A stretch of 64,000 bases of DNA from Dialister pneumosintes. GTDB lineage: Bacteria > Bacillota > Negativicutes > Veillonellales > Dialisteraceae. A program made the position numbers and the translations under genes. This document shows, in pieces, positions 1 to 64,000 of the stretch. Position 1 is the first letter of the stretch. Each line of letters starts with the position of its first letter. A model generated the notes under the pieces. It made no database searches. It was not told the DNA's origin and worked only from the letters and a program-made list of their open reading frames with translations. Location: contig NZ_CP017037.1 in assembly GCF_001717505.1 (NCBI RefSeq), forward strand, positions 411,001 through 475,000. The letters are read 5' to 3'.

Positions 1-1
1 T

Positions 2-190
2 CAGCCCGGATATAGTATTGGAGCTACACTTGTTGATATGCAAAATATTATGTATGAACAAGGGGCTGAGATTGCAGCAAATTTGGATGGAGGTTCCAGC
101 ACAACCTTATATTACAATGGACAGGTTGTTAATAAACCGGCAGATTTGCTTGGGGAACGTATGATTCCGACTGCATTTATAGTTAAGTAA
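2..190 (+). CDS. phosphodiester glycosidase family protein (NAGPA-like), C-terminal end only
   Basis: The window opens inside a gene; 62 codons remain before the TAA at 188-190. The visible tail contains NLDGGSSTT followed by YYNGQVVNKP and a closing IVK. This is the characteristic C-terminal block of the phosphodiester glycosidase (NAGPA, formerly DUF2233) family, secreted or anchored proteins acting on sugar phosphodiesters or exopolysaccharide. The conserved Asp and Gly of LDGGSS belong to the family active-site region. The start, signal peptide and most of the domain lie upstream and cannot be judged. The next gene starts 11 bases downstream, so the two are probably cotranscribed. The family call is fairly safe from this motif; the substrate is unknown. 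Confidence 0.75.
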   Translation, partial: QPGYSIGATLVDMQNIMYEQGAEIAANLDGGSSTTLYYNGQVVNKPADLLGERMIPTAFIVK

Positions 191-201
191 AGGAGAATAT
201 T

Positions 202-1128
202 GTGCATAAGGGTTTAAAAAAAGTATGCCTTTATTTTACTCTGGGTATAACTCTTCAGGCAGGAATTTATTATTATTTTGATCAAATAATGTTTGCACCG
301 ACTGCTAATTATAATGTGGTATCTCCGGAAAGTAGTACCATACCGGATAAATCAGATGCTAAGAACGTTTTTAAAGATATAGTTCTTCGTGGGAAAGCTT
401 ATTATTCTAATGATTACCGATACATGGCGGATATTGCAGCAGATTCTGTGACGATTTATAAAGCAGAAGATATTGATAATCCACAAAAAGTAGAACTTAA
501 AGGGAAAGGTGTATCTTATTTTGAATGGTTACCCGATAGAAATTTAGCACTTATGGCATTATATCCACGTAATTGGAATGGTGGCAGTTGGGATATTACC
601 TTAGCTAGATACAATCCGGAGGGAACTACACATGAATCGGATGCCCCCATTGAAGACTTACCGGCAGGAAGCAAGATTATAGATGTAGCTTTTTCAACAG
701 CAACAAATGCAGTCTATCTTAAGGTAGAAGTGAGTGAAGGTTTATATAGAATTTACCGAACAGATGCTAATTATGACACTCGCCGCATTTATACACAAAC
801 TGCTACTATCGGGAAGATTGCTATCTTTTTTGATGAGGATAAATTTTTCTATGATGATTCTGATAGAGGCATTATTTATCTCTTTGATGGAAGTAGCAGC
901 GGATGGAGAATTATTTCGCCTCCAGGAAGATTCCGCTTAGTAGGACTTGATTCAAATAAAGTTATTTATATTGCAAAAATAAATAATAAAGGGGAAGCGG
1001 TAGCTTACTATACCGGACAACTGGGAGTAGGATTTGAGGCAGTGAAAGAATTAGAAACTCCTGTAGATTTTAATACAGTCACTATGCATTTGATTAAATC
1101 TGCAGTACAGGAATCTAAACAACATTAA
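202..1128 (+). CDS. anchored extracytoplasmic protein of unknown function, possibly beta-propeller-like
   Basis: I do not recognise this 308-residue protein. It starts with GTG at 202, behind an AAGGAG site at 189-194. Residues about 5-26 form one hydrophobic segment after a KK pair, so it is probably a membrane-anchored or exported protein. The rest is soluble and rich in short beta-type segments with recurring aromatic/Gly and Asp motifs (YRYMADIAADSVTIYK, GIIYLFDGSSSGW). That pattern recalls WD40/TolB-like propellers, but no repeat is clear enough to count blades. It directly follows the phosphodiester glycosidase gene and ends in a strong terminator, so an envelope or exopolysaccharide role is plausible by context only. 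Confidence 0.6.
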   Translation: MHKGLKKVCLYFTLGITLQAGIYYYFDQIMFAPTANYNVVSPESSTIPDKSDAKNVFKDIVLRGKAYYSNDYRYMADIAADSVTIYKAEDIDNPQKVELKGKGVSYFEWLPDRNLALMALYPRNWNGGSWDITLARYNPEGTTHESDAPIEDLPAGSKIIDVAFSTATNAVYLKVEVSEGLYRIYRTDANYDTRRIYTQTATIGKIAIFFDEDKFFYDDSDRGIIYLFDGSSSGWRIISPPGRFRLVGLDSNKVIYIAKINNKGEAVAYYTGQLGVGFEAVKELETPVDFNTVTMHLIKSAVQESKQH

Positions 1129-1160
1129 AAATAGACACGATTTTAATCGTGTCTATTTTT
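1128..1160 (+). terminator. intrinsic terminator
   Basis: A 13-base stem (AAAATAGACACGA with its complement) closes a six-base loop TTTTAA and runs into a T tract. It ends the operon that holds the glycosidase and the 308-residue protein. Confidence 0.85.
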
Positions 1161-1250
1161 AATGATAAGAAACATCATACAATATGATATGATTAACATG
1201 ATATCAATACTTGATGTAACCAAGTAATAAATAGGAAAAGAGGCAGCCTG

Positions 1251-1805
1251 ATGCATATATTAATGCAATTGTTTCTAGTGTTTTGTAAAATTGGTGCCGT
1301 TACTTTTGGTGGTGGGTATGCGATGTTACCTATTTTACAAAGAGAAGTAGTAGATAATAAGAAATGGATTACAGATGAAGAACTGATGGATTATTATTCT
1401 ATTGGGCAATGTACTCCCGGTGTGATAGCGGTTAATGTAGCTACTTTTATAGGCAATAAATTATATGGAATTATAGGAGGTATTATAGCAACTATAGGGA
1501 TAATTACGCCTTCTATTATCATTATTGTAGGCATATCTTCTTTTTTAAGAAATTTTGAAACCAATACCTATGTAATACATGCTTTTGTAGGTATTCGAGT
1601 CTGTGTCTGTGTTCTTATTTTGGATACAGTATTTCGGCTTATAAAGAAATCAATTACTGATAGGCGTTCAGGGCTTATTTTTATTACGGTACTTCTGGCA
1701 GGATTGGTTTTCTCCGTTTCTCCTGCCATACTCATTGTTGTGAGTGCATTTGCAGGATACTTTTTGATGCCCCCGATTAATAAGAAAGAAGAAAATAAAC
1801 TATGA
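1251..1805 (+). CDS. chromate transporter, short-chain subunit 1 (ChrA family)
   Basis: This 184-residue hydrophobic protein matches one half of a CHR-family transporter. FGGGYAM lies at residues 19-25 and the second signature QCTPGVIAVN at 53-62, followed by several membrane segments. Short CHR proteins occur as adjacent gene pairs, each with about six membrane helices, that work together as the counterpart of a full-length ChrA; the partner follows here with a four-base overlap. The family is known for chromate (and possibly sulfate) transport, but in anaerobes the real substrate is usually untested. The start ATG is preceded by a purine-rich GGAAAAGAGG. Confidence 0.85.
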   Translation: MHILMQLFLVFCKIGAVTFGGGYAMLPILQREVVDNKKWITDEELMDYYSIGQCTPGVIAVNVATFIGNKLYGIIGGIIATIGIITPSIIIIVGISSFLRNFETNTYVIHAFVGIRVCVCVLILDTVFRLIKKSITDRRSGLIFITVLLAGLVFSVSPAILIVVSAFAGYFLMPPINKKEENKL

Positions 1806-2365
1806 TTTGGATAGATATGTTTAGTGAATTTTTCAAAACCGGATTATTAGCGGCAGGTGGTGGCTTAGCAACATTGCCATTTCTTTATGAAATGGCATAT
1901 AGTACGGGTTGGTTTACTACTGCTGATATAGCGAATATGGTTGCTGTTTCTGAATCAACTCCGGGACCTTTAGGTGTAAATATGGCTACTTATATCGGTT
2001 TTCAGATAGCCGGTATATTAGGCGGTATTTGGGCCACTTTTTCATTAACTACACCGGCTGTTATAGTGGTTACTTTTATTTCTAATATCATGCATACCTT
2101 TAAAGATTCTATTTTGGTACAAAAAATTTTTTACGGATTACGTCCGGCATCTTCTGCGTTGATTTTATTGGCAGGGTTAGGGGTATCTAAAATAGCTTTT
2201 TTGCAATTGGAAACTTATGAAGTTACCAAACACATAAGCGATATAGTGAATCTTAAAGCAACTTTATTAGCAATTATTATATGGTGGGGATATAAAAGAT
2301 ATAAAAAACATCCGATATTATATATAGCGATATCTGCTTGCATCGGTATTATATTTTCTATGTAA
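1802..2365 (+). CDS. chromate transporter, short-chain subunit 2 (ChrA family)
   Basis: This is the second half-size CHR protein, 187 residues, starting at ATG 1802 and overlapping the stop of the first subunit (ATGA). It carries the same paired signatures as its partner: GGGLATLPFL at residues 19-28 and ESTPGPLGVNMATYIG at 51-66, followed by hydrophobic helices. The shared motifs show a common origin by gene duplication, while the sequences between motifs are well diverged. The two subunits are expected to sit in opposite membrane orientation and act together. The role as an ion exporter is inferred from the family, not from the context, since the following genes are pyrimidine genes with their own promoter. 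Confidence 0.85.
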   Translation: MIWIDMFSEFFKTGLLAAGGGLATLPFLYEMAYSTGWFTTADIANMVAVSESTPGPLGVNMATYIGFQIAGILGGIWATFSLTTPAVIVVTFISNIMHTFKDSILVQKIFYGLRPASSALILLAGLGVSKIAFLQLETYEVTKHISDIVNLKATLLAIIIWWGYKRYKKHPILYIAISACIGIIFSM

Positions 2366-2410
2366 TTTTTTACAGTAAAATAGGAAAAAGAAGAAATTAA
2401 AAATTTTTCA

Positions 2411-2419
2411 TGATATAAT
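2411..2419 (+). promoter_or_regulatory. extended -10 promoter of pyrF-pyrE
   Basis: TG at 2411-2412 is followed by one base and TATAAT at 2414-2419, about 37 bases before the pyrF start. No good -35 box is visible, as expected for an extended -10 element. The same ATGATATAAT arrangement recurs elsewhere in the window. Confidence 0.6.
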
Positions 2420-2455
2420 AAGAACGCTGTAAAATATAAAAAGAGGAGATAGGGA

Positions 2456-3190
2456 ATGAGTAATCTAACCAATATTAAAAAAGAAGACCGAATCATTGTG
2501 GCATTAGATGTTAATACTTTTGATAAAATGAAAGATATAACTCTTATGCTTGGTGATTCGGTCTTTTTTTACAAAGTAGGAATGGAACTTTTTTATAGTG
2601 CAGGTAATCAAACGGTGGCATACCTCAAAGAAGCAGGTAAAAAAGTTTTTCTGGACTTAAAACTTCATGATATTCCGAATACTGTAGAAAAAAGTATAGC
2701 GGCTTTAACGGAACTTGGTGTTGATTTGATTACTATTCATGCCTCCGGTGGACGTGCAATGATGGAAGCCGCTGTACGTGGTGCTACCATGACTGCAGAA
2801 AAATTAAAAATCAATAGACCTAAAATTTTGGCGGTTACTATACTTACTAGCTTTGATGAAAAAGGTTGGGAAGAAGTAGGCGGAAAAACACCAATCAAAC
2901 AACAAGTACTGCATTTAGCACAATTAGCAAAAGGGGCAGGTGTAGATGGTGTAGTAGCTTCTCCACAGGAAGCAAAGAGTATTAGACAAGTATGTGGAGA
3001 AACTTTTGAAATTGTAACACCGGGAATCCGTCCTGCTTTTGCACAAGTGAATGATCAAAAGAGAATTGCTACTCCGGCTCAAGCACTATCTGATGGGGCT
3101 TCTCGTTTAGTTATCGGTCGTCCTATTACCAAGGCTGAAAATCCACAGATGGCAGTACAATGTATTCTTGAAGAAATAAGGGGGAACTAA
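2456..3190 (+). CDS. pyrF: orotidine 5'-phosphate decarboxylase
   Basis: PyrF decarboxylates OMP to UMP, the last step of de novo pyrimidine synthesis, in the cytoplasm. The 244-residue length is normal for the bacterial class-I enzyme. VALDV at residues 15-19 gives the substrate-binding Asp, Lys40 lies in FYKVGME, and the catalytic D-x-K-x-x-x-x-D set is seen as D67, K69 and D72 in FLDLKLHD. The phosphate-binding region TPGIRP and the closing GRPIT are also present. ATG 2456 follows AGAGGAGATAGGG. pyrE starts three bases after the stop, so the two form an operon. No PyrR-type attenuator was seen upstream. Confidence 0.97.
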   Translation: MSNLTNIKKEDRIIVALDVNTFDKMKDITLMLGDSVFFYKVGMELFYSAGNQTVAYLKEAGKKVFLDLKLHDIPNTVEKSIAALTELGVDLITIHASGGRAMMEAAVRGATMTAEKLKINRPKILAVTILTSFDEKGWEEVGGKTPIKQQVLHLAQLAKGAGVDGVVASPQEAKSIRQVCGETFEIVTPGIRPAFAQVNDQKRIATPAQALSDGASRLVIGRPITKAENPQMAVQCILEEIRGN

Positions 3191-3192
3191 AA

Positions 3193-3777
3193 ATGAACGA
3201 AAAAGAAGTAGAGTTATTATTGAGAGAAACAAAAGCGATTCTTGAAGGACATTTTTTGCTTACTTCAGGATTACATAGTCCTTTATATGTTGAAAAGTTT
3301 AATGTATTGCAACATCCTGAATATACAGAACAGTTATGTAAAGAATTTGCAGAGTATTTTAAAGATAAAGGTATAGAAACTGTTATTGGACCTGCAACAG
3401 GAGGTATTATTTTATCACAGGTTACTGCAAGATTGATGGGAGTACGCTCTATCTTTACTGAACGAGAAAAAGGAGTAATGACTTTTCGCCGTGGATTTAG
3501 CATAAGGCCGGGAGAAAAAGTCCTTATCGTGGAAGATGTAGTTACAACCGGTGGTTCTGTTAAAGAAGTGGTAGATGTAGTAAATAAAATGGGCGGAGAT
3601 ATTGTCGGAATTGGCCTTTTTGTAGATCGTTCCGGTGGAAAAGCAGACTTTGGTGTTCCAAAAGAAAAAGTACATCCTTTATTACACTTAACGGTTCCTA
3701 CCTATCAAGCAGAAGAATGTCCATTATGTAAACAAGGAATACCGATTACGGAAAGAGGAAGTCATCACTTAAAATAA
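3193..3777 (+). CDS. pyrE: orotate phosphoribosyltransferase
   Basis: PyrE joins orotate to PRPP to give OMP, the step just before PyrF. The PRPP-binding signature VLIVEDVVTTGGS spans residues 110-122, and the orotate and flexible-loop region with FTEREKG lies at about 88-94. The 194-residue length and the C-terminal CPLCKQGIPI segment match the variant common in clostridia and relatives. Start ATG 3193 is preceded by a purine-rich AAGGGGG within the end of pyrF. The gene is followed by an intrinsic terminator, and beyond it by unrelated phage-derived DNA. Confidence 0.97.
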   Translation: MNEKEVELLLRETKAILEGHFLLTSGLHSPLYVEKFNVLQHPEYTEQLCKEFAEYFKDKGIETVIGPATGGIILSQVTARLMGVRSIFTEREKGVMTFRRGFSIRPGEKVLIVEDVVTTGGSVKEVVDVVNKMGGDIVGIGLFVDRSGGKADFGVPKEKVHPLLHLTVPTYQAEECPLCKQGIPITERGSHHLK

Positions 3778-3785
3778 TGGTAAGT

Positions 3786-3814
3786 AAAAAGAACCTTTAA
3801 ACGGGTTCTTTTTT
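3786..3814 (+). terminator. intrinsic terminator after pyrE
   Basis: AAAAAGAACC pairs with GGTTCTTTTTT around a seven- to eight-base loop and is followed by T residues, nine bases after the pyrE stop. Confidence 0.8.
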
Positions 3815-3922
3815 ATTGTTTATTTAAATGACATCATGGTTTAGAAGTGAAATAGAAAAAGGTAATTTACGTTATGTAGATAAGATAAGAGCGGATATGT
3901 TGTTGCAATTAGGACAACAAAA

Positions 3923-3987
3923 AACTACCGCCTTCTTACAGTCCGCCGGGCTCCAATTGCCCTTGGAGTGTAAGAAGAACGGTAGTT
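3923..3987. repeat. 65-base interrupted palindrome inside the phage remnant
   Basis: AACTACCG and TTCTTACA at 3923-3940 pair with TGTAAGAA and CGGTAGTT at 3969-3987, with a small internal mismatch. An inner stem CTCCAA/TTGGAG (3951-3956 and 3963-3968) encloses TTGCCC. A ten-base GC-rich bulge (GTCCGCCGGG) remains unpaired on one side. It lies within open reading frame, has no following T tract and so does not look like an ordinary terminator. Confidence 0.7.
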
Positions 3988-4049
3988 CATCTAAAATAAC
4001 TATACTAGATGAAACTGACCTTGTCAAGTACAAAGAAAATAATTCTTTT

Positions 4050-4530
4050 TATTATCAAAAGGGGAATAAAATCACTCTTAATAAAGATAGTTTAGTCGTT
4101 TATGATGTTATGCAAGAAAAAAGAGCTCTAACCAAAATGGGCTCGAAGTCAGAAAGATTACAAATTACAAGTAATCCTGACCTGATGAGCAAAAGGGCTC
4201 TTTCTGAGATAACTATACAGGAAATGCTCGCTGGAATCAAGGATATGGATAACACTCTTATTATCAAAAGGAAAATAAAATCACTTTTGATAAAAATAGT
4301 ATTGGGCTTTTTGATGTCATTATAGACAAAAAGAGACCCATTAGGGCATCCGGAAGTACAAAAAATGTACAACCAGTATTAGCAATTCCGCAAAGCGGAC
4401 GTTCTATAAGCCCTAATGAATCTCTTAGTACCATTACTATACATGAAATGCTAAAAGATGTCAAGGATACAAAAGGAAATTCTTATTATCAAAAGACCGA
4501 TAACAAAACGGTTAATAAAGGAGCTTATGA
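4050..4530 (+). repeat. degenerate tandem repeats within the phage remnant
   Basis: Three units begin with the codons for Tyr-Tyr-Gln-Lys at 4050, 4259 and 4484. The first two share the nucleotide string TTATTATCAAAAGG then AATAAAATCACT, and their ends share SEITIQEML versus STITIHEML. Spacing is 209 and 225 bases; 209 is not a multiple of three, which explains the reading-frame break at about 4257. The third unit leads into the HExxH motif. Confidence 0.75.
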
Positions 4531-5986
4531 TTATATCAATAATGCTATACATGTGTTTGACGGAGCGGACAAGAGTACTGTTCTTCATGAATCCGCACAC
4601 TTCTATTTAACGACTTTACAAAACCTTGCGACTTCTTCCGTATTGCCTAGTGAAGAAAAAGCAAAGATACAAGCAGATATCAAGACCATTGAAGAATGGG
4701 CAAGCTACTCTAAAGAGGTTATGGAAGAGTACAAAGATACACCGCTTGAAAAAGAGTTTAAATCTTATGAAAAAGCGGTTAAGAAAGGCGAAGAAGGAGC
4801 GAGAGAACGCTTTATACAAGAGAGATTTGCCAGAGGATTTGAAAGATATATTCTTGAAGGTAAAGCACCGACTAAAGAACTTAGAAGTGTATTCAGAAGA
4901 TTTAGTAAGTGGCTAAAAGAAATCTATCAGTCTTTAATGAGTTTAGGAAAGATAGATCCACCAGAAGAAGTAAGAGTTATCTTTGATAAGATGGTAGCTA
5001 CTGATGAAGAAATAGAAAAGTGGCAGTTACAGAAAAAGTTACTTGCCATAGATAAAGTAGGGATTAACTTCAACCAGACCGAAGAAGAAAACATTAAGAG
5101 ATGGGAAGAAGAAATTAAGGATAGTATCCGTGAACGTTCGTTAAGTCTTTTTATGAAACAGTATAAAGAGGGGAAATTAACCGAACTTGACGAACAAATG
5201 GAAACAGCAAGAGACCTTTATATCAAGGGATTAGTAGAAGAGAATGAAGTATATAAGATAGAACAGATACTTGATTCCGATTTATTCCCTACCGCCTTAG
5301 AAAAGAAAAATTTCCTTGCTAACTATGGGTATACGAAAGAAACCTTTGAAAAAGCGTTAATGGAACACGGCGGCACTTCTGATGTGAGAGCGGATGCTTA
5401 CATAGAAGACTTAAAGAAAAAGTATATTGACTCTATGCTTACACCTGAAATGATACGGAATGAAGCGGATAAGAAACTCAATTCACCAGAAGGACTTGAG
5501 AAGATGACCGCTGAATACTCTTCCATGATGAAGAAACGAATCAATCAGTACATAAGACAGGCAACCACTGCCGCTTTATCATTAGAGAGGGTGACGGATA
5601 CTAAAGACCTTACCGCTGATTTAAAAGAAAGATTAGGTATATCTGATACAGAAGCAAGAATCGGACGAGCAGAAGAAAAAACACACAAAGCTGAGGTTAA
5701 ACTACAAGACCTTAGGGGGAAAGTACGTAACCATATAGATTCCTTGAAAGCGGCAAGAAAACTACTTGATGTACCCGTAAGACAGTTAGAAGAAAGTATT
5801 ATTAACTCTATGTCTAAACAAAATATTTCTAAGGCGACTAACTGGAAATACTGGAACAATAGACAAAAGAGCGTAACCACAAGTGCCACAAGAGAAATCC
5901 GTAAAGGTAATTGGGCAAATGCCAGCTACTGGATAAACGAGGGGCGGAAAATATTTAAATCAGGTAGTGCAATAAATTATGGGTTA

Positions 5987-6016
5987 TGGTATAGTATTAG
6001 CATCAGGTGATAATAA
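5987..6016 (+). promoter_or_regulatory. fapR promoter with candidate FapR operator
   Basis: TGGTATAGT at 5987-5995 fits an extended -10 box. Directly downstream, an imperfect 20-base palindrome (TTAGCATCA, GG, TGATAATAA; 5997-6016) covers the likely start site and the AGGTGA ribosome site. FapR is known to repress its own operon by binding a palindrome beginning TTAG at this kind of position, so this is the natural operator candidate; the match to the Bacillus consensus is only partial. Confidence 0.4.
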
Positions 6017-6576
6017 TGACGATGAAACCATTAAATACTAAAGAAGAAAGAAGAAAAAATATCCATGAAGCAGTTCGGCAAAATCCGATGTTAACCGATT
6101 CGGAATTGGCGAATCTCTTTAGTGTGTCACAAGCGACTATTCGCTTAGATAGACAAGCTTTAGGTATTCCGGAAATGCGTAAACGTATTAAAAATGCAAT
6201 TCAAAAAAATATGATTTCTGTGGATAGATATCATGGAGAAATTGAAATTCTTCAGCTGGAGCTTAATAGAAAAGGTTTGGCACTTATAACCATCACTTCT
6301 GATATGGTAGATAATTCCGGATATGTCCCTGCAGAAAAAATGTATGGAGTATCTGTAGAATTAGCTAAAAGACTTATTGGAAATAAGTTAGATCCGACAC
6401 AAGTCGGAAATATTAAATATAAAACAGCAATTTCTGCAGGTAAGAAATTGGTAGTAAAAATGAAAGTGGCACGTGTTAAGGAGACAAAAGAGTATATTTA
6501 CATTGTTTTTTATGATAGAGAACATGAAGTTTTTCGTGCTAAGTTTATAGCAGACATTGCAGTAAAGGGACGGTAG
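6016..6576 (+). CDS. fapR: FapR, malonyl-CoA-responsive repressor of fatty acid and phospholipid genes
   Basis: FapR represses lipid-synthesis genes until malonyl-CoA binds its hot-dog domain. Counting from ATG 6016 the protein has 186 residues: an N-terminal helix-turn-helix (LTDSELANLFSVSQATIRLD, about residues 26-45) of the DeoR-like type, a linker helix, and a C-terminal hot-dog fold domain with the family's DMVDNSGYVPAEKMYGVSVELAKRL-like stretch shortened here to its key Asn and Glu. The upstream GTG 6007 is in frame but would sit almost at the transcription start; AGGTGA five bases before ATG 6016 favours the latter. plsX follows after five bases, the standard fapR-plsX arrangement. The gene begins exactly where the phage remnant stops. 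Confidence 0.93.
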   Translation: MTMKPLNTKEERRKNIHEAVRQNPMLTDSELANLFSVSQATIRLDRQALGIPEMRKRIKNAIQKNMISVDRYHGEIEILQLELNRKGLALITITSDMVDNSGYVPAEKMYGVSVELAKRLIGNKLDPTQVGNIKYKTAISAGKKLVVKMKVARVKETKEYIYIVFYDREHEVFRAKFIADIAVKGR

Positions 6577-6581
6577 TCTAA

Positions 6582-7601
6582 ATGAAAAAAGTAGCAGTAG
6601 ACGCTATGGGAGGAGATTTTGCTCCTTTAGAAATTGTATTGGGCGGTATACAAGCGGTTCGTGATTATAAAATTCCTATTGTATTGGTAGGGGATAGCGA
6701 ACAAATACGTAAAATTTTAGCTGACAATGGAGAGGATGCTAATTCTTTAATTGAAGTTATACATGCTTCACAAGTCATTGAAATGGGAGAACATCCCGGC
6801 ATGGCATTTAGGAAAAAGAAAGATGCATCTATTTCTGTAGCAGCACGGTTGGTAAAACAGGGGAAATGTGATGCAGTAGTTGCTCCGGGGTCAACTGGTG
6901 CAGCTGTTACTGCAGGATTATTAGGTATTGGACGTATTAAAGGGATTGAACGCCCGGCAATTGTAACTCCGATTCCTAATGAAAAAGGCGGACATACGTT
7001 TTTAATTGATGCCGGTGCAAGTGCTAATCCTAAACCGGAAAATTTATTACAAAATGCATTATTAGGTTATAACTATGCTAAATATGTTCGTCACATTAAA
7101 GAACCACGTGTAGGTTTATTGAATATAGGGTCTGAAAGTACCAAGGGCAGTGCTCTTATGACTGAAACTTACGAGTTGTTATCAAAACAAACTTGGTTTC
7201 CTTTTGCAGGAAATGCAGAAGGTCGAGATATTCCTACGGGAGAGTTTGATGTAGTTGTATCCGATGGGTTTACAGGAAATGTAGTTCTTAAGTTTGGTGA
7301 AGGGGTAGGAAAACTTTTTATTACATTACTAAAAGACTCTATTTATAAAGGCGGTGTGTTAGCTAAACTGGGTGGATTATTATTAAAACCCGCATTAAAA
7401 AAATATATGATGAAAAAGTTCGATTATGCGGAAGAAGGTGGGGCTCCTTTGTTGGGTATTGATGGGACGCTGATTATCAGTCATGGCTCATCGCGTGCTA
7501 AAGCAATCCGGAATGCCATTCGTTTAGCTAATCAAGTAGCGGAGGAAGAAATTCCTACACTTGTTAAAAATACTTTGAATGTAGCTATAGAGAGTGAATA
7601 G
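6582..7601 (+). CDS. plsX: phosphate acyltransferase PlsX
   Basis: PlsX converts acyl-ACP and phosphate to acyl-phosphate, the donor for PlsY in phosphatidic acid synthesis, at the inner face of the membrane. The 339-residue length is typical. VAVDAMGGDFAP at residues 4-15 and VVAPGSTGA are the family hallmarks; the C-terminal half holds SDGFTGNVVLKF and the LLGIDGTLIISHG segment. It lies between fapR and fabD in the usual Firmicutes order and is presumably FapR-controlled. ATG 6582 is chosen because the conserved N-terminus begins at once with MKKVAVDAMGG. Confidence 0.97.
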   Translation: MKKVAVDAMGGDFAPLEIVLGGIQAVRDYKIPIVLVGDSEQIRKILADNGEDANSLIEVIHASQVIEMGEHPGMAFRKKKDASISVAARLVKQGKCDAVVAPGSTGAAVTAGLLGIGRIKGIERPAIVTPIPNEKGGHTFLIDAGASANPKPENLLQNALLGYNYAKYVRHIKEPRVGLLNIGSESTKGSALMTETYELLSKQTWFPFAGNAEGRDIPTGEFDVVVSDGFTGNVVLKFGEGVGKLFITLLKDSIYKGGVLAKLGGLLLKPALKKYMMKKFDYAEEGGAPLLGIDGTLIISHGSSRAKAIRNAIRLANQVAEEEIPTLVKNTLNVAIESE

Positions 7602-7645
7602 TTGACGAACGTTATTTTGATAGAAGGACTATAGGAGGATTTATT

Positions 7646-8581
7646 TTGAAAAAAGCATTTTTATTTCCTGGACAAGGTTCACAAAAAGTAGGTATGGTTG
7701 CTGATCTTTATGAGAAGTATGATGCAGTAAAAGCTTTACTAAAAGAAGCTGATAACAGATTAGGGTTCTCTATTTCTCGCATGATGTTTGATGGTCCTGA
7801 TGAAGAATTAATGAAAACAGAGTTTACACAACCGGCAATTCTTACTGCCAGTGTAGCGGTATCAACGGTATTAAGAGAGCATGGATTAATACCTGATGTA
7901 GTAGCAGGGCATAGTTTAGGGGAATATTCTGCATTAGTTACTGCAGGGGCCTTATCATTCAGTGATGCGATACATGTAGTTCATTTGCGTGGAAAATATA
8001 TGCAGGAAGCAGTTCCTCTTGGAGAAGGTGGAATGGCTGCTATTATTGCTTTAGATGCAGAATCTATAAAAGATATTTGTAATACTATTTCTACAGAAGA
8101 AAAACCGGTACAAGCTGTTAATTTTAATTGTCCGGGACAAGTAGTTATTGCAGGTGCTACAGAAGCAGTAAAACAAGCTTGTAATGCTATGAAAGAAGCA
8201 GGAGCTAAGATGGCTGTTATGCTTAAAGTATCTGCACCGTTCCACTCTATAATGATGGAACCTGCCGCCGTAAAGCTGAAAGAAGTTTTGGATACGGTAA
8301 CGATTCAAGATGCACAAATGCCTGTGTATGCAAATTATAATGCAGCAGCTGAAATAAAGGCTGATGATATTAGGAAGAATTTAGTTCTTCAGGCGGCACA
8401 TCCGGTTCTTTGGGATGCATCTATACAACAAATGATTGCTGATGGTGCAGATTTGATGATTGAAGCAGGACCGGGAACGGTTCTTTCCGGATTTATGAAG
8501 AGAATTAATAGACGTATTCGTACTTTGCATGCAGAAGATGTAGAAACTGTTACCAATGTGTTAAATACATGGGAGGAATAA
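7646..8581 (+). CDS. fabD: malonyl-CoA:ACP transacylase
   Basis: FabD loads malonate from CoA onto ACP, supplying chain-extender units for fatty acid synthesis. Translation starts with TTG 7646, seven bases after GGAGG; no ATG fits the conserved MKKAFLFPGQGSQ start. GQGSQ lies at residues 9-13 and the nucleophile Ser90 in GHSLGEYSA; the APFHS motif provides the catalytic His. The 311-residue length is standard. A 44-base gap separates it from plsX and fabG follows by one base, so it is part of the same operon. Confidence 0.97.
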   Translation: MKKAFLFPGQGSQKVGMVADLYEKYDAVKALLKEADNRLGFSISRMMFDGPDEELMKTEFTQPAILTASVAVSTVLREHGLIPDVVAGHSLGEYSALVTAGALSFSDAIHVVHLRGKYMQEAVPLGEGGMAAIIALDAESIKDICNTISTEEKPVQAVNFNCPGQVVIAGATEAVKQACNAMKEAGAKMAVMLKVSAPFHSIMMEPAAVKLKEVLDTVTIQDAQMPVYANYNAAAEIKADDIRKNLVLQAAHPVLWDASIQQMIADGADLMIEAGPGTVLSGFMKRINRRIRTLHAEDVETVTNVLNTWEE

Positions 8582-8582
8582 T

Positions 8583-9329
8583 ATGTCAGAAATAACTATG
8601 AAGACAGCACTTGTTACAGGTGCTTCCAGAGGTATTGGAAAAGCGATTGCTTTACAATTGGCAAAAAAAGGTTTCGCTGTAGCTATTAATTATGGTCGTA
8701 GTGCAGAAGAAGCAAATGCTATTAAAACTCAAATTGAAAATGAAGGTGGACAAGCTATTCTGTTACAAGGAGACGTTTCTTCTACAGAAGATGTAGATAG
8801 AATGTTTGCTACCATTAAGGAAGTTTGGGGGCAATTAGATGTGTTAGTAAATAATGCAGGAATTACTAGAGATACGCTTTTGCTCCGCATGAAAGAAAAT
8901 CAATGGGATGAAGTATTGGATACGGATTTAAAAGCGGTATTTTTAACTACAAAAGCAGCTTCTTCCATGATGGTACGTAAGAAGAGCGGTGCTATTATTA
9001 ATATTTCATCCGTTGTAGGGATTACAGGTAATCCGGGACAGGCAAATTATGCAGCAGCTAAAGCGGGTGTTATTGGGTTTACTAAGTCTGCTGCTAAAGA
9101 ACTTGCCGGAAGAGGTATTCGTGTTAATGTAGTAGCTCCGGGATTTGTTGAAACGGATATGACGGATGTCATTCCTGAAAATATTAAAGAAGGTATGTTG
9201 GAAACTATTCCGCTTAAGAGAGCAGGAAGAGCAGAAGATATTGCAAATGCGGTAGCATTTCTTGCTTCTGATGAATCAGCTTATATTACCGGTCAAGTCT
9301 TGCAAGTAGACGGCGGCATGGTAATGTAA
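8583..9329 (+). CDS. fabG: 3-oxoacyl-ACP reductase
   Basis: FabG reduces beta-ketoacyl-ACP with NADPH. It is a classical short-chain dehydrogenase of 248 residues: TGASRGIG nucleotide-binding loop at 12-19, NNAG at 90-93, and catalytic Ser143, Tyr156 and Lys160 (YAAAK). The C-terminal GQVLQVDGGMVM is typical of FabG. ATG 8583 follows GGGAGGAA at a proper distance; an internal Met6 is a less likely start. It is one base from fabD and 44 bases from the acpP start. Confidence 0.97.
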   Translation: MSEITMKTALVTGASRGIGKAIALQLAKKGFAVAINYGRSAEEANAIKTQIENEGGQAILLQGDVSSTEDVDRMFATIKEVWGQLDVLVNNAGITRDTLLLRMKENQWDEVLDTDLKAVFLTTKAASSMMVRKKSGAIINISSVVGITGNPGQANYAAAKAGVIGFTKSAAKELAGRGIRVNVVAPGFVETDMTDVIPENIKEGMLETIPLKRAGRAEDIANAVAFLASDESAYITGQVLQVDGGMVM

Positions 9330-9373
9330 TATAATCTAGGATGTGAAAATAAAATGGAAAGGTGGTGACAGGG

Positions 9374-9607
9374 ATGAGTACATTTGACAGAGTAAAGAAA
9401 ATTGTTGTAGATCAGTTAGGTGTAAATGAAGCTGATGTACAGATTGACTCCACATTCATTGATGATTTGGGAGCAGATTCTTTAGATATTGTTGAATTGA
9501 TTATGGCATTTGAGGAAGAATTTGAAATTGAAATTCCGGATGATGCTGCAGAAAAAATCAAGACTGTTCGTAATGCAGTAGAATACATCGACCAGCAGAT
9601 TCAGTAA
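9374..9607 (+). CDS. acpP: acyl carrier protein
   Basis: ACP carries growing acyl chains on a phosphopantetheine arm attached to Ser36 in the GADSLD motif. Counting from ATG 9374, the product has 77 residues, acidic and helical, as expected. An in-frame GTG at 9362 would add four residues, but it lies within the ribosome site AAAGGTGG, so ATG 9374 is preferred. Its helix II sequence [13 protein letters not shown] is canonical. It sits between fabG and fabF, but a 236-base gap with RNA structure separates it from fabF. Confidence 0.97.
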
Positions 9608-9644
9608 TTAGTTGGTTTGATGAAGTAAATGTATGTCTTTGGAG

Positions 9645-9754
9645 GCCGGGGATACTAGTTATCCCCGGCTGCCATATGATAGACGATATTTCAAAAAAGT
9701 ATATCAATTTAAAGGTGATTATTTTTTTGAGCTATCGTCTTATGGTTGATAGCT
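9645..9754 (+). promoter_or_regulatory. structured acpP-fabF intergenic region with mutually exclusive stems
   Basis: A strong ten-base-pair hairpin (GCCGGGGATA/TATCCCCGGC, 9645-9669, loop CTAGT) has no T tract, so it is more likely a processing or stability element than a terminator. Downstream, AGACGATA (9681-9688) can pair with TATCGTCT (9733-9740), while the overlapping AGCTATC (9730-9736) can instead pair with GATAGCT (9748-9754). Only one of the two stems can form. A TTG-started 18-codon reading frame (9727-9783) with AAAGGTGA before it also overlaps the stems. Regulation is an inference. Confidence 0.4.
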
Positions 9755-9843
9755 TTAACTTTATTTTAAATTTCAGTACATAAGGTTATATATTGTCGTT
9801 ATTTATGAGCAATAAAATGCTCTAGTTACAAAGAGGTGCATTG

Positions 9844-11085
9844 ATGAAAAGAAGAGTAGCTATTACTGGACTTGGCGTAGTTTCTCCTTTAGGAATTGGT
9901 TTAGAAGCATTTTGGACTAACTTGATGGCAGGCAAATCAGGTATATCCACTATTACTTCTTTTGATATCACTGATTTTCCGGTGAAAATTGCAGGAGAAG
10001 TTAAGAATTTTGATTTGTCAGAGTTCATTGAAGATAAGAAATCTATCCGCCATATGGACAGAAATTCTCAGTTTGCATTAGCTGCAGCAATTATGGCAGC
10101 TAAAGATGCAGGTTTTGATATTTCTAAAGAAGAAGCCGGTCGTGTAGGGACCTTTATCGGAACAGGAATTGGTGGAATCAGTACTACAGAAGCAACTATT
10201 ACACGAGTTGAAAAGCGTGGACCGACTAAAGTGAATCCATTTGCCGTACCTATGATGATTGCTAATATGCCATCAGCACATATTTCTATCCACTTTGGAT
10301 TAGAAGGCCCGGTTTTAACCGATGTAACAGCTTGTGCTTCCGGGAATAATGCGGTAGGACAAGCAGCACGCATGATTCAGTATGGCGATGCAGATATTAT
10401 GTTTGCCGGTGGTACAGAAGCGGCTATATGTGCAACACCTATGGCGGGATTTGCAGCCATGAAAGCTCTTTCTAATAGAGAATGTGCACCGGAAGAAGCT
10501 TCTTGTCCATTTGATGCACGCCGTGACGGTTTCGTTATGGGGGAAGGAAGCGGTATTCTTATTCTTGAAGAATGGGAACATGCTGTAGCAAGAGGCGCAC
10601 ATATTTATGCCGAATTAGCAGGATATGGTACTAATGGCGATGCTTATCATATTACAGCACCAAGACCAGGTGGAACTATTCAAGTAGCATGTATGCAGAA
10701 AGCTTTAGCGGATGCAGGTTTAACACCGGATACTATAAGCTATATCAATGCACATGGTACGTCTACACATCTTAATGATTTAACGGAAACGACTTCTATT
10801 AAACAACTTTTAGGTGATAAGGCGTATGATGTGCCTGTAAGTTCTACGAAGTCTATGATGGGGCATTTATTGGGAGCAGCAGGCGCAGTAGAAGCTATAG
10901 TTTGTGCTTTAGCAGTAGAAAATGACAAGATTCCGCCAACTATTAATTGTAAAGAAAGAGAAGCAGAATGTGATTTGGATTATGTAACCGAAGGTGCAAG
11001 AGAGGTAAAAGTGGATGTAGCGATGTCCAATGCCTTCGGATTTGGCGGACATAATGCTGTACTTGTAATGAGAAAGCCTAAGTAA
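9844..11085 (+). CDS. fabF: 3-oxoacyl-ACP synthase II
   Basis: FabF condenses malonyl-ACP with acyl-ACP to elongate fatty acids. The 413-residue protein has the Cys-His-His triad: Cys164 in TACASGNNA, His304 in NAHGTSTHLND and His341 in GHLLGAAG, with Lys336 nearby. ATG 9844 is preferred to the adjacent TTG 9841, since AAAGAGGTG ends at a suitable distance. It ends in TAATG, sharing one base with the rnc start. Position after acpP and before rnc matches the usual Firmicutes order. Confidence 0.97.
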   Translation: MKRRVAITGLGVVSPLGIGLEAFWTNLMAGKSGISTITSFDITDFPVKIAGEVKNFDLSEFIEDKKSIRHMDRNSQFALAAAIMAAKDAGFDISKEEAGRVGTFIGTGIGGISTTEATITRVEKRGPTKVNPFAVPMMIANMPSAHISIHFGLEGPVLTDVTACASGNNAVGQAARMIQYGDADIMFAGGTEAAICATPMAGFAAMKALSNRECAPEEASCPFDARRDGFVMGEGSGILILEEWEHAVARGAHIYAELAGYGTNGDAYHITAPRPGGTIQVACMQKALADAGLTPDTISYINAHGTSTHLNDLTETTSIKQLLGDKAYDVPVSSTKSMMGHLLGAAGAVEAIVCALAVENDKIPPTINCKEREAECDLDYVTEGAREVKVDVAMSNAFGFGGHNAVLVMRKPK

Positions 11086-11819
11086 TGAAACAAAGACATG
11101 TTAAAAGGTTTGAAAATAGAGTTAAAGAATTATCTTCTTTTGTAGAAAAAAATCATATTCCTATAAAAGATTTAAATCTTCTTAATATAGCCTTAACACA
11201 TACATCTTTTATAAATGAGCATAAGAATAAAAAATACCATGATAATGAAAGACTTGAATTTTTAGGTGATGCGGTACTTGATTTGGTTGTAGGGGAATAC
11301 CTTTTTAAAAGATTTCCTCAGTGGTCTGAAGGTAATTTGACACGAGCTAAAGCAAGTGTGGTGTGTTTACAATCTTGCGCAGAATGTGCTGCTAGGTTTG
11401 AGGTTGGTGAACATATTCTTCTGGGGAGAGGAGAGGAACTCTCCGGAGGGCGTACTCGAGAATCCATTTTAGGAGATGCTTTTGAAGCCATTATAGGTGC
11501 TATTTACTTAGACAATGATTATACGACTACTGTTTCTTTTGTTCTTGCACATATGAAAAAGTTTTTAGATATGGTTGAGCAAGGTACTTATGATCATGAT
11601 TATAAATCTGATTTGCAAGAGTTGGTACAACAACAAGGAAATATAAATATCACTTATGTAGTAGCTAAAAATGAAGGTCCTGATCATGATAAAACTATTT
11701 GGATGGATGTATATATTGCAGGGAAATGCATGGGACATGGTGTAGGAAAAAGCAAAAAATCAGCAGCACAACAAGCAGCCAAAGAGGCTTTGCAATGTAT
11801 AAAAAATAATGTCTTATAA
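11085..11819 (+). CDS. rnc: ribonuclease III
   Basis: RNase III cleaves double-stranded RNA in rRNA and mRNA maturation. The signature ERLEFLGDAVLDL spans residues 55-67 and provides catalytic acidic residues; a second conserved acidic stretch is GDAFEAIIGAIYLD. A C-terminal double-stranded RNA-binding domain occupies about residues 165-238 and ends with KSKKSAAQQAAKEAL. The total of 244 residues is normal. Its ATG overlaps the fabF stop by one base, so translation is coupled. A very long perfect terminator follows. Confidence 0.96.
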   Translation: MKQRHVKRFENRVKELSSFVEKNHIPIKDLNLLNIALTHTSFINEHKNKKYHDNERLEFLGDAVLDLVVGEYLFKRFPQWSEGNLTRAKASVVCLQSCAECAARFEVGEHILLGRGEELSGGRTRESILGDAFEAIIGAIYLDNDYTTTVSFVLAHMKKFLDMVEQGTYDHDYKSDLQELVQQQGNINITYVVAKNEGPDHDKTIWMDVYIAGKCMGHGVGKSKKSAAQQAAKEALQCIKNNVL

Positions 11820-11821
11820 AT

Positions 11822-11876
11822 GTCATAAATAAAAAGATACGAATGAAATATTCATTCGTATCTTTTTATTTATGAC
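11822..11876. terminator. bidirectional terminator, 26-base-pair perfect stem
   Basis: Bases 11822-11847 pair without mismatch with 11851-11876 around a three-base ATA loop. A and T runs on each flank make it work for both rnc (+) and the convergent membrane-protein gene (-). Confidence 0.9.
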
Positions 11877-11889
11877 CCTGTGTAAATGA

Positions 11890-12624
11890 TTAAAAAAGTT
11901 CTTTACCTTGTTTTTTTCTCCAATGTAAATAAAGATAACCGGCTAGCAGTAATAGTAATAGAAGTACAAATCGCAATCCGTTTTCAGAAAGACTTAATAA
12001 ATCATGACCCAAGAATACTTCAATGATAACGCAAGGTAATTTTCCCCAGAAAGTAGCCCAAAAATGAGCTTTAAATGATAAACTGCTGACAGCAGCTAAT
12101 GCATTAACTAAAATGTTTGGAGTATAAGGAACAATTCTTGCGATTAACATAGTTCGCATTGTACTGTATGAGTCGAGTTTTGTAAGCATATTATTTTTTT
12201 CAATAATTTTCTCAGCATGCGCACGGAAAAAGAAACGTGTAAAAGCAAAGCTGAGTACACAACCGATAAATTCTCCCAGCCAGGAAATAATAATGGCAGG
12301 AACGAGTCCAAAAATTATTCCTGCTACGGTAAGGAACGGAATTGTCGGAATTCCGGTTACATTACTTAGCGCAAGTAAAAGAATAGTAATGGCTGCAGAC
12401 AAATAGCCAAAGGAGGAAATATAATCGGCAAGACCTACCATATCTCCTTTTGTACTTAATCTAAAAATAGTTGTGTAGAATTCAGGATTTAAGTAATGAA
12501 TATACCACAGTAAAAGTCCCACAATTAATGTGGAAATTGTGAAAATTATAGTTTGTATGATTCTTTCTTTTTTTAACATATTCATGGTCAATTTATCTCG
12601 TAGTGTATCCGACAGGAAAGACAA
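11890..12624 (-). CDS. TVP38/TMEM64 family membrane protein (SNARE-associated/DedA-like)
   Basis: This is the only confident gene on the minus strand. The 244-residue protein has about five or six hydrophobic helices and the family core: FLTVAGIIFGLVPA, then a Gly-rich SWLGEFIGC stretch, and ARIVPYTPNILVN in the second half, ending in a basic tail. TVP38/TMEM64 and DedA proteins are linked to lipid scrambling and membrane homeostasis; the exact role here is unknown. The longest start is TTG at 12624, but no ribosome site precedes it; ATG at 12585 (residue 14) is a good alternative. It converges on rnc and diverges from valS. Confidence 0.85.
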   Translation of the reverse strand: MSFLSDTLRDKLTMNMLKKERIIQTIIFTISTLIVGLLLWYIHYLNPEFYTTIFRLSTKGDMVGLADYISSFGYLSAAITILLLALSNVTGIPTIPFLTVAGIIFGLVPAIIISWLGEFIGCVLSFAFTRFFFRAHAEKIIEKNNMLTKLDSYSTMRTMLIARIVPYTPNILVNALAAVSSLSFKAHFWATFWGKLPCVIIEVFLGHDLLSLSENGLRFVLLLLLLLAGYLYLHWRKKQGKELF

Positions 12625-12791
12625 TTAAATAAATCTGAATAAGATCTGGTATATGTTCTCGATATATGGGAGATTCCTGTTGGATTGCATTGTAATAATC
12701 TATATTCAGACTTGTAACTAGTCCTTATTGTAGCACAATTATAAAAATAGAGTCGAATTTATTCATTAAATAATTATTATTTCAAGAAATC

Positions 12792-12820
12792 TTGCCTTTT
12801 CTTTTTTTGCCTGTTATGAT
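12792..12820 (+). promoter_or_regulatory. valS promoter
   Basis: TTGCCT at 12792-12797 and TATGAT at 12815-12820 are separated by 17 bases and would start transcription at about 12827, immediately before the T-box leader. Confidence 0.6.
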
Positions 12821-12826
12821 TATAGT

Positions 12827-13034
12827 GTAAATGCGTAGATGGGAAGAAGTCTTTTTATCCTTTTTAGAGAGCTGCTGGTTGGTGTAAAGTGGTAGGGATG
12901 TTCTGACAAGTCACCCCTGAGCAGGTATTAAAAATGCACGTTGCGGTCGTTACCCGCCAATGAGAGATCTTAATTGATTAATTAGGTGGTACCGCGGAAG
13001 TCTTTTCGTCCTATAGGATGAAAGGGCATTTTTT
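12827..13034 (+). promoter_or_regulatory. T-box leader controlling valS
   Basis: The leader carries AGAGAGCTGCTGG (stem I base), a specifier loop with GTC at 12910-12912 followed by A (a valine codon, matching the downstream gene), and the T-box sequence AGGTGGTACCGCGG at 12983-12996 that pairs with the tRNA acceptor end. GTCTTTTCGTCC/GGATGAAAGGGC then forms the terminator stem before a T run. Uncharged tRNA-Val should stabilise the antiterminator and let valS be transcribed. This mechanism is established for the T-box class. Confidence 0.95.
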
Positions 13035-13053
13035 ATTTATAGGAGTGATAGGG

Positions 13054-15705
13054 ATGCGTTTGACAGATGAATTAGATAAATACGAACCTGGTCAAATTGA
13101 AGGGAAATGGTATAACTACTGGGAGACTCATGGTGTATTTCATGATGAAGTTGATGAAACTAAAGAGCCATATAGTATTGTGTTGCCTCCTCCTAATGTA
13201 ACAGGACAATTACATATGGGGCATGCTTTAGATAATACATTGCAAGATATTCTTATTCGTTATAAGAGAATGCAGGGATTTAATGTACTTTGGTTACCGG
13301 GAAAAGACCATGCCGGTATTGCTACACAGGTTAAAGTAGAAAAACAAATAGCAGAAGAAGGTTTAACAAAATATGATTTAGGTCGTGAAAAATTCTTAGA
13401 AAGAGTTTGGCAATGGAAAGAAGAATATGGAGATCGCATAGGGCAACAAATCCGTAGATTGGGTTCTTCTTGTGACTGGACTCGTGAACGCTTTACTATG
13501 GATGATATTTGTGCCGGAGCTGTTCGTGAAGTATTTGTTTCTCTGTATGGAAAAGGACTTATATATCAAGGGAATAGAATCACGAATTGGTGTCCTCGCT
13601 GTCATACAGCTTTATCAGATATTGAGGTTGAGTATAAAGAAGAACAGGGATCTCTTTGGTATTTTAATTACCCGTTATCAGATGGAAGTGGAACTATCCA
13701 AGTAGCAACTACTCGTCCGGAAACGATTCCGGGAGATACAGCTATTGCAGTAAGTCCGGAAGATGAAAGATATAAACATCTTATTGGAAAAATGGCTATT
13801 GTACCTGTTAATGGTCGTGAAATTCCTATTATTGCAGATAGTTATGTGGATCCTGCTTATGGTACCGGTTGTGTGAAGATTACTCCGGCACATGATCCGA
13901 ATGACTTTGAGGTAGGACAACGGCATGATTTAGAAACTATTCTTGTTATGAACCTTGATGGAACAATGAATAAGTTGGCAGGTTCTTATGTAGGAATGAC
14001 AACTAAAGAAGCTAGAAAAGCGATTGTTAAAGATATGAAAGACAAAGGTCTTTTTGTAAAAATGGAAGAGCGTGTTCATGCTGTAGGACATTGTTCACGT
14101 TGCAGTACCGTTGTAGAACCTATGACTACTAAGCAATGGTTCGTAAAGATGGAACCGTTGGCAAAACCGGCATTGGAAGCAGTACAATCCGGAAAGACTC
14201 GATTCGTACCGGAGCGGTTTACAAACACCTATATACATTGGCTGGAAAATATTCATGACTGGTGTATTTCCAGACAATTATGGTGGGGACATCGTATTCC
14301 TGTTTGGTATTGTGAAGATTGTGGAGAAACTTGCGTTTCTCGTACTGATTTAGAAGAATGTACACATTGTCACAGCAAACATATTAAACAAGATTCAGAT
14401 GTATTAGATACATGGTTTTCTTCCGGACTATGGCCTTTCTCTACCATGGGATGGCCGGAACAAACAGCTGAATTGAAACAGTGGTATCCTACTTCTACAA
14501 TGGTTACCGGTTATGATATTATCTTTTTCTGGGTTGCAAGAATGATGTTTATGTCTATGGAGTTTATGAAAGAAATTCCATTTAAACATATTTTTATTCA
14601 TGGATTGGTGCGAGACTCTCAGGGAAGAAAGATGTCAAAATCACTGGGGAATGGTATTGATCCGTTGGAAGTTATTGAAACATATGGTGCTGATGCGCTT
14701 CGTTTTACTTTAGTGACAGGTAATACACCGGGGAATGATATGCGCTTTTACTATGAAAAAGTAGAAGGCAATCGTAATTTTGCCAATAAATTATGGAATG
14801 CTACCAAGTTTACTATTATGAATTTAGACGATTATGAGGAATCTTTTGTTCCCGATGTAGAAGATTTTACTTTAGCTGATCGATGGATTCTTACTTGTCT
14901 AAATAAAACAATTCAACATGTAAGTAAAAATTTAGATAAGTATGAATTAGGAGAAGCAGCAGACAGTATTTATAATTTTGCATGGAATTATTTCTGTGAT
15001 TGGTATATTGAATTATCAAAGAATCGTTTATATGGTGAACATAATAGAGATAGACAGGTTAATCAATATGTATTAGTATATGTACTTAATAAAATGTTGT
15101 CTTTATTACATCCATTCATGCCATTTATTACCGAACATTTATGGCAGCATTTGCCACATGAAGGTGAAACTATTGCTCGTTCTATTTGGCCTACTGTAAA
15201 CAATGAATATGTTTTTGATCAGGAAGCAGAACAAATGGAACGTATGATGGATGCTATAAAAGCTATTCGTAATATGCGTGCAGAATCTAATGTAGCTCCT
15301 AATAAGATGTGTCATATCCAAATTTCATTTATGAGAGATGATTTGCAAGCTTGTGTGGAGAGAAATCAAGACTACTTTGAGAAATTGGCACATGTAGAAA
15401 ACATAAAGGTTATTTCTATTTCAGCAGATAAACCTGATAATGCAGTAGCATCTGTAGTAACGGGAATGGAACTTTATATGGAGTTATCCGGGCTTGTAGA
15501 TGTAGAGAAAGAACGAGCAAAGATTCTTAAAACGCAAGAAACTTTAGAAAAAGATATTAAACGTGCATCCGGAAAACTTACAAATCAAGGATTTTTAGCA
15601 AAAGCTCCGGCAGCTGTTATAGAAAAAGAAAAGGCAAAACTAGAAGAATTACAAAATAAAATGAAGTCTTTAGAAGAACGACTCGCATTTCTTGCTAAGC
15701 TTTGA
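13054..15705 (+). CDS. valS: valyl-tRNA synthetase
   Basis: ValS charges tRNA-Val. Counting from ATG 13054 it has 883 residues, a normal length. The class I signature HMGH is at residues 54-57 and KMSKS at 526-530; the inserted editing domain with TTRPETIPGDTAIAV lies between, and a C-terminal coiled-coil arm (about 815-883) with many Lys/Glu is present, as in ValS. An in-frame ATG at 13018 lies inside the T-box terminator stem and is rejected; AGGAG at 13041-13045 fits ATG 13054. Regulated by the T-box leader; a terminator follows. Confidence 0.97.
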   Translation: MRLTDELDKYEPGQIEGKWYNYWETHGVFHDEVDETKEPYSIVLPPPNVTGQLHMGHALDNTLQDILIRYKRMQGFNVLWLPGKDHAGIATQVKVEKQIAEEGLTKYDLGREKFLERVWQWKEEYGDRIGQQIRRLGSSCDWTRERFTMDDICAGAVREVFVSLYGKGLIYQGNRITNWCPRCHTALSDIEVEYKEEQGSLWYFNYPLSDGSGTIQVATTRPETIPGDTAIAVSPEDERYKHLIGKMAIVPVNGREIPIIADSYVDPAYGTGCVKITPAHDPNDFEVGQRHDLETILVMNLDGTMNKLAGSYVGMTTKEARKAIVKDMKDKGLFVKMEERVHAVGHCSRCSTVVEPMTTKQWFVKMEPLAKPALEAVQSGKTRFVPERFTNTYIHWLENIHDWCISRQLWWGHRIPVWYCEDCGETCVSRTDLEECTHCHSKHIKQDSDVLDTWFSSGLWPFSTMGWPEQTAELKQWYPTSTMVTGYDIIFFWVARMMFMSMEFMKEIPFKHIFIHGLVRDSQGRKMSKSLGNGIDPLEVIETYGADALRFTLVTGNTPGNDMRFYYEKVEGNRNFANKLWNATKFTIMNLDDYEESFVPDVEDFTLADRWILTCLNKTIQHVSKNLDKYELGEAADSIYNFAWNYFCDWYIELSKNRLYGEHNRDRQVNQYVLVYVLNKMLSLLHPFMPFITEHLWQHLPHEGETIARSIWPTVNNEYVFDQEAEQMERMMDAIKAIRNMRAESNVAPNKMCHIQISFMRDDLQACVERNQDYFEKLAHVENIKVISISADKPDNAVASVVTGMELYMELSGLVDVEKERAKILKTQETLEKDIKRASGKLTNQGFLAKAPAAVIEKEKAKLEELQNKMKSLEERLAFLAKL

Positions 15706-15709
15706 TTGA

Positions 15710-15746
15710 AAGAAAGAGACCGTCTCTATATAGAGGCGGTCTTTCT
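15710..15746 (+). terminator. intrinsic terminator after valS
   Basis: AGACCGTCTCTATA pairs with TATAGAGGCGGTCT (one G-T pair), flanked by AAAG and CTTTCTT. The weak T tract and the folC start only 19 bases downstream suggest partial readthrough into folC. Confidence 0.65.
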
Positions 15747-15764
15747 TGCATGGAGGTAGAGATT

Positions 15765-17054
15765 GTGAATTATCAAGAATCAATTACATGGTTAGAAAAG
15801 GCTACTTCTTTTGGTATAAAACCCGGATTAAAAAGGATTGAGTCTTTACTCTTTCATTTGGGGAATCCTGAAAATAAGTATAAAGTTATTCATATAACCG
15901 GTACAAATGGTAAGGGAAGTACCGCTGCTTTTCTTACTTCTGTTTTAGAAACATCCGGTATTCGTGTGGGAAGATATACATCGCCACATTTGCTTACATA
16001 TACAGAAAGAATATATGCTCTTGGTCGGAATAGTAATAAAAAGGAATTTGCAGAGATTGCAACTATTGTAAAAAAAGCGTCAGATATTGTCAGTGTAGAA
16101 ATCGGTGAATTTCCTACGGAATTTGAACTTTTAACAGCGATGGCTTTTTTATATTTTGCAAAGAAGCAAGTGGAATATGTTGTACTTGAAGTAGGAATGG
16201 GAGGAAGATATGACTCTACTAATGTAGTGTTACCTCTTGTATCAATTATTACTAATGTGGCTAGAGAACATACTAAGTATTTAGGAGATACAATTACTGA
16301 AATTGCTTGGAATAAAGCAGGAGTTATAAAAGAAAATATTCCTTGTGTAACGGCAGCTGACGGATTGGCTTTGCATGAAATTAGAAAAGAAGCCGGCAAG
16401 AAAAAATCTCCACTTTATATTTATGAAGAAGCGTTTTTTATTAAAAATAGAAAACCTTATCCGGGAGGACAAGAAGTTTCTTTTGAGGTTATGGAGAAAT
16501 TATGGCAAGATATGAAAATTTCTTTGGTAGGCAGTCATCAAGCTATTAATGCAGGTATAGCACTTATGTCTTTGTCTATATTGCAAAAACAGGAATTTAG
16601 GATTACAGAAGATTCTATTAGAAAAGGGTATATGCAAGTTTTTTGGCCGGGAAGATTTGAAATGCATATGATAGATGGAATTCCTTTTGTTATGGACGGT
16701 GCACATAATGCGGCAGGTGCAAAAACTTTAAAAGAAGCGTTAGAAGAACAGTTTGATGATTATCGTAGAGTGTTTGTATTCACTTCTTTACAGGACAAAG
16801 ATACCACCGCGGTTATTTCTTATTTGATGCGTCCCCAAGATAAAGTCTTTATTGTAGAAGCACCTACACCGCGTACACGAAGTACACATGATATGGCATT
16901 AATGGTACCTTGCGTTTATCAAGAAGAAATAAGTGTAGAACAAGCATTAAATGATGCTGTCATGGAAGCTGCCGATAAAGATGTAATTGTTGTTTGCGGA
17001 TCTTTATATATGCTTGGAGAAGCTGTATCATGGTATAAAGGGAAAAATAAATAG
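15765..17054 (+). CDS. folC: folylpolyglutamate synthase / dihydrofolate synthase
   Basis: FolC adds glutamate to dihydropteroate and to reduced folates with ATP. The P-loop GTNGKGS is at residues 46-52, and EVGMGGRYDSTN and the later DGAHNAAG motif of the Mur ligase superfamily are present. The preferred start is GTG 15765, eight bases after GGAGG (15752-15756), giving 429 residues. An upstream open frame back to 15702 runs through the valS terminator and is not credible. The folate genes folP-folB-folK lie far away at 49452-51161. Confidence 0.94.
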   Translation: MNYQESITWLEKATSFGIKPGLKRIESLLFHLGNPENKYKVIHITGTNGKGSTAAFLTSVLETSGIRVGRYTSPHLLTYTERIYALGRNSNKKEFAEIATIVKKASDIVSVEIGEFPTEFELLTAMAFLYFAKKQVEYVVLEVGMGGRYDSTNVVLPLVSIITNVAREHTKYLGDTITEIAWNKAGVIKENIPCVTAADGLALHEIRKEAGKKKSPLYIYEEAFFIKNRKPYPGGQEVSFEVMEKLWQDMKISLVGSHQAINAGIALMSLSILQKQEFRITEDSIRKGYMQVFWPGRFEMHMIDGIPFVMDGAHNAAGAKTLKEALEEQFDDYRRVFVFTSLQDKDTTAVISYLMRPQDKVFIVEAPTPRTRSTHDMALMVPCVYQEEISVEQALNDAVMEAADKDVIVVCGSLYMLGEAVSWYKGKNK

Positions 17055-17093
17055 AACAAAAATTCTGTTTTTAGAGGAAATGGAGATAAATTA

Positions 17094-17102
17094 TGATATA
17101 AT
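17094..17102 (+). promoter_or_regulatory. extended -10 promoter of ruvC
   Basis: TGATATAAT at 17094-17102, 36 bases before ruvC, without a recognisable -35 box. Same class as the pyrF promoter. Confidence 0.55.
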
Positions 17103-17137
17103 GAGGGCTAGAAAAGACTCATATTTAGGAGTGTGGC

Positions 17138-17638
17138 ATGCGAGCAATAGGAATAGATCCGGGTACCGGTCGTTGTGGGTTTGGCATTGTTGATAAAAAT
17201 GGAAATGAGATAAGAGCTATTGATTACGGTATTATTGAAACTCCGAAAGAAATGGAACTTATAGAAAGAATCCATATTGTTTATCAAGGGATAAAAGAGC
17301 TTATTACTCTTTATAAACCACAGGTCATGGGAGTAGAAACTTTATATTTTAATAAAAATATTACTACGGCAATTTCCGTTGCCGAAGCAAGAGGAGTTAT
17401 TTTATTAGCAGGATATCAAGAGAATATACCTGTATTTGAATGCACTCCGTTGCAAGTAAAACAGCAGGTTGTTGGATATGGACGTGCAGAAAAAGAACAA
17501 GTTATAAAAATGATTATGCATATGATGCATATTACATCCAAAATATCCCCGGATGACGCAGCAGATGCATTAGCCATTGCCCTTACTTCTATTTATCGAA
17601 CAGAACATGATTCTGTTTATGGGAGACTTAAATTATGA
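17138..17638 (+). CDS. ruvC: Holliday junction endonuclease RuvC
   Basis: RuvC resolves Holliday junctions in partnership with RuvAB. The 166-residue protein has the four acidic active-site residues in their expected places: Asp7 (GIDPGTG), Glu67 (GVETLYF), Asp140 and Asp143 (PDDAADALA). ATG 17138 follows AGGAGTGTGGC. The stop overlaps the ruvA start by four bases (ATGA), so ruvC, ruvA and ruvB are translated as a coupled unit. Confidence 0.97.
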   Translation: MRAIGIDPGTGRCGFGIVDKNGNEIRAIDYGIIETPKEMELIERIHIVYQGIKELITLYKPQVMGVETLYFNKNITTAISVAEARGVILLAGYQENIPVFECTPLQVKQQVVGYGRAEKEQVIKMIMHMMHITSKISPDDAADALAIALTSIYRTEHDSVYGRLKL

Positions 17639-18246
17639 TTGGATATATAAAAGGGACTATTACTGCCCTTTCTGAACGGGAATGTTTTGTTGAAACATCC
17701 GGTATTGGATACCGTGTACATGTTACAGATAGAGATCATGATTCCTTGGCGATTGGAGATGAAAGTAAATTATATATTCATATGGCAGTGCGTGAAGATG
17801 CGATTACTTTATATGGATTTATTGCTAGAGAAACCTATGAATTATTTTTATCTTTAATATCTGTATCAAAAATTGGACCTAAAGTAGCACTTTCTATTTT
17901 ATCTGTTATGAAACCGAGTATATTTGCAATGGCAATACAGAATAAAGATATTGATGCTTTAACTAAAATACCTGGAATTGGGAAAAAAACAGCCGAACGT
18001 ATGCTGGTAGAATTGAAAGATAAAATTAAAGGGATAGGCGTAGAAGTGTCGGCAAATAAGATATCTGTAGATACCTCCTATACAGGAATACAGGCAGAAG
18101 CAATGGCTGCTTTACAATCTTTAGGGTATGCTTCTATTGAAGTAGCAGATATTGTACGTAGAGTCAATCAGGAATATTCGGATGTTACAGATCCGGGGAA
18201 ATTTATCAGTTTAGTACTTCGAGAATTGGGGAAGGAGAAAAAATAA
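17635..18246 (+). CDS. ruvA: Holliday junction branch migration protein RuvA
   Basis: RuvA binds the four-way junction as a tetramer and recruits RuvB. The 203-residue protein shows the N-terminal OB fold (MIGYIKGTI), helix-hairpin-helix motifs in the middle (SKIGPKVALSILS and TKIPGIGKKTAERM), and a C-terminal three-helix domain (about 150-203) that contacts RuvB. It overlaps ruvC and abuts ruvB (TAA then GTG). Confidence 0.97.
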   Translation: MIGYIKGTITALSERECFVETSGIGYRVHVTDRDHDSLAIGDESKLYIHMAVREDAITLYGFIARETYELFLSLISVSKIGPKVALSILSVMKPSIFAMAIQNKDIDALTKIPGIGKKTAERMLVELKDKIKGIGVEVSANKISVDTSYTGIQAEAMAALQSLGYASIEVADIVRRVNQEYSDVTDPGKFISLVLRELGKEKK

Positions 18247-19326
18247 GTGCTGGAACATATCAAAAGCTCAAGAAGTGCGGCATTAGAATCGAATCAACAG
18301 GAACAAGAGCGTATTGTATCCAGAAAAGATAATGGCAAAGATATGTGGCAGCAGTCACTTCGTCCTAAATTTTTCAGAGATTATATAGGACAAGAAACCT
18401 TACGAAATAATTTATCTGTATACATAGAAGCAGCCAAAAAAAGAAAAGAAGCATTGGACCATGTATTGCTTTATGGTCCGCCGGGGTTGGGAAAAACTAC
18501 AATGGCTAACATATTAGCCAATGAGTTGGGAGTTAATTTTAGAGTTACTAGCGGTCCGGCTATTGAACGACCTGGAGATTTAGCTGCACTATTAACAAAC
18601 TTGGAAGAACATGATGTTCTTTTTATTGATGAAATTCACCGGTTAAATCGTAGTGTTGAAGAAATCTTATATCCGGCTATGGAAGATTTTGCATTAGATA
18701 TTGTTATGGGGAAAGGTCCGGGAGCTCGTTCTTATCGTTTGGATTTACCTCCCTTCACTTTAGTTGGTGCGACTACACGTGCAGGGGCTTTAGCAGCTCC
18801 TTTAAGAGATCGTTTTGGGATTGTATTTCGTATGCAATTTTATAGTCCTGAAGAATTGATGCTCATTATTAAGCGAGCAGCTACAATTTTATCTATTGAT
18901 ATAGAGGATGAAGGAGCTAGGGAAATCGCTAATCGTTCAAGAGGAACACCTCGTATTGCTAACCGACTTTTAAAACGAGTGCGTGATTTTGCACAAGTTA
19001 TGGGGAGCGGTATTATTACTGATGCAATAGCATCACATGCTTTGTTACAGCTTCATGTTGATGGTTTAGGCTTGGATGCTATTGATAGAGAAGTGATGAA
19101 GACTATTATTTATAAATTTAATGGTGGACCTGTCGGTGTAGATACTATAGCAGCTTCGGTTAGTGAAGAACGTGCTACTATTGAAGATGTTTATGAACCT
19201 TATTTAATGCAAATAGGGTTTCTTTCAAGAACACCACGAGGTCGTATTGCAACAAAAGCGGCTTATGATCATTTAGGAATTCCATGGAACAGTGAAAGGA
19301 CTCAGGGGTTGTTTGATGGAGATTGA
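18247..19326 (+). CDS. ruvB: Holliday junction branch migration ATPase RuvB
   Basis: RuvB is the AAA+ motor of branch migration. Walker [10 protein letters not shown] lies at residues 77-85 and Walker B with DEIH at 128-131; GATTRAG is sensor 1, and the C-terminal winged helix ends the protein. The GTG start at 18247 directly follows the ruvA stop, preceded by GGGGAAGGAG within ruvA. At 359 residues it is about 20 longer than the common form, because of an N-terminal extension of low conservation before ERIVSRK. Confidence 0.97.
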
Positions 19327-19330
19327 TATA

Positions 19331-19537
19331 ATGAGCAAAATTATGATTTTAATAGGGATACTCTTTATTATTATCGGAATTCTTTTTTCTTTTAATGAAA
19401 AAATTCCTTTCATTGGTCATTTACCTGGAGATATTCATATTAAGTTAGGTCATACAGAGATTTATTTTCCTATTATTTCTTGTGTAATAGTGTCACTCAT
19501 AGGTTCACTTATTCTCAATATATTTTTTAAAAGATAA
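19331..19537 (+). CDS. DUF2905 family small membrane protein
   Basis: This 68-residue protein has two hydrophobic helices joined by a short loop with GHLPGDIHIKLGHTEIYFPI, the hallmark of DUF2905. The reading frame extends upstream into ruvB, but ATG 19331, nine bases after GGAG, is the sensible start. A small protein of this family often follows ruvB or precedes queA in Firmicutes; its function is not known. The SpoIID-like gene starts 11 bases after its stop. Confidence 0.85.
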   Translation: MSKIMILIGILFIIIGILFSFNEKIPFIGHLPGDIHIKLGHTEIYFPIISCVIVSLIGSLILNIFFKR

Positions 19538-19548
19538 AAGAGGTATTT

Positions 19549-20862
19549 ATGAATAAGAAAATACTTTTGACTATGATGGTCTGTTTAGGAATTACTATGA
19601 TGCCATCTTTTTCTATGCAAGCAAAAGTGGCAGAGAGTACTAAGCAGAGTGCATCTAAGAGTATAAAGTCTAAAAACATAGAAGCTACTAAAAAAACGGA
19701 TAAAAATTTAAGTAATAAAATCAATAAGAAAGAAATTGCAACTAATAAAGGTACTATGAAAATTACAGATAAAAAAGGAACATTAGGTCCGGACATTTCT
19801 GTAGGGCTTTTATTCGGGACGACGTCTGCACAAGTAACAGGAATACAAGACTTTTCTGTGGTGTCAGCAACCGGTAAAAAATTGGCTGCATTTAAAGCCG
19901 GCACTATCCTTACGGTAGAGCGTAAAGGAGCTTCTCTTTCTCTTAATAATCAGTCTTATGACCATACTGTTTTTCTTAAAACAGATAAAAATGGGGCTGC
20001 TTTTATGGTGAAAGGAAAAAAATATAGAGGCTATATGAAGTTGCTTTTAACAAATGGGAAATCCGGAGTTACAGTCGTTAATACATTACCGTTGGAAGAA
20101 TACCTTTATGGGGTAGTACCTTCAGAATCTATTTCTACATGGAAAGAAAATGCATTAAAAGCACAGGCGGTAGCAGCAAGAACATATGCTTTAAAACATA
20201 TGGGTGGTTATGCTTCGAGTGGATATGATGTAACAGATAATACAAGTTCACAAGTATATAATGGGTTTTCTGCAGAAACATCTGCCACTGATAAAGCTGT
20301 AGACAGTACTAAAGGTGAAATTCTTACCTATCAAGGGCAACCGATTGATGCATTATTTCATGCTAGTGGTGGAGGCTATACTGAAGACAGTGAAAATGTG
20401 TGGGGGATGAGTATTCCATACCTTAGAGCAGTTAAAGAAGAAGATACTCCGGAGGTTAAGAGTTCTTGGAATAAAACGATTCCTCTTTCGTCTATTGGAA
20501 CAGATTTAAGTATCGGTCAGCTTAAAAGTATAAAATTATCTCGGTTAAAGTCAGGTCCAATGAAAACCAGTGATCGTGGAGTATCGGGACGTGTTAAGCA
20601 AGTGGTTTTTGTTGGAAGTAAAGGACAGAAAATCATAACCGGTAATGCACTTAGAGATATGTATGGATTACGAAGTACTCTTTTTGATTTTAATATTGAG
20701 GGGAAAAATTTAGTTATTAACGGATATGGTTTCGGACATGGGCTAGGTATGTCACAATGGGGGGCAGAAGCCATGGCAAGAAAACATGATGATGATAAAG
20801 AGTATTATAAAACGATTTTAAGTCATTATTATAAAGGAACCGATATCAAAAAAATCTATTAA
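19549..20862 (+). CDS. SpoIID/LytB domain protein (secreted peptidoglycan-lytic type)
   Basis: The protein begins with a clear signal peptide (residues 1-26, ending SMQA-K). A Lys/Ser/Thr-rich low-complexity linker (about 27-75) follows, then an SH3-like stretch and the SpoIID domain from about 175: LPLEEYLYGVVPSE, KAQAVAARTYAL, and the C-terminal GYGFGHGLGMSQWGAEAMA. SpoIID proteins are lytic transglycosylases that cut denuded glycan strands; the Glu in VVPSES is the proposed catalytic residue. It need not imply sporulation, since the LytB/SpoIID domain is widespread. The 437-residue gene lies between DUF2905 and queA. Confidence 0.9.
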   Translation: MNKKILLTMMVCLGITMMPSFSMQAKVAESTKQSASKSIKSKNIEATKKTDKNLSNKINKKEIATNKGTMKITDKKGTLGPDISVGLLFGTTSAQVTGIQDFSVVSATGKKLAAFKAGTILTVERKGASLSLNNQSYDHTVFLKTDKNGAAFMVKGKKYRGYMKLLLTNGKSGVTVVNTLPLEEYLYGVVPSESISTWKENALKAQAVAARTYALKHMGGYASSGYDVTDNTSSQVYNGFSAETSATDKAVDSTKGEILTYQGQPIDALFHASGGGYTEDSENVWGMSIPYLRAVKEEDTPEVKSSWNKTIPLSSIGTDLSIGQLKSIKLSRLKSGPMKTSDRGVSGRVKQVVFVGSKGQKIITGNALRDMYGLRSTLFDFNIEGKNLVINGYGFGHGLGMSQWGAEAMARKHDDDKEYYKTILSHYYKGTDIKKIY

Positions 20863-20882
20863 TCGATAGGAGTATATAATTA

Positions 20883-21902
20883 ATGAAATTAGAGAATTTT
20901 AATTATGATTTACCAACAAATCTTATTGCACAAGAACCGGCAGAACCAAGAGACTCTTGTCGATTAATGTTAGTAGATAAAAAAACCGGAGAATGGGAAC
21001 ATCAATCTTTTCGGGATATTTTGAATGAAATTCGTGCAGGGGATGTTTTAGTTTTTAATAATACAAAAGTAATACCTGCTCGTTTATATGGGCAGCGTAA
21101 AGGCACCGGTGGAAAAGTGGAAATGCTCCTTTTATCACCTAAAGGAAATGATAACTGGGAGGTTCTAGTAAAACCCGGTAAAAAAGCATTACCCGGTACA
21201 GAAATAGTGTTTAATGAACATATGTCATGCCAAATTGTTGATAAAACCGATTTTGGTGGACGAATAGCACATTTTAAATATAATGGAGAATTTGATAGTA
21301 TTTTGGATCAAATTGGTGAAATGCCAATACCTCCTTATATTCATAAAAAATTAGAAGATAAAAATAAATATCAGACAATATATGCTAAATATAAAGGGTC
21401 TGCAGCAGCTCCTACAGCCGGATTACATTTTACAGAAGAATTATTAGAAGAAATTAAAAATCGTGGGGCAGGAGTTTATTTTGTAACATTGCATGTAGGC
21501 TTAGGAACATTTAGACCGGTAGCAAAAGAAAATATTGAAGAACATGAAATGCATAAGGAATGGTATGATGTTCCGCAAATTACTGCAGATGCGGTAAATC
21601 GTGCAAAGACAGAAGGGCGACGTATCATTGCAGTAGGTACTACTTCGGTACGTACGTTGGAATCGGCGGGGCAAACCGGTACTCTTGTTGCAGGAGGCGG
21701 CTGGACACAACTTTATATCTATCCGGGCTATGAATGGAATATTGTAGATGCTATTGTGACAAATTTTCATTTACCGGAATCTACTTTAATTATGATGATG
21801 GCAGCTTTTGCAGGAACAAATCATATCTTATCTGCTTATAAAGAAGCTGTTAATCAAAAATATAGGTTTTTTAGTTTTGGAGATGCTATGTTTTTACGAT
21901 AG
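20883..21902 (+). CDS. queA: S-adenosylmethionine:tRNA ribosyltransferase-isomerase
   Basis: QueA transfers the ribosyl part of SAM to preQ1 in tRNA, giving epoxyqueuosine. The 339-residue length is usual. Motifs include LIAQEPAEPRDSCRL near the N-terminus, FNNTKVIPARL, the APTAGLHFT block, and the C-terminal TNFHLPESTL(I)MM. ATG 20883 follows TAGGAGTATATAATTA. tgt, the preceding enzyme in the pathway, follows after a terminator and a 140-base gap, so the two are neighbours but probably separately transcribed. Confidence 0.97.
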   Translation: MKLENFNYDLPTNLIAQEPAEPRDSCRLMLVDKKTGEWEHQSFRDILNEIRAGDVLVFNNTKVIPARLYGQRKGTGGKVEMLLLSPKGNDNWEVLVKPGKKALPGTEIVFNEHMSCQIVDKTDFGGRIAHFKYNGEFDSILDQIGEMPIPPYIHKKLEDKNKYQTIYAKYKGSAAAPTAGLHFTEELLEEIKNRGAGVYFVTLHVGLGTFRPVAKENIEEHEMHKEWYDVPQITADAVNRAKTEGRRIIAVGTTSVRTLESAGQTGTLVAGGGWTQLYIYPGYEWNIVDAIVTNFHLPESTLIMMMAAFAGTNHILSAYKEAVNQKYRFFSFGDAMFLR

Positions 21903-21903
21903 T

Positions 21904-21952
21904 AAAATAAAAAATAGACCAACTTATAAAAGCATGGTCTATTTTTTATTTT
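21904..21952 (+). terminator. intrinsic terminator after queA
   Basis: AAAATAAAAAATAGACCA pairs perfectly with TGGTCTATTTTTTATTTT around a 13-base loop. Strong A/T flanks suggest function in either direction. Confidence 0.85.
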
Positions 21953-22033
21953 AAGGTTTGTATGGAATACGTATTAATGGTACTATTACAAAAGTAAATA
22001 TATTTTGATAAGGTATAAGAGGGTATAAAGTAA

Positions 22034-23152
<1,119 letters not shown>

Positions 23153-23208
23153 TAAAACACAAATATATTATAAGAATTTTGTATATTTGTAATTTTCTAT
23201 ATTTAGTA

Positions 23209-23217
23209 TGGTATAAT
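23209..23217 (+). promoter_or_regulatory. extended -10 promoter of yajC
   Basis: TGGTATAAT at 23209-23217, 31 bases before the yajC start; a weak TTGTAA lies 19 bases upstream. Confidence 0.55.
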
Positions 23218-23248
23218 AAAAAATATAAATTTTTGGGAGGTAAAATAC

Positions 23249-23617
23249 ATGGACGAAATTATTCAGGCACTGAAAGGTTTTTGGCCACTGTTGTTATTGT
23301 TAGCATTTTTCTATTTTGGAATGTATCGTCCACAGAAAAAACAACAGGATAAAAGAAATAAATTCTGGGAAGCGCTAAAAAAAGGAGACTATGTTATTAC
23401 GGCAGGAGGTATTTTCGGTCTTGTCAAGAAAATATCTGGAAACATTGTTTCTGTTCAAGTAGCACCGGGGACAGTTATCCAAGTGGATAAGCGTGCATTG
23501 CAGGCTCCACCGCAAGATATTAATAACAATAAGAAATCATCAGCTTATGAAGAAGACGATGATTATGAAGATGAAGAGTTAGATGCTGATACAATAGAGC
23601 AGAATGATAAAGAATAA
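23249..23617 (+). CDS. yajC: preprotein translocase subunit YajC
   Basis: YajC associates with SecDF at the Sec channel. The 122-residue protein has one membrane helix (about residues 10-26, WPLLLLLAFFYFGMYRPQKK), then the conserved KKGDYVITAGGIFG segment and a beta-rich domain. The C-terminal 30 residues are strongly acidic (EEDDDYEDEELD), longer than in many homologues. ATG 23249 follows GGGAGG. It overlaps the next gene by 14 bases; secD and secF follow, in the usual yajC-secD-secF grouping with one gene inserted. Confidence 0.93.
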   Translation: MDEIIQALKGFWPLLLLLAFFYFGMYRPQKKQQDKRNKFWEALKKGDYVITAGGIFGLVKKISGNIVSVQVAPGTVIQVDKRALQAPPQDINNNKKSSAYEEDDDYEDEELDADTIEQNDKE

Positions 23618-24197
23618 TTTATCTATAGGTAAAAAGAAAGAAAATCTTCGAAAAAGAATGCTCGCTGAAAGGCGAGCTCTTTCTGTTGAAAATCTTTCTA
23701 ATATGAGTATTTCATTAACCGGTAACATACAACAACTTGCTTCTTATAAAAGTGCACAAAAAATAATGACTTTCCTTGCAATGGAAGGCGAATCTAATTT
23801 GGATATGTTAATAAAGGATGCTTTGAAACTGGGGAAAGAAGTATATGTACCGGTTTGCCTTCCGGATAGACAAATGGAGGCAGGACGTGTTAAAGATATG
23901 TCTCATTTTGAGATAGGGACCTTAGGACTTCGTTGTTTGAAAAAAGGATATGAGACACTTGTTCCTGAAAAACTTGATTTAGTTTTAATTCCTGCTGTAG
24001 CTTGTGATATATTTGGACGACGATTAGGAATGGGAGCAGGATATTATGATAGATATTTGGAACGTATACCTTATGAAAAGCGTATAGCGGTTGTTTGGGA
24101 TTTTCAAGTACAAGAAGAGCCTATTCCCACAGAGCCCTTTGATATGGGTGTATCGTCTATTGTAACAGAGAAAAGAATTATAAAGATAATGAGGTGA
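23604..24197 (+). CDS. 5-formyltetrahydrofolate cyclo-ligase
   Basis: The enzyme converts 5-formyl-THF to 5,10-methenyl-THF with ATP, recovering a storage or inhibitory folate. The 197-residue protein has an N-terminal KKKENLRKRMLAERRAL segment, ending in the ATP-binding FGRRLGMGAGYYDRYLE and the C-terminal EPFDMGVSSIVTE. The start ATG 23604 lies within the end of yajC, so translation is likely coupled. Its place between yajC and secD has no obvious functional logic. Confidence 0.92.
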   Translation: MIKNNLSIGKKKENLRKRMLAERRALSVENLSNMSISLTGNIQQLASYKSAQKIMTFLAMEGESNLDMLIKDALKLGKEVYVPVCLPDRQMEAGRVKDMSHFEIGTLGLRCLKKGYETLVPEKLDLVLIPAVACDIFGRRLGMGAGYYDRYLERIPYEKRIAVVWDFQVQEEPIPTEPFDMGVSSIVTEKRIIKIMR

Positions 24198-24201
24198 GCT
24201 T

Positions 24202-25446
24202 TTGAATACTAAGCAAACGAATGCATTAAAACCTAAAAAATTGTTTAGATTTTGGGGATCGATTTTAGCAATTTTTGCAATATTTATTATTGCATTAGTT
24301 CCGTTAGTTAACAGCATACGACAGGGTCTTGATCTTCAAGGTGGTACACATATTGTTATGCAGGCAGAGGATACTGCTGAGAACAAGGTTACACCGGAAG
24401 CGGTGACTCAGGTTATTAATATTATGCAGAAACGTATTAATGAGATGGGACTTACAGAACCGATTATTCAACGTGAAGGTGCGGATCGAATTATTATTGA
24501 ATTGCCGGGAGAAAAAGACCCTAAAAAAGCGATTGAAACTATTGGAAAAACGGCAGTGCTTCAGTTTAAAGATGAAGAGGGGCGTGTAGCATTAACCGGA
24601 GAAGACTTAAAGAATGCGCAAGAACGTGTAGGGGAAAATCGTTCACCGGTAGTTGCGTTAGATTTTACAACACAAGGTGCTGAAAAGTTTAGCCAATTAA
24701 CCTCAGATAATATTGGTCGTAGAATAGGAATTTATTTAGATGGAAGTTTATTAACCAATCCAGTGGTTAATGAAAGAATTGATGGTGGCAGTGCTGTTAT
24801 AACCGGGCAAAAAAATTTAGAGGAAGCAAAAGATTTAGCAATTCTTCTTCGTAGTGGTGCTTTACCTGTTAAAGTATCTGTTATGGAGGTTCGTACGGTC
24901 GGACCTTCTTTAGGTCAAGACTCTAAAGATAAGTCCGTTATGGCGTTTACAATAGGACTTTCATTAATTGTACTCTTTATGCTTGGTATGTATCGTATGT
25001 CAGGTTTTGTTGCAGATACAGCTCTTCTTGTATATGTATTAATTCTTTTAGGTATATTGAGTGCATTACATGCAACACTTACATTACCAAGTATTGCAGG
25101 TATAATACTTTCTATAGGCATGGCAGTCGATGCTAATATTTTAATTTTTGAAAGATTTAAGGAAGAAATTGAGTCAGGTAAAGTATTGAGACTAGCAATC
25201 CAGTCCGGATTTAAACGTGCATTTACTACTATTTTTGATGCTAATATGACAGTAATTATTACATCAGCTATTCTTTTTTTCTTAGGAAGCGGCACTGTCA
25301 AAGGGTTTGCTTTTACATTAGGTCTTGGGGTAGCAGTAAGTATGTTTACTGCTATTACGGTCAGTCGTACATTGCTTATGTTCCTAATTGACGCATCTTG
25401 GATTCATAATCCGTGGTGGTTTGGCGGAAAGAGGGGAAATAACTAA
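24202..25446 (+). CDS. secD: protein translocase subunit SecD
   Basis: SecD with SecF pulls exported proteins from the SecYEG channel using proton motive force. The start is TTG 24202 behind GAGGTGAG. The 414-residue protein has an N-terminal helix (about 12-34), the GLDLQGGTH motif, the periplasmic P1 region, and five C-terminal helices with GMAVDANILIFERFKEE. It is much shorter than E. coli SecD, as is usual in Firmicutes, because the P1 domain is reduced. It shares one base with secF. Confidence 0.96.
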   Translation: MNTKQTNALKPKKLFRFWGSILAIFAIFIIALVPLVNSIRQGLDLQGGTHIVMQAEDTAENKVTPEAVTQVINIMQKRINEMGLTEPIIQREGADRIIIELPGEKDPKKAIETIGKTAVLQFKDEEGRVALTGEDLKNAQERVGENRSPVVALDFTTQGAEKFSQLTSDNIGRRIGIYLDGSLLTNPVVNERIDGGSAVITGQKNLEEAKDLAILLRSGALPVKVSVMEVRTVGPSLGQDSKDKSVMAFTIGLSLIVLFMLGMYRMSGFVADTALLVYVLILLGILSALHATLTLPSIAGIILSIGMAVDANILIFERFKEEIESGKVLRLAIQSGFKRAFTTIFDANMTVIITSAILFFLGSGTVKGFAFTLGLGVAVSMFTAITVSRTLLMFLIDASWIHNPWWFGGKRGNN

Positions 25447-26357
25447 TGAAAAGAATTGACATTGTGGGGCATCGTAAATGGTGGTTCAGTTTATCAAGCT
25501 TACTGGTTATTATTGCTTTCATTTGTATATTTATGAAAGGGTTTAATTTCGGAATTGATTTTACCGGAGGAACTATTCTTGATTTAAAGTTTGAGCAAAC
25601 AGTTACTGTTGCACAAGTTCGTGAAGGGCTTCGTAAAGATAACTTGGAAAATAGCGTAATCCAATTGAGTGGAGATACTTTTGAAGAATCCGGAAAAGAA
25701 GTAATTATACGTACTCGTAGTCTTACTGCTGATGAAGCACAAACTATTGTTTCTCATATAAGTGATAGTGTGGGGAAGACAGAAATTAATCGAATAGAAA
25801 CTGTTGGAGCAGTAATCGGTTCTGAAGTTACTAAAAATACATTGTTAAATGTGGGATTATCTTTTGCAGTGTTAGTTCTTTATATGTCTATTCGGTTTGA
25901 ATATCGCATAGCTTTTTCTTCTATTCTAGCCATTTTACATGACATTATTGTAGTTTTAGGAGTATTTTCTTTTTTCCAGTTAGAAATCGATGCTTCTTTT
26001 TTAGCGGCCATTTTAACAGTTCTTGGTTATTCTATGAACGAATCTGTAGTTATATTTGATAGAATTAGAGAAAGTATTCGTACTCATAAACGTACAGATA
26101 GCTTTAAAATTTTAGCAAATGATTCGATATATCAAACGATACGTAGAAGTTTTTATACGTTAAGTACGGTTTTATTCGCTACCGGTTCTTTATATTTCTT
26201 TGGTGGAGAAACGACAAAAAATTTTGCATTGGTTATGCTGGTAGGTTTTATTAGTGGTGCTTATTCTTCTATTTGCGTAGCTACTTCTCTTTGGGTAACT
26301 TGGCATGAACATGCTTCAAGTCGCCGAAATGAAAGTTTAAAATCTAATAAAAAATAA
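25446..26357 (+). CDS. secF: protein translocase subunit SecF
   Basis: SecF partners SecD in the membrane. The 303-residue protein has six helices; the family motif GFNFGIDFTGGT lies at residues 29-40 and the fourth-helix region with GYSMNESVVIFDRIRE near 195-210. The C-terminus carries FFGGETTKNFALVMLVGFISG-type helix residues. ATG 25446 overlaps the secD TAA. A terminator follows. Confidence 0.96.
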   Translation: MKRIDIVGHRKWWFSLSSLLVIIAFICIFMKGFNFGIDFTGGTILDLKFEQTVTVAQVREGLRKDNLENSVIQLSGDTFEESGKEVIIRTRSLTADEAQTIVSHISDSVGKTEINRIETVGAVIGSEVTKNTLLNVGLSFAVLVLYMSIRFEYRIAFSSILAILHDIIVVLGVFSFFQLEIDASFLAAILTVLGYSMNESVVIFDRIRESIRTHKRTDSFKILANDSIYQTIRRSFYTLSTVLFATGSLYFFGGETTKNFALVMLVGFISGAYSSICVATSLWVTWHEHASSRRNESLKSNKK

Positions 26358-26397
26358 TAAAAAGAGAGTCTGTTGTAAAGACTCTCTTTTTATTATT
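26353..26397. terminator. terminator after secF
   Basis: Bases 26353-26371 (AATAATAAAAAGAGAGTCT) pair with 26379-26397 around a seven-base loop; both flanks have A or T runs. Confidence 0.85.
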
Positions 26398-26406
26398 TAA
26401 ATTTAG

Positions 26407-26470
26407 TTGATTATGAAATTTCTTTATGTTAAACTTAACACAAGTCCTTAAAGGACGAAGTTGTTTTTTT
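26407..26470 (+). promoter_or_regulatory. cspA promoter and leader hairpin
   Basis: TTGATT (26407) and TAAACT (26430), 17 bases apart, make a possible promoter. The leader then has GTCCT/AGGAC (26444-26456) and flanking CAA/TTG bases, followed by seven T residues at 26464-26470, ending just before AGGAGGA. It resembles a weak attenuator, and could alternatively be a temperature-sensitive structure. Confidence 0.35.
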
Positions 26471-26487
26471 ATCAGGAGGAATTTTCC

Positions 26488-26688
26488 ATGAAAGGTACAG
26501 TTAAGTGGTTCAGCGCAGAAAAGGGTTATGGATTTATTGAAAAGGAAGATGGTGGCGACGTATTCGTTCACTTCTCCGCAATCCAGTCCGAAGGCTTTAA
26601 GACTCTGAATGAAGGCCAGCAGGTTGAATTCGATGTTGTCTCTGGCGCTAGAGGAGATCAGGCTGCTAACGTTAATGTCATTGCGTAA
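26488..26688 (+). CDS. cold shock protein, CspA family
   Basis: This is a 66-residue single-stranded nucleic-acid chaperone with one cold-shock domain. RNP1 KGYGFI is at residues 12-17 and RNP2 VFVHF at 25-29. The start ATG 26488 follows AGGAGGA; the frame is open nine codons further upstream but without a ribosome site. Codons are visibly more GC-ended (GCC, GGC, TCC) than in neighbouring genes, which fits high expression. It is monocistronic, between two strong terminators. Confidence 0.96.
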
Positions 26689-26744
26689 TCACTTATTGAC
26701 TATAAAGATATAGTTTCAATTAGAATTAATCAATGAAAGACTAG

Positions 26745-26791
26745 CAAAACAAAAGAAGCACTACTTGTAAAGTAGTGCTTCTTTTGTTTTG
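26745..26791. terminator. terminator after the cold shock gene
   Basis: A 20-base perfect stem (CAAAACAAAAGAAGCACTAC and its complement) with loop TTGTAAA and flanking T residues. It starts 56 bases after the stop. Confidence 0.9.
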
Positions 26792-26931
26792 TTCATAAAT
26801 AGATTGTTTGATATAAAATTATATTATAAACATATATGTTTAATTGTTATACTTTTTCATAATTTATGTTTTTTTATTATAGTTAAAATGTTTTAAAAGC
26901 AATTTATTACATATGTATAACTGTTTTATAT

Positions 26932-26959
26932 TTGAAATAAAATGATAATCATATATAAT
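26932..26959 (+). promoter_or_regulatory. hpf promoter with Fur-like inverted repeat
   Basis: TTGAAA (26932-26937) and TATAAT (26954-26959) are 16 bases apart. The spacer contains ATGATAATCAT, a 5-1-5 inverted repeat resembling the core of a Fur/PerR-type site. The interval 26689-27004 otherwise holds only the terminator and AT-rich sequence. Confidence 0.5.
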
Positions 26960-27004
26960 AAAAACAAGAGATAAAAAGGTGCATCTCTAAAAGGAGGATT
27001 CATT

Positions 27005-27538
27005 ATGGAAATTATAGTTAGAGGAAAAAATCTTGAAGTAACCCCGGCTCTTCGCAGTTATGTAGAAAAGCACACTGACAAAATTCAGAGATACTTTGAC
27101 AAACCGGTTAAAATTAATGCATTACTCCGTATTTCCAATATGACAGAAACTTGTGAGGTTACCGTTTTTGTTGATGGAGTTATTCTTCGCGGTGTTGAAA
27201 AATCTGATGATATGTATAAGTCTATTGATTTAGTATTTGATAAAGTGGAACGTCAGATTCATAAATATAAAACACGTATAGCTAAAAGGTTTAAATCATC
27301 ACAAGTTTTTAATAAACAATTTTATGAAGCAGAAAACATAGAAGAAAAACAAGGCGAATTTGAAATTGTAAGAACCAAGCATTTTACTCTTTCTCCTATG
27401 TCGCCGGAAGAAGCCATTCTTCAAATGAATTTATTAGGACATAGTTTCTTTATGTTTATTAATGCAGAAACTGATGAGTCGGCTGTAGTATATCGTAGAA
27501 ATGATGGGAAATATGGCTTAATTGAAGCAGACAATTAA
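27005..27538 (+). CDS. hpf: long-form ribosome hibernation promoting factor
   Basis: Long HPF dimerises 70S ribosomes into inactive 100S particles. The 177-residue protein has the N-terminal S30AE domain (about 1-100, MEIIVRGKNLEVTPALRSYV) and the C-terminal dimerisation domain (about 118-175, with SPEEAILQMNLLGHSFFMF and YRRNDGKYGLI). ATG 27005 follows AAAGGAGGATTCATT. It is alone between terminators and upstream of secA, a neighbour relationship common in Firmicutes. Confidence 0.96.
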   Translation: MEIIVRGKNLEVTPALRSYVEKHTDKIQRYFDKPVKINALLRISNMTETCEVTVFVDGVILRGVEKSDDMYKSIDLVFDKVERQIHKYKTRIAKRFKSSQVFNKQFYEAENIEEKQGEFEIVRTKHFTLSPMSPEEAILQMNLLGHSFFMFINAETDESAVVYRRNDGKYGLIEADN

Positions 27539-27540
27539 AT

Positions 27541-27583
27541 AAAATACTCTCTCTAAGATAAAAAATCTTAGAGAGAGTATTTT
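27541..27583. terminator. terminator after hpf
   Basis: A 19-base perfect stem (AAAATACTCTCTCTAAGAT and complement) with an A5 loop and T tract, three bases after the stop. Confidence 0.9.
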
Positions 27584-27661
27584 TATTTTTAATCATAAAA
27601 ATATAGAATTTTTAACTATGTGTTTTTGCTTTTTGAAAACTCCTTTTTTAGCTATTCTTTT

Positions 27662-27690
27662 TTGACTATACGAGTAGGTTTTGATAAAAT
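27662..27690 (+). promoter_or_regulatory. secA promoter
   Basis: TTGACT (27662-27667) and TAAAAT (27685-27690) with a 17-base spacer; the secA start is 69 bases after the -10 box. Confidence 0.6.
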
Positions 27691-27758
27691 GTACTAGATA
27701 TAATTTATGAAAATATACTGTAATAATGTATACATCTTACCAATGAGGAGCGGAATTC

Positions 27759-30224
27759 ATGTTTAAATTTATTGATAGATTATTTAACGGTTCTAATGAA
27801 CGAGATATTAAAAAAATGAGAAGGATTGTTGAAGAAAAAATTAATCCATTAGAACCGGAGTTAATGAACCTTAGTGATGCTTCTTTGTCGCATAAAACGG
27901 TTGAATTTAAGAATCGACTGGCTAATGGTGAAACTTTAGATGATATCTTACCGGAAGCATTTGCTGTTGTTCGTGAAGCTTCACGTCGTGTTCTCGGTAT
28001 GAGACACTTTGATGTGCAATTAATTGGAGGCATGGTACTTCACAAGGGAAATATAGCAGAAATGAGTACAGGGGAAGGAAAGACCTTGGTTGCTACTTCT
28101 CCTGTATATTTAAATGCGCTGGAAGGTAAAGGTGTTCATGTTATTACCGTTAATGATTATTTAGCTAAACGTGATAGCGAGTGGATGGGGCGTGTTTATA
28201 AGTTCTTAGGGTTATCTGTAGGTTTAATAGTTCATGATCTTAATTTTGAACAAAGAAAAATTGCTTATAACTCAGATATTACTTATGGCACTAATAATGA
28301 ATTCGGTTTTGATTATTTAAGAGATAACATGGTTACTCGTTTAGATCAAATGGTTCAACGTCCACTCCATTACTGTTTAATTGATGAAGTAGATAGTATT
28401 CTTATAGATGAAGCTCGTACTCCTCTTATCATTTCCGGTCCGGGACAAAAATCAACAGATTTATATTACACCGTGGCAAAATTAATTCCTCAACTTAAAG
28501 AAGGAGTTGACTATACCATTGATGAAAAACAAAAAACAGTAGCTCCTACAGAAGCCGGTGTAGCTAAGATGGAAAACTTATTAAAAGTTGATAACTTGTA
28601 TGATTCTTCCAACTTGGAATTAAACCATATTTTTAATCAAGCTCTTCGTGCAGAAACTATGATGAAGCGAGATAGAGATTATGTAGTTAAAGATGGGGAA
28701 GTTACTATTGTTGATGAATTTACAGGACGCTTAATGTACGGTCGTCGTTATTCTGACGGATTGCATCAAGCTATTGAAGCTAAGGAAGGATGCCCTGTAG
28801 AAAGAGAGAGCCAAACTTTAGCTACAATTACATTCCAAAACTACTTTAGAATGTATAACAAGTTAGCAGGGATGACAGGTACGGCTAAGACAGAAGAGCA
28901 GGAATTTATTAAGATTTATGGTTTGGAAGTATTCCAGATACCGACTAATAGACCTATTCAACGTCAAGATTTATCCGATTCTATTTATAAGACTACCAGA
29001 GGCAAGTATAAGGCGGTAGTACGTGAAGTAAAGAGACGTCATGAAGCAGGGCAGCCTGTATTAATTGGTACTACTTCTATTGAGCAATCTGAAAAATTAA
29101 GTCAGATGCTTAAACAGGAAAATATTGTTCATAATGTTTTAAATGCTAAGTATCATGAACAGGAAGCTGCTATTGTTGCACAAGCCGGACAAAAAGGACA
29201 AGTTACTATTGCTACTAATATGGCAGGTCGTGGTACAGATATTATTCTTGGTGAAGGTGTAGCTGAACTTGGCGGATTAGTCATCATTGGTACAGAACGT
29301 CATGAAAGTCGTCGTATTGATAACCAATTACGTGGACGTGCCGGTCGACAAGGTGATCCGGGAAGTAGCCAATTTTTCTTATCTTTGGATGATAACCTCA
29401 TGCGTATTTTCGGTGGGGATAATATCAAAAAATTCATGGAAAAAATGGGACTTGATGAAGATGAAGAAATTAAAAGTAAAATGGTTTCTAATGCTATCCG
29501 TAAAGCACAACAACGAGTAGAAAATCGCAACTTTGAAACTCGTAAATATGTTCTTGAATATGATGATGTTATGAATCAACAGCGTCATGTTCTTTATGAA
29601 CAGCGCCGTCGTATTTTGGATGGAAATGAAATGAAAGAACAAATTCTTCGTATGGTAGATGACTTAATAATTAAAGCGATGTCTATTTATGCGGATGAAA
29701 AATTATATCCCGAAGAATGGGATTTTGCAGGGCTTATAAAATACTGTGAAAAATATTTCTTGGCACCTAATGAAATATTGTTAGAAACCATTGAAAACCT
29801 TAGCAGAGAGGATATTGAAGAACTACTTATTAAATCGGCACATGATACTTATGAGTCTCGTGAGAAATCTATAGGTGCTGAATTAATGAGAGAATTAGAA
29901 AAAGCAGTTATGCTTAAGGTTGTAGATGCTAAGTGGATGGAGCACTTAGATAATATGGAAATGCTTAAAGAAGGCATTAATCTTCGTTCTTATGGGCAAC
30001 GTAATCCATTAGTTGAATATAAAATGGAAGCTTTTGATATGTTTGAAGCTATGGAACAAACCATTGTAGAAACGATTGTTCTGTATATGTATCATATTCA
30101 AGTGCGTGTAAATGAACAACCTCCGGTAGCACCGGCTGCAGAAAATCACTTAGAAGGTGCTACGGCTCATTATGTAGATGATAATAGTAATGAAGTAGTA
30201 GCTAATGCAGATGTAAAAGAATAG
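27759..30224 (+). CDS. secA: preprotein translocase ATPase SecA
   Basis: SecA drives export through SecYEG. Walker A MSTGEGKT is at residues 102-109, [12 protein letters not shown] gives the DEAD-like Walker B, and [10 protein letters not shown] and the preceding helicase motifs are intact. The scaffold domain includes [19 protein letters not shown]. The 821-residue protein ends in a short acidic tail and lacks the C-terminal zinc-binding CxC...CH segment found in many SecA proteins. ATG 27759 follows GAGGAGCGGAATTC. Confidence 0.97.
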
Positions 30225-30273
30225 TTTTCTTAAAGTCTGTTATATAAAAAATATAAGAAAGCGATGTGAAAAT

Positions 30274-31378
30274 ATGCTGGAAGACTTAAAAAAAGTGTTG
30301 TCAGATATGCTTACGCATGAACAAGAAATCAGGGATTCACTTTGACCTCCCTAGATTGAAAGAAAAAATCAAAACTTATGATATAGAAATGAGTGATCCT
30401 TCTTTTTGGGATAATCCGGATAAGGCGAGAGAAATTTCTCAACAAGCTACAGAAGCTAAAGATACATATGACACATACACACGTTTGTTTGAACAAGCCG
30501 AAGGTATTCAGGAACTTCTGGAAATAGCTATTGAAGAAGATGACCAATCTATGGAGGCTGAAATTAAAAGTGAAATTGAACGTATTGGCTTAATTTTGGA
30601 ACAGAAAGAAATAGAGATTTTACTTAATGAACCTTATGATACCAACAATGCAATTATCACTTTTCATGCAGGTGCAGGTGGAACAGAAGCACAAGATTGG
30701 ACAGAAATGCTTATTCGCATGTATCTAAAGTGGGCTGAGTCCAGAGGCTTTGAGTTAGAAGAATTAAATATACTTCCGGGAGATGAAGCAGGTGTTAAAT
30801 CCGCAGAATATATGATACGAGGAAAGTTTGCATATGGTCTTTTAAAAGCGGAAAAAGGAGTACATAGACTTGTACGTATTTCACCTTTTGATGCAGCTAA
30901 ACGAAGACATACATCTTTTGCTGCTGTAGATGTTATGCCTGAAATTACTGATGATGTAGAAGTAGATTTAAATATGGCTGATGTCAGAGTTGACTATTAT
31001 CGTGCTAGTGGAGCAGGTGGTCAGCATATTAATAAAACCAGTTCAGCTGTACGTATGACGCATCTTCCTACCGGCATTGTTGCACAATGTCAAAGTCAAA
31101 GATCTCAACATCAAAATAAAGATAGATGTTTACAGATTTTACGTGCAAAATTATATGAATTGGAATTAGCGAAACGAGAAAAAGAAAAACAAGCTATTGA
31201 TGGGGAACAACAGGCTATTGAGTGGGGAAGCCAAATTCGTTCTTATGTATTCCAACCATATACTTTGGTAAAGGATAATCGAAGTGGTGTGGAAACCGGA
31301 AATATTCAAGCTGTTATGGATGGAGAATTAGATGTTTTCATAGAAGGCTTTTTGAAATATAATAAGCTCCAAAAATAA
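30274..31378 (+). CDS. prfB: peptide chain release factor 2, with programmed +1 frameshift
   Basis: RF2 ends translation at UGA and UAA. The start ATG 30274 opens 23 codons ending CTT TGA (30340-30345); shifting +1 at CTT-T lets translation continue at GAC (30344) to give 367 residues. An upstream AGGGA aids the slip, as in the classical prfB autoregulation in which scarce RF2 stalls at UGA. The codon-recognition motif SPF lies in RISPFDAAKRR, and the hydrolysis motif GGQ at residues 248-250 (full-length numbering). Without the shift only a 23-residue peptide is made. Context after secA is typical. Confidence 0.96.
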
Positions 31379-31389
31379 AGGGAGAAAAG

Positions 31390-33423
31390 ATGAAACTTTT
31401 TCACAGTACGATAGTTAAGATATTATCAATTATAGTTATACTTTCATTGATGCCGGCATTATTTATTACCTGGCAACGACATCAAGTGGAAACACAAGCT
31501 AGAACTGTAGAAATGGTATATGATTATGATAATATCTTAGGGCGTGCTGCTGTTGAAAAAACAACAGCAGATGACTTATTTGAGTTATATCGAAACAGTG
31601 GTATAACTTCTCTCGCTTTATATGATGAAACACCTCAAAAATTAATGGATCGTGGAGATATTCGTTTGGTATCCGGGAGCACTATGCGTTCTACTATGTT
31701 TACCAATTCGGAGATACACGAAGAATGTACTTATATTCAGCCTGCTAATAAAAAGAACGGGGCTGTTATTTTTAGTGAATTTAAAACTGCAATTATGGAA
31801 AATTTTCGTAAAGAAGATTTTCGTGTATTGACACTCAATGGTGTAGAAACTATTGAAGTGAAAGTCAATTATCAAAACTTTGTCGATATGCCTCTTGGAA
31901 TATTTCCCTCTCAAGTACAAGACATTTCAGACAAAGGTTTTTATGTTGTTCTTCGCCCTAAGAATCGTCCACATATTACAAAGGAAATTGTTGATAATTT
32001 TTTAAAATCTGTTGATGTCTCTTCTAAAGTAAGTGCCGTTTTGTTTACCGGAAAAGAAGTGTTAGGCGTAAATACGGAATGGAGTACATACCTTACTTCC
32101 GAGTTAAATAAAAGGCATATTCCGATTGTTCTTATTGAAGCACAGAATCAATTGGGATTTGAACCACAACAAGGGATTTTAAATGTGGCGAAACAAAGCA
32201 ACTATGAAAATGTTCGTTTATATGCGATGTCTAAAGAAGAGTTAATAAAACTATCACAAACAGAGGCAGCTTCTCGTTTTTATATTAGTGATGTAGAAAG
32301 AAATATAAGAATGAATTTATTTCCTTCTTATAAAGATGCAAAAAATGGGCAGACGTTATCAGAAACTAATGCATCCTATATTCGAATGGTAAGAGAACGT
32401 TTAGAAAATCATGGATTTTCTATAGGGAAAGCATCTATATTAGAGTCTTATTATCCTAATAAAACCGTAAGAGCCTTTGTTATGATTGGTGCAGTTGCAT
32501 TGAGTACACTTACGCTTCTCTTTTTAATTCCTGGACTTGTTTCTTGGGGGAGTTGGATTTTTAGTATTGGAATCTTAGTAACACAAGGCTTATATTGGGG
32601 AACTTCTTCTGCTTTACCTTTACAATTGTTAGCAATGAGTGTTGCTGTTTGTACGCCGGTAATAGTTGTTACTTTATTTATGGAGTATTGCTTAAGGAAA
32701 AAAGAAGAAGCTTATATTCGATATGGATGGGGACGTATTTTACTTGAAGGGATTTTGTCCTTATGGATATCGGGATTGGTCGTGTTACTATGTGCAAATT
32801 TTGTAGCTTCTCTTTTAGGAGATATTAGATTCTTTTTAGAGATTCTGTATTTTAGGGGAGTGAAGTTAACCTTTGTACTTCCGGTTATTTTTATTTCTCT
32901 AATATATATTCAGAAATTCCCTGTTTTTAAAAAAGCGGTAACAACAGATTCTGAATTTATATCTTTTGTTAAAGAGTTTTGTAACATTCCCATAAAAATG
33001 GGGTTGTTGCTGTTAATGGGAATATTGGCGGTAACCGGTTTTATTTTTGTAGGGAGAAGTGGTAATAACGGTGCTCCTGTACCACAGTTTGAAGTTCAGT
33101 TAAGACGATTCCTTGAAATGGTTATGTATGCCAGACCGAGGGAAAAAGAATTCTTGTTTGGACATCCGGCAATACTCATGGTTCTGATTTCTTATTATAA
33201 AAAATGGCCACAACTTCTTCATTATTTATTTATTCTTGCTTTTACTATAGGACAAGGATCTATTATTGAAACTTTTGCGCATATGAGGAGTCCTTATATA
33301 TTAAGCCTCATTAGGGGTTTCGATGGTTTGATAGCAGGTACCGGTATTATGATTTTAGCATTGTTTGCTACTATTGTTTTACTTCGAATTACAAAGTTTT
33401 TCGGAGGTAAATATGAATCATAA
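31390..33423 (+). CDS. DUF5693 multi-pass membrane protein
   Basis: The 677-residue protein has one N-terminal helix (about 8-25), a soluble extracytoplasmic region of about 320 residues (RGDIRLV, FTGKEVLGV and an LIEAQNQLGFEP stretch), then a C-terminal half with about nine or ten hydrophobic helices from residue 365. This matches DUF5693, which is generally found directly before csaB. Its function is unknown; coupling to csaB suggests a part in attaching or modifying cell-surface polymers. ATG 31390 follows GGGAGAAAAG. The stop overlaps the csaB start by 11 bases. Confidence 0.8.
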   Translation: MKLFHSTIVKILSIIVILSLMPALFITWQRHQVETQARTVEMVYDYDNILGRAAVEKTTADDLFELYRNSGITSLALYDETPQKLMDRGDIRLVSGSTMRSTMFTNSEIHEECTYIQPANKKNGAVIFSEFKTAIMENFRKEDFRVLTLNGVETIEVKVNYQNFVDMPLGIFPSQVQDISDKGFYVVLRPKNRPHITKEIVDNFLKSVDVSSKVSAVLFTGKEVLGVNTEWSTYLTSELNKRHIPIVLIEAQNQLGFEPQQGILNVAKQSNYENVRLYAMSKEELIKLSQTEAASRFYISDVERNIRMNLFPSYKDAKNGQTLSETNASYIRMVRERLENHGFSIGKASILESYYPNKTVRAFVMIGAVALSTLTLLFLIPGLVSWGSWIFSIGILVTQGLYWGTSSALPLQLLAMSVAVCTPVIVVTLFMEYCLRKKEEAYIRYGWGRILLEGILSLWISGLVVLLCANFVASLLGDIRFFLEILYFRGVKLTFVLPVIFISLIYIQKFPVFKKAVTTDSEFISFVKEFCNIPIKMGLLLLMGILAVTGFIFVGRSGNNGAPVPQFEVQLRRFLEMVMYARPREKEFLFGHPAILMVLISYYKKWPQLLHYLFILAFTIGQGSIIETFAHMRSPYILSLIRGFDGLIAGTGIMILALFATIVLLRITKFFGGKYES

Positions 33424-34507
33424 AATTGTACTTTCCGGTTATTATGGATTTAGTAATGCAGGGGATGAAGCGATGCTTTATTCGATTATCCGCTCATTGC
33501 AAATCACTTTTCAAAATCCGGAGATTACTGTTATCTCAGGGAATCCGAAAGCAACGAAAGAAGAATTTGAAGTAAAAACTATTTCTAGATTTGATGGAAT
33601 AAAAATATTACGTGCTATATGGAATACGGATATTTTGATTTCCGGTGGAGGAAGTTTATTACAAGATGTGACCAGCGGTAAAAGCATTTTATATTATATG
33701 CTTATTATCCTGTTGGGAGTTATTTTTAGAAAAAAAGTATTTTTATTTGCACAAGGGATTGGTCCTGTTCGATATCGCGTTACAAGAGTTGTATTAAAAC
33801 ATGTATTGAATCATGTTGATTTTATTACTGTTCGAGACAAAGAATCGAAAGGATTTCTAACTCGATTAGGTGTTAAGAAACCTATTTATCATACAGCAGA
33901 TGCAGTTATGCTTCTTCCTTCTGTATCTTTAGTAGAAGGTCGTAAAATTTTACAAGAGCAAAAGATTCCTTTAGATAAAAAATTGATAGGCATTAGTGTT
34001 AGGAAGTGGAAAGAGTTAGATAAATGGAAAAAAGAATTTCGCGTATTTATTAATAAATTACTTGAACAAGAAGATGTAGTAATTGTATTCATTACGATGC
34101 AAAGACCCGGAGATACAATCGCTGCTCGAAAGATTATTAAAGCAGATAATAAACGAATTTTTTTACTTAAAGGGAATTATAAAGTAGATGAACTTATGTC
34201 TATTATTGGAAATATAGATGTATTAGTAGGTATGAGGTTGCATGCATTAATTTTTGCTTCTTTAATGCATGTACGTGTAGTAGGTATTTCTTATGATCCG
34301 AAAGTTAATCACTTTTTGGATTCTATCAACGAAGAGTGTTTATGCAATGTTTCTTCATTAGATGCTGAAAAGTTATATCATAAAACATATCAACTTCTTG
34401 AAGAAAGTACAGAGGAACACGATTGGAGTGCTGTAGAAAATCTTAGGCATTGTTCTCAAAAAACGATTGAACTATTAAAACAAATGATAAATAACAGGGA
34501 GAAGTAA
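33413..34507 (+). CDS. csaB: polysaccharide pyruvyl transferase CsaB
   Basis: CsaB adds pyruvate ketals to cell-wall polysaccharide, creating the anchor for SLH-domain surface proteins. The 364-residue protein starts at ATG 33413 behind GGAGG (33402-33406) and begins KIVLSGYYGFSNAGDEAM, typical of the family; later motifs are ISGGGSLLQD and VGMRLHALIFASL. The longer frame from 33365 has no ribosome site. In this organism type the outer envelope may be tethered to the wall by SLH proteins, so the gene would be central to envelope integrity; that is an inference. Confidence 0.93.
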   Translation: MNHKIVLSGYYGFSNAGDEAMLYSIIRSLQITFQNPEITVISGNPKATKEEFEVKTISRFDGIKILRAIWNTDILISGGGSLLQDVTSGKSILYYMLIILLGVIFRKKVFLFAQGIGPVRYRVTRVVLKHVLNHVDFITVRDKESKGFLTRLGVKKPIYHTADAVMLLPSVSLVEGRKILQEQKIPLDKKLIGISVRKWKELDKWKKEFRVFINKLLEQEDVVIVFITMQRPGDTIAARKIIKADNKRIFLLKGNYKVDELMSIIGNIDVLVGMRLHALIFASLMHVRVVGISYDPKVNHFLDSINEECLCNVSSLDAEKLYHKTYQLLEESTEEHDWSAVENLRHCSQKTIELLKQMINNREK

Positions 34508-34508
34508 G

Positions 34509-35345
34509 ATGGGAAATTTGACACAAGAGAGAGTTCATCAATTAAGTTCTATTGCAAAAAAAATACGTATTGATATTTTAGAAATGATTACGAAAGCATC
34601 TTCCGGACATACAGGGGGATCTCTATCTATAGCGGATCTTATTACGCTTCTTTATTTTGAGGAAATGAATATTGATCCGGAAAATCCTCAAAAATCGGAT
34701 AGAGACAGATTAGTTCTTTCTAAAGGACATGCAGCACCTGCTATTTATGCTGCTTTAGCAGAAAAAGGTTATTTTGCTAAAGAGGAACTTTTTTATCTTC
34801 GGCAAGCTAACCATATGCTGCAAGGACATCCGGATATGAAACATACTCCCGGTGTAGATATGACAACCGGTTCTTTAGGACAAGGGATTTCCGCAGCATG
34901 TGGAATGGTATTATCGGCTAAGATGGATAATGCTGACTGGTATGTGTATACAGTTTTAGGAGATGGAGAGCTAGAAGAAGGTCAAGTTTGGGAGGCTGCT
35001 ATGTATGCAGCACATTATAAATTAGATCATCTGATTGCTTTTGTTGATAATAATGGATTGCAAATTGATGGACCTATTTCTCAAGTAATGTCTTCTCTTC
35101 CTATTTCAGAAAAATTTAAAGCTTTTGGCTGGCATGTGATAAATGTGAATGGTCATAATATGAATGAATTACACTGCGCCATAGAAGAAGCGAAGCAAGT
35201 GAAAGATTCTCCTTCCGTGGTTATTATGAAAACTATCAAAGGAAAAGGTGTAAAAGAAACTGAGAATAAAGTTGGATGGCATGGTAAGGCTCCATCTGAA
35301 GAACAATGTGTTCAGTTTGTAAAAGAAGTGCAGGAGGCAGAGTAA
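34509..35345 (+). CDS. transketolase, N-terminal subunit
   Basis: This is the thiamine-diphosphate-binding half of a split transketolase, 278 residues. The TPP signature GDGELEEGQVWEA begins at residue 151, with the NN at about 175 (VDNNGLQIDG), and the N-terminal motif KASSGHTGGSLSIADL is present. It exchanges two-carbon units between sugar phosphates in the pentose phosphate pathway. It ends TAATG, overlapping the C-terminal half by one base, so both subunits are made together. Confidence 0.94.
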   Translation: MGNLTQERVHQLSSIAKKIRIDILEMITKASSGHTGGSLSIADLITLLYFEEMNIDPENPQKSDRDRLVLSKGHAAPAIYAALAEKGYFAKEELFYLRQANHMLQGHPDMKHTPGVDMTTGSLGQGISAACGMVLSAKMDNADWYVYTVLGDGELEEGQVWEAAMYAAHYKLDHLIAFVDNNGLQIDGPISQVMSSLPISEKFKAFGWHVINVNGHNMNELHCAIEEAKQVKDSPSVVIMKTIKGKGVKETENKVGWHGKAPSEEQCVQFVKEVQEAE

Positions 35346-36274
35346 TGAAAGCAACTCGTCAAGCATATGGGGAAACTTTAAGAGAATTGGGGGGCCAAAA
35401 TACAGATATTGTAGTATTGGATGCAGATTTGTCTTGTTCCACCAATACCGCTACTTTTGCGAAAGAATATCCTAATCGATTTTTTAATACAGGTATTGCA
35501 GAAAGTAATATGATTGGGGTTGCAGCCGGTTTGGCTACGGCAGGAAAAATTCCTTTTGCTTCTACTTTTGCTGTTTTTGGAGCGGGTAGAGCTTATGAAC
35601 AAATTCGTAATTCGGTTTGTTATCCTAATTTAAATGTAAAAATAGCAGTAACACATGCAGGATTAACTGTTGGTGAAGATGGTGCAACTCATCAGATGTT
35701 GGAAGATCTTTCATTGATGCGTGCGCTCCCCAATATGAGTGTAGTTGTTCCTGCGGATGCGCTTGAAACGGCACAAGTAATTCGATGGGCAGCAGATTAT
35801 AAAGGACCTGTATACATTAGATTAGGTCGGGCAAAAGTAGAAGATATACCGGAACTTGATAAAGAATTTAAGCCGGGGATAAGTACTACTCTTTGTGAAG
35901 GTAAGGATATTACACTTATTGCTTGTGGTATTATGACTATAAAGGCAATAAAAGCAGCAGAAATTCTTAAAGAAGAAGGAATTTTCGCTCGTGTCATTAA
36001 TATGAGTTCTATTAAGCCTATTGATAGTAAAGCTATTGCAAAAGCAGCTAAAGAAACGGGCGCTATTGTAACTTGTGAAGAACATACAATTATGGGCGGC
36101 TTAGGAAGTGCCGTTGCAGAGATTGTTGTTCGTTCTCATCCGGTTCCTATGGCAATGGTAGGAACACAAGATGTATTCGGTCAATCAGGAAAAGCTGATG
36201 AACTATTAGATGTATATGGTTTGACTGCAGAGCATATTGCGGAGGAAGCTAGAAAACTTATGGAGGATAAGTAG
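35345..36274 (+). CDS. transketolase, C-terminal subunit
   Basis: This 309-residue partner has the pyrimidine-binding and C-terminal domains: ATRQAYGETLREL at the start, IAESNMIGVAAGLA, HAGLTVGEDGATHQ and the regulatory domain ITLIACGIMTIKAIKAAE. The frame runs back to 35306, but ATG 35345 overlapping the stop of the first half is the obvious start. A related arrangement with DXS-like sequence exists, but the short length and separate N-half favour transketolase. Confidence 0.94.
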   Translation: MKATRQAYGETLRELGGQNTDIVVLDADLSCSTNTATFAKEYPNRFFNTGIAESNMIGVAAGLATAGKIPFASTFAVFGAGRAYEQIRNSVCYPNLNVKIAVTHAGLTVGEDGATHQMLEDLSLMRALPNMSVVVPADALETAQVIRWAADYKGPVYIRLGRAKVEDIPELDKEFKPGISTTLCEGKDITLIACGIMTIKAIKAAEILKEEGIFARVINMSSIKPIDSKAIAKAAKETGAIVTCEEHTIMGGLGSAVAEIVVRSHPVPMAMVGTQDVFGQSGKADELLDVYGLTAEHIAEEARKLMEDK

Positions 36275-36279
36275 GTATC

Positions 36280-36966
36280 ATGATTACTCTAAATGATGTG
36301 ACTATGCAATATGATACAACACATCCTGCTTTACGTGGAGTTAATGTTCATATTGACAAAGGTGAGTTTGTATTTGTTGTAGGGGCAAGTGGTGCTGGGA
36401 AATCTACTTTTGTAAAAATGCTTACCCATGAATTAGTACCACAACAAGGTTCTATACTTATTAATGGACAAGATATTACTCGTCTTTCTAAGAGTCAAGT
36501 ACCTTATTATCGAAGAAAATTAGGGATTGTTTTTCAAGATTTCCGTCTTTTGGAAGAAAAAACCGTTTATGAAAATATTGCATTTGTACTTCGAGTAACA
36601 GGTACAAAAGAACGAATTATTAGAGAACGAACAAGTCATGTTCTTAATTTGGTAGGACTTCGTGGAAAAGAAAATGAACGACCTTCTAAGTTATCCGGAG
36701 GGGAGCAACAACGTGTGGCTATAGCACGTGCATTAGCTAATCAACCGTTGTTATTGATTGCTGATGAGCCTACCGGTAATTTAGATCCTAATACGTCTTC
36801 CGAAATAATGAATTTATTTAATTCCATTAATCATATGGGAACAACTATTATTATGGTTACTCATAATCAGGAATTAGTAAATGCAATGAATAAACGAGTT
36901 CTTTTAATTGATGAGGGACATATTGTAAAAGATGTGAAAAAGGGAGGCTATATTGCTCATGTTTAG
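36280..36966 (+). CDS. ftsE: cell division ATP-binding protein FtsE
   Basis: FtsE is the ATPase of the FtsEX complex, which activates peptidoglycan hydrolases at the division site. The 228-residue protein has Walker A GASGAGKST (residues 35-43), signature LSGGEQQRVAIARAL, Walker B LLIADEPTGNLD and the H-loop in MVTHNQE. It overlaps ftsX and is followed by an M23 hydrolase activator and a CtpA protease, an arrangement consistent with septum cleavage. Confidence 0.96.
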   Translation: MITLNDVTMQYDTTHPALRGVNVHIDKGEFVFVVGASGAGKSTFVKMLTHELVPQQGSILINGQDITRLSKSQVPYYRRKLGIVFQDFRLLEEKTVYENIAFVLRVTGTKERIIRERTSHVLNLVGLRGKENERPSKLSGGEQQRVAIARALANQPLLLIADEPTGNLDPNTSSEIMNLFNSINHMGTTIIMVTHNQELVNAMNKRVLLIDEGHIVKDVKKGGYIAHV

Positions 36967-37843
36967 TTCAATCAGATATTTTTGGAGCGAAGCATTAAAA
37001 TCTCTTTTTCGAAATCGCTTTATGACGATAGCATCGATTTTGACAGTTACTTTGTCGATGTTTATTTTGGGCATGTTTTTATGTGTAGTTTTTAATATTG
37101 ATCATGCAGCCACCTATTTGGAGAGTCAGGTGGAAATGTCTATCTATCTAAAAGAAGATTTAACAACACCGCAGGTTATGGAAGTAGGGAAACATTTAAA
37201 AGCACTTCCGGGTGTGGAAAGTGTTTCTTTTGTAAATAAAGATGAAGCTTTAGCACAATTTAAAGAACAATTAGGAGAGCAAGCGGGGATATTGGAGGCT
37301 GTTAATGGCAATCCTCTTCCTGCGTCCTATTCACTTTCTTTTGATACACCGACACATCTGAAGCAAGCAGCAGTTATTGTATCTGAGTATAAGGCCGTAG
37401 AGTCTGTACAATATGGACAAGATATTATTGAACAGTTATACAAAGTAGCTCAATTTATTCGTATTGCCGGTGCTGTAATTATTGTGTTTTTAGCCGGTGC
37501 AGAATTATTTATTATCTCTAATACGATTCGACTTACTGTTTTCGCACGTCGAAGAGAAATTCAGATTATGAAGTATGTAGGTGCTACTAACGGTTTTATT
37601 CGTTGGCCATTTATTTATGAAGGTGTTGTTATAGGAATTATCGGTTCGGGGATTGCATCCATATTTATTTGGGAAGGGTATCAACTTGTTTTAGCTAAAA
37701 TTAATGAAGCGGGATTGGTATTTTTGCCACTTATGAGAGTGTATCCGTTTATGATGTATATTGTTTTGTCACTACTGATAGCGGGTGTTTTTATCGGGGC
37801 GCTCGGTAGTGCCATTTCATTGCGTAAGTATATGAAAGTGTGA
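36959..37843 (+). CDS. ftsX: cell division protein FtsX
   Basis: FtsX is the membrane partner of FtsE. Counting from ATG 36959 it has 294 residues: one N-terminal helix (about 22-44), an extracytoplasmic domain (about 47-165) of the kind that touches the EnvC/PcsB-type partner, and three C-terminal helices with FARRREIQIMKYVGATNGFIR between them. A TTG at 36953, five bases after GGGAGG, is an equally possible start; ATG is at 11 bases. The gene lies inside the end of ftsE. Confidence 0.93.
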   Translation: MFSSIRYFWSEALKSLFRNRFMTIASILTVTLSMFILGMFLCVVFNIDHAATYLESQVEMSIYLKEDLTTPQVMEVGKHLKALPGVESVSFVNKDEALAQFKEQLGEQAGILEAVNGNPLPASYSLSFDTPTHLKQAAVIVSEYKAVESVQYGQDIIEQLYKVAQFIRIAGAVIIVFLAGAELFIISNTIRLTVFARRREIQIMKYVGATNGFIRWPFIYEGVVIGIIGSGIASIFIWEGYQLVLAKINEAGLVFLPLMRVYPFMMYIVLSLLIAGVFIGALGSAISLRKYMKV

Positions 37844-37846
37844 GTT

Positions 37847-38989
37847 ATGAAAGAGCGTACATATATTATTGTTCCGGCAATGATTGCTTCGATGCTTCTT
37901 TTTAACTTAGTAAGTCCAACTTGGGCTGATGATACTACGGATAGCTTAAATAGTGAATTAGAAAGTATTCAAGGGCAAATTGGTAATGCACGAGCACAAA
38001 AAGCAAGCGCTGAAGAAATCATTAGAGAAATAGCTGTAAAACTTCATACTATACAAGTAGAATTGGATGCTGCTAATGCAGAGCTCGATCGAATTCATAG
38101 TGAAGAAGATAAAGTGAATGCTCAAATAAAACAAATTGAGTTAGAACTTGAAGCAGCTAGAAAACAATTATTGGAACGACAAGATTTATTAAATAAAAGA
38201 ATACGTGCTATTTATATTCATGGACAACTTAACTATTTAGAAGTTATTATGGGTTCTAAAAATTTTAGCGATTTTGCTAATAGGTTGGAATTGTTAAAGC
38301 GTGTTATTCGCTCTGATTATAATTTGATTCAAGATATTAGAGTAAGACAAGAACAAATTCAAGCTAAGATGAATGAGTTGTCCCTGCAGAAGCAAGAATT
38401 AGAAAAATTAGCAGCAGAAGCAACGAAAGCTCAACAAGCTATTGAAATGAAACGTGCTGAACAACAAGCCGTTATGGATAGTGCAAAAGCTCAAAGAGAT
38501 GCCGCTGAGCAGATGGAACAAGACTTAATTGCATCCAGTGAAAGAATTAGACAACAAATTCAGGCTCGTCAAGGGGGAGGCATGGAACCGCAAGTTATTG
38601 GAAGCGGTATTCTTGGTTATCCTTGCAGTGGGCCAATTACATCTCCTTTCGGTTATCGAATACACCCTATTTTTGGGACAACTATCTATCACTCAGGGAT
38701 TGACATTGGCGTAGATGAAGGTACGCCGGTTCATGCTGCAGATAGTGGGGTAGTTATTTATTCCGGTAGCGGACTTACAGGGTATGGTAATGTTGTTATT
38801 ATTGACCATGGGAACGGATTGTCTACTTTATATGCACATAATAGTGCGTTGTTAGTCTCTGAAGGAGAATCCGTATCTAAAGGGCAAGTAGTGGCTTACT
38901 CCGGTATGACAGGATATGCTACCGGTCCTCATGTACATTTTGAAGTTCGTGTTAATGGGTCACCTACAGATCCTATGGGATATTTATAA
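37847..38989 (+). CDS. M23/LytM peptidase with coiled coil (EnvC-like hydrolase or activator)
   Basis: The 380-residue protein has a signal peptide (residues 1-27, ending SPTWA), a long coiled coil (about 32-235) rich in Glu, Gln and Lys, and a C-terminal LytM domain (about 262-378). The zinc ligands appear intact: His282 and Asp286 in HSGID and His362 and His364 in HVHFE. EnvC itself has lost such residues, so here direct endopeptidase activity is possible. Being immediately after ftsEX, it is the likely partner of FtsX, as EnvC or PcsB is in other bacteria. The ATG comes four bases after the ftsX stop. Confidence 0.92.
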   Translation: MKERTYIIVPAMIASMLLFNLVSPTWADDTTDSLNSELESIQGQIGNARAQKASAEEIIREIAVKLHTIQVELDAANAELDRIHSEEDKVNAQIKQIELELEAARKQLLERQDLLNKRIRAIYIHGQLNYLEVIMGSKNFSDFANRLELLKRVIRSDYNLIQDIRVRQEQIQAKMNELSLQKQELEKLAAEATKAQQAIEMKRAEQQAVMDSAKAQRDAAEQMEQDLIASSERIRQQIQARQGGGMEPQVIGSGILGYPCSGPITSPFGYRIHPIFGTTIYHSGIDIGVDEGTPVHAADSGVVIYSGSGLTGYGNVVIIDHGNGLSTLYAHNSALLVSEGESVSKGQVVAYSGMTGYATGPHVHFEVRVNGSPTDPMGYL

Positions 38990-40140
38990 TGAAAAGAATA
39001 TATGATACTACGTGGAAAAAGATCCTTTTGTGGGTAATATCTTGTATTATAGGTAGTATTACTTTAATCGGTCTTTTTCTGTTTGTATTTTTTGAAAATC
39101 CAAAAGCCTTTATTCAATTTATCAATGATTACCGATTGGTTCGTACCCATTATTTTCGGACAATAAGTGATGAAGAGCTGTTTCAGGGAGCAGTGAAAGG
39201 ACTTGTTCAACAATTGGAAGATCCTTACTCTGTATATCTTTTTGGTGATAATTATAAAGGATTTATTGAACAAACAACCGGTGAATTTGGTGGAGTAGGC
39301 ATTGTAATCGGATCTAATCTTGATAATAAGTTTTTAATTCTTTCTGTTTTCAAAAAAGGACCGGCACATGATGCCGGTATTGAATCCGGAGGAGAGTTAA
39401 TTGCTGTAGATGGAGAATCTGTTGCAGGATTGGAACCGGAATTTGTTACTAAAAAAATTCGAGGGAAAATAGGTACAACTGTTACACTTTCCATTTTAAA
39501 AGATGGAGAACGTAAGGAGTACACCATGCAACGATCTGATATTGTTATGCCGACAGTTTCTTCCGATTTTGTAGAAAGGGATATCGGCTATATTCATATT
39601 TATTCTTTTGCAAAGCATACACCGGAAGAGTTTGCTGAAGAATTAGATAAGTTAAAGAAGTTAGGAGTAAAAAAACTTATTATTGATTTAAGAATGAATC
39701 CCGGAGGGACGATTGAATCAGTTGTAGACGTGGCAAATCAAATATTAACTAAAGGCTCTATAGTAAGTTTTGAATCTAAAAATGGAAAATCGCATACATA
39801 TACAATTGATGGAGTTGATACCCCTTTACCGTTAATTGTATTAATAGATAAAAATAGTGCGAGTGCTTCTGAAATTTTGGCAGGAGCAGTACAAGATAAA
39901 AAGGAAGGCCTTATCATCGGACAAAACAGTTTTGGTAAAGGGACAGTACAATCTATTATTTCTTTAGATGAACAATCTGCATTAAAAATTTCTATTGCTC
40001 AGTATTTGACCGCAGCAGGAAGAAAAATAGATAAAGTAGGAATTAAGCCGGATATAGAAGTAGAGCCGGCAGGTATATTATTTAATATTAGAAATGACGT
40101 AGTTATTCAGAGAGCTGTTCATATATTTAATACGAACTAA
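38989..40140 (+). CDS. ctpA: C-terminal processing protease, S41 family
   Basis: This 383-residue periplasmic or extracellular protease has a single N-terminal helix (about 11-32), a PDZ domain (about 90-175, GGVGIVIG ... GTTVTLSI) and the S41 core. The catalytic Ser292 lies in SASASEI and Lys317 in NSFGKGTVQ. CtpA proteases degrade peptidoglycan hydrolases and process exported proteins. The start shares bases with the M23 gene stop (ATGA-type overlap), so it might control turnover of that product; that link is inference. A terminator follows. Confidence 0.94.
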   Translation: MKRIYDTTWKKILLWVISCIIGSITLIGLFLFVFFENPKAFIQFINDYRLVRTHYFRTISDEELFQGAVKGLVQQLEDPYSVYLFGDNYKGFIEQTTGEFGGVGIVIGSNLDNKFLILSVFKKGPAHDAGIESGGELIAVDGESVAGLEPEFVTKKIRGKIGTTVTLSILKDGERKEYTMQRSDIVMPTVSSDFVERDIGYIHIYSFAKHTPEEFAEELDKLKKLGVKKLIIDLRMNPGGTIESVVDVANQILTKGSIVSFESKNGKSHTYTIDGVDTPLPLIVLIDKNSASASEILAGAVQDKKEGLIIGQNSFGKGTVQSIISLDEQSALKISIAQYLTAAGRKIDKVGIKPDIEVEPAGILFNIRNDVVIQRAVHIFNTN

Positions 40141-40178
40141 AAAACTTATAGTAGTAGAAATGCTACTATAAGTTTTTT
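40139..40178. terminator. terminator after ctpA
   Basis: AAAAAACTTATAGTAG pairs perfectly with CTACTATAAGTTTTTT around an eight-base loop. Confidence 0.9.
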
Positions 40179-40269
40179 ATATTTATATCAGTTGCGACCG
40201 TTAAATACATTTGATACAATGTCAATGTATATTTTATAATGATAGTAACGATTATAAATAACAGTAGTT

Positions 40270-40299
40270 TTGACAAGGAGGGTAAATAAAACATATACA
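40270..40299 (+). promoter_or_regulatory. glmU promoter
   Basis: TTGACA (40270-40275) and TATACA (40294-40299) are separated by 18 bases, 66 bases before glmU. It should drive glmU-prs-pth-tmk. Confidence 0.65.
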
Positions 40300-40364
40300 T
40301 CCAAGTCGGAAAAACTGTTTTTTTATTCGTATAAATAAATCTTCAGCATATAATGGGAGTAAAA

Positions 40365-41741
40365 ATGGAACAGTTATCAGCTATTGTCTTGGCAGCAGGA
40401 CAAGGTACAAGAATGAAATCTAAGTTACCTAAAGTATTACATCAGGTATGCGGAATCCCTATGATTCAACAGGTTGTTCGGATTATAAAAGCTGCCGGAT
40501 GTGAAAACTGCATTGCTGTCACAGGATTTAAGGAAGAGTTAGTACGTACATCATTAGGCGATACGGTACAATTTGCACATCAAACCGAACAATTAGGAAC
40601 GGGGCATGCAGTTATGCAGGCATTACCTCTTATTAAAGAAAATATGGATGGTTATGTATTAGTCATTTGTGGTGACACGCCCTTAATTAAAACAGAAACT
40701 ATTAAGAAATTAATTTCTATTTGTATAAAGAATCAGGCAGCGGCGACCGTACTTACAGCACAATTAGACAATCCTTTCGGTTATGGGCGAGTTATTCGAG
40801 ATTCTACAGGCAATATGCGCTGTATTGTAGAGCAGAAAGACGGTTCTCCTGAACAGCTTAAAATTAAAGAGATTAATACCGGAACTTATTGCTTTAAAAT
40901 TAAAGAACTTATCGACGCATTAAGTAAAATTGATAATAATAATGCGCAGAAAGAATACTATTTAACAGATGTATTTGAAATTATGATTCGTCAGAAACAA
41001 TTAGTGATTCCTGTGATAGCTGAGGATTCGGATGAAACGATGGGGGTTAATTCCAGAATTCAATTAGCTGCTGCAAATAAAATTCTTTATTTACGTAAAG
41101 CAGAAGAACTTATGGGTGAAGGTATTACTATCATCTCTCCTGAAAATACTTATATTGAACAAGATGTAACGGTAGGACCTGATACTGTAATTTTCCCGGG
41201 TACTATTCTTTCAGGAAAAACAATTATCGGATGTGATTGTATAATAGGACCTGATACACAACTTGAAAATGTGATATGTGGCGATAATAACCAATTAAAT
41301 CGTGTATATGCACATGATTGCTCTATTGGAAACCAAAATCAAATAGGCCCTTTTGTTCATCTTCGTCCACATACTGATATTCACGATAAAATTAAAATTG
41401 GAAATTTTGTAGAAGTGAAAAATTCAGTTATAGATGATGGAACTAAACTCCCTCATCATATTTATTGTGGTGATGCAGATTTAGGTAAAAATGTTAACTT
41501 TGGTTGTGGTACGGTAACCGTTAATTTTGATGGAAAAAATAAATATAGGACAGTAGTAGAAGAGCATGCATTTATAGGTTGTAATACTAATTTAATTGCA
41601 CCGATACATATAGGAAAAAAAGCCTTTACAGCTGCCGGCTCTACTATCACTAAAGATGTTCCTGCAAATGGACTGGCCATTGCAAGAACACATCAAAAGG
41701 TTAAAGAAAATTGGGTGACAGAAGACACCTATAAAGATTAA
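40365..41741 (+). CDS. glmU: bifunctional UDP-GlcNAc pyrophosphorylase / glucosamine-1-phosphate acetyltransferase
   Basis: GlmU makes UDP-GlcNAc, needed for peptidoglycan and other envelope polymers. Counting from ATG 40365, 458 residues: N-terminal pyrophosphorylase domain with LAAGQGTRMKSKLPKVLH starting at residue 9, and the left-handed beta-helix acetyltransferase domain from about 245 (VTVGPDTVIFPG). The C-terminal domain retains GNFVEVKNS and CGTVTVNFDGKNK. The ATG at 40353 has no ribosome site; GGGAG at 40355 suits ATG 40365. Confidence 0.96.
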   Translation: MEQLSAIVLAAGQGTRMKSKLPKVLHQVCGIPMIQQVVRIIKAAGCENCIAVTGFKEELVRTSLGDTVQFAHQTEQLGTGHAVMQALPLIKENMDGYVLVICGDTPLIKTETIKKLISICIKNQAAATVLTAQLDNPFGYGRVIRDSTGNMRCIVEQKDGSPEQLKIKEINTGTYCFKIKELIDALSKIDNNNAQKEYYLTDVFEIMIRQKQLVIPVIAEDSDETMGVNSRIQLAAANKILYLRKAEELMGEGITIISPENTYIEQDVTVGPDTVIFPGTILSGKTIIGCDCIIGPDTQLENVICGDNNQLNRVYAHDCSIGNQNQIGPFVHLRPHTDIHDKIKIGNFVEVKNSVIDDGTKLPHHIYCGDADLGKNVNFGCGTVTVNFDGKNKYRTVVEEHAFIGCNTNLIAPIHIGKKAFTAAGSTITKDVPANGLAIARTHQKVKENWVTEDTYKD

Positions 41742-41792
41742 AATAGTATTCAGAAATGTTTTTATAAGATATTCCAATAAAGGAGAACCGTC

Positions 41793-42746
41793 ATGGAAAT
41801 GGAAGACACTTCAAGACTTAAAATTTTCACAGGTAATGCGCATCCAGAACTCGCAAAAGAAATTTGTGAGTATATTGGAGTTCCACTGGGAAAAGCAATT
41901 TGTGGACGCTTCAATAATGGTGAAATTCAAGTTATGGTAAATGAAAGTGTTCGAGGTAAAGATGTATTTATTATTCAACCGACAGGGGCTCCTGTAAATG
42001 ATAATTTGATGGAATTATTAATTATGGTTGATGCAATGAAGAGAGCTTCAGCTCGTCATATTACGGTTTTTGTTCCTTATTATGGCTATGCACGTCAAGA
42101 TAGAAAAACTAGAGGAAGAGAACCTATCAGTTCTAAGTTGGTAGCTGATTTGATGAGTGCAGCAGGAGTTACTCGTGTAGTAACTATGGATCTTCACGCC
42201 GGACAAATCCAAGGATTTTTTAATGTTCCTGTGGATCATTTAATGTCCACTTCCATTCTTTCCAGTTATATTAAGTCCATGAATTTAGAAAATTTAACAA
42301 TTGTTTCTCCTGATCTTGGAGGAGTTACCAGAGCCAGAGAATTGGCAGATCGTTTAAATGCACCTATTGCAATTATTGAAAAACGTAGACCGGAACCGGG
42401 TGTTGCTAAAGTTATGAACATCATTGGAAAAGTAGAAGGTCGAAATTGTGTTCTTGTTGATGATATTGTTGATACGGCAGGTTCTTTATGTGAAGGTGCT
42501 AAAGCATTAAATAATGCAGGCGCACTTGGTGTATATGCAGCAGTTTGTCATCCGGTTCTTACTGCTCCTGCTACAGAAAGAATTATAGACTCCCCAATTA
42601 AACAATTGATTGTAACTAATTCTTTAGCTATTCCTGAAGAAAAACGGAATGAAAAAATTAAAGTATTATCTGTAGCACCATTATTAGGAGATGCTATTAT
42701 GCGTATTTTTCATGATGCTTCTGTAAGCTCACTATTTGATAAATAA
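41793..42746 (+). CDS. prs: ribose-phosphate pyrophosphokinase
   Basis: Prs makes PRPP from ribose 5-phosphate and ATP, the precursor for nucleotides, His and Trp. The 317-residue protein has the flexible loop [15 protein letters not shown], the binding signature [18 protein letters not shown], and the PRPP loop [15 protein letters not shown] 41793 follows AAAGGAGAA. Its stop overlaps the pth start (TAATG). The glmU-prs-pth order is common in Firmicutes. Confidence 0.97.
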
Positions 42747-43312
42747 TGAAACTAATTGTAGGATTAGGAAATCCAGGTAAAGAATATGTAGCAACTCGTC
42801 ATAATGTTGGGTTTGATGTGATTGATGAGTTGGCAACTCGATGGAAAATTTCTGCATGGAAAAAAGATTTTAGTGCAGAAATCGCTATGATTACTATAAA
42901 TGAAGAGAAGGTTTGTCTTATGAAACCTTTAACTTATATGAATAAAAGTGGAGATGCCATAAATACCGCTGTCAGATTTTATAAAATCTGTGCAGATGAT
43001 ATTTGGGTTATTTGTGATGATTTAGATCTTCCTGTGGGAAAGATACGTATTCGCAAAAAAGGATCTGCCGGAGGTCATAATGGATTAAAATCTATTATTT
43101 CTCATATGGGACAAGATTTCCCACGTTTTCGTATAGGTGTTGGACATCCTAAAGATGGACATACTGTAATTGAGCATGTACTTGGTAGACCTTATGGTGC
43201 TGACATTGTAGCTGTCAATAAAGCTATAAAATATACAGCAGATGCTGTTATAGGTGCTCTTGATAAAGGGATAGATAAAGCAATGAATGCATTTAATCCG
43301 AAACGAGGATAA
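42746..43312 (+). CDS. pth: peptidyl-tRNA hydrolase
   Basis: Pth recycles peptidyl-tRNA released from stalled ribosomes. The 188-residue protein shows VGLGNPGKEY at residues 5-14, the catalytic His19 in TRHNVGF, LMKPLTYMNKSG, and GGHNGLKSI in the middle. Start ATG shares a base with the prs stop. A second gene, tmk, follows after 75 bases. Confidence 0.97.
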   Translation: MKLIVGLGNPGKEYVATRHNVGFDVIDELATRWKISAWKKDFSAEIAMITINEEKVCLMKPLTYMNKSGDAINTAVRFYKICADDIWVICDDLDLPVGKIRIRKKGSAGGHNGLKSIISHMGQDFPRFRIGVGHPKDGHTVIEHVLGRPYGADIVAVNKAIKYTADAVIGALDKGIDKAMNAFNPKRG

Positions 43313-43387
43313 TTAGAACAGACTATAATGAATATAACAAATTCGTTATGGTCTGTTTACTATATCCCGTTAGAAGAGGAGTTGATT

Positions 43388-44062
43388 ATGAAAGGTGCTT
43401 TAATTGTATTTGAAGGAATTGATGGTAGTGGGAAAGCTACACAATCCTCTTTACTTACAAAAAAATTAAAACAAGAAGGAAAGTCAGTTATGCATATATC
43501 CTTTCCGGATTATGCAAGTCCGGCTTCTTCTTTGGTGAAAATGTATCTCAATGGAGATTTTGGAAGCAAACCTACAGATGTGAATCCTCATGCCGCTTCT
43601 TTATTATATGCACTAGACCGATTTGCATCTTATCGTACAAAATGGAAAGAGTTTTATCTTTCGGGAGGCATTGTTATTGCAGATCGTTATACCACCAGTA
43701 ATATGGTTCATCAAATGACTAAGTATTCAAATGTCACAGAAAGAGATAGTTTCTTATGTTGGTTAGAAGATCTTGAATACAATAAATTGGAGTTACCACA
43801 ACCTGACTTAGTTGTATTGTTAGATGTACCATTATCAGTTTCAAAAAAGTTAGTACTTGAAAGAGCAAAAGAAGGTGGCTCTATGGATATTCATGAACAA
43901 CATCTTGATTATTTATCACAATGCTACGAAGCTTATCAACAACTATGTGATAAATACCATTGGCAAAGGATTGCTTGTACAGAAGATGGAGAGTTGAGAC
44001 TTATTGAAGATATAACGAAAGAAGTAGAAGAAGTAGTAGATTCTTTGTTAGTAACTTTATAA
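43388..44062 (+). CDS. tmk: thymidylate kinase
   Basis: Tmk phosphorylates dTMP to dTDP. Counting from ATG 43388 (behind GAGGAG), 224 residues. The P-loop is GIDGSGKAT at residues 10-18, in which the usual Lys-Thr-Thr/Ser-Thr is Lys-Ala-Thr, a known feature of a divergent subgroup with the DRF and DRYTTSN segments. The LID region follows LERAKEGG. Long-form clostridial-type tmk also has the inserted SFPDYASPAS stretch seen here. The frame from 43328 lacks a ribosome site. Confidence 0.9.
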   Translation: MKGALIVFEGIDGSGKATQSSLLTKKLKQEGKSVMHISFPDYASPASSLVKMYLNGDFGSKPTDVNPHAASLLYALDRFASYRTKWKEFYLSGGIVIADRYTTSNMVHQMTKYSNVTERDSFLCWLEDLEYNKLELPQPDLVVLLDVPLSVSKKLVLERAKEGGSMDIHEQHLDYLSQCYEAYQQLCDKYHWQRIACTEDGELRLIEDITKEVEEVVDSLLVTL

Positions 44063-44125
44063 AAATTCAAAACTTGTAAACAGTATAAAAATCATTTATA
44101 CTGTAGCAGTTAAGAAGAATAATTT

Positions 44126-44303
44126 CTCTTCAGGGCAAGGTGTAACTCCTTACCGGTGGTAAAGCCCACGAGCCATGTGCTGATTTGGTGAAACTCCAAA
44201 GCCGACAGTAATAGAATATATATATTCTTAAGTCTGGATGAAAGATAGAGGAAAGTATTATAATCAATGCCACGTCCTGAGGAATTCAGGAGGTGGCTTT
44301 TTT
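44126..44303 (+). promoter_or_regulatory. FMN riboswitch (RFN element) with expression platform
   Basis: The conserved RFN pieces appear in order: TCTTCAGGGCAAGGTG, AAAGCCCACGAGCC, GATTTGGTGAAACTCC, AAGCCGACAGT and AGTCTGGATGAAAGA (44126-44251). Downstream a hairpin GCCACGTCCTGA/TCAGGAGGTGGC (44269-44297) with six T residues acts as terminator; the ribD ribosome site AGGAGG lies within its right arm. FMN binding should therefore shut off the rib operon. Confidence 0.95.
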
Positions 44304-45423
44304 GAGTGAAGAAATAGACAAAAAGTACATGAGAAGAGCTCTAACATTAGCACTCAAAGGTAGAGGGTATACAAGGCCAAATCCTATAGTTGGGGCTGTT
44401 CTTGTAAAGGATGACAGAATTATTGGAGAAGGTTGGCATAAAAAGTTTGGTGATTCTCATGCAGAAGTGAATGCATTTACATCTGCCTTGGAAGATCCTA
44501 CAGGTGCCACTTTATATATCACTTTAGAACCTTGTTCTCATTACGGAAAGACTCCTCCTTGTGCCGATCTCATTATAAAGAAAAAAGTAGCACGTGTGGT
44601 ATGTGCGATGCAGGATCCGAATCCTGTAGTGTCGGGGCGCGGATTAGAATTATTGCAATCACATGGTATTAGCGTTACAGTTGGTATATTAGAAAAAGAA
44701 GCAAAAAAAGTTAATGATATTTTTTTAAAATATATAGTGTATCAAACTCCTTTTGTATTGTATAAAGCAGCGATGTCATTGGATGGAAAAATTGCTTGTT
44801 ATACAGGAGATTCTCGATGGGTTAGCAGTGAAGAATCAAGAAAAGATGTGCATAAACTTCGTAGTGTATATACAGGAATTATGGTAGGGGCAGGTACTAT
44901 TATTGCAGATAATCCTCGACTTACAGCACGTATAGAAGGGGCTATAAATCCTATTAGAATTATTGTAGATGGAAATTTATCTATTCCAACTACAGCTCGT
45001 GTATTTAAGGAAAAAGGAAGAAATATTATATTAACAACTTCTGACGCTTCAAACTCTAAAAAAAATGAATTTGAAAACCTTGGGGCGGAGATATTTTGTT
45101 ATGATAGCTCCTTTATAGGTAAAGTGGATTTAAAAAAAGCCATGATAGGATTAGGTTCTTTAGGTATTGATTCTATTTTATTAGAAGGTGGACCTACGCT
45201 GGCTACTGAAGCATTGAAAGCCGGAATTATTGACAAAGTACGCTTTTATTATGCACCTAAAATTATTGGTGGAAACCAAGCAATTTCTTCATTTGTAGGT
45301 AAAGGTGTGCCAACCATGGATAAATCTTTACTTCTTAATGATGTTTCTTATGAAACTTTGGGAGAAGATTTTGTTATAGAGGCGTATTTAAGAAAACCAT
45401 ATAAGTTAGATGCATTAAATTAA
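44302..45423 (+). CDS. ribD: bifunctional riboflavin biosynthesis deaminase/reductase RibD
   Basis: RibD carries out deamination then reduction of the pyrimidine intermediate in riboflavin synthesis. Start TTG 44302, eight bases after AGGAGG (44288-44293), gives 373 residues; an upstream GTG 44293 is in frame but is part of the ribosome site. The zinc site has His53 and Glu55 (HAEVNA), Cys78 (LEPCSHYGKTPPC) and Cys87; the reductase domain begins at about 145 with KAAMSLDGKIA. The gene is under the FMN riboswitch. Confidence 0.96.
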   Translation: MSEEIDKKYMRRALTLALKGRGYTRPNPIVGAVLVKDDRIIGEGWHKKFGDSHAEVNAFTSALEDPTGATLYITLEPCSHYGKTPPCADLIIKKKVARVVCAMQDPNPVVSGRGLELLQSHGISVTVGILEKEAKKVNDIFLKYIVYQTPFVLYKAAMSLDGKIACYTGDSRWVSSEESRKDVHKLRSVYTGIMVGAGTIIADNPRLTARIEGAINPIRIIVDGNLSIPTTARVFKEKGRNIILTTSDASNSKKNEFENLGAEIFCYDSSFIGKVDLKKAMIGLGSLGIDSILLEGGPTLATEALKAGIIDKVRFYYAPKIIGGNQAISSFVGKGVPTMDKSLLLNDVSYETLGEDFVIEAYLRKPYKLDALN

Positions 45424-45447
45424 AAGTAATAATGAAATGAGGTTTAT

Positions 45448-46107
45448 ATGTTTACCGGTATTATTGAAGAAATTGGGGTTTTAAAAGAAAGAAGAGATGG
45501 CAGTCATAGTTGCACACTTACTGTCCGGTGTGAAAAAATATTGGAAGGTACCAAAATTGGGGATAGCATAGCAGTTAATGGAACTTGTCTTACTGTTACT
45601 AAGTTAAATGCTGATTCTTTTGATGTCGATGTTACACCTGAAACTATGCGAAGAACAGCCTTTTCTATCGTGAGAGTCGGTTCTAAGCTTAATTTAGAAA
45701 GAGCACTCCGAATAGGGGATAGATTAGGAGGGCACCTAGTATCCGGTCATGTGGATTTTGTGGGAAAACTTATAAAAAAAGAACAAGAAGGTAATGCTGT
45801 TAATCTTACATTTTCTGTACCCGAACAATGGATGAAGTATATATTGGCAAAAGGTTCTATTGCTATTGATGGAGTAAGTTTAACTATAGCAAAAAAACAA
45901 AGTAACTCTTTTTTCGTATCATTGATACCACATACGGGAGAAATGACAATACTTCTGTTGAAACAAATAGGAGACCCGGTGAATATAGAATGTGATTGTA
46001 TTGGTAAATATATAGAACAATTGATAGGACATAACACCTCATCATCCATTGGTGTGACTATGGATACTTTGATTGCAGGAGGGTATAAAGGACATTATGG
46101 AAAATAA
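45448..46107 (+). CDS. ribE: riboflavin synthase, alpha chain
   Basis: RibE (RibC in some nomenclatures) dismutates two lumazine molecules to riboflavin. The 219-residue protein consists of two similar lumazine-binding domains, starting with [10 protein letters not shown] and with GHLVSGHVD in the middle; the second domain contains [15 protein letters not shown] 45448 lies behind GAGG. It overlaps the start of ribBA by 11 bases. Confidence 0.96.
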
Positions 46108-47299
46108 ATATAATACAGTGGAAGAAATTATTGAAGAAATAAAAAAAGGAAAATGTGTAATTATTCAAGATTCAGAATCAAGAGAAAATGAAGGCGATTA
46201 TATTTGCGCAGCTGAATTTGCTACACCTGAAAATATAAATTTAATGGTCTCAGAAGGAAAAGGTATTATTTGTATGCCTATGTCCAATGAAGAATCTGAA
46301 CGATTACAATTGGCACCTATGGTACGTAATAATACGGATAATCATCATACAGCATTTCTTGAATCTATTGATTTTGATGAAACCATAACCGGAGTTTCTG
46401 CTTATGAACGTTCTGCAACGGCTTTAGCCGTTGTGAATGACAATGTAGATTACACACGGTTTAGAAAACCCGGACATATGTTTCCTCTTCGTGCTAAAAA
46501 GTGGGGAGTATTAGAGCGTCCCGGTCATACAGAAGCAACTGTTGATTTCTGTCGTTTAGCCGGATTTAGACCCATCGGATTATGCTGTGAAATTATTAAT
46601 GAAGATGGGAGCATGGCAAGAAAAGAGGATTTATTTCGTATTGCGAAAGAAAAAGGGCTTAAAATTGGTAATATTCAAGACTTAATAGATTATAGAAAAA
46701 AACATGAAAAATTAATGGAACGAGTGACCGAAGCACGTTTACCTACCTCTTATGGAGTATTCAAAATTATTGGCTACATTAACAAATTAAATGGGGAACA
46801 TCATGTGGCACTTGTCATGGGAGATATTTCAAAAGGAAAATCGGTATTATGTAGAATTCATTCGGAATGTCTTACCGGAGATTGTTTCGGTTCTATAAAA
46901 TGTGATTGTGGACCGCAACTCGATGCGGCTTTAAAACGAATTGCACAAGAAGGACAAGGTGTTTTACTTTATTTAAGACAAGAAGGTAGAGGTATTGGTC
47001 TTATAAATAAAATTAAAGCATATGCTTTACAAGACCAAGGATATGATACGATTGAAGCTAATCTAAAGCTTGGATTTGCTGCCGATCTTAGAGACTATAT
47101 GGTAGGAGCACAGATGTTACAAGATCTTGGAATTCATAGTATTCGACTTATGACTAATAATCCTCAAAAAGTTCATGATGTATCAGGTTACCAAATTACT
47201 ATTGCAGAACGTGTTCCGATTGAAATTGAACCTAATGCAGAAGATAAGCATTATTTGAAAGTGAAGCAAGAAAAAATGGGGCATATGCTTCACGTTTAG
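46097..47299 (+). CDS. ribBA: bifunctional DHBP synthase / GTP cyclohydrolase II
   Basis: RibBA supplies both precursors of riboflavin. The N-terminal DHBP synthase domain (about 1-205) has SRENEGDY and [16 protein letters not shown]; the C-terminal GTP cyclohydrolase II domain has zinc ligands Cys258, Cys269 and Cys271 ([18 protein letters not shown]). Counting from ATG 46097, 400 residues. The frame runs back to 46073, but ATG 46097 follows AAAGGA. The two-domain layout is standard. Confidence 0.96.
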
Positions 47300-47334
47300 T
47301 TTTTTATTAGTTTTTGTTAATAAAGGAGATTTAT

Positions 47335-47802
47335 ATGAACATTATTTCAGGCATTTACAATGATAACTCCATTCGTGTAGGAATCGTAGCTTCTCGTTTT
47401 AATGAAATTATTGTATCTAAATTAATTGATGGAGCAGTTGATGGGCTTTCTCGTCATGGAGTAGATTTAGATACTGTAGATTTAGCTTGGGTTCCAGGGG
47501 CTTTCGAGGTTCCACTTACTGCACAAAAAATGGCTCAAAGCGGTCGTTATGATGCAGTAATTTGTTTAGGAGCTGTTATTCGAGGAGAAACAGATCATTA
47601 TGAACATGTAGCTTCTGAAGTAACGAAAGGTATAGCACAGGTAGCTTTAAGGGCAGATATTCCTATTTTATATGGAATACTTACAACGGATACTGTAGAA
47701 CAGGCTCTAAATCGTGCAGGGCTTAAAGCGGGAAATAAAGGATTTGAATGTGCAATGGATGCTATCGAATTAACTAATCTTTTTAAGAAATTAAAAAAAT
47801 AA
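47335..47802 (+). CDS. ribH: 6,7-dimethyl-8-ribityllumazine synthase
   Basis: RibH joins the two intermediates into lumazine, the substrate of RibE, as a 60-mer capsid. The 155-residue protein shows [30 protein letters not shown] (with the catalytic His) and [13 protein letters not shown] 47335 follows AAAGGAG; an upstream ATG at 47314 is rejected. Last gene of the rib operon before a palindromic terminator. Confidence 0.97.
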
Positions 47803-47804
47803 AT

Positions 47805-47844
47805 ATAATAAAACCTGAAATTAGCTAATTTCAGGTTTTATTAT
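47805..47844. terminator. terminator after ribH, 40-base perfect palindrome
   Basis: Bases 47805-47844 are fully self-complementary about TTAGCTAA, with AATAAAACCTGAAA on the left and the complement on the right. Confidence 0.85.
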
Positions 47845-47955
47845 TTGAAAAACTATAAAAAAGAAAGTAATTACTTTAAAAGAAATAAATTATATGTTCA
47901 TCACATAAAATACAGTATAATAAAGAATAACTGTTAATAAAAGAGGTGGAATATA

Positions 47956-48573
47956 ATGAGTACAAAAGAAGAAAAATTTTTAGAATCTCTTCGTGATTAT
48001 ATCAAATATTGTGGAAGAGCAGGAGAAATTTTAGATTCTATTATGTCAGAAAAAGTGAGTTCTGAAGAAGGTTTTTCCGCTTTACGTAATATCAAAAGAG
48101 AAGGTCGTACTTTGCAAACGCAACTTATAGAGCGTTTATATAAAGCATTTAAAACACCGTCTTTGGCAAATGAAGCCAGAGGATTGGTTGTACGTTTAGA
48201 TTTACTTATCAACGGTAGTAAAGATGTAGCTAATACACTGAGCATTTTTGATAAAGGAGAAAAAAAGCCGGAAGGTATTGTTTTAATGGCCAAATTAAAT
48301 AAACATGCAGTGATAGAATTAGTAAAAATTATTAACTATACGGTAGATGTTACTGCAAATTATATGAAAATGGAGGCTCGCTGCCAAAAAATTTATTCTA
48401 TGGAAGAACGTGGCGATGATACCTATAGAGAAACACTTAGTGACTTATTTTATAAAAACAATGATGTAATGTATGCACTTAGATGGAAAGAAATATTGGT
48501 GGATTTAGAAAGCATCTTAGATGCTTGCGCAGGTATTGTACCTCGTTTTCAACGACTTATTTCGGATATGTAA
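47956..48573 (+). CDS. DUF47 family PhoU-like protein
   Basis: The 205-residue helical protein has the DUF47 motif MEERGDDTYRETLSDLF, and later RWKEILVDLESILDACAG. DUF47 proteins resemble PhoU and are usually cotranscribed with a Pit-type phosphate permease; none is adjacent here, so this copy is an orphan. Role in phosphate sensing or transport is a family inference. ATG 47956 follows AGAGGTGG. The broken kinase gene starts 30 bases downstream. Confidence 0.82.
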   Translation: MSTKEEKFLESLRDYIKYCGRAGEILDSIMSEKVSSEEGFSALRNIKREGRTLQTQLIERLYKAFKTPSLANEARGLVVRLDLLINGSKDVANTLSIFDKGEKKPEGIVLMAKLNKHAVIELVKIINYTVDVTANYMKMEARCQKIYSMEERGDDTYRETLSDLFYKNNDVMYALRWKEILVDLESILDACAGIVPRFQRLISDM

Positions 48574-48603
48574 GTCCTATTATAAATCGGGAGTATATAT
48601 ATT

Positions 48604-49455
48604 ATGTCTATTCCGAAAGTATTAGCTATTCATGATATGAGTTGTGTAGGGAAAGCAGCTTTAACTGTGATACTTCCTATATTGGCTGCTTGTGGTGTAG
48701 AAGCAGTACCGCTTCCTACTGCTATTTTAAGTAATCATTTGGCTTTTCCTCATGTAGAGAAATTTGATTTTACATCATATATGCATGCATTTATGAATGT
48801 TTGGTCACAAAATTAAACTACATTCCATGCTATTTATAGCGGATATTTAGCATCGCCAAAACAAATTCAAATTGTTGAAGATGCTATTTCTCGTTATAAA
48901 ATAAAAAAATCTATTATAATGATTGATCCTGTTATGGGGGATAAAGGAAAACTCTATAAAGGTTATGAACATGACATGGTTTTAGGTATGAAGCATTTGA
49001 TTTCCTATGCAGATATTATAAAACCTAATTATACAGAAGCTTGTTTTTTATGTGATATACCTGAAGAAAGTACTAAAATTCCCACTGAAAATACGATAAA
49101 TATACTATTTGAGAATCTTAGGAAGAAAGTTCATAATAATATTATTACATCTATTCCCACTTCCAATCAGATGTTTCGTAATATATTTTGGGATGGTGAT
49201 AAAGGAGAAAAAGGAGAAGTTTCTTTTCCTTTGATACCGGTTAAAACGTATGGTACCGGTGATATATTTAGTTCTATTATTATAGCGGCAAGTTTAAAAC
49301 AAATTCCACTTTCTAAAGCAGTAGCTATTGCTACCGATTTTCTTAACGAGGTAATCAAATTTACATGGGAAGAAAAAAGCAATCCACTAGAAGGAATTTG
49401 TTTTGAACAAGAACTATCGAAACTAATTCAATCAATGAAACAGGAGGATATATGA
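48604..49455 (+). pseudogene. pyridoxamine/pyridoxal kinase-like gene interrupted by an in-frame stop
   Basis: The two open segments are in the same frame, split only by TAA at 48814-48816. Before it, SIPKVLAIHDMSCVGKAALT begins a PdxY/ThiD-type kinase; after it come AIYSGYLASPKQI, MIDPVMGDKGKLYKG, KPNYTEA and YGTGDIF with the usual anion-hole. Without the stop the product would be about 283 residues, full length, so it is a nonsense mutation rather than a deletion. The later half may still be translated, but would lack the substrate-binding N-terminus. The stop overlaps folP (ATGA), so expression of the operon could be affected. Confidence 0.85.
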
Positions 49456-50309
49456 ACATTATTCCGGTCAAAAGAAATTATATATGGAAAGATGGAAAAA
49501 CACTTTCTATCGGTAATCACGCTCTTATTATGGGGATTCTTAATGTAACTCCGGATTCTTTTTCTGATGGAGGGAATTGGAATACAAAATCACAAGCAAG
49601 AATACGTACTGTTCAAATGATTAAAGAGGGCGCCGCTCTTATTGATGTGGGGGCGGAATCTACTCGTCCGGGAAGTACTCCACTTAGTGCAAAAGAAGAG
49701 TGGGAGCGATTAATACATTTTTTACCGGAAGTTTTAAAAAATACGACAGTTCCTTTATCCGTGGATACCTATCATTATGAAAATGCAGATAAAGCAATGT
49801 CTTTAGGTGCTCATATTATGAATGATATCTGGGGATTGCAAAGTGACGATGGCAGCATGGCACGCGTAGCTGCCGAACATCAATGTCCGGTTATTGTTAT
49901 GCACAATCAAGAAAAAGAATATGCCGAAAAAGATATTATAGAAAACATGAAGTGTTTTTTTGATAAATCAATACATATTGCTCAAAAGTTTGGGATTAAA
50001 GATGAAAATATTATTTTAGACCCAGGTATTGGTTTTGGTAAAACCAGGGAACAAGATCTAGAAGTATTACAGAAAATGGATCAATTAGTTTCTGATTTTT
50101 CTTACCCTTGGCTTCTTGCAGCTAGTCGAAAACGTATTGTAGGAAATACCTTAGGGATTACAGATCCAACCCAAAGAGATGAAGGAACCGGTGCTATTTC
50201 ATTATGGGGGATTGAACATGGATGTTCTATGGTACGAGTTCATAATGTGGCACTTAATTTCAGATTGATTCGTATGTGGGAAGCACTTCACGGTGTAAAA
50301 GGGGAATAA
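49452..50309 (+). CDS. folP: dihydropteroate synthase
   Basis: FolP condenses p-aminobenzoate with the pterin pyrophosphate, the sulfonamide target. The 285-residue protein has MGILNVTPDSFSDGG (residues 27-41) and GAESTRPGSTPLSAKEE, then the later SRKRIVGNTLG. The start ATG overlaps the stop of the broken kinase gene. It forms a folate gene cluster with folB and folK. Confidence 0.97.
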   Translation: MNIIPVKRNYIWKDGKTLSIGNHALIMGILNVTPDSFSDGGNWNTKSQARIRTVQMIKEGAALIDVGAESTRPGSTPLSAKEEWERLIHFLPEVLKNTTVPLSVDTYHYENADKAMSLGAHIMNDIWGLQSDDGSMARVAAEHQCPVIVMHNQEKEYAEKDIIENMKCFFDKSIHIAQKFGIKDENIILDPGIGFGKTREQDLEVLQKMDQLVSDFSYPWLLAASRKRIVGNTLGITDPTQRDEGTGAISLWGIEHGCSMVRVHNVALNFRLIRMWEALHGVKGE

Positions 50310-50311
50310 AT

Positions 50312-50671
50312 ATGGATAAAATTATCCTAAAAGGAATGGAGTTTTATGCCTATCACGGTGTAATGAAAGAAGAACAACGTTTAGGGCAACGTTTTATAGT
50401 AGATATTACTATGATTTTATCTTTGCAGGAAGCCGGAGAAACGGAAGTTTTATCAAAAACAGTAAACTATGCAGAAGTTTATGAACTTTGTAAAAGTATT
50501 GTAATGACAAGTTCAGTACAACTTATAGAACGTTTAGCATGGTTGATTAATAAAGATGTGATGCATAGATATCCACAGATAGCACAGGTCATTACAACCG
50601 TACATAAGCCGTCTGCACCGGTAGGAGGTTTATTTAATGATGTGTCTGTAACTTTAGAGAAAGTAAGATAA
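50312..50671 (+). CDS. folB: dihydroneopterin aldolase
   Basis: FolB converts dihydroneopterin to 6-hydroxymethyl-dihydropterin. The 119-residue protein starts at ATG 50312, two bases after the folP stop (AAGGGGAA precedes). It shows the family marks GMEFYAYHGVMKEEQRLGQ and KPSAPVGGLFNDVSV. folK follows after one base. Confidence 0.95.
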   Translation: MDKIILKGMEFYAYHGVMKEEQRLGQRFIVDITMILSLQEAGETEVLSKTVNYAEVYELCKSIVMTSSVQLIERLAWLINKDVMHRYPQIAQVITTVHKPSAPVGGLFNDVSVTLEKVR

Positions 50672-50672
50672 A

Positions 50673-51161
50673 ATGAAAGAACTTTATATTTCTTTTGGTT
50701 CTAATGTGGGGGATTCTATTTCTATATTTCGTGATGCTGTTAATGTACTTTCTAAAGTATCCGGACTGTATATTCAAAAAAAATCTTCTCTTTATGAAAC
50801 GGAACCTTGGGGAAAGATAGACCAAAACAAATTTTTAAATGCAGTCATTAAAGTTACTTATGAAGGCAATGTAGAACATTTATTATTGGAATTGTTAAAA
50901 ATAGAGAAGCTATTTGGCAGAAAACGTATTATACACTGGGGACCTCGTACCTTAGATCTTGATTTGTTATATGGGGAGAATGTTGTCTGCCAAACAGCTC
51001 TGTTACAATTACCGCATCCTTATTTTTGGGATCGGCTTTTTGTGTTGATTCCTTTAGCAGAAATTACGCCTTCTTTTAGCTATCGAAATCAACTAATTAT
51101 GGATAGAATTAATGAATTGGGGAATGTTGGTGTGATAAAGAAAGAAGGCTGCATTTGGTAA
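50673..51161 (+). CDS. folK: 2-amino-4-hydroxy-6-hydroxymethyldihydropteridine pyrophosphokinase
   Basis: FolK pyrophosphorylates the pterin before FolP acts. The 162-residue protein has SFGSNVGDSISIFRDAV near the N-terminus and the signature HWGPRTLDLDLLYG, with HPYFWDRLFVLIPLAEI near the end. The stop overlaps the ATG of mfd (TAATG), so the repair gene is in the same operon. Confidence 0.96.
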   Translation: MKELYISFGSNVGDSISIFRDAVNVLSKVSGLYIQKKSSLYETEPWGKIDQNKFLNAVIKVTYEGNVEHLLLELLKIEKLFGRKRIIHWGPRTLDLDLLYGENVVCQTALLQLPHPYFWDRLFVLIPLAEITPSFSYRNQLIMDRINELGNVGVIKKEGCIW

Positions 51162-54100
51162 TGAATGTTAAAAAAGAAATAAAGAAAGAAGTTTCTAGTC
51201 AATCGATTACTGCTGATAATATAGGACCTTATTTGTGTAAACATATAAAATATAATTTTTTTCCAAAGAGTGAGATTTTTCATGAAGGCACTGAACATGT
51301 ATTATTTACCGGTGTAGCTGATTCACAAAAAGCCTTAATAATAGCTATGATTGCACAAGAATATAAACATCCTTTAGTTATTGTGGCACCTACCAATAAA
51401 GATTTATACACTTGGGAAGAGAATCTTCGTTTTTTTATGCCTTCTATCCCTATGTATAATTTTTCTGTTGTAGAAAAATCGGATATATCTGTTGCTTTTA
51501 CAGGAACCGAACGGTTGCGAGAGCGTATGCGTGCACTATCGGCTTTACTAAATCAAGAAACTTGCGTAATTTTAGCTTCTGCTGTAGAGGCGGTACAAAA
51601 ATTGCCTTCTGCCAATCAAATAATAGAACACAGCAAGTATGTATCTGTAGCGCAAATTATTGATAGAGAAGATTTTATTTCCGATTTAGTAAGTATGGGC
51701 TATGAACGAGTCGACCAAGTACAGCGTACCGGACATTTTTCTGTACGTGGAGATATTATGGATGTCTTTCCTATTAATGAAGAATATCCGTTACGTATTG
51801 AGTTTTTTGATGATGAAGTGGATGGAATACGTTTTTTTGATACCGATACACAACGGTCAATTAAAGAGTTAAAAGAAACACGAGTTTTACCTATTAGTTA
51901 TGCAGAGGAAAATGCTTGCCTTTCTGATTATATTAATGAGGGAATTCTTATTTTAGATGAGCTTCACCATGGAGAGAAACAGGTAAAAAGTTACTTAAAA
52001 GAGGAAAAAATAAATTGTACGCATACTTGGAATTGGAAAGAATTTGTTAAGAAACATGCAATTTCCAAACAAATAGTATTTACCCTTATTCATCGAAGTA
52101 TTCCTGAAATTTCCTTTAATCAAGAAATAAATTGGCAAGGTCAAACTATGACTAATTATCAATGCCAAATCCCTTTATTTATATCAGAATTAAAACGATT
52201 ACTCTTGAATGAATGGAATATTGTGATTGTTTCTCCTACCGATTCAGAGTATCAACAAATTCAGGGATATTTATCAGAAGCAAATATTCTTTTCTCAGAA
52301 GAATTAGAAATAGGGAAAGTGTTTCTTTCTCATGGAACCATTTCTAATGGGTTTGAACTTTCTTCTTGCAAATTGGTAGTTATAGCAGCTAAGGATATTT
52401 TGGGGAGGCAGAAAACCAAACGTTACAATAAAAAAAAGCAAGGGCAACAAATCCGATATTTCTCGGATTTAAATGTTGGGGATTATGTAGTACAAAATGT
52501 ACATGGGATTGGACGTTATGTAGGTATGCGTACTATTGAAATCGATGGTATACATAGAGACTATGTAACTATTCAGTATGCAGGATCCGACAAACTATAT
52601 TTGCCTATGAACCAAATTTATACATTAGAAAAATATATTGGTCCGGAAGGTACAACACCGGTTTTACACAAAATGGGTGGGGTGCAATGGGAAAAAGTAA
52701 AAACGAAAGCAAGTAAGTCCATTCGTGATATGGCAGAGCGACTTTTAGCTATTTATGCGAAGAGAGAATTAGCTAAGGGCATTGCATTTGATACTGATAA
52801 TTTTATGCAGCGAGAGTTTGAGGATGGTTTCCCCTATGTAGAAACTCCCGATCAGCTAATTGCTATTGAGAAAATAAAAGAGGTTATGGAAAAGCCACAA
52901 CCTATGGATATGCTTCTTTGCGGAGATGTAGGCTTTGGTAAAACAGAAGTGGCTATGAGAGCAGTTTTTAAATGTGTTATGAGTGGATATCAATCGATGG
53001 TTCTTGTTCCTACTACCGTTTTATCACAACAACACTATAAAAATTTTGTACAACGTATGGAACCGTTTGGAATTCGTATAGCGGTCATGAATCGTTTTGT
53101 GTCAATTAAAAATAGAAATGATATATTACGAAAAATGGCAAGTGGAGAACTGGATGTATTAATTGGTACACATGCTATTTTAAATAAAAAATTGCAATGT
53201 CATAAGTTAGGACTGCTGGTAGTTGATGAAGAACAACGATTTGGTGTTGCACAAAAAGAAAAATGGAAATCTTGGTCAGAAGGAATTGATATTCTTACTC
53301 TTTCTGCTACGCCTATTCCGAGAACTTTGCATATGAGTCTTACCGGGGTGAGAGATATGGTTACTATTACGCAAGCTCCATCCAATCGCCATGCTATACA
53401 GACTTATGTTACGGAGTATGATGATAATTTGGTAAGAAATGCTATTATGCGAGAAAAGGAGCGTTCCGGACAAGTATACTTTGTATACAATCGTATTGAT
53501 ACAATAGAGGCGATGGCACATCATTTAAAACAAATTTTACCGGAAGATATTTCTATTGTTATTGCACATGGACGTATGGATGGAAAGCAATTAGAAAATA
53601 TTATGATGGATTTTTATGCCGGTAAATTTGATGTATTGCTTTGTACAACTTTAGTAGAAAATGGATTAGATCAACCCAACGCCAATACTATGTTAGTTTA
53701 TGACGCAGATCGGATGGGGTTGTCACAAATTTATCAAATGCGAGGACGTGTAGGACGTTCTGAAAAAATTGCAAGAGCTTATTTTTTCTATAGAAAAGGA
53801 AAAATTCTTAATGAAGTAGCAGAAAAAAGATTGGAAACAATTAGGGAATTTACTGAATTGGGGAGCGGATTTAAAATTGCAATGCGAGACTTGGAAATTC
53901 GCGGAGCCGGAAATTTGTTAGGCGCCGCTCAACATGGTAATATTGCCAACATAGGATTTATGACTTATTGCAATATGTTACATGATGCTATTCATGAATT
54001 AAAGGCAGAAAGAGATAATATACCGATTCCTAAAAAACTACCTAATACTACATTAGAATTTAGACAGGATGCATATATTGATTCTGCCTATATTCAAAAC

Positions 54101-54493
54101 GAAGAACAAAAGTTGGAAATTTATCATAGATTAGCTATTGCAACTACAGAGGAAGAACTATCTGAACTTTTAGATGAAATTATTGATAGATTTGGAAATC
54201 CTACAACAGCGGTAACTAAATTATTTTCTTCAGCTAAAGTGCGGATACAAGCAAGAAATCTAGGAATTGGAAGTATTATAGATGAGGGAGAGTCTTATTT
54301 GATTACTTGGGCAGATATAGACTTTATAAAAGGATGGAATCCTTTACATCTTCCTGTACATTATTTAGAGATGATTCATATTTTACCGGGAAGTCCTTCT
54401 CGTGTTAGAATAGACAAAGTTAAAATGAAAACAGATTTTTTAACTTGGATGCAGGATTTGTTTTATCAAATAAATAAGCAAAGGACTCATTAA
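51161..54493 (+). CDS. mfd: transcription-repair coupling factor
   Basis: Mfd removes RNA polymerase stalled at lesions and recruits UvrA. The 1110-residue protein has the UvrB-like N-terminal domain, an RNAP-interaction domain with LNVGDYVVQNVHGIGRYVG, and the translocase: GDVGFGKT at residues 588-595, DEEQ at 689-692, LSATPIPRTLHMSL, and the C-terminal TRG and D7 regions (GAGNLLGAAQHG). ATG 51161 shares a base with the folK stop, preferred to the TTG at 51155. Confidence 0.96.
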   Translation: MNVKKEIKKEVSSQSITADNIGPYLCKHIKYNFFPKSEIFHEGTEHVLFTGVADSQKALIIAMIAQEYKHPLVIVAPTNKDLYTWEENLRFFMPSIPMYNFSVVEKSDISVAFTGTERLRERMRALSALLNQETCVILASAVEAVQKLPSANQIIEHSKYVSVAQIIDREDFISDLVSMGYERVDQVQRTGHFSVRGDIMDVFPINEEYPLRIEFFDDEVDGIRFFDTDTQRSIKELKETRVLPISYAEENACLSDYINEGILILDELHHGEKQVKSYLKEEKINCTHTWNWKEFVKKHAISKQIVFTLIHRSIPEISFNQEINWQGQTMTNYQCQIPLFISELKRLLLNEWNIVIVSPTDSEYQQIQGYLSEANILFSEELEIGKVFLSHGTISNGFELSSCKLVVIAAKDILGRQKTKRYNKKKQGQQIRYFSDLNVGDYVVQNVHGIGRYVGMRTIEIDGIHRDYVTIQYAGSDKLYLPMNQIYTLEKYIGPEGTTPVLHKMGGVQWEKVKTKASKSIRDMAERLLAIYAKRELAKGIAFDTDNFMQREFEDGFPYVETPDQLIAIEKIKEVMEKPQPMDMLLCGDVGFGKTEVAMRAVFKCVMSGYQSMVLVPTTVLSQQHYKNFVQRMEPFGIRIAVMNRFVSIKNRNDILRKMASGELDVLIGTHAILNKKLQCHKLGLLVVDEEQRFGVAQKEKWKSWSEGIDILTLSATPIPRTLHMSLTGVRDMVTITQAPSNRHAIQTYVTEYDDNLVRNAIMREKERSGQVYFVYNRIDTIEAMAHHLKQILPEDISIVIAHGRMDGKQLENIMMDFYAGKFDVLLCTTLVENGLDQPNANTMLVYDADRMGLSQIYQMRGRVGRSEKIARAYFFYRKGKILNEVAEKRLETIREFTELGSGFKIAMRDLEIRGAGNLLGAAQHGNIANIGFMTYCNMLHDAIHELKAERDNIPIPKKLPNTTLEFRQDAYIDSAYIQNEEQKLEIYHRLAIATTEEELSELLDEIIDRFGNPTTAVTKLFSSAKVRIQARNLGIGSIIDEGESYLITWADIDFIKGWNPLHLPVHYLEMIHILPGSPSRVRIDKVKMKTDFLTWMQDLFYQINKQRTH

Positions 54494-54547
54494 TATACTG
54501 AATCCTGGAGAAATTTTTAATTACTGAATGTAGATAGGAAAAAGATT

Positions 54548-56146
54548 ATGAGTAAAAACTCTTTTATCCGTGGTGCGTTAATTCTTACGATAGCAGGAAT
54601 TATTGTTAAATTTATAGGTGCATTTAGCCGTATCTATTTATCACGTTTGCTTGGTGGTGAAGGTATTGGGCTTTATCAAATGGCATATCCGATTTACTTG
54701 CTGTGTTTATCTGTATCTTCTGCAGGTCTTCCGGTTGCTATTTCTATTATGGTTGCAGAAAAAAATGCTATTCATGATTATGTGGGTGGACAGCGAGTAT
54801 TTAAAATATCTTTGACAGTGTTAACACTTACCGGGTTATTTTTTAGTATCGCTTTATTCTTTGGAGCAAGTTGGCTTATCGATAATCATATTGTACGTGA
54901 TGCGAGAGCTTATTGGTCTTTAATTGCATTGGCACCTGCTGTTTTTTGTGCGACAATCGTTGCCACTATGCGTGGATATTTTCAAGGTTTACAGGATATG
55001 ATGCCTACCGCTGTTTCTCAAATTGTAGAGCAGCTTGTTCGTGTAGTAACTATGATTGGATTGGCTATCATTCTTTTACCTAAAGGATTGGAGTATGGTG
55101 CTGCAGGAGCTACTTTAGGTGCAGCACCCGGGGCATTAATCGCTATTTTTGTATTGCTTTGGTATTATTGGATAGAAAGAAAAACAAGAAAAGAATTATA
55201 TCTAACGCAAAATAAATCAATTGTTCCGGATAGCACATTTACTATCCTAAAACGACTAATAATATTGGCAATTCCTGTGTCTCTTGCCAATATTATGGTA
55301 CCTATTGTATCAAGTATTGATCTTTTGATTGTACCTAAACGATTGGAAGTCGCAGGTTTTACTGTAGAGCAAGCTACTACTCTATTTGGTTATTTAACAG
55401 GAATGGCTACTTCTTTAATTAACATGCCTACGATTGTAACAGCTGCTTTTGCAGCAAGTTTAGTTCCCGGAATTTCAGAAGCGAATATAAAAAAAGATTT
55501 TGATACTGTACGTAAACGTACGCAAACAGCTATGCGTTTAGCATGTATCATTACCATTCCGGCTTTTGTCGGATTATGCGTTATTGCAACACCCATTTCT
55601 ACTTTATTGTATGCCATTCCGGATGCAGGACCTTGTATTGCTGTTATGAGTTTAGGTGTGTTTTTCTTAGGGATACAACAAGTAACAACCGGTGTGTTAC
55701 AAGGACTTGGAAAAACAGCGATTCCTTTTATTAATATGGTGGCTAGTGCTTTTATTAAGATTGGATTATCTTGGTATTTAACAGCCATTCCATCTTTGGG
55801 TGTTTTAGGTAGCGCCTGGGCAACTAATGCTGATTTTGGCATTGCTGCACTTTTGAATTTAGTTTGTTTATATAAAATTATGGAATATAAGATGGATTGG
55901 ATTCATACGGGTAAAGTATTCTTATCTTCTGCTATTATGGGGAGTGCCGTATGGTTTAGCTATGAAGGAATTTTACAAGTGACTCATAGTAATACCTTAT
56001 CCTCTTTGCTTTCCATTGTACTTGGAGGAATTGTGTTTTTAGTGGCAGTTTTAATTACTAAAACAGTTACAGCTCAAGATGTAAGAGAAATGCCTAAAGT
56101 AGGGAATCAATTAGCAAATATAATTGAAAAGTTGACTTGGAAATAA
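54548..56146 (+). CDS. SpoVB/MurJ-like polysaccharide flippase (MOP superfamily)
   Basis: The 532-residue protein has about 14 hydrophobic helices, starting with KNSFIRGALILTIAGIIVKF and containing SRLLGGEGIGLYQMAYP. Later stretches are IAIPVSLANIMVPIVSSID and VTTGVLQGLGKTAIPF. These match the SpoVB/YtgP group of MOP flippases, which move lipid-linked precursors across the membrane; many Firmicutes use such proteins for lipid II. Whether this one is the essential lipid II flippase is not shown. The gene follows mfd and ends in a terminator. Confidence 0.88.
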   Translation: MSKNSFIRGALILTIAGIIVKFIGAFSRIYLSRLLGGEGIGLYQMAYPIYLLCLSVSSAGLPVAISIMVAEKNAIHDYVGGQRVFKISLTVLTLTGLFFSIALFFGASWLIDNHIVRDARAYWSLIALAPAVFCATIVATMRGYFQGLQDMMPTAVSQIVEQLVRVVTMIGLAIILLPKGLEYGAAGATLGAAPGALIAIFVLLWYYWIERKTRKELYLTQNKSIVPDSTFTILKRLIILAIPVSLANIMVPIVSSIDLLIVPKRLEVAGFTVEQATTLFGYLTGMATSLINMPTIVTAAFAASLVPGISEANIKKDFDTVRKRTQTAMRLACIITIPAFVGLCVIATPISTLLYAIPDAGPCIAVMSLGVFFLGIQQVTTGVLQGLGKTAIPFINMVASAFIKIGLSWYLTAIPSLGVLGSAWATNADFGIAALLNLVCLYKIMEYKMDWIHTGKVFLSSAIMGSAVWFSYEGILQVTHSNTLSSLLSIVLGGIVFLVAVLITKTVTAQDVREMPKVGNQLANIIEKLTWK

Positions 56147-56150
56147 ATAG

Positions 56151-56185
56151 TGGGTAAGCAAATAAACTGTTAATTTGCTTACCCA
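56151..56185. terminator. terminator after the flippase gene
   Basis: TGGGTAAGCAAAT pairs with ATTTGCTTACCCA around a nine-base loop, starting four bases after the stop. Confidence 0.8.
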
Positions 56186-56222
56186 TTTGTTATAGAATCA
56201 TTATTAAAAAATTGAGGCAATT

Positions 56223-57344
56223 ATGAATCTAGGTAGAATATATGAGATTTTAGATAAGTACAAGTTGTCTACGTCTAATCCAATGACAATTATTACCGGA
56301 TTAGCTTTTGAAACTTTGTCTTTTTATCCGGTACAAACTATAGTTATTTATGATATAGGAAAAGAAAGTTATGATAAAATTGCAGAACGCCTTTTAAATT
56401 TTTTTACTCCGGAATCTATTTTATGGGAAATAGATAAACAAGGGAATCGGATTGACATGACGGTGGCTACATTTTTTAAAAGAAATAATTTACCTGAAAT
56501 CATTATTTTAGATTTAAAGGAAATGCATCGAAAAGAAGAAAGTTTATTTTCACTTGATGCTATTGATGAGGTAATGGATGTTTTGTTATCTAAAAATGGA
56601 TGCCCATGGGATTTACAACAAACACATCAAACATTAAAAACTTATTTTATTCAAGAAGTATATGAGGTAATTGACGCGATTAATGAAGAGAATTCTTTAC
56701 ATTTACAGGAAGAGCTTGGAGATTGTTTATATCAAATTATATTTCATGCTAAATTAGCAGAGAAAGAAGGCTGGTTTACTATGCAGGATGTGATAGATTC
56801 TATCTCTAAAAAAATGAAAGAAAGACATCCTCTATTATTTAATTTTAATCCGGATTCTATCTCTTTTGAACCCGGATTAAATTGGGAAGATCAAAAAAAT
56901 AAAATTAAAAAACGTAAATATTTATTGGATGGAATACCTAAATGCTTGCCAAGCCTGCTTTTAGCGTGTATAATTCATAAGAAAGTGAGTTCTACCGAGA
57001 CTCAAAATACCGAGAGTGGTCACCTAACCAACGGTCGCTTCGAATCCTCTTGGAAGTCTGCCATTGGATTGGCATTGACAGAAGATGGAGAGAAAACGAA
57101 CAACAACTACGGTAAACTGCTTTTTGATTTAGTAGCTGGAGTCCTGGATGAAGGAGTGGATCCCGAATTAGCTTTACATGAGTTTTGTGTGAATTATATG
57201 AGAACATTTACGCAATGGGAAGACTCTATAAAAACAAATAATCCTACTACTACATTCACAAACAGTGATATACGAAAGTTATGGGCGATATCTCAAAAAA
57301 GAACCTCGGCTAATAACTCGGAAGAATCACAAGGCGGGGATTGA
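56223..57344 (+). CDS. mazG: nucleoside triphosphate pyrophosphohydrolase MazG
   Basis: MazG hydrolyses (d)NTPs, including abnormal ones, to monophosphates. The 373-residue protein has an N-terminal part (about 1-115) with no motif I can name, then the MazG domain: GCPWDLQQTHQTLK at about 126, FIQEVYEVIDA with the first E-x-x-E set and EELGDCLYQII with the second. The C-terminal repeat is much altered, with an unusual Asn/Thr/Ser-rich stretch (about 257-292) before GKLLFDLVAGVLDEGVDPELAL. HU follows after 30 bases. Confidence 0.85.
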   Translation: MNLGRIYEILDKYKLSTSNPMTIITGLAFETLSFYPVQTIVIYDIGKESYDKIAERLLNFFTPESILWEIDKQGNRIDMTVATFFKRNNLPEIIILDLKEMHRKEESLFSLDAIDEVMDVLLSKNGCPWDLQQTHQTLKTYFIQEVYEVIDAINEENSLHLQEELGDCLYQIIFHAKLAEKEGWFTMQDVIDSISKKMKERHPLLFNFNPDSISFEPGLNWEDQKNKIKKRKYLLDGIPKCLPSLLLACIIHKKVSSTETQNTESGHLTNGRFESSWKSAIGLALTEDGEKTNNNYGKLLFDLVAGVLDEGVDPELALHEFCVNYMRTFTQWEDSIKTNNPTTTFTNSDIRKLWAISQKRTSANNSEESQGGD

Positions 57345-57374
57345 CCCGTTTTATTTAAAGGAGGAACCTCTATT

Positions 57375-57650
57375 ATGAATAAGACAGAATTAATCGCAGC
57401 AGTAGCTGAAGAAGCTAAAATGACAAAGAAAGATGCTGAAAAGGCAGTTAAGGCTGTTCTTGATGTTATCAGCAATACCCTTGAACAGGGTGAAAAAGTA
57501 GCTTTAATTGGATTTGGCACATTTGAAGTTCGTCAACGTGCTGCAAGAACTGGACATAATCCTGCAAATCAGGAAACTATTCATATTCCAGCTTCCAAAG
57601 CTCCAGCATTCCGCCCGAGCAAGCAGTTGAAAGAAAAAGTAAATCACTAA
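57375..57650 (+). CDS. HU family DNA-binding protein
   Basis: This 91-residue histone-like protein bends and compacts DNA as a dimer. It starts MNKTELIAAVAEEAKMTKKDAEKAV and has the arm motif GFGTFEVRQRAARTGHNPANQETI with the conserved Gly-Phe-Gly and basic residues. ATG follows AAAGGAGGA. Codons are GC-ended more than in neighbours, consistent with high expression. A terminator follows. Confidence 0.97.
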   Translation: MNKTELIAAVAEEAKMTKKDAEKAVKAVLDVISNTLEQGEKVALIGFGTFEVRQRAARTGHNPANQETIHIPASKAPAFRPSKQLKEKVNH

Positions 57651-57656
57651 TACAAT

Positions 57657-57691
57657 ATAAAAAACAACGGAAAATATCCGTTGTTTTTTAT
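57657..57691 (+). terminator. terminator after the HU gene
   Basis: AAAACAACGGA pairs with TCCGTTGTTTT around AAATA, followed by T residues. Confidence 0.85.
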
Positions 57692-57764
57692 TTGCTTTAA
57701 TAAAATATTGGAATCTAATTATAGAGGAGATTAAGAATAAAATATTTATCAGGTATTTTATCCA

Positions 57765-57773
57765 TGATATAAT
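57765..57773 (+). promoter_or_regulatory. extended -10 promoter of the glycosyltransferase gene
   Basis: TGATATAAT at 57765-57773 within CCATGATATAATAAC, 80 bases before the gene; no clear -35. Confidence 0.5.
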
Positions 57774-57852
57774 AACAATAATTGATATGATGTAATAACG
57801 ATAGTTATAAAATGTTTTTTATTACATTCTATTTTATAACGAAAGGAATTTT

Positions 57853-58962
57853 TTGAGTATGACCAAACGGCGCAAATTTTTTATATTAACTGCTTCTATA
57901 GGAGAAGGTCATTCTCAGGCTGCTAGAGCCATTGCTGAAACAATTAAACAAGTACACCCGGAAGATGCAGTTCGGGTATTGGATTTTATTTCACGAGACG
58001 GAATTTCAATAGATCATGTATTAAAAGAATCGTATTTAAAACTTATACGGTTATTTCCTGAAATGTATGATAGCTTATATAGTAATGCACAAAATAAACA
58101 TTTAGGATCTACTTTACAAAGCCTTCTTTCTTGGAGTTTTAGAAGACGTATGAAACGCCTTATTACCGTATTAAAACCCGATGCATTGCTATTTACACAT
58201 CCGTTTCCTGCTTGTGCAGCTAATATGCTAAAAAAAGAGGGAGATATACATACGCCTCTTTTAGGAGTTATAACTGATTTTGATATTCATCAGTTATGGA
58301 TATATAAACATTTAGATGGATATTGTGTACCTTCTAAAGATTTAGCTGATAAATTAGAAATGCATAATGTACCTCAATCTATAATTCATACAACAGGTAT
58401 TCCTGTTAGGAAATCTTTTTATGAAGAATTAAAAAATCCTTCTTCCAAAGAAAAAGGAACCGTTCTTATTATGGGAGGAGGGCTTGGATTAGGAGATATT
58501 ACCGATACTTTATTACGATTAGATAAGGTAGATTCCATTCAACGCTTTATTGTAGTAACCGGTCAAAATATTACTGTATATGAAGAGGTTGCTTCTATTT
58601 TAGATTCTCTTCGTCATCCGGTAGAACTTCATAGCTATACTAATAAAGTAGCACAATTAATGAGTCAGAGCGAATTAATTGTGACTAAACCCGGAGCACT
58701 TACTTGTACGGAAGCATTAACAATGAATCTTCCTATGGTTTTAGTCAATGCACTGCCGGGGCAAGAACGTGCTAATGCTTCTCATTTACAGGATAGTGGA
58801 TGTGCGGTATGGGTAAGAAAGGGTGAAATTGCTAAAATGGTAGACTCCCTTCTTAATAATTCGGAAAAACTAAGATGTATGGCAACTGCTTGTGGGAAAG
58901 AAAAAAAAGATAGTGCATTAGAAATAGTACATGTGTTGGACAATATGTTAGTTAAAAATTAA
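57853..58962 (+). CDS. MGDG-synthase-type glycosyltransferase (diacylglycerol glucosyltransferase-like, GT28)
   Basis: The 369-residue protein has the N-terminal MGDG-synthase domain (TASIGEGHSQAARAIAETI at residues 13-31, GVITDFDIHQLWIYKHLD) and the GT28 C-terminal domain (IMGGGLGLGDI, KPGALTCTEALTMNLPMVLV). It most likely glycosylates diacylglycerol for membrane glycolipids, or makes the anchor of a cell-surface polymer; the family also includes UgtP-like enzymes. Start is TTG 57853, five bases after GAAAGGA, or ATG 57859 at 11 bases. No partner genes adjoin it. Confidence 0.85.
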   Translation: MSMTKRRKFFILTASIGEGHSQAARAIAETIKQVHPEDAVRVLDFISRDGISIDHVLKESYLKLIRLFPEMYDSLYSNAQNKHLGSTLQSLLSWSFRRRMKRLITVLKPDALLFTHPFPACAANMLKKEGDIHTPLLGVITDFDIHQLWIYKHLDGYCVPSKDLADKLEMHNVPQSIIHTTGIPVRKSFYEELKNPSSKEKGTVLIMGGGLGLGDITDTLLRLDKVDSIQRFIVVTGQNITVYEEVASILDSLRHPVELHSYTNKVAQLMSQSELIVTKPGALTCTEALTMNLPMVLVNALPGQERANASHLQDSGCAVWVRKGEIAKMVDSLLNNSEKLRCMATACGKEKKDSALEIVHVLDNMLVKN

Positions 58963-58982
58963 AAATAAGAGTAGTGATGTAT

Positions 58983-59016
58983 GAGGGATTTAGAATCGAT
59001 TCTATCCCTCTCTTAT
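58983..59016 (+). terminator. terminator-like hairpin after the glycosyltransferase gene
   Basis: GAGGGA pairs with TCCCTC and an inner TAGAATCGATTCTA palindrome, with a two-base bulge; T-rich bases follow. Confidence 0.55.
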
Positions 59017-59430
59017 TATATATTTAGGACTTATGTTTTTTAGAATAAGGAGTATTTGGATAACTATTACTTGTTGGTGGAACTGGGGTATCAGCTCACA
59101 TATAGTAACAGTTTAACGGAATGAATAAATTGTATTAAGTGAAATATAAAAACAATAGTAGTTTATGAAATAGATAGAAAATATTAAAATCCGGTATTAC
59201 TTATTTTATTTATATATATTGACAGTATATAGGACTTAAAACACTATATTCTGCATGTTCATTAAGCTAAATAATATAGAGATAACGATTATCATTTTAG
59301 AAGGTGGGAGAAAAATAGATATATATTTTATACATTCTCTTTTCCTGTGATTGTATATGAAAGAGAAATGTAGAATTTATACAAACGAAGATTTCTTCTA
59401 ATCATTATGGATATAAAATAGGGAGGATTA
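59017..59430. other. 414-base gap before the HAD gene with a Fur-box candidate
   Basis: No supported gene or RNA is seen. At 59280-59294 a 7-1-7 repeat (AGATAAC G ATTATCA) matches 15 of 19 positions of the classical Fur box when extended to 59299. TTGACA at 59219-59224 may be a -35 box with a poor -10 near CACTAT or TATATT. A short direct repeat (ATTATGGATATAAAA) occurs at 59404 and 59434 around the start of the HAD gene. Confidence 0.45.
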
Positions 59431-60294
59431 ATGATTATGGATATAAAACCTGTATTAGCACTTTGTTATGATTTTGATAAAACTTTATCTCCTGAAAACA
59501 TGCAGGATGGATATATTAGAAGTTTAGGTCTGGATGTAGATACTTTTTGGTCAGAATCCAACCTATTAGCAGATAAACATCATATGGACAGTAATCTAGC
59601 CTATATGTATAAAATGATTGATGAAGCGGTAGGAAAGGTTATTCCTACACAACAACATTTAAGGAGTTATGGACAACGAGTTCCTTTATATAAAGGACTT
59701 GAAACATGGTTTGAACGTATGAATATTCTTGGAAACAAATATGAGGTTCAAATCGAACATTACATAATCTCTTCAGGATTACGTGAAATTATCGAAGGAA
59801 CTTCGATTGCACCTTATTTTAAACATATTTATGCCAGTGCATTTTATTATGATGAACGTGGTGTGCCTCGTTGGCCTGCACAGGCTATTAATTATACGAA
59901 TAAAACACAATTTCTCTTCCGTATAGAAAAAGGGACGTTAGATATTAATGATAATCATGTAAATAAACATTTTGCAGAAGGAGAATTGCGTGTACCTTTT
60001 AGAAATATTGTGTATATAGGAGATAGTGCGACAGATATTCCGTGTATGAGACTTGTAAATTCTCTAGGAGGACATTCTATTGGCGTTTATGACAGGAGTA
60101 ATAAAAAAAGTAAAGAACAAGTGTACCAAATGATAAAAGACAAACGTATTCGTTACTATGTGCCAACTGATTATTCTAAGGATTCAGAAATGTATAAATT
60201 GATTAAGTCCATTATACGAAAGACTGCTGCTTATGAAGTATTGGAAAATAAATATTTACAAGATAAAAAACAAGCTTTTACATCTTTATTTTAA
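59431..60294 (+). CDS. HAD-superfamily phosphatase
   Basis: The 287-residue protein has HAD motif I DFDKTL (Asp14, Asp16, Thr18), motif II with SSGL, and motif IV GDSATDIPCM at about 200. The intermediate cap region is helical and contains HHMDSNLAYMY. Substrate is unknown; members of this subfamily are sometimes annotated as phosphoserine-phosphatase-like. ATG 59431 is four bases from GGAGG; the next ATG, 59437, is ten bases away. The neighbouring Fur-like box suggests metal-linked control, a speculation. Confidence 0.8.
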   Translation: MIMDIKPVLALCYDFDKTLSPENMQDGYIRSLGLDVDTFWSESNLLADKHHMDSNLAYMYKMIDEAVGKVIPTQQHLRSYGQRVPLYKGLETWFERMNILGNKYEVQIEHYIISSGLREIIEGTSIAPYFKHIYASAFYYDERGVPRWPAQAINYTNKTQFLFRIEKGTLDINDNHVNKHFAEGELRVPFRNIVYIGDSATDIPCMRLVNSLGGHSIGVYDRSNKKSKEQVYQMIKDKRIRYYVPTDYSKDSEMYKLIKSIIRKTAAYEVLENKYLQDKKQAFTSLF

Positions 60295-60326
60295 AAAATA
60301 AAAAGCAATAAGATATAAAAGAATAC

Positions 60327-60355
60327 TTGACATTTTAAACACATGAGAATATGAT
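60327..60355 (+). promoter_or_regulatory. promoter of the symporter gene
   Basis: TTGACA (60327-60332) and TATGAT (60350-60355) with a 17-base spacer: one of the best promoter matches in the window. Confidence 0.7.
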
Positions 60356-60378
60356 TTCTATATAATTTAATCATTGTC

Positions 60379-60431
60379 AATGAGGACTCATTATGATTGT
60401 GCTTTTGGCATATCCGATGAGTTCTTTTTTT
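60379..60431 (+). promoter_or_regulatory. candidate attenuator leader of the symporter gene
   Basis: GGACTCAT (60384-60391) pairs with ATGAGTTC (60417-60424), followed by seven T residues: a terminator. The left arm can also fold locally as AATGAG/CTCATT (60379-60392). A 29-codon reading frame begins at ATG 60393 with GAGGA six bases before it, crosses the hairpin and ends at 60482 beyond the symporter start. Attenuation by ribosome position is an inference. Confidence 0.45.
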
Positions 60432-60447
60432 GAGCAGGAGTATTGGT

Positions 60448-61863
60448 ATGGAATTTTTAGACTCAATGGTTTCAAGTATTAACGGATTTTTATGGACGTA
60501 TATTATTATTACGTTACTTGTAGTTGCAGGATTCTATTTTACGTTTAGACTTAATTTTGTACAGATTCGACATTTTAAAGAAATGTTTAGGCTTATTATT
60601 TCTTCTGCCAGATCAAAAACAAAAGGGAATGAAATATCTCCGTTCCAAGCATTTTGTGTAAGTACAGCTTCTCGAGTAGGTGTAGGTAATATTGCCGGTA
60701 TTGCGATTGCTATTACAACCGGTGGACCGGGTTCTATTTTTTGGATGTGGTTTATTGCTGTAATTGGAGCTGCAACCGGATTTGTAGAAAGTACGTTAGC
60801 ACAAATTTATAAAGTACCTTCAAAAGGAAAGCATGGAGAAACTATATTTAAAGGCGGACCTGCTTATTATCTTAAAAATGGATTAGGACATAGCATTTGG
60901 GCGGCTATATTTGCTATTTTGATTTCTGTTACTTATGGTTTAATTTATAACTCTGTACAAGCAAATACCATTAGCCTTGCATTAAATTCTGCGTTCGGTT
61001 TTGACAGAACGATAGTTGGAATTGTTATTGCGGTATTAGCTGTCGTAGTAATTTGTGGTGGTCTTGGACGCATTGCTCGTGTTACGGAATGGATGGTTCC
61101 TGTCATGGCAGGAATTTATATTATTACGGCATTGGGAATTATGATTTATCATTTTGATTTATTGCCTTATGTATTTGCAGAAATTTTTGAAAATGCATTT
61201 AATTTTGAAGCTATATTTGGCGGAGGTATGGGGGCAGCGGTTCTTACCGGATTTAAACGAGGTCTTTTCTCCAATGAAGCAGGGGAAGGTTCCGTACCAA
61301 ATGCTGCTGCTACTGCAGATGCCAATCATCCTGTTGTACAGGGGTTAATTCAAGGTTTCGGTGTATATGTAGATACCCTGTTTATTTGTTCTGCCAGTGC
61401 ATTTATTATTTTACTTAGTGGAGAATATTCTACTACAGGATTAACCGGTATAGAATTAGTACAGTGGAATTTAGCACAATATTTTGGTGATATTGCACCT
61501 ACGGCAGTATCTATTCTTATATTCCTGTTTGCATTCAGTTCTATTGTTGGAAATTATTATTATGGAGAAATTAACATTAATCATTTAACTAAAAATAAGT
61601 GGGTTCTTTATACATTTAGAATATTAATCGGATTCATGGTATTCTTTGGATCAGTTGCTGATTTACCGTTGGTTTGGGATTTAGCTGATTTATTTATGGC
61701 ATTCCAAGTATTAACTAATGTTTCTGCTATTCTTATTTTGTTTCCCAAAGTTAAGGAAGCACTTGATGATTATGAAAAGCAACAACAAGCAGGCGTTGCA
61801 TCGCCTAAGTTTGTAAAAAATGTACTTTCTGATACCAAAGGCGTTATGTGGTGGAATGAATAA
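60448..61863 (+). CDS. sodium/alanine-glycine symporter (AGCS family)
   Basis: The 471-residue protein imports alanine or glycine with Na+. It has about ten or eleven hydrophobic helices and the family blocks GNIAGIAIAITTGGPGSIFWMW, GVGNIAGIA and the FSNEAGEGSVPNAAATA motif. ATG 60448 is seven bases after AGGAG; a TTG at 60430 in frame is less likely. A strong palindromic terminator follows. No biosynthesis genes adjoin it. Confidence 0.93.
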   Translation: MEFLDSMVSSINGFLWTYIIITLLVVAGFYFTFRLNFVQIRHFKEMFRLIISSARSKTKGNEISPFQAFCVSTASRVGVGNIAGIAIAITTGGPGSIFWMWFIAVIGAATGFVESTLAQIYKVPSKGKHGETIFKGGPAYYLKNGLGHSIWAAIFAILISVTYGLIYNSVQANTISLALNSAFGFDRTIVGIVIAVLAVVVICGGLGRIARVTEWMVPVMAGIYIITALGIMIYHFDLLPYVFAEIFENAFNFEAIFGGGMGAAVLTGFKRGLFSNEAGEGSVPNAAATADANHPVVQGLIQGFGVYVDTLFICSASAFIILLSGEYSTTGLTGIELVQWNLAQYFGDIAPTAVSILIFLFAFSSIVGNYYYGEININHLTKNKWVLYTFRILIGFMVFFGSVADLPLVWDLADLFMAFQVLTNVSAILILFPKVKEALDDYEKQQQAGVASPKFVKNVLSDTKGVMWWNE

Positions 61864-61872
61864 TTATTTAAA

Positions 61873-61906
61873 TAAAAAATCTCTTGGTATACCAAGAGAT
61901 TTTTTA
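61873..61906. terminator. terminator after the symporter gene
   Basis: A 34-base perfect palindrome centred on GGTATACC with A6/T6 flanks. Confidence 0.9.
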
Positions 61907-61960
61907 ATATATTAAAACTTAAGAATGATTTTAATATTTTTTACATAAAAGTAGAAATCA

Positions 61961-61969
61961 TGATAAAAT
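61961..61969 (+). promoter_or_regulatory. extended -10 promoter of the 3D-domain gene
   Basis: TGATAAAAT at 61961-61969, 23 bases before the gene; related to the TGATATAAT class seen elsewhere. Confidence 0.45.
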
Positions 61970-61991
61970 ACAAAAGATTGGAGGTAATTTC

Positions 61992-63257
61992 ATGAAAAAA
62001 TGGCAATGGTTAATATATACATTTCTTTTTACCTTATTTACTATCGGAAACATCTCTGCTGCTTTACTTTCTGAAGGAATGAGTGGGGCAGAAGTACGAA
62101 TGCTACAAGAACAACTTGTATCTTGTGGATATTTAGCAAGAGCTGTAGACGGTGAATATGGTGCAACTACAGTAAAAGCGGTTCAATTATTTCAAGAAGA
62201 TCATGGACTTGCCGTTACCGGTATGGTTGATGATAATACCGAAGAAAGTATTTACAATGCTACCACTAATCATCGAAAAGGTGGAGGACTTCTTTTAGCA
62301 GAAGGTAATCAGGAAACATTAGTAAATACTTATCAACAAATTTTAAAGAACCATGGTTTTTTAGATGGAGAGGTGGATGGTGTTTATGGGCAAGATACTG
62401 TAAATGCAGTATATGCGTTTCAAAGACATCAAAATCTCCCTGTATCCGGAGCCATAGATGAAGAAACAAGTGTAGCTTTAAATGCTATGGATACATCATT
62501 TGATAAAGTGGCAAACAAAGATACTTCACGTGATTATTTGTGGGGAATGGGTGATGAAGGGAAAGATGTAAAGCGGATACAAGAAAAGTTAAAAAAGGCA
62601 GGATATCTAACGGGAGAAGCCGATGGAATTTATGGAAATGATACTTTTAATGCTGTACAGAATTTACAAGCAGACTCGGGAATTCCAGTTACCGGTATGA
62701 TTACAGAAACAACTTTATCGAAACTCAATCATCCAGCTAAAACAAAGAAAAATTCATCTGTAATCAAAGAAGGAATTTCTAATAATAAGGTGGTTAAGTT
62801 GCAGAATTTACTTCTTTTACATGGCTTTAATCCGGGAATTGTTGATGGTTCTTTTGGTAAAGGGACAAAAGAAGCTGTGTTGGAAATGCAAAAACAATAT
62901 GCTCTTCCTGTAACCGGCATAGTAGATGATAACGTATGGAGTCATTTGGAAACACCGCCTGTTTTTAATGGAATCTATAAAAAAGAAATGATTATGGATG
63001 CTACTGCATATACTCCTTATGATGGTGGTGGAAGTGGATATACTTATAGCGGCAATAAAGCAGGAAAAGGTCATGCAGCGGTAGATCCTAAGGTAATTCC
63101 AATAGGCAGTATTCTTTTTGTAGAAGGATATGGATATTGTATTGCAGATGATATTGGTGGAACCGTTATTGGAAATCATATAGATATATGTGTAGATACA
63201 GTAGATCAAGCTTACCAATGGGGCGTTAGAACCGTAAAAGTATATCTAGTACGATAA
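61992..63257 (+). CDS. secreted protein with four peptidoglycan-binding repeats and a 3D domain
   Basis: The 421-residue protein has a signal peptide (residues 1-23), four PG_binding_1 repeats at about 26-85, 103-165, 186-248 and 260-322 (each with a V-D-G-x-Y-G-like turn and AV..FQ), and a C-terminal 3D domain (about 333-421) with DATAYTPYDGG, then AVDPKVIPIGS and ADDIGG. The 3D domain is the fold of lytic transglycosylase MltA-type enzymes; the catalytic Asp-rich motif is visible. It probably acts on or anchors to cell wall. ATG 61992 follows TTGGAGG. A terminator follows. Confidence 0.92.
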   Translation: MKKWQWLIYTFLFTLFTIGNISAALLSEGMSGAEVRMLQEQLVSCGYLARAVDGEYGATTVKAVQLFQEDHGLAVTGMVDDNTEESIYNATTNHRKGGGLLLAEGNQETLVNTYQQILKNHGFLDGEVDGVYGQDTVNAVYAFQRHQNLPVSGAIDEETSVALNAMDTSFDKVANKDTSRDYLWGMGDEGKDVKRIQEKLKKAGYLTGEADGIYGNDTFNAVQNLQADSGIPVTGMITETTLSKLNHPAKTKKNSSVIKEGISNNKVVKLQNLLLLHGFNPGIVDGSFGKGTKEAVLEMQKQYALPVTGIVDDNVWSHLETPPVFNGIYKKEMIMDATAYTPYDGGGSGYTYSGNKAGKGHAAVDPKVIPIGSILFVEGYGYCIADDIGGTVIGNHIDICVDTVDQAYQWGVRTVKVYLVR

Positions 63258-63291
63258 AAAAGAGCTAACTTTATTTTAAAGTTAGCTCTTT
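63255..63291. terminator. terminator after the 3D-domain gene
   Basis: AAAAAGAGCTAACTTTA pairs with its complement around a TTT loop, just overlapping the stop. Confidence 0.9.
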
Positions 63292-63460
63292 TTAGTATTT
63301 ATTTCCTAATAAAGATATTTATTAAACGTTTGAATTATATTTGTTTAGTATTATATACTGTTATAAGACCATATATAGAAAAAATATGATATTCTAGATA
63401 TTAATATTTAATAAAGAAAATTATATACAAAAGCCATTAAAAACGAAAGGAGAAAAGAAT

Positions 63461-64000
63461 ATGTTGAATATTTTTAAACAGAAAAGAAAACAGCTTCAAG
63501 AACAACCATTGCAATATTGGGAAGAATATTCTTATATACATGCTTTATCAAGAAATGATGATAAATTTTTGCTTACAGAAGAGTGCATAGATAGAGTTAG
63601 ACAACTTATAGATGTAAAAGTTATTGGGTATATGTTACCTGTACATGAGGAAGGGAAACCGGGAGTCCTTTTTATTGAATATAAAGGGGAAGAATACGAA
63701 TTTAGGTTTTATTACGTGGAACACGAGGTATCACATCTTGCAAATTTTCAAAGACATTTCTTTTTGGAAAAAGAAATGGATGAAGTGCAAAAGGCAACTA
63801 TGGCACTTTCTTCTTATATGAAGTTTGGGAAAGATGTGAGAAGTTCATATATTTTACAATTAAAATTGTTGCAGGCTTTAATGCCTAATACACTTGCTTT
63901 TGAAGATGAGAGTGCAGAAAAACTTATAAATAGAAAATGGGTAGAGCTTGCTGTCAATTCCAAATTACCTTGTGATTTTAAAGATTTATATACAGTGCAG
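63461..64000 (+). CDS. unidentified protein, N-terminal part (possibly DUF4026-like)
   Basis: An open frame of 180 codons runs from ATG 63461, behind AAAGGAG, to the window end without a stop. The product is hydrophilic with no signal peptide or membrane helix. It has HEVSHLANFQRHFF, KATMALSSYMKFGKD and AFEDESAEKLINRKW stretches, and ends in LYTVQ. I recall a similar layout in DUF4026 proteins, but cannot confirm it. HEVSH is not a standard HExxH (it is HEVSH: H-E-x-x-H formally), so a metallopeptidase is possible but not supported by other motifs. Confidence 0.55.
   Translation, partial: MLNIFKQKRKQLQEQPLQYWEEYSYIHALSRNDDKFLLTEECIDRVRQLIDVKVIGYMLPVHEEGKPGVLFIEYKGEEYEFRFYYVEHEVSHLANFQRHFFLEKEMDEVQKATMALSSYMKFGKDVRSSYILQLKLLQALMPNTLAFEDESAEKLINRKWVELAVNSKLPCDFKDLYTVQ

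Follow-up and report, generated by a model that had tools for sequence, protein, structure and literature searches.

A fragment of a giant phage polyvalent protein gene between pyrE and fapR of Dialister pneumosintes, most likely a neutral capture

The region studied is a window of 64,000 nucleotides from the genome of Dialister pneumosintes (GCF_001717505.1, contig NZ_CP017037.1, positions 411,001 to 475,000), and positions given below are those of the window unless otherwise indicated. Two open reading frames (ORFs) lie between pyrE and fapR, at 3828-4325 (165 aa) and 4448-6010 (520 aa), the second of which carries the motifs DGADKSTVLHESAHFYL and ERFARGFERYI. In these coordinates and motifs, as well as in the placement of the fragment, with the pyrE terminator to its left and the fapR promoter to its right (Table 1), the initial annotation was accurate. 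The base composition of the fragment is the same as that of its surroundings. Elsewhere in the window, an FMN riboswitch (RF00050, 92.9 bits) was detected at 44122-44254, upstream of an ORF at 44293.

Table 1. Features of the pyrE-fapR region, with window positions and the evidence for each.
Feature	Position	Strand	Evidence
pyrE, orotate phosphoribosyltransferase, left host flank	3193-3777	+	TIGR01367, 2.3e-64; congener gene 88.7% identical
Intrinsic terminator after pyrE	3786-3813	+	Terminator-like hairpin with T-run also after the congener pyrE
Left 9-bp direct repeat TATTTAAAT, plausible insertion border	3821-3829	.	Repeat search
Upstream part of the slice, linker with repeat units, in ORF 3828-4325	3830-4250	+	Weak matches to polyvalent ORFs of G057 and G019; repeats D1-D3
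Frameshift between repeat copies, from the 3828 frame to the 4253 frame	4236-4260	+	Three-frame and repeat translations
Main part of the slice: zincin-like metallopeptidase domain (predicted), then long helical region	4253-5960	+	phrog_9880, G008 match, HExxH and E, structure model
Right 9-bp direct repeat TATTTAAAT, plausible insertion border	5952-5960	.	Repeat search
fapR promoter (GTGCAA, 17 bp, TATAGT, extended -10) and FapR-operator-like palindrome TTAGCATCAGGTGATAA	5967-6013	+	11-genome alignment; operator pattern match
fapR, right host flank	6016-6576	+	NF003359, 2.4e-36, below the curated cut-off of the model; orthologues in 11 of 12 family genomes

Three-frame translation indicated that a single frameshift near position 4250 splits one coding sequence into both ORFs, whose junction is spanned by copies of a linker repeat (SYYQK..NKIT..., direct repeats D1-D3). 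The frame of the second ORF is stop-free from 4253, which amounts to 585 codons, whereas the longest stop-free run in shuffled sequences of the same composition averaged 53 codons and never exceeded 102. This length, together with homologues at E values down to 3.5e-115, indicates that the open frame at 4253-6010 is not due to chance. The stretch of about 520 open codons originally described is therefore present within an even longer frame, but its tail does not belong to the phage sequence: since the conserved fapR promoter starts right past the slice, the 520-aa ORF ends in ~17 codons of host DNA (5961-6010). No Shine-Dalgarno sequence was found at ATG 3828 (+1.0 kcal/mol) or ATG 4448 (+0.8 kcal/mol); the values for pyrF, pyrE, fapR, plsX, fabD, and fabG range from -8 to -10 kcal/mol. 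Among the start codons in the remnant frames, a strong Shine-Dalgarno-like match (-8.1 kcal/mol) was found only for an internal ATG at 5504, which would yield a short helical peptide ending at 6010, and this match is probably a chance occurrence. A promoter scan of the fragment gave no forward match better than 9/12. On the minus strand, two promoter-like sites (TTGACA-17-TATAGT, 11/12) at 4464-4436 and 4027-3999 are directed at pyrE; both lie inside the linker repeat and are probably incidental to the repeated coding sequence.

Residues 9-199 of the 520-aa ORF aligned to positions 934-1101 of the phrog_9880 profile (1e-34), which is also matched by all 32 members of the homologue alignment (A2), and this profile match places the fragment in the Bbp10/phrog_9880 polyvalent family. 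Searches with tblastn retrieved 43 phage records, including Bbp10 of phage BPP-1 (30%, 2e-18). Among 60 relatives, ten genomes besides this one have a match, nearly all of these in single open frames of about 1060-4600 codons. The best match was a 3282-aa protein of genome G008 (3.5e-115), whose residues 1913-2384 are colinear with the ORF at 43% identity over about 472 residues. Because only this part of the G008 protein is covered by the alignment, the window holds an internal slice of such a gene. Homology is strong across 4517-5926 and weak across about 3890-4516, and no homologue was found for the first ~60 bp of the slice (about 3830-3890) or, using phmmer, for the first 60 residues of ORF 3828-4325. 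Relatives are encoded on at least 521 IMG/VR stretches and 23 genome contigs, the best ones in the genome set belonging to Veillonellaceae, Selenomonas, and Veillonella. Thus, the comparison with phage and prophage proteins proposed in the initial annotation returned intact homologues: one lies in a complete prophage from a related genus, and hundreds of viral contigs encode others. Window-peptide scans of viral and genome contigs found no close relative or donor phage, the closest sequences being only 43-44% identical. Pfam and NCBIfam profiles gave nothing above cut-off on the fragment, and neither a nucleotide search of phage records nor a sequence search against solved structures produced a match. 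The phrog_9880, Bbp10, and G008 matches bear out the proposed remnant of a phage polyvalent protein and establish its phage origin. Judged by its sequence, the stretch 3830-5960 comes from the interior of a phage polyvalent protein gene of the Bbp10 type. Full-length giant proteins of this type have about 2000-4300 aa; since about 2.1 kb are left here, in two frames, the fragment is a remnant of a phrog_9880 member and not a working one.

Residues H47, E48, H51, E125, and E132 of the 520-aa ORF are invariant in 32 homologues, the HESAH codons being located at 4586-4600. In the structure model (mean pLDDT 80), HExxH lies in helix 42-61 and the glutamates in helix 118-137, so that both the 32 sequences and the model display the zincin-like arrangement of an HExxH helix followed by a conserved glutamate in a later helix. 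This segment of the parent protein is accordingly predicted, from sequence and model, to be a zincin metallopeptidase. A fold search of the PDB with the whole 520-aa model, which is dominated by long helices, found no match at E <= 0.001 and returned long-helix matches only, and the predicted viral structures matched were labelled "crystallin beta/gamma motif" and "large polyvalent protein associated domain" (4e-14 and weaker). Among 87 non-redundant relatives, 23 sites are the same in at least 90% of the sequences; the fragment retains 22 of them, with a single change of R to K, a mid-range value among intact phage copies. Apart from the frameshift, sequence decay is therefore slight. Residues 700-1000 of Bbp10 constitute a zincin seed in an earlier study, in which Bbp10 is included in the CLCA_X zincin set (PMC3650047). 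The zincin-like MPTase is the commonest domain of polyvalent proteins, and the roles proposed for it are self-processing of the polyvalent protein or action as an effector in the host following injection (Iyer et al., 2017, PMC5512222).

The pyrE-fapR gap was also compared in related genomes, as had been suggested, and the only congener compared lacks the insert: about 135 bp, with the terminator and the fapR promoter, separate both genes, and the order chrA-pyrF-pyrE-fapR-plsX-fabD-acpP is otherwise kept. A polyvalent gene was found at this position in no other genome of the family examined, each species being represented by one genome. In nine genomes, which represent three other genera of the family, the gap is occupied by an unrelated FabK-like enoyl reductase/nitronate monooxygenase gene in convergent orientation (loci L033, L034, and L045-L051), the best matches of which lie elsewhere in this genome (G000:C1:1267888) and in the congener (G001:C33). 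Since this gene occupies the gap in other genera and its best match in this genus lies elsewhere, the gap is a site of gene turnover. By parsimony over two genomes, its content has probably changed twice, first by loss of the FabK-like gene from the genus (or, alternatively, its acquisition by the other genera) and then by gain of the slice in this lineage.

On the right side, alignment of the upstream regions of 11 genomes revealed that the fapR promoter and its palindromic operator are conserved, and the window copy is intact from about 5967, including the FapR-operator-like palindrome at 5997-6013. Copies of TATTTAAAT stand about where the slice meets host DNA on both sides, and the slice borders are placed within tens of bases. 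About 1% of random pairs of zones this large share a 9-bp word, a figure to be read bearing in mind that the zones were picked after inspection. The repeat may represent a target duplication or microhomology. Its interpretation as an attachment site was rejected, since phage ends would have to lie beside the repeats and the right-hand sequence is the middle of one gene.

The rest of the genome was searched for further phage sequences. No second piece of the polyvalent gene was found in it using residues 969-3282 of the G008 protein as query, nor any match to the portal and terminase of the G008 phage, a search run here without a positive control and in which a more distant phage type could be missed. 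Four tyrosine recombinases are encoded in the genome, none of them in the window (the nearest integrase is at genome position 513255), and the window contains no tRNA. As the window lacks an integrase and a tRNA, and the genome searches yielded no portal or terminase match, the fragment does not form part of an intact prophage, in line with the first reading of this region.

Prophages usually end by deletion decay, and a related prophage is intact and integrated within the family, in G008. A whole BPP-1-like prophage could thus have integrated between pyrE and fapR and then been deleted from both sides down to an internal piece of its largest gene. We consider this history unlikely, because the slice reaches near both host borders, so that one deletion would have had to end at the terminator and another at the promoter, with no damage to either element; moreover, neither an integrase or tRNA in the window nor a further piece in the genome was found, and the slice itself is closely flanked by TATTTAAAT. 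A host protein family conserved at the pyrE-fapR position, for which no supporting point was found, has a negligible probability: the congener gap is of about 135 bp, and the gene found there in nine genomes of three other genera is the unrelated FabK-like one. For the genomes compared, the empty site in the congener refutes it. No other genome of the family examined has the gene at this position and the similarity to phage proteins is clear; hence, neither of the outcomes held in the initial annotation to contradict capture was obtained.

Retention of the fragment as a small gene of the host, encoding a truncated zincin metallopeptidase or a helical scaffold protein, would agree with the intact HExxH and conserved glutamates, the near-complete set of conserved sites, the 585 open codons, and the confident model over the core. 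Against these stand the upstream frameshift, plausible starts that lack a Shine-Dalgarno sequence, forward promoter matches of the low quality indicated above, the occurrence of the fragment at this position in no other family genome, and a 3' end that runs into the fapR operator, all of which make retention very improbable. Slightly more doubtful still is the specific proposal that the host expresses and maintains the truncated zincin domain, e.g., as a small peptidase or for interference with incoming BPP-1-like phages that carry a similar polyvalent protein. An expressed fragment would amount to the domestication of part of a giant phage protein that is poorly understood, but this analysis offers no support for expression. 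Of the two options initially offered to explain the open frame, recent acquisition is thus favoured over kept use: the conserved sites are intact, but the frame is broken and start signals are absent.

The explanation that we regard as likely is that, in one lineage, a ~2.1-kb slice of a polyvalent protein gene from a BPP-1-like tailed phage entered the space separating the pyrE terminator from the fapR promoter, and that the slice most likely yields no functional protein. Its source is an internal portion of a giant Bbp10-type gene, and the route was probably illegitimate recombination of phage DNA at the short TATTTAAAT site. Without a start of its own, a ribosome-binding site, or the remainder of the gene, and frameshifted besides, the slice would not be expected to encode a working product. 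Because the site lies between a terminator and a promoter, the insertion would have been tolerated with neither flanking operon disturbed. The fragment was most likely captured recently and is most likely non-functional; as the closest relative is only 43-44% identical, recency rests on the low degree of decay. Overall, a neutral capture is the most likely status of the fragment, which constitutes a clear case of a phage gene slice caught between terminator and promoter with both operons unharmed. It documents that this lineage, which has a small genome, once met a BPP-1-like phage of which the searches found no other trace in the genome, and it is a well-resolved yet ordinary molecular fossil.

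Among known systems, Bbp10 of Bordetella phage BPP-1, a phrog_9880 protein annotated as "crystallin beta/gamma motif-containing protein", belongs to the same family by sequence over the metallopeptidase region, its zincin seed being the matching part. However, Bbp10 has about 2050 aa and is complete in its phage, whereas the slice comprises only about 700 middle codons and is frameshifted. The closest full-length relative found, the 3282-aa G008 protein (CASEBK010000031.1, uncultured Veillonellaceae), is intact, bears upstream LPD3 and PBECR5 domains that the slice lacks, and sits in a DGR-bearing prophage. This prophage encodes a terminase, a portal protein (phrog_332), a major head protein, tubular tail and internal virion proteins, a tail fibre, a DGR reverse transcriptase, and an endolysin, in an order syntenic with BPP-1 (bbp13, bbp10, mtd, brt). 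In this Veillonellaceae host, the DGR reverse transcriptase and an Mtd-like tail protein were observed in BPP-1 order (L026, 3860-8059). The polyvalent proteins with a zincin-like MPTase described in PMC5512222 share with the slice the HExxH motif and the downstream helical glutamate, set in the parent within a giant multidomain phage protein, but the window retains a single domain and only part of the helical region.
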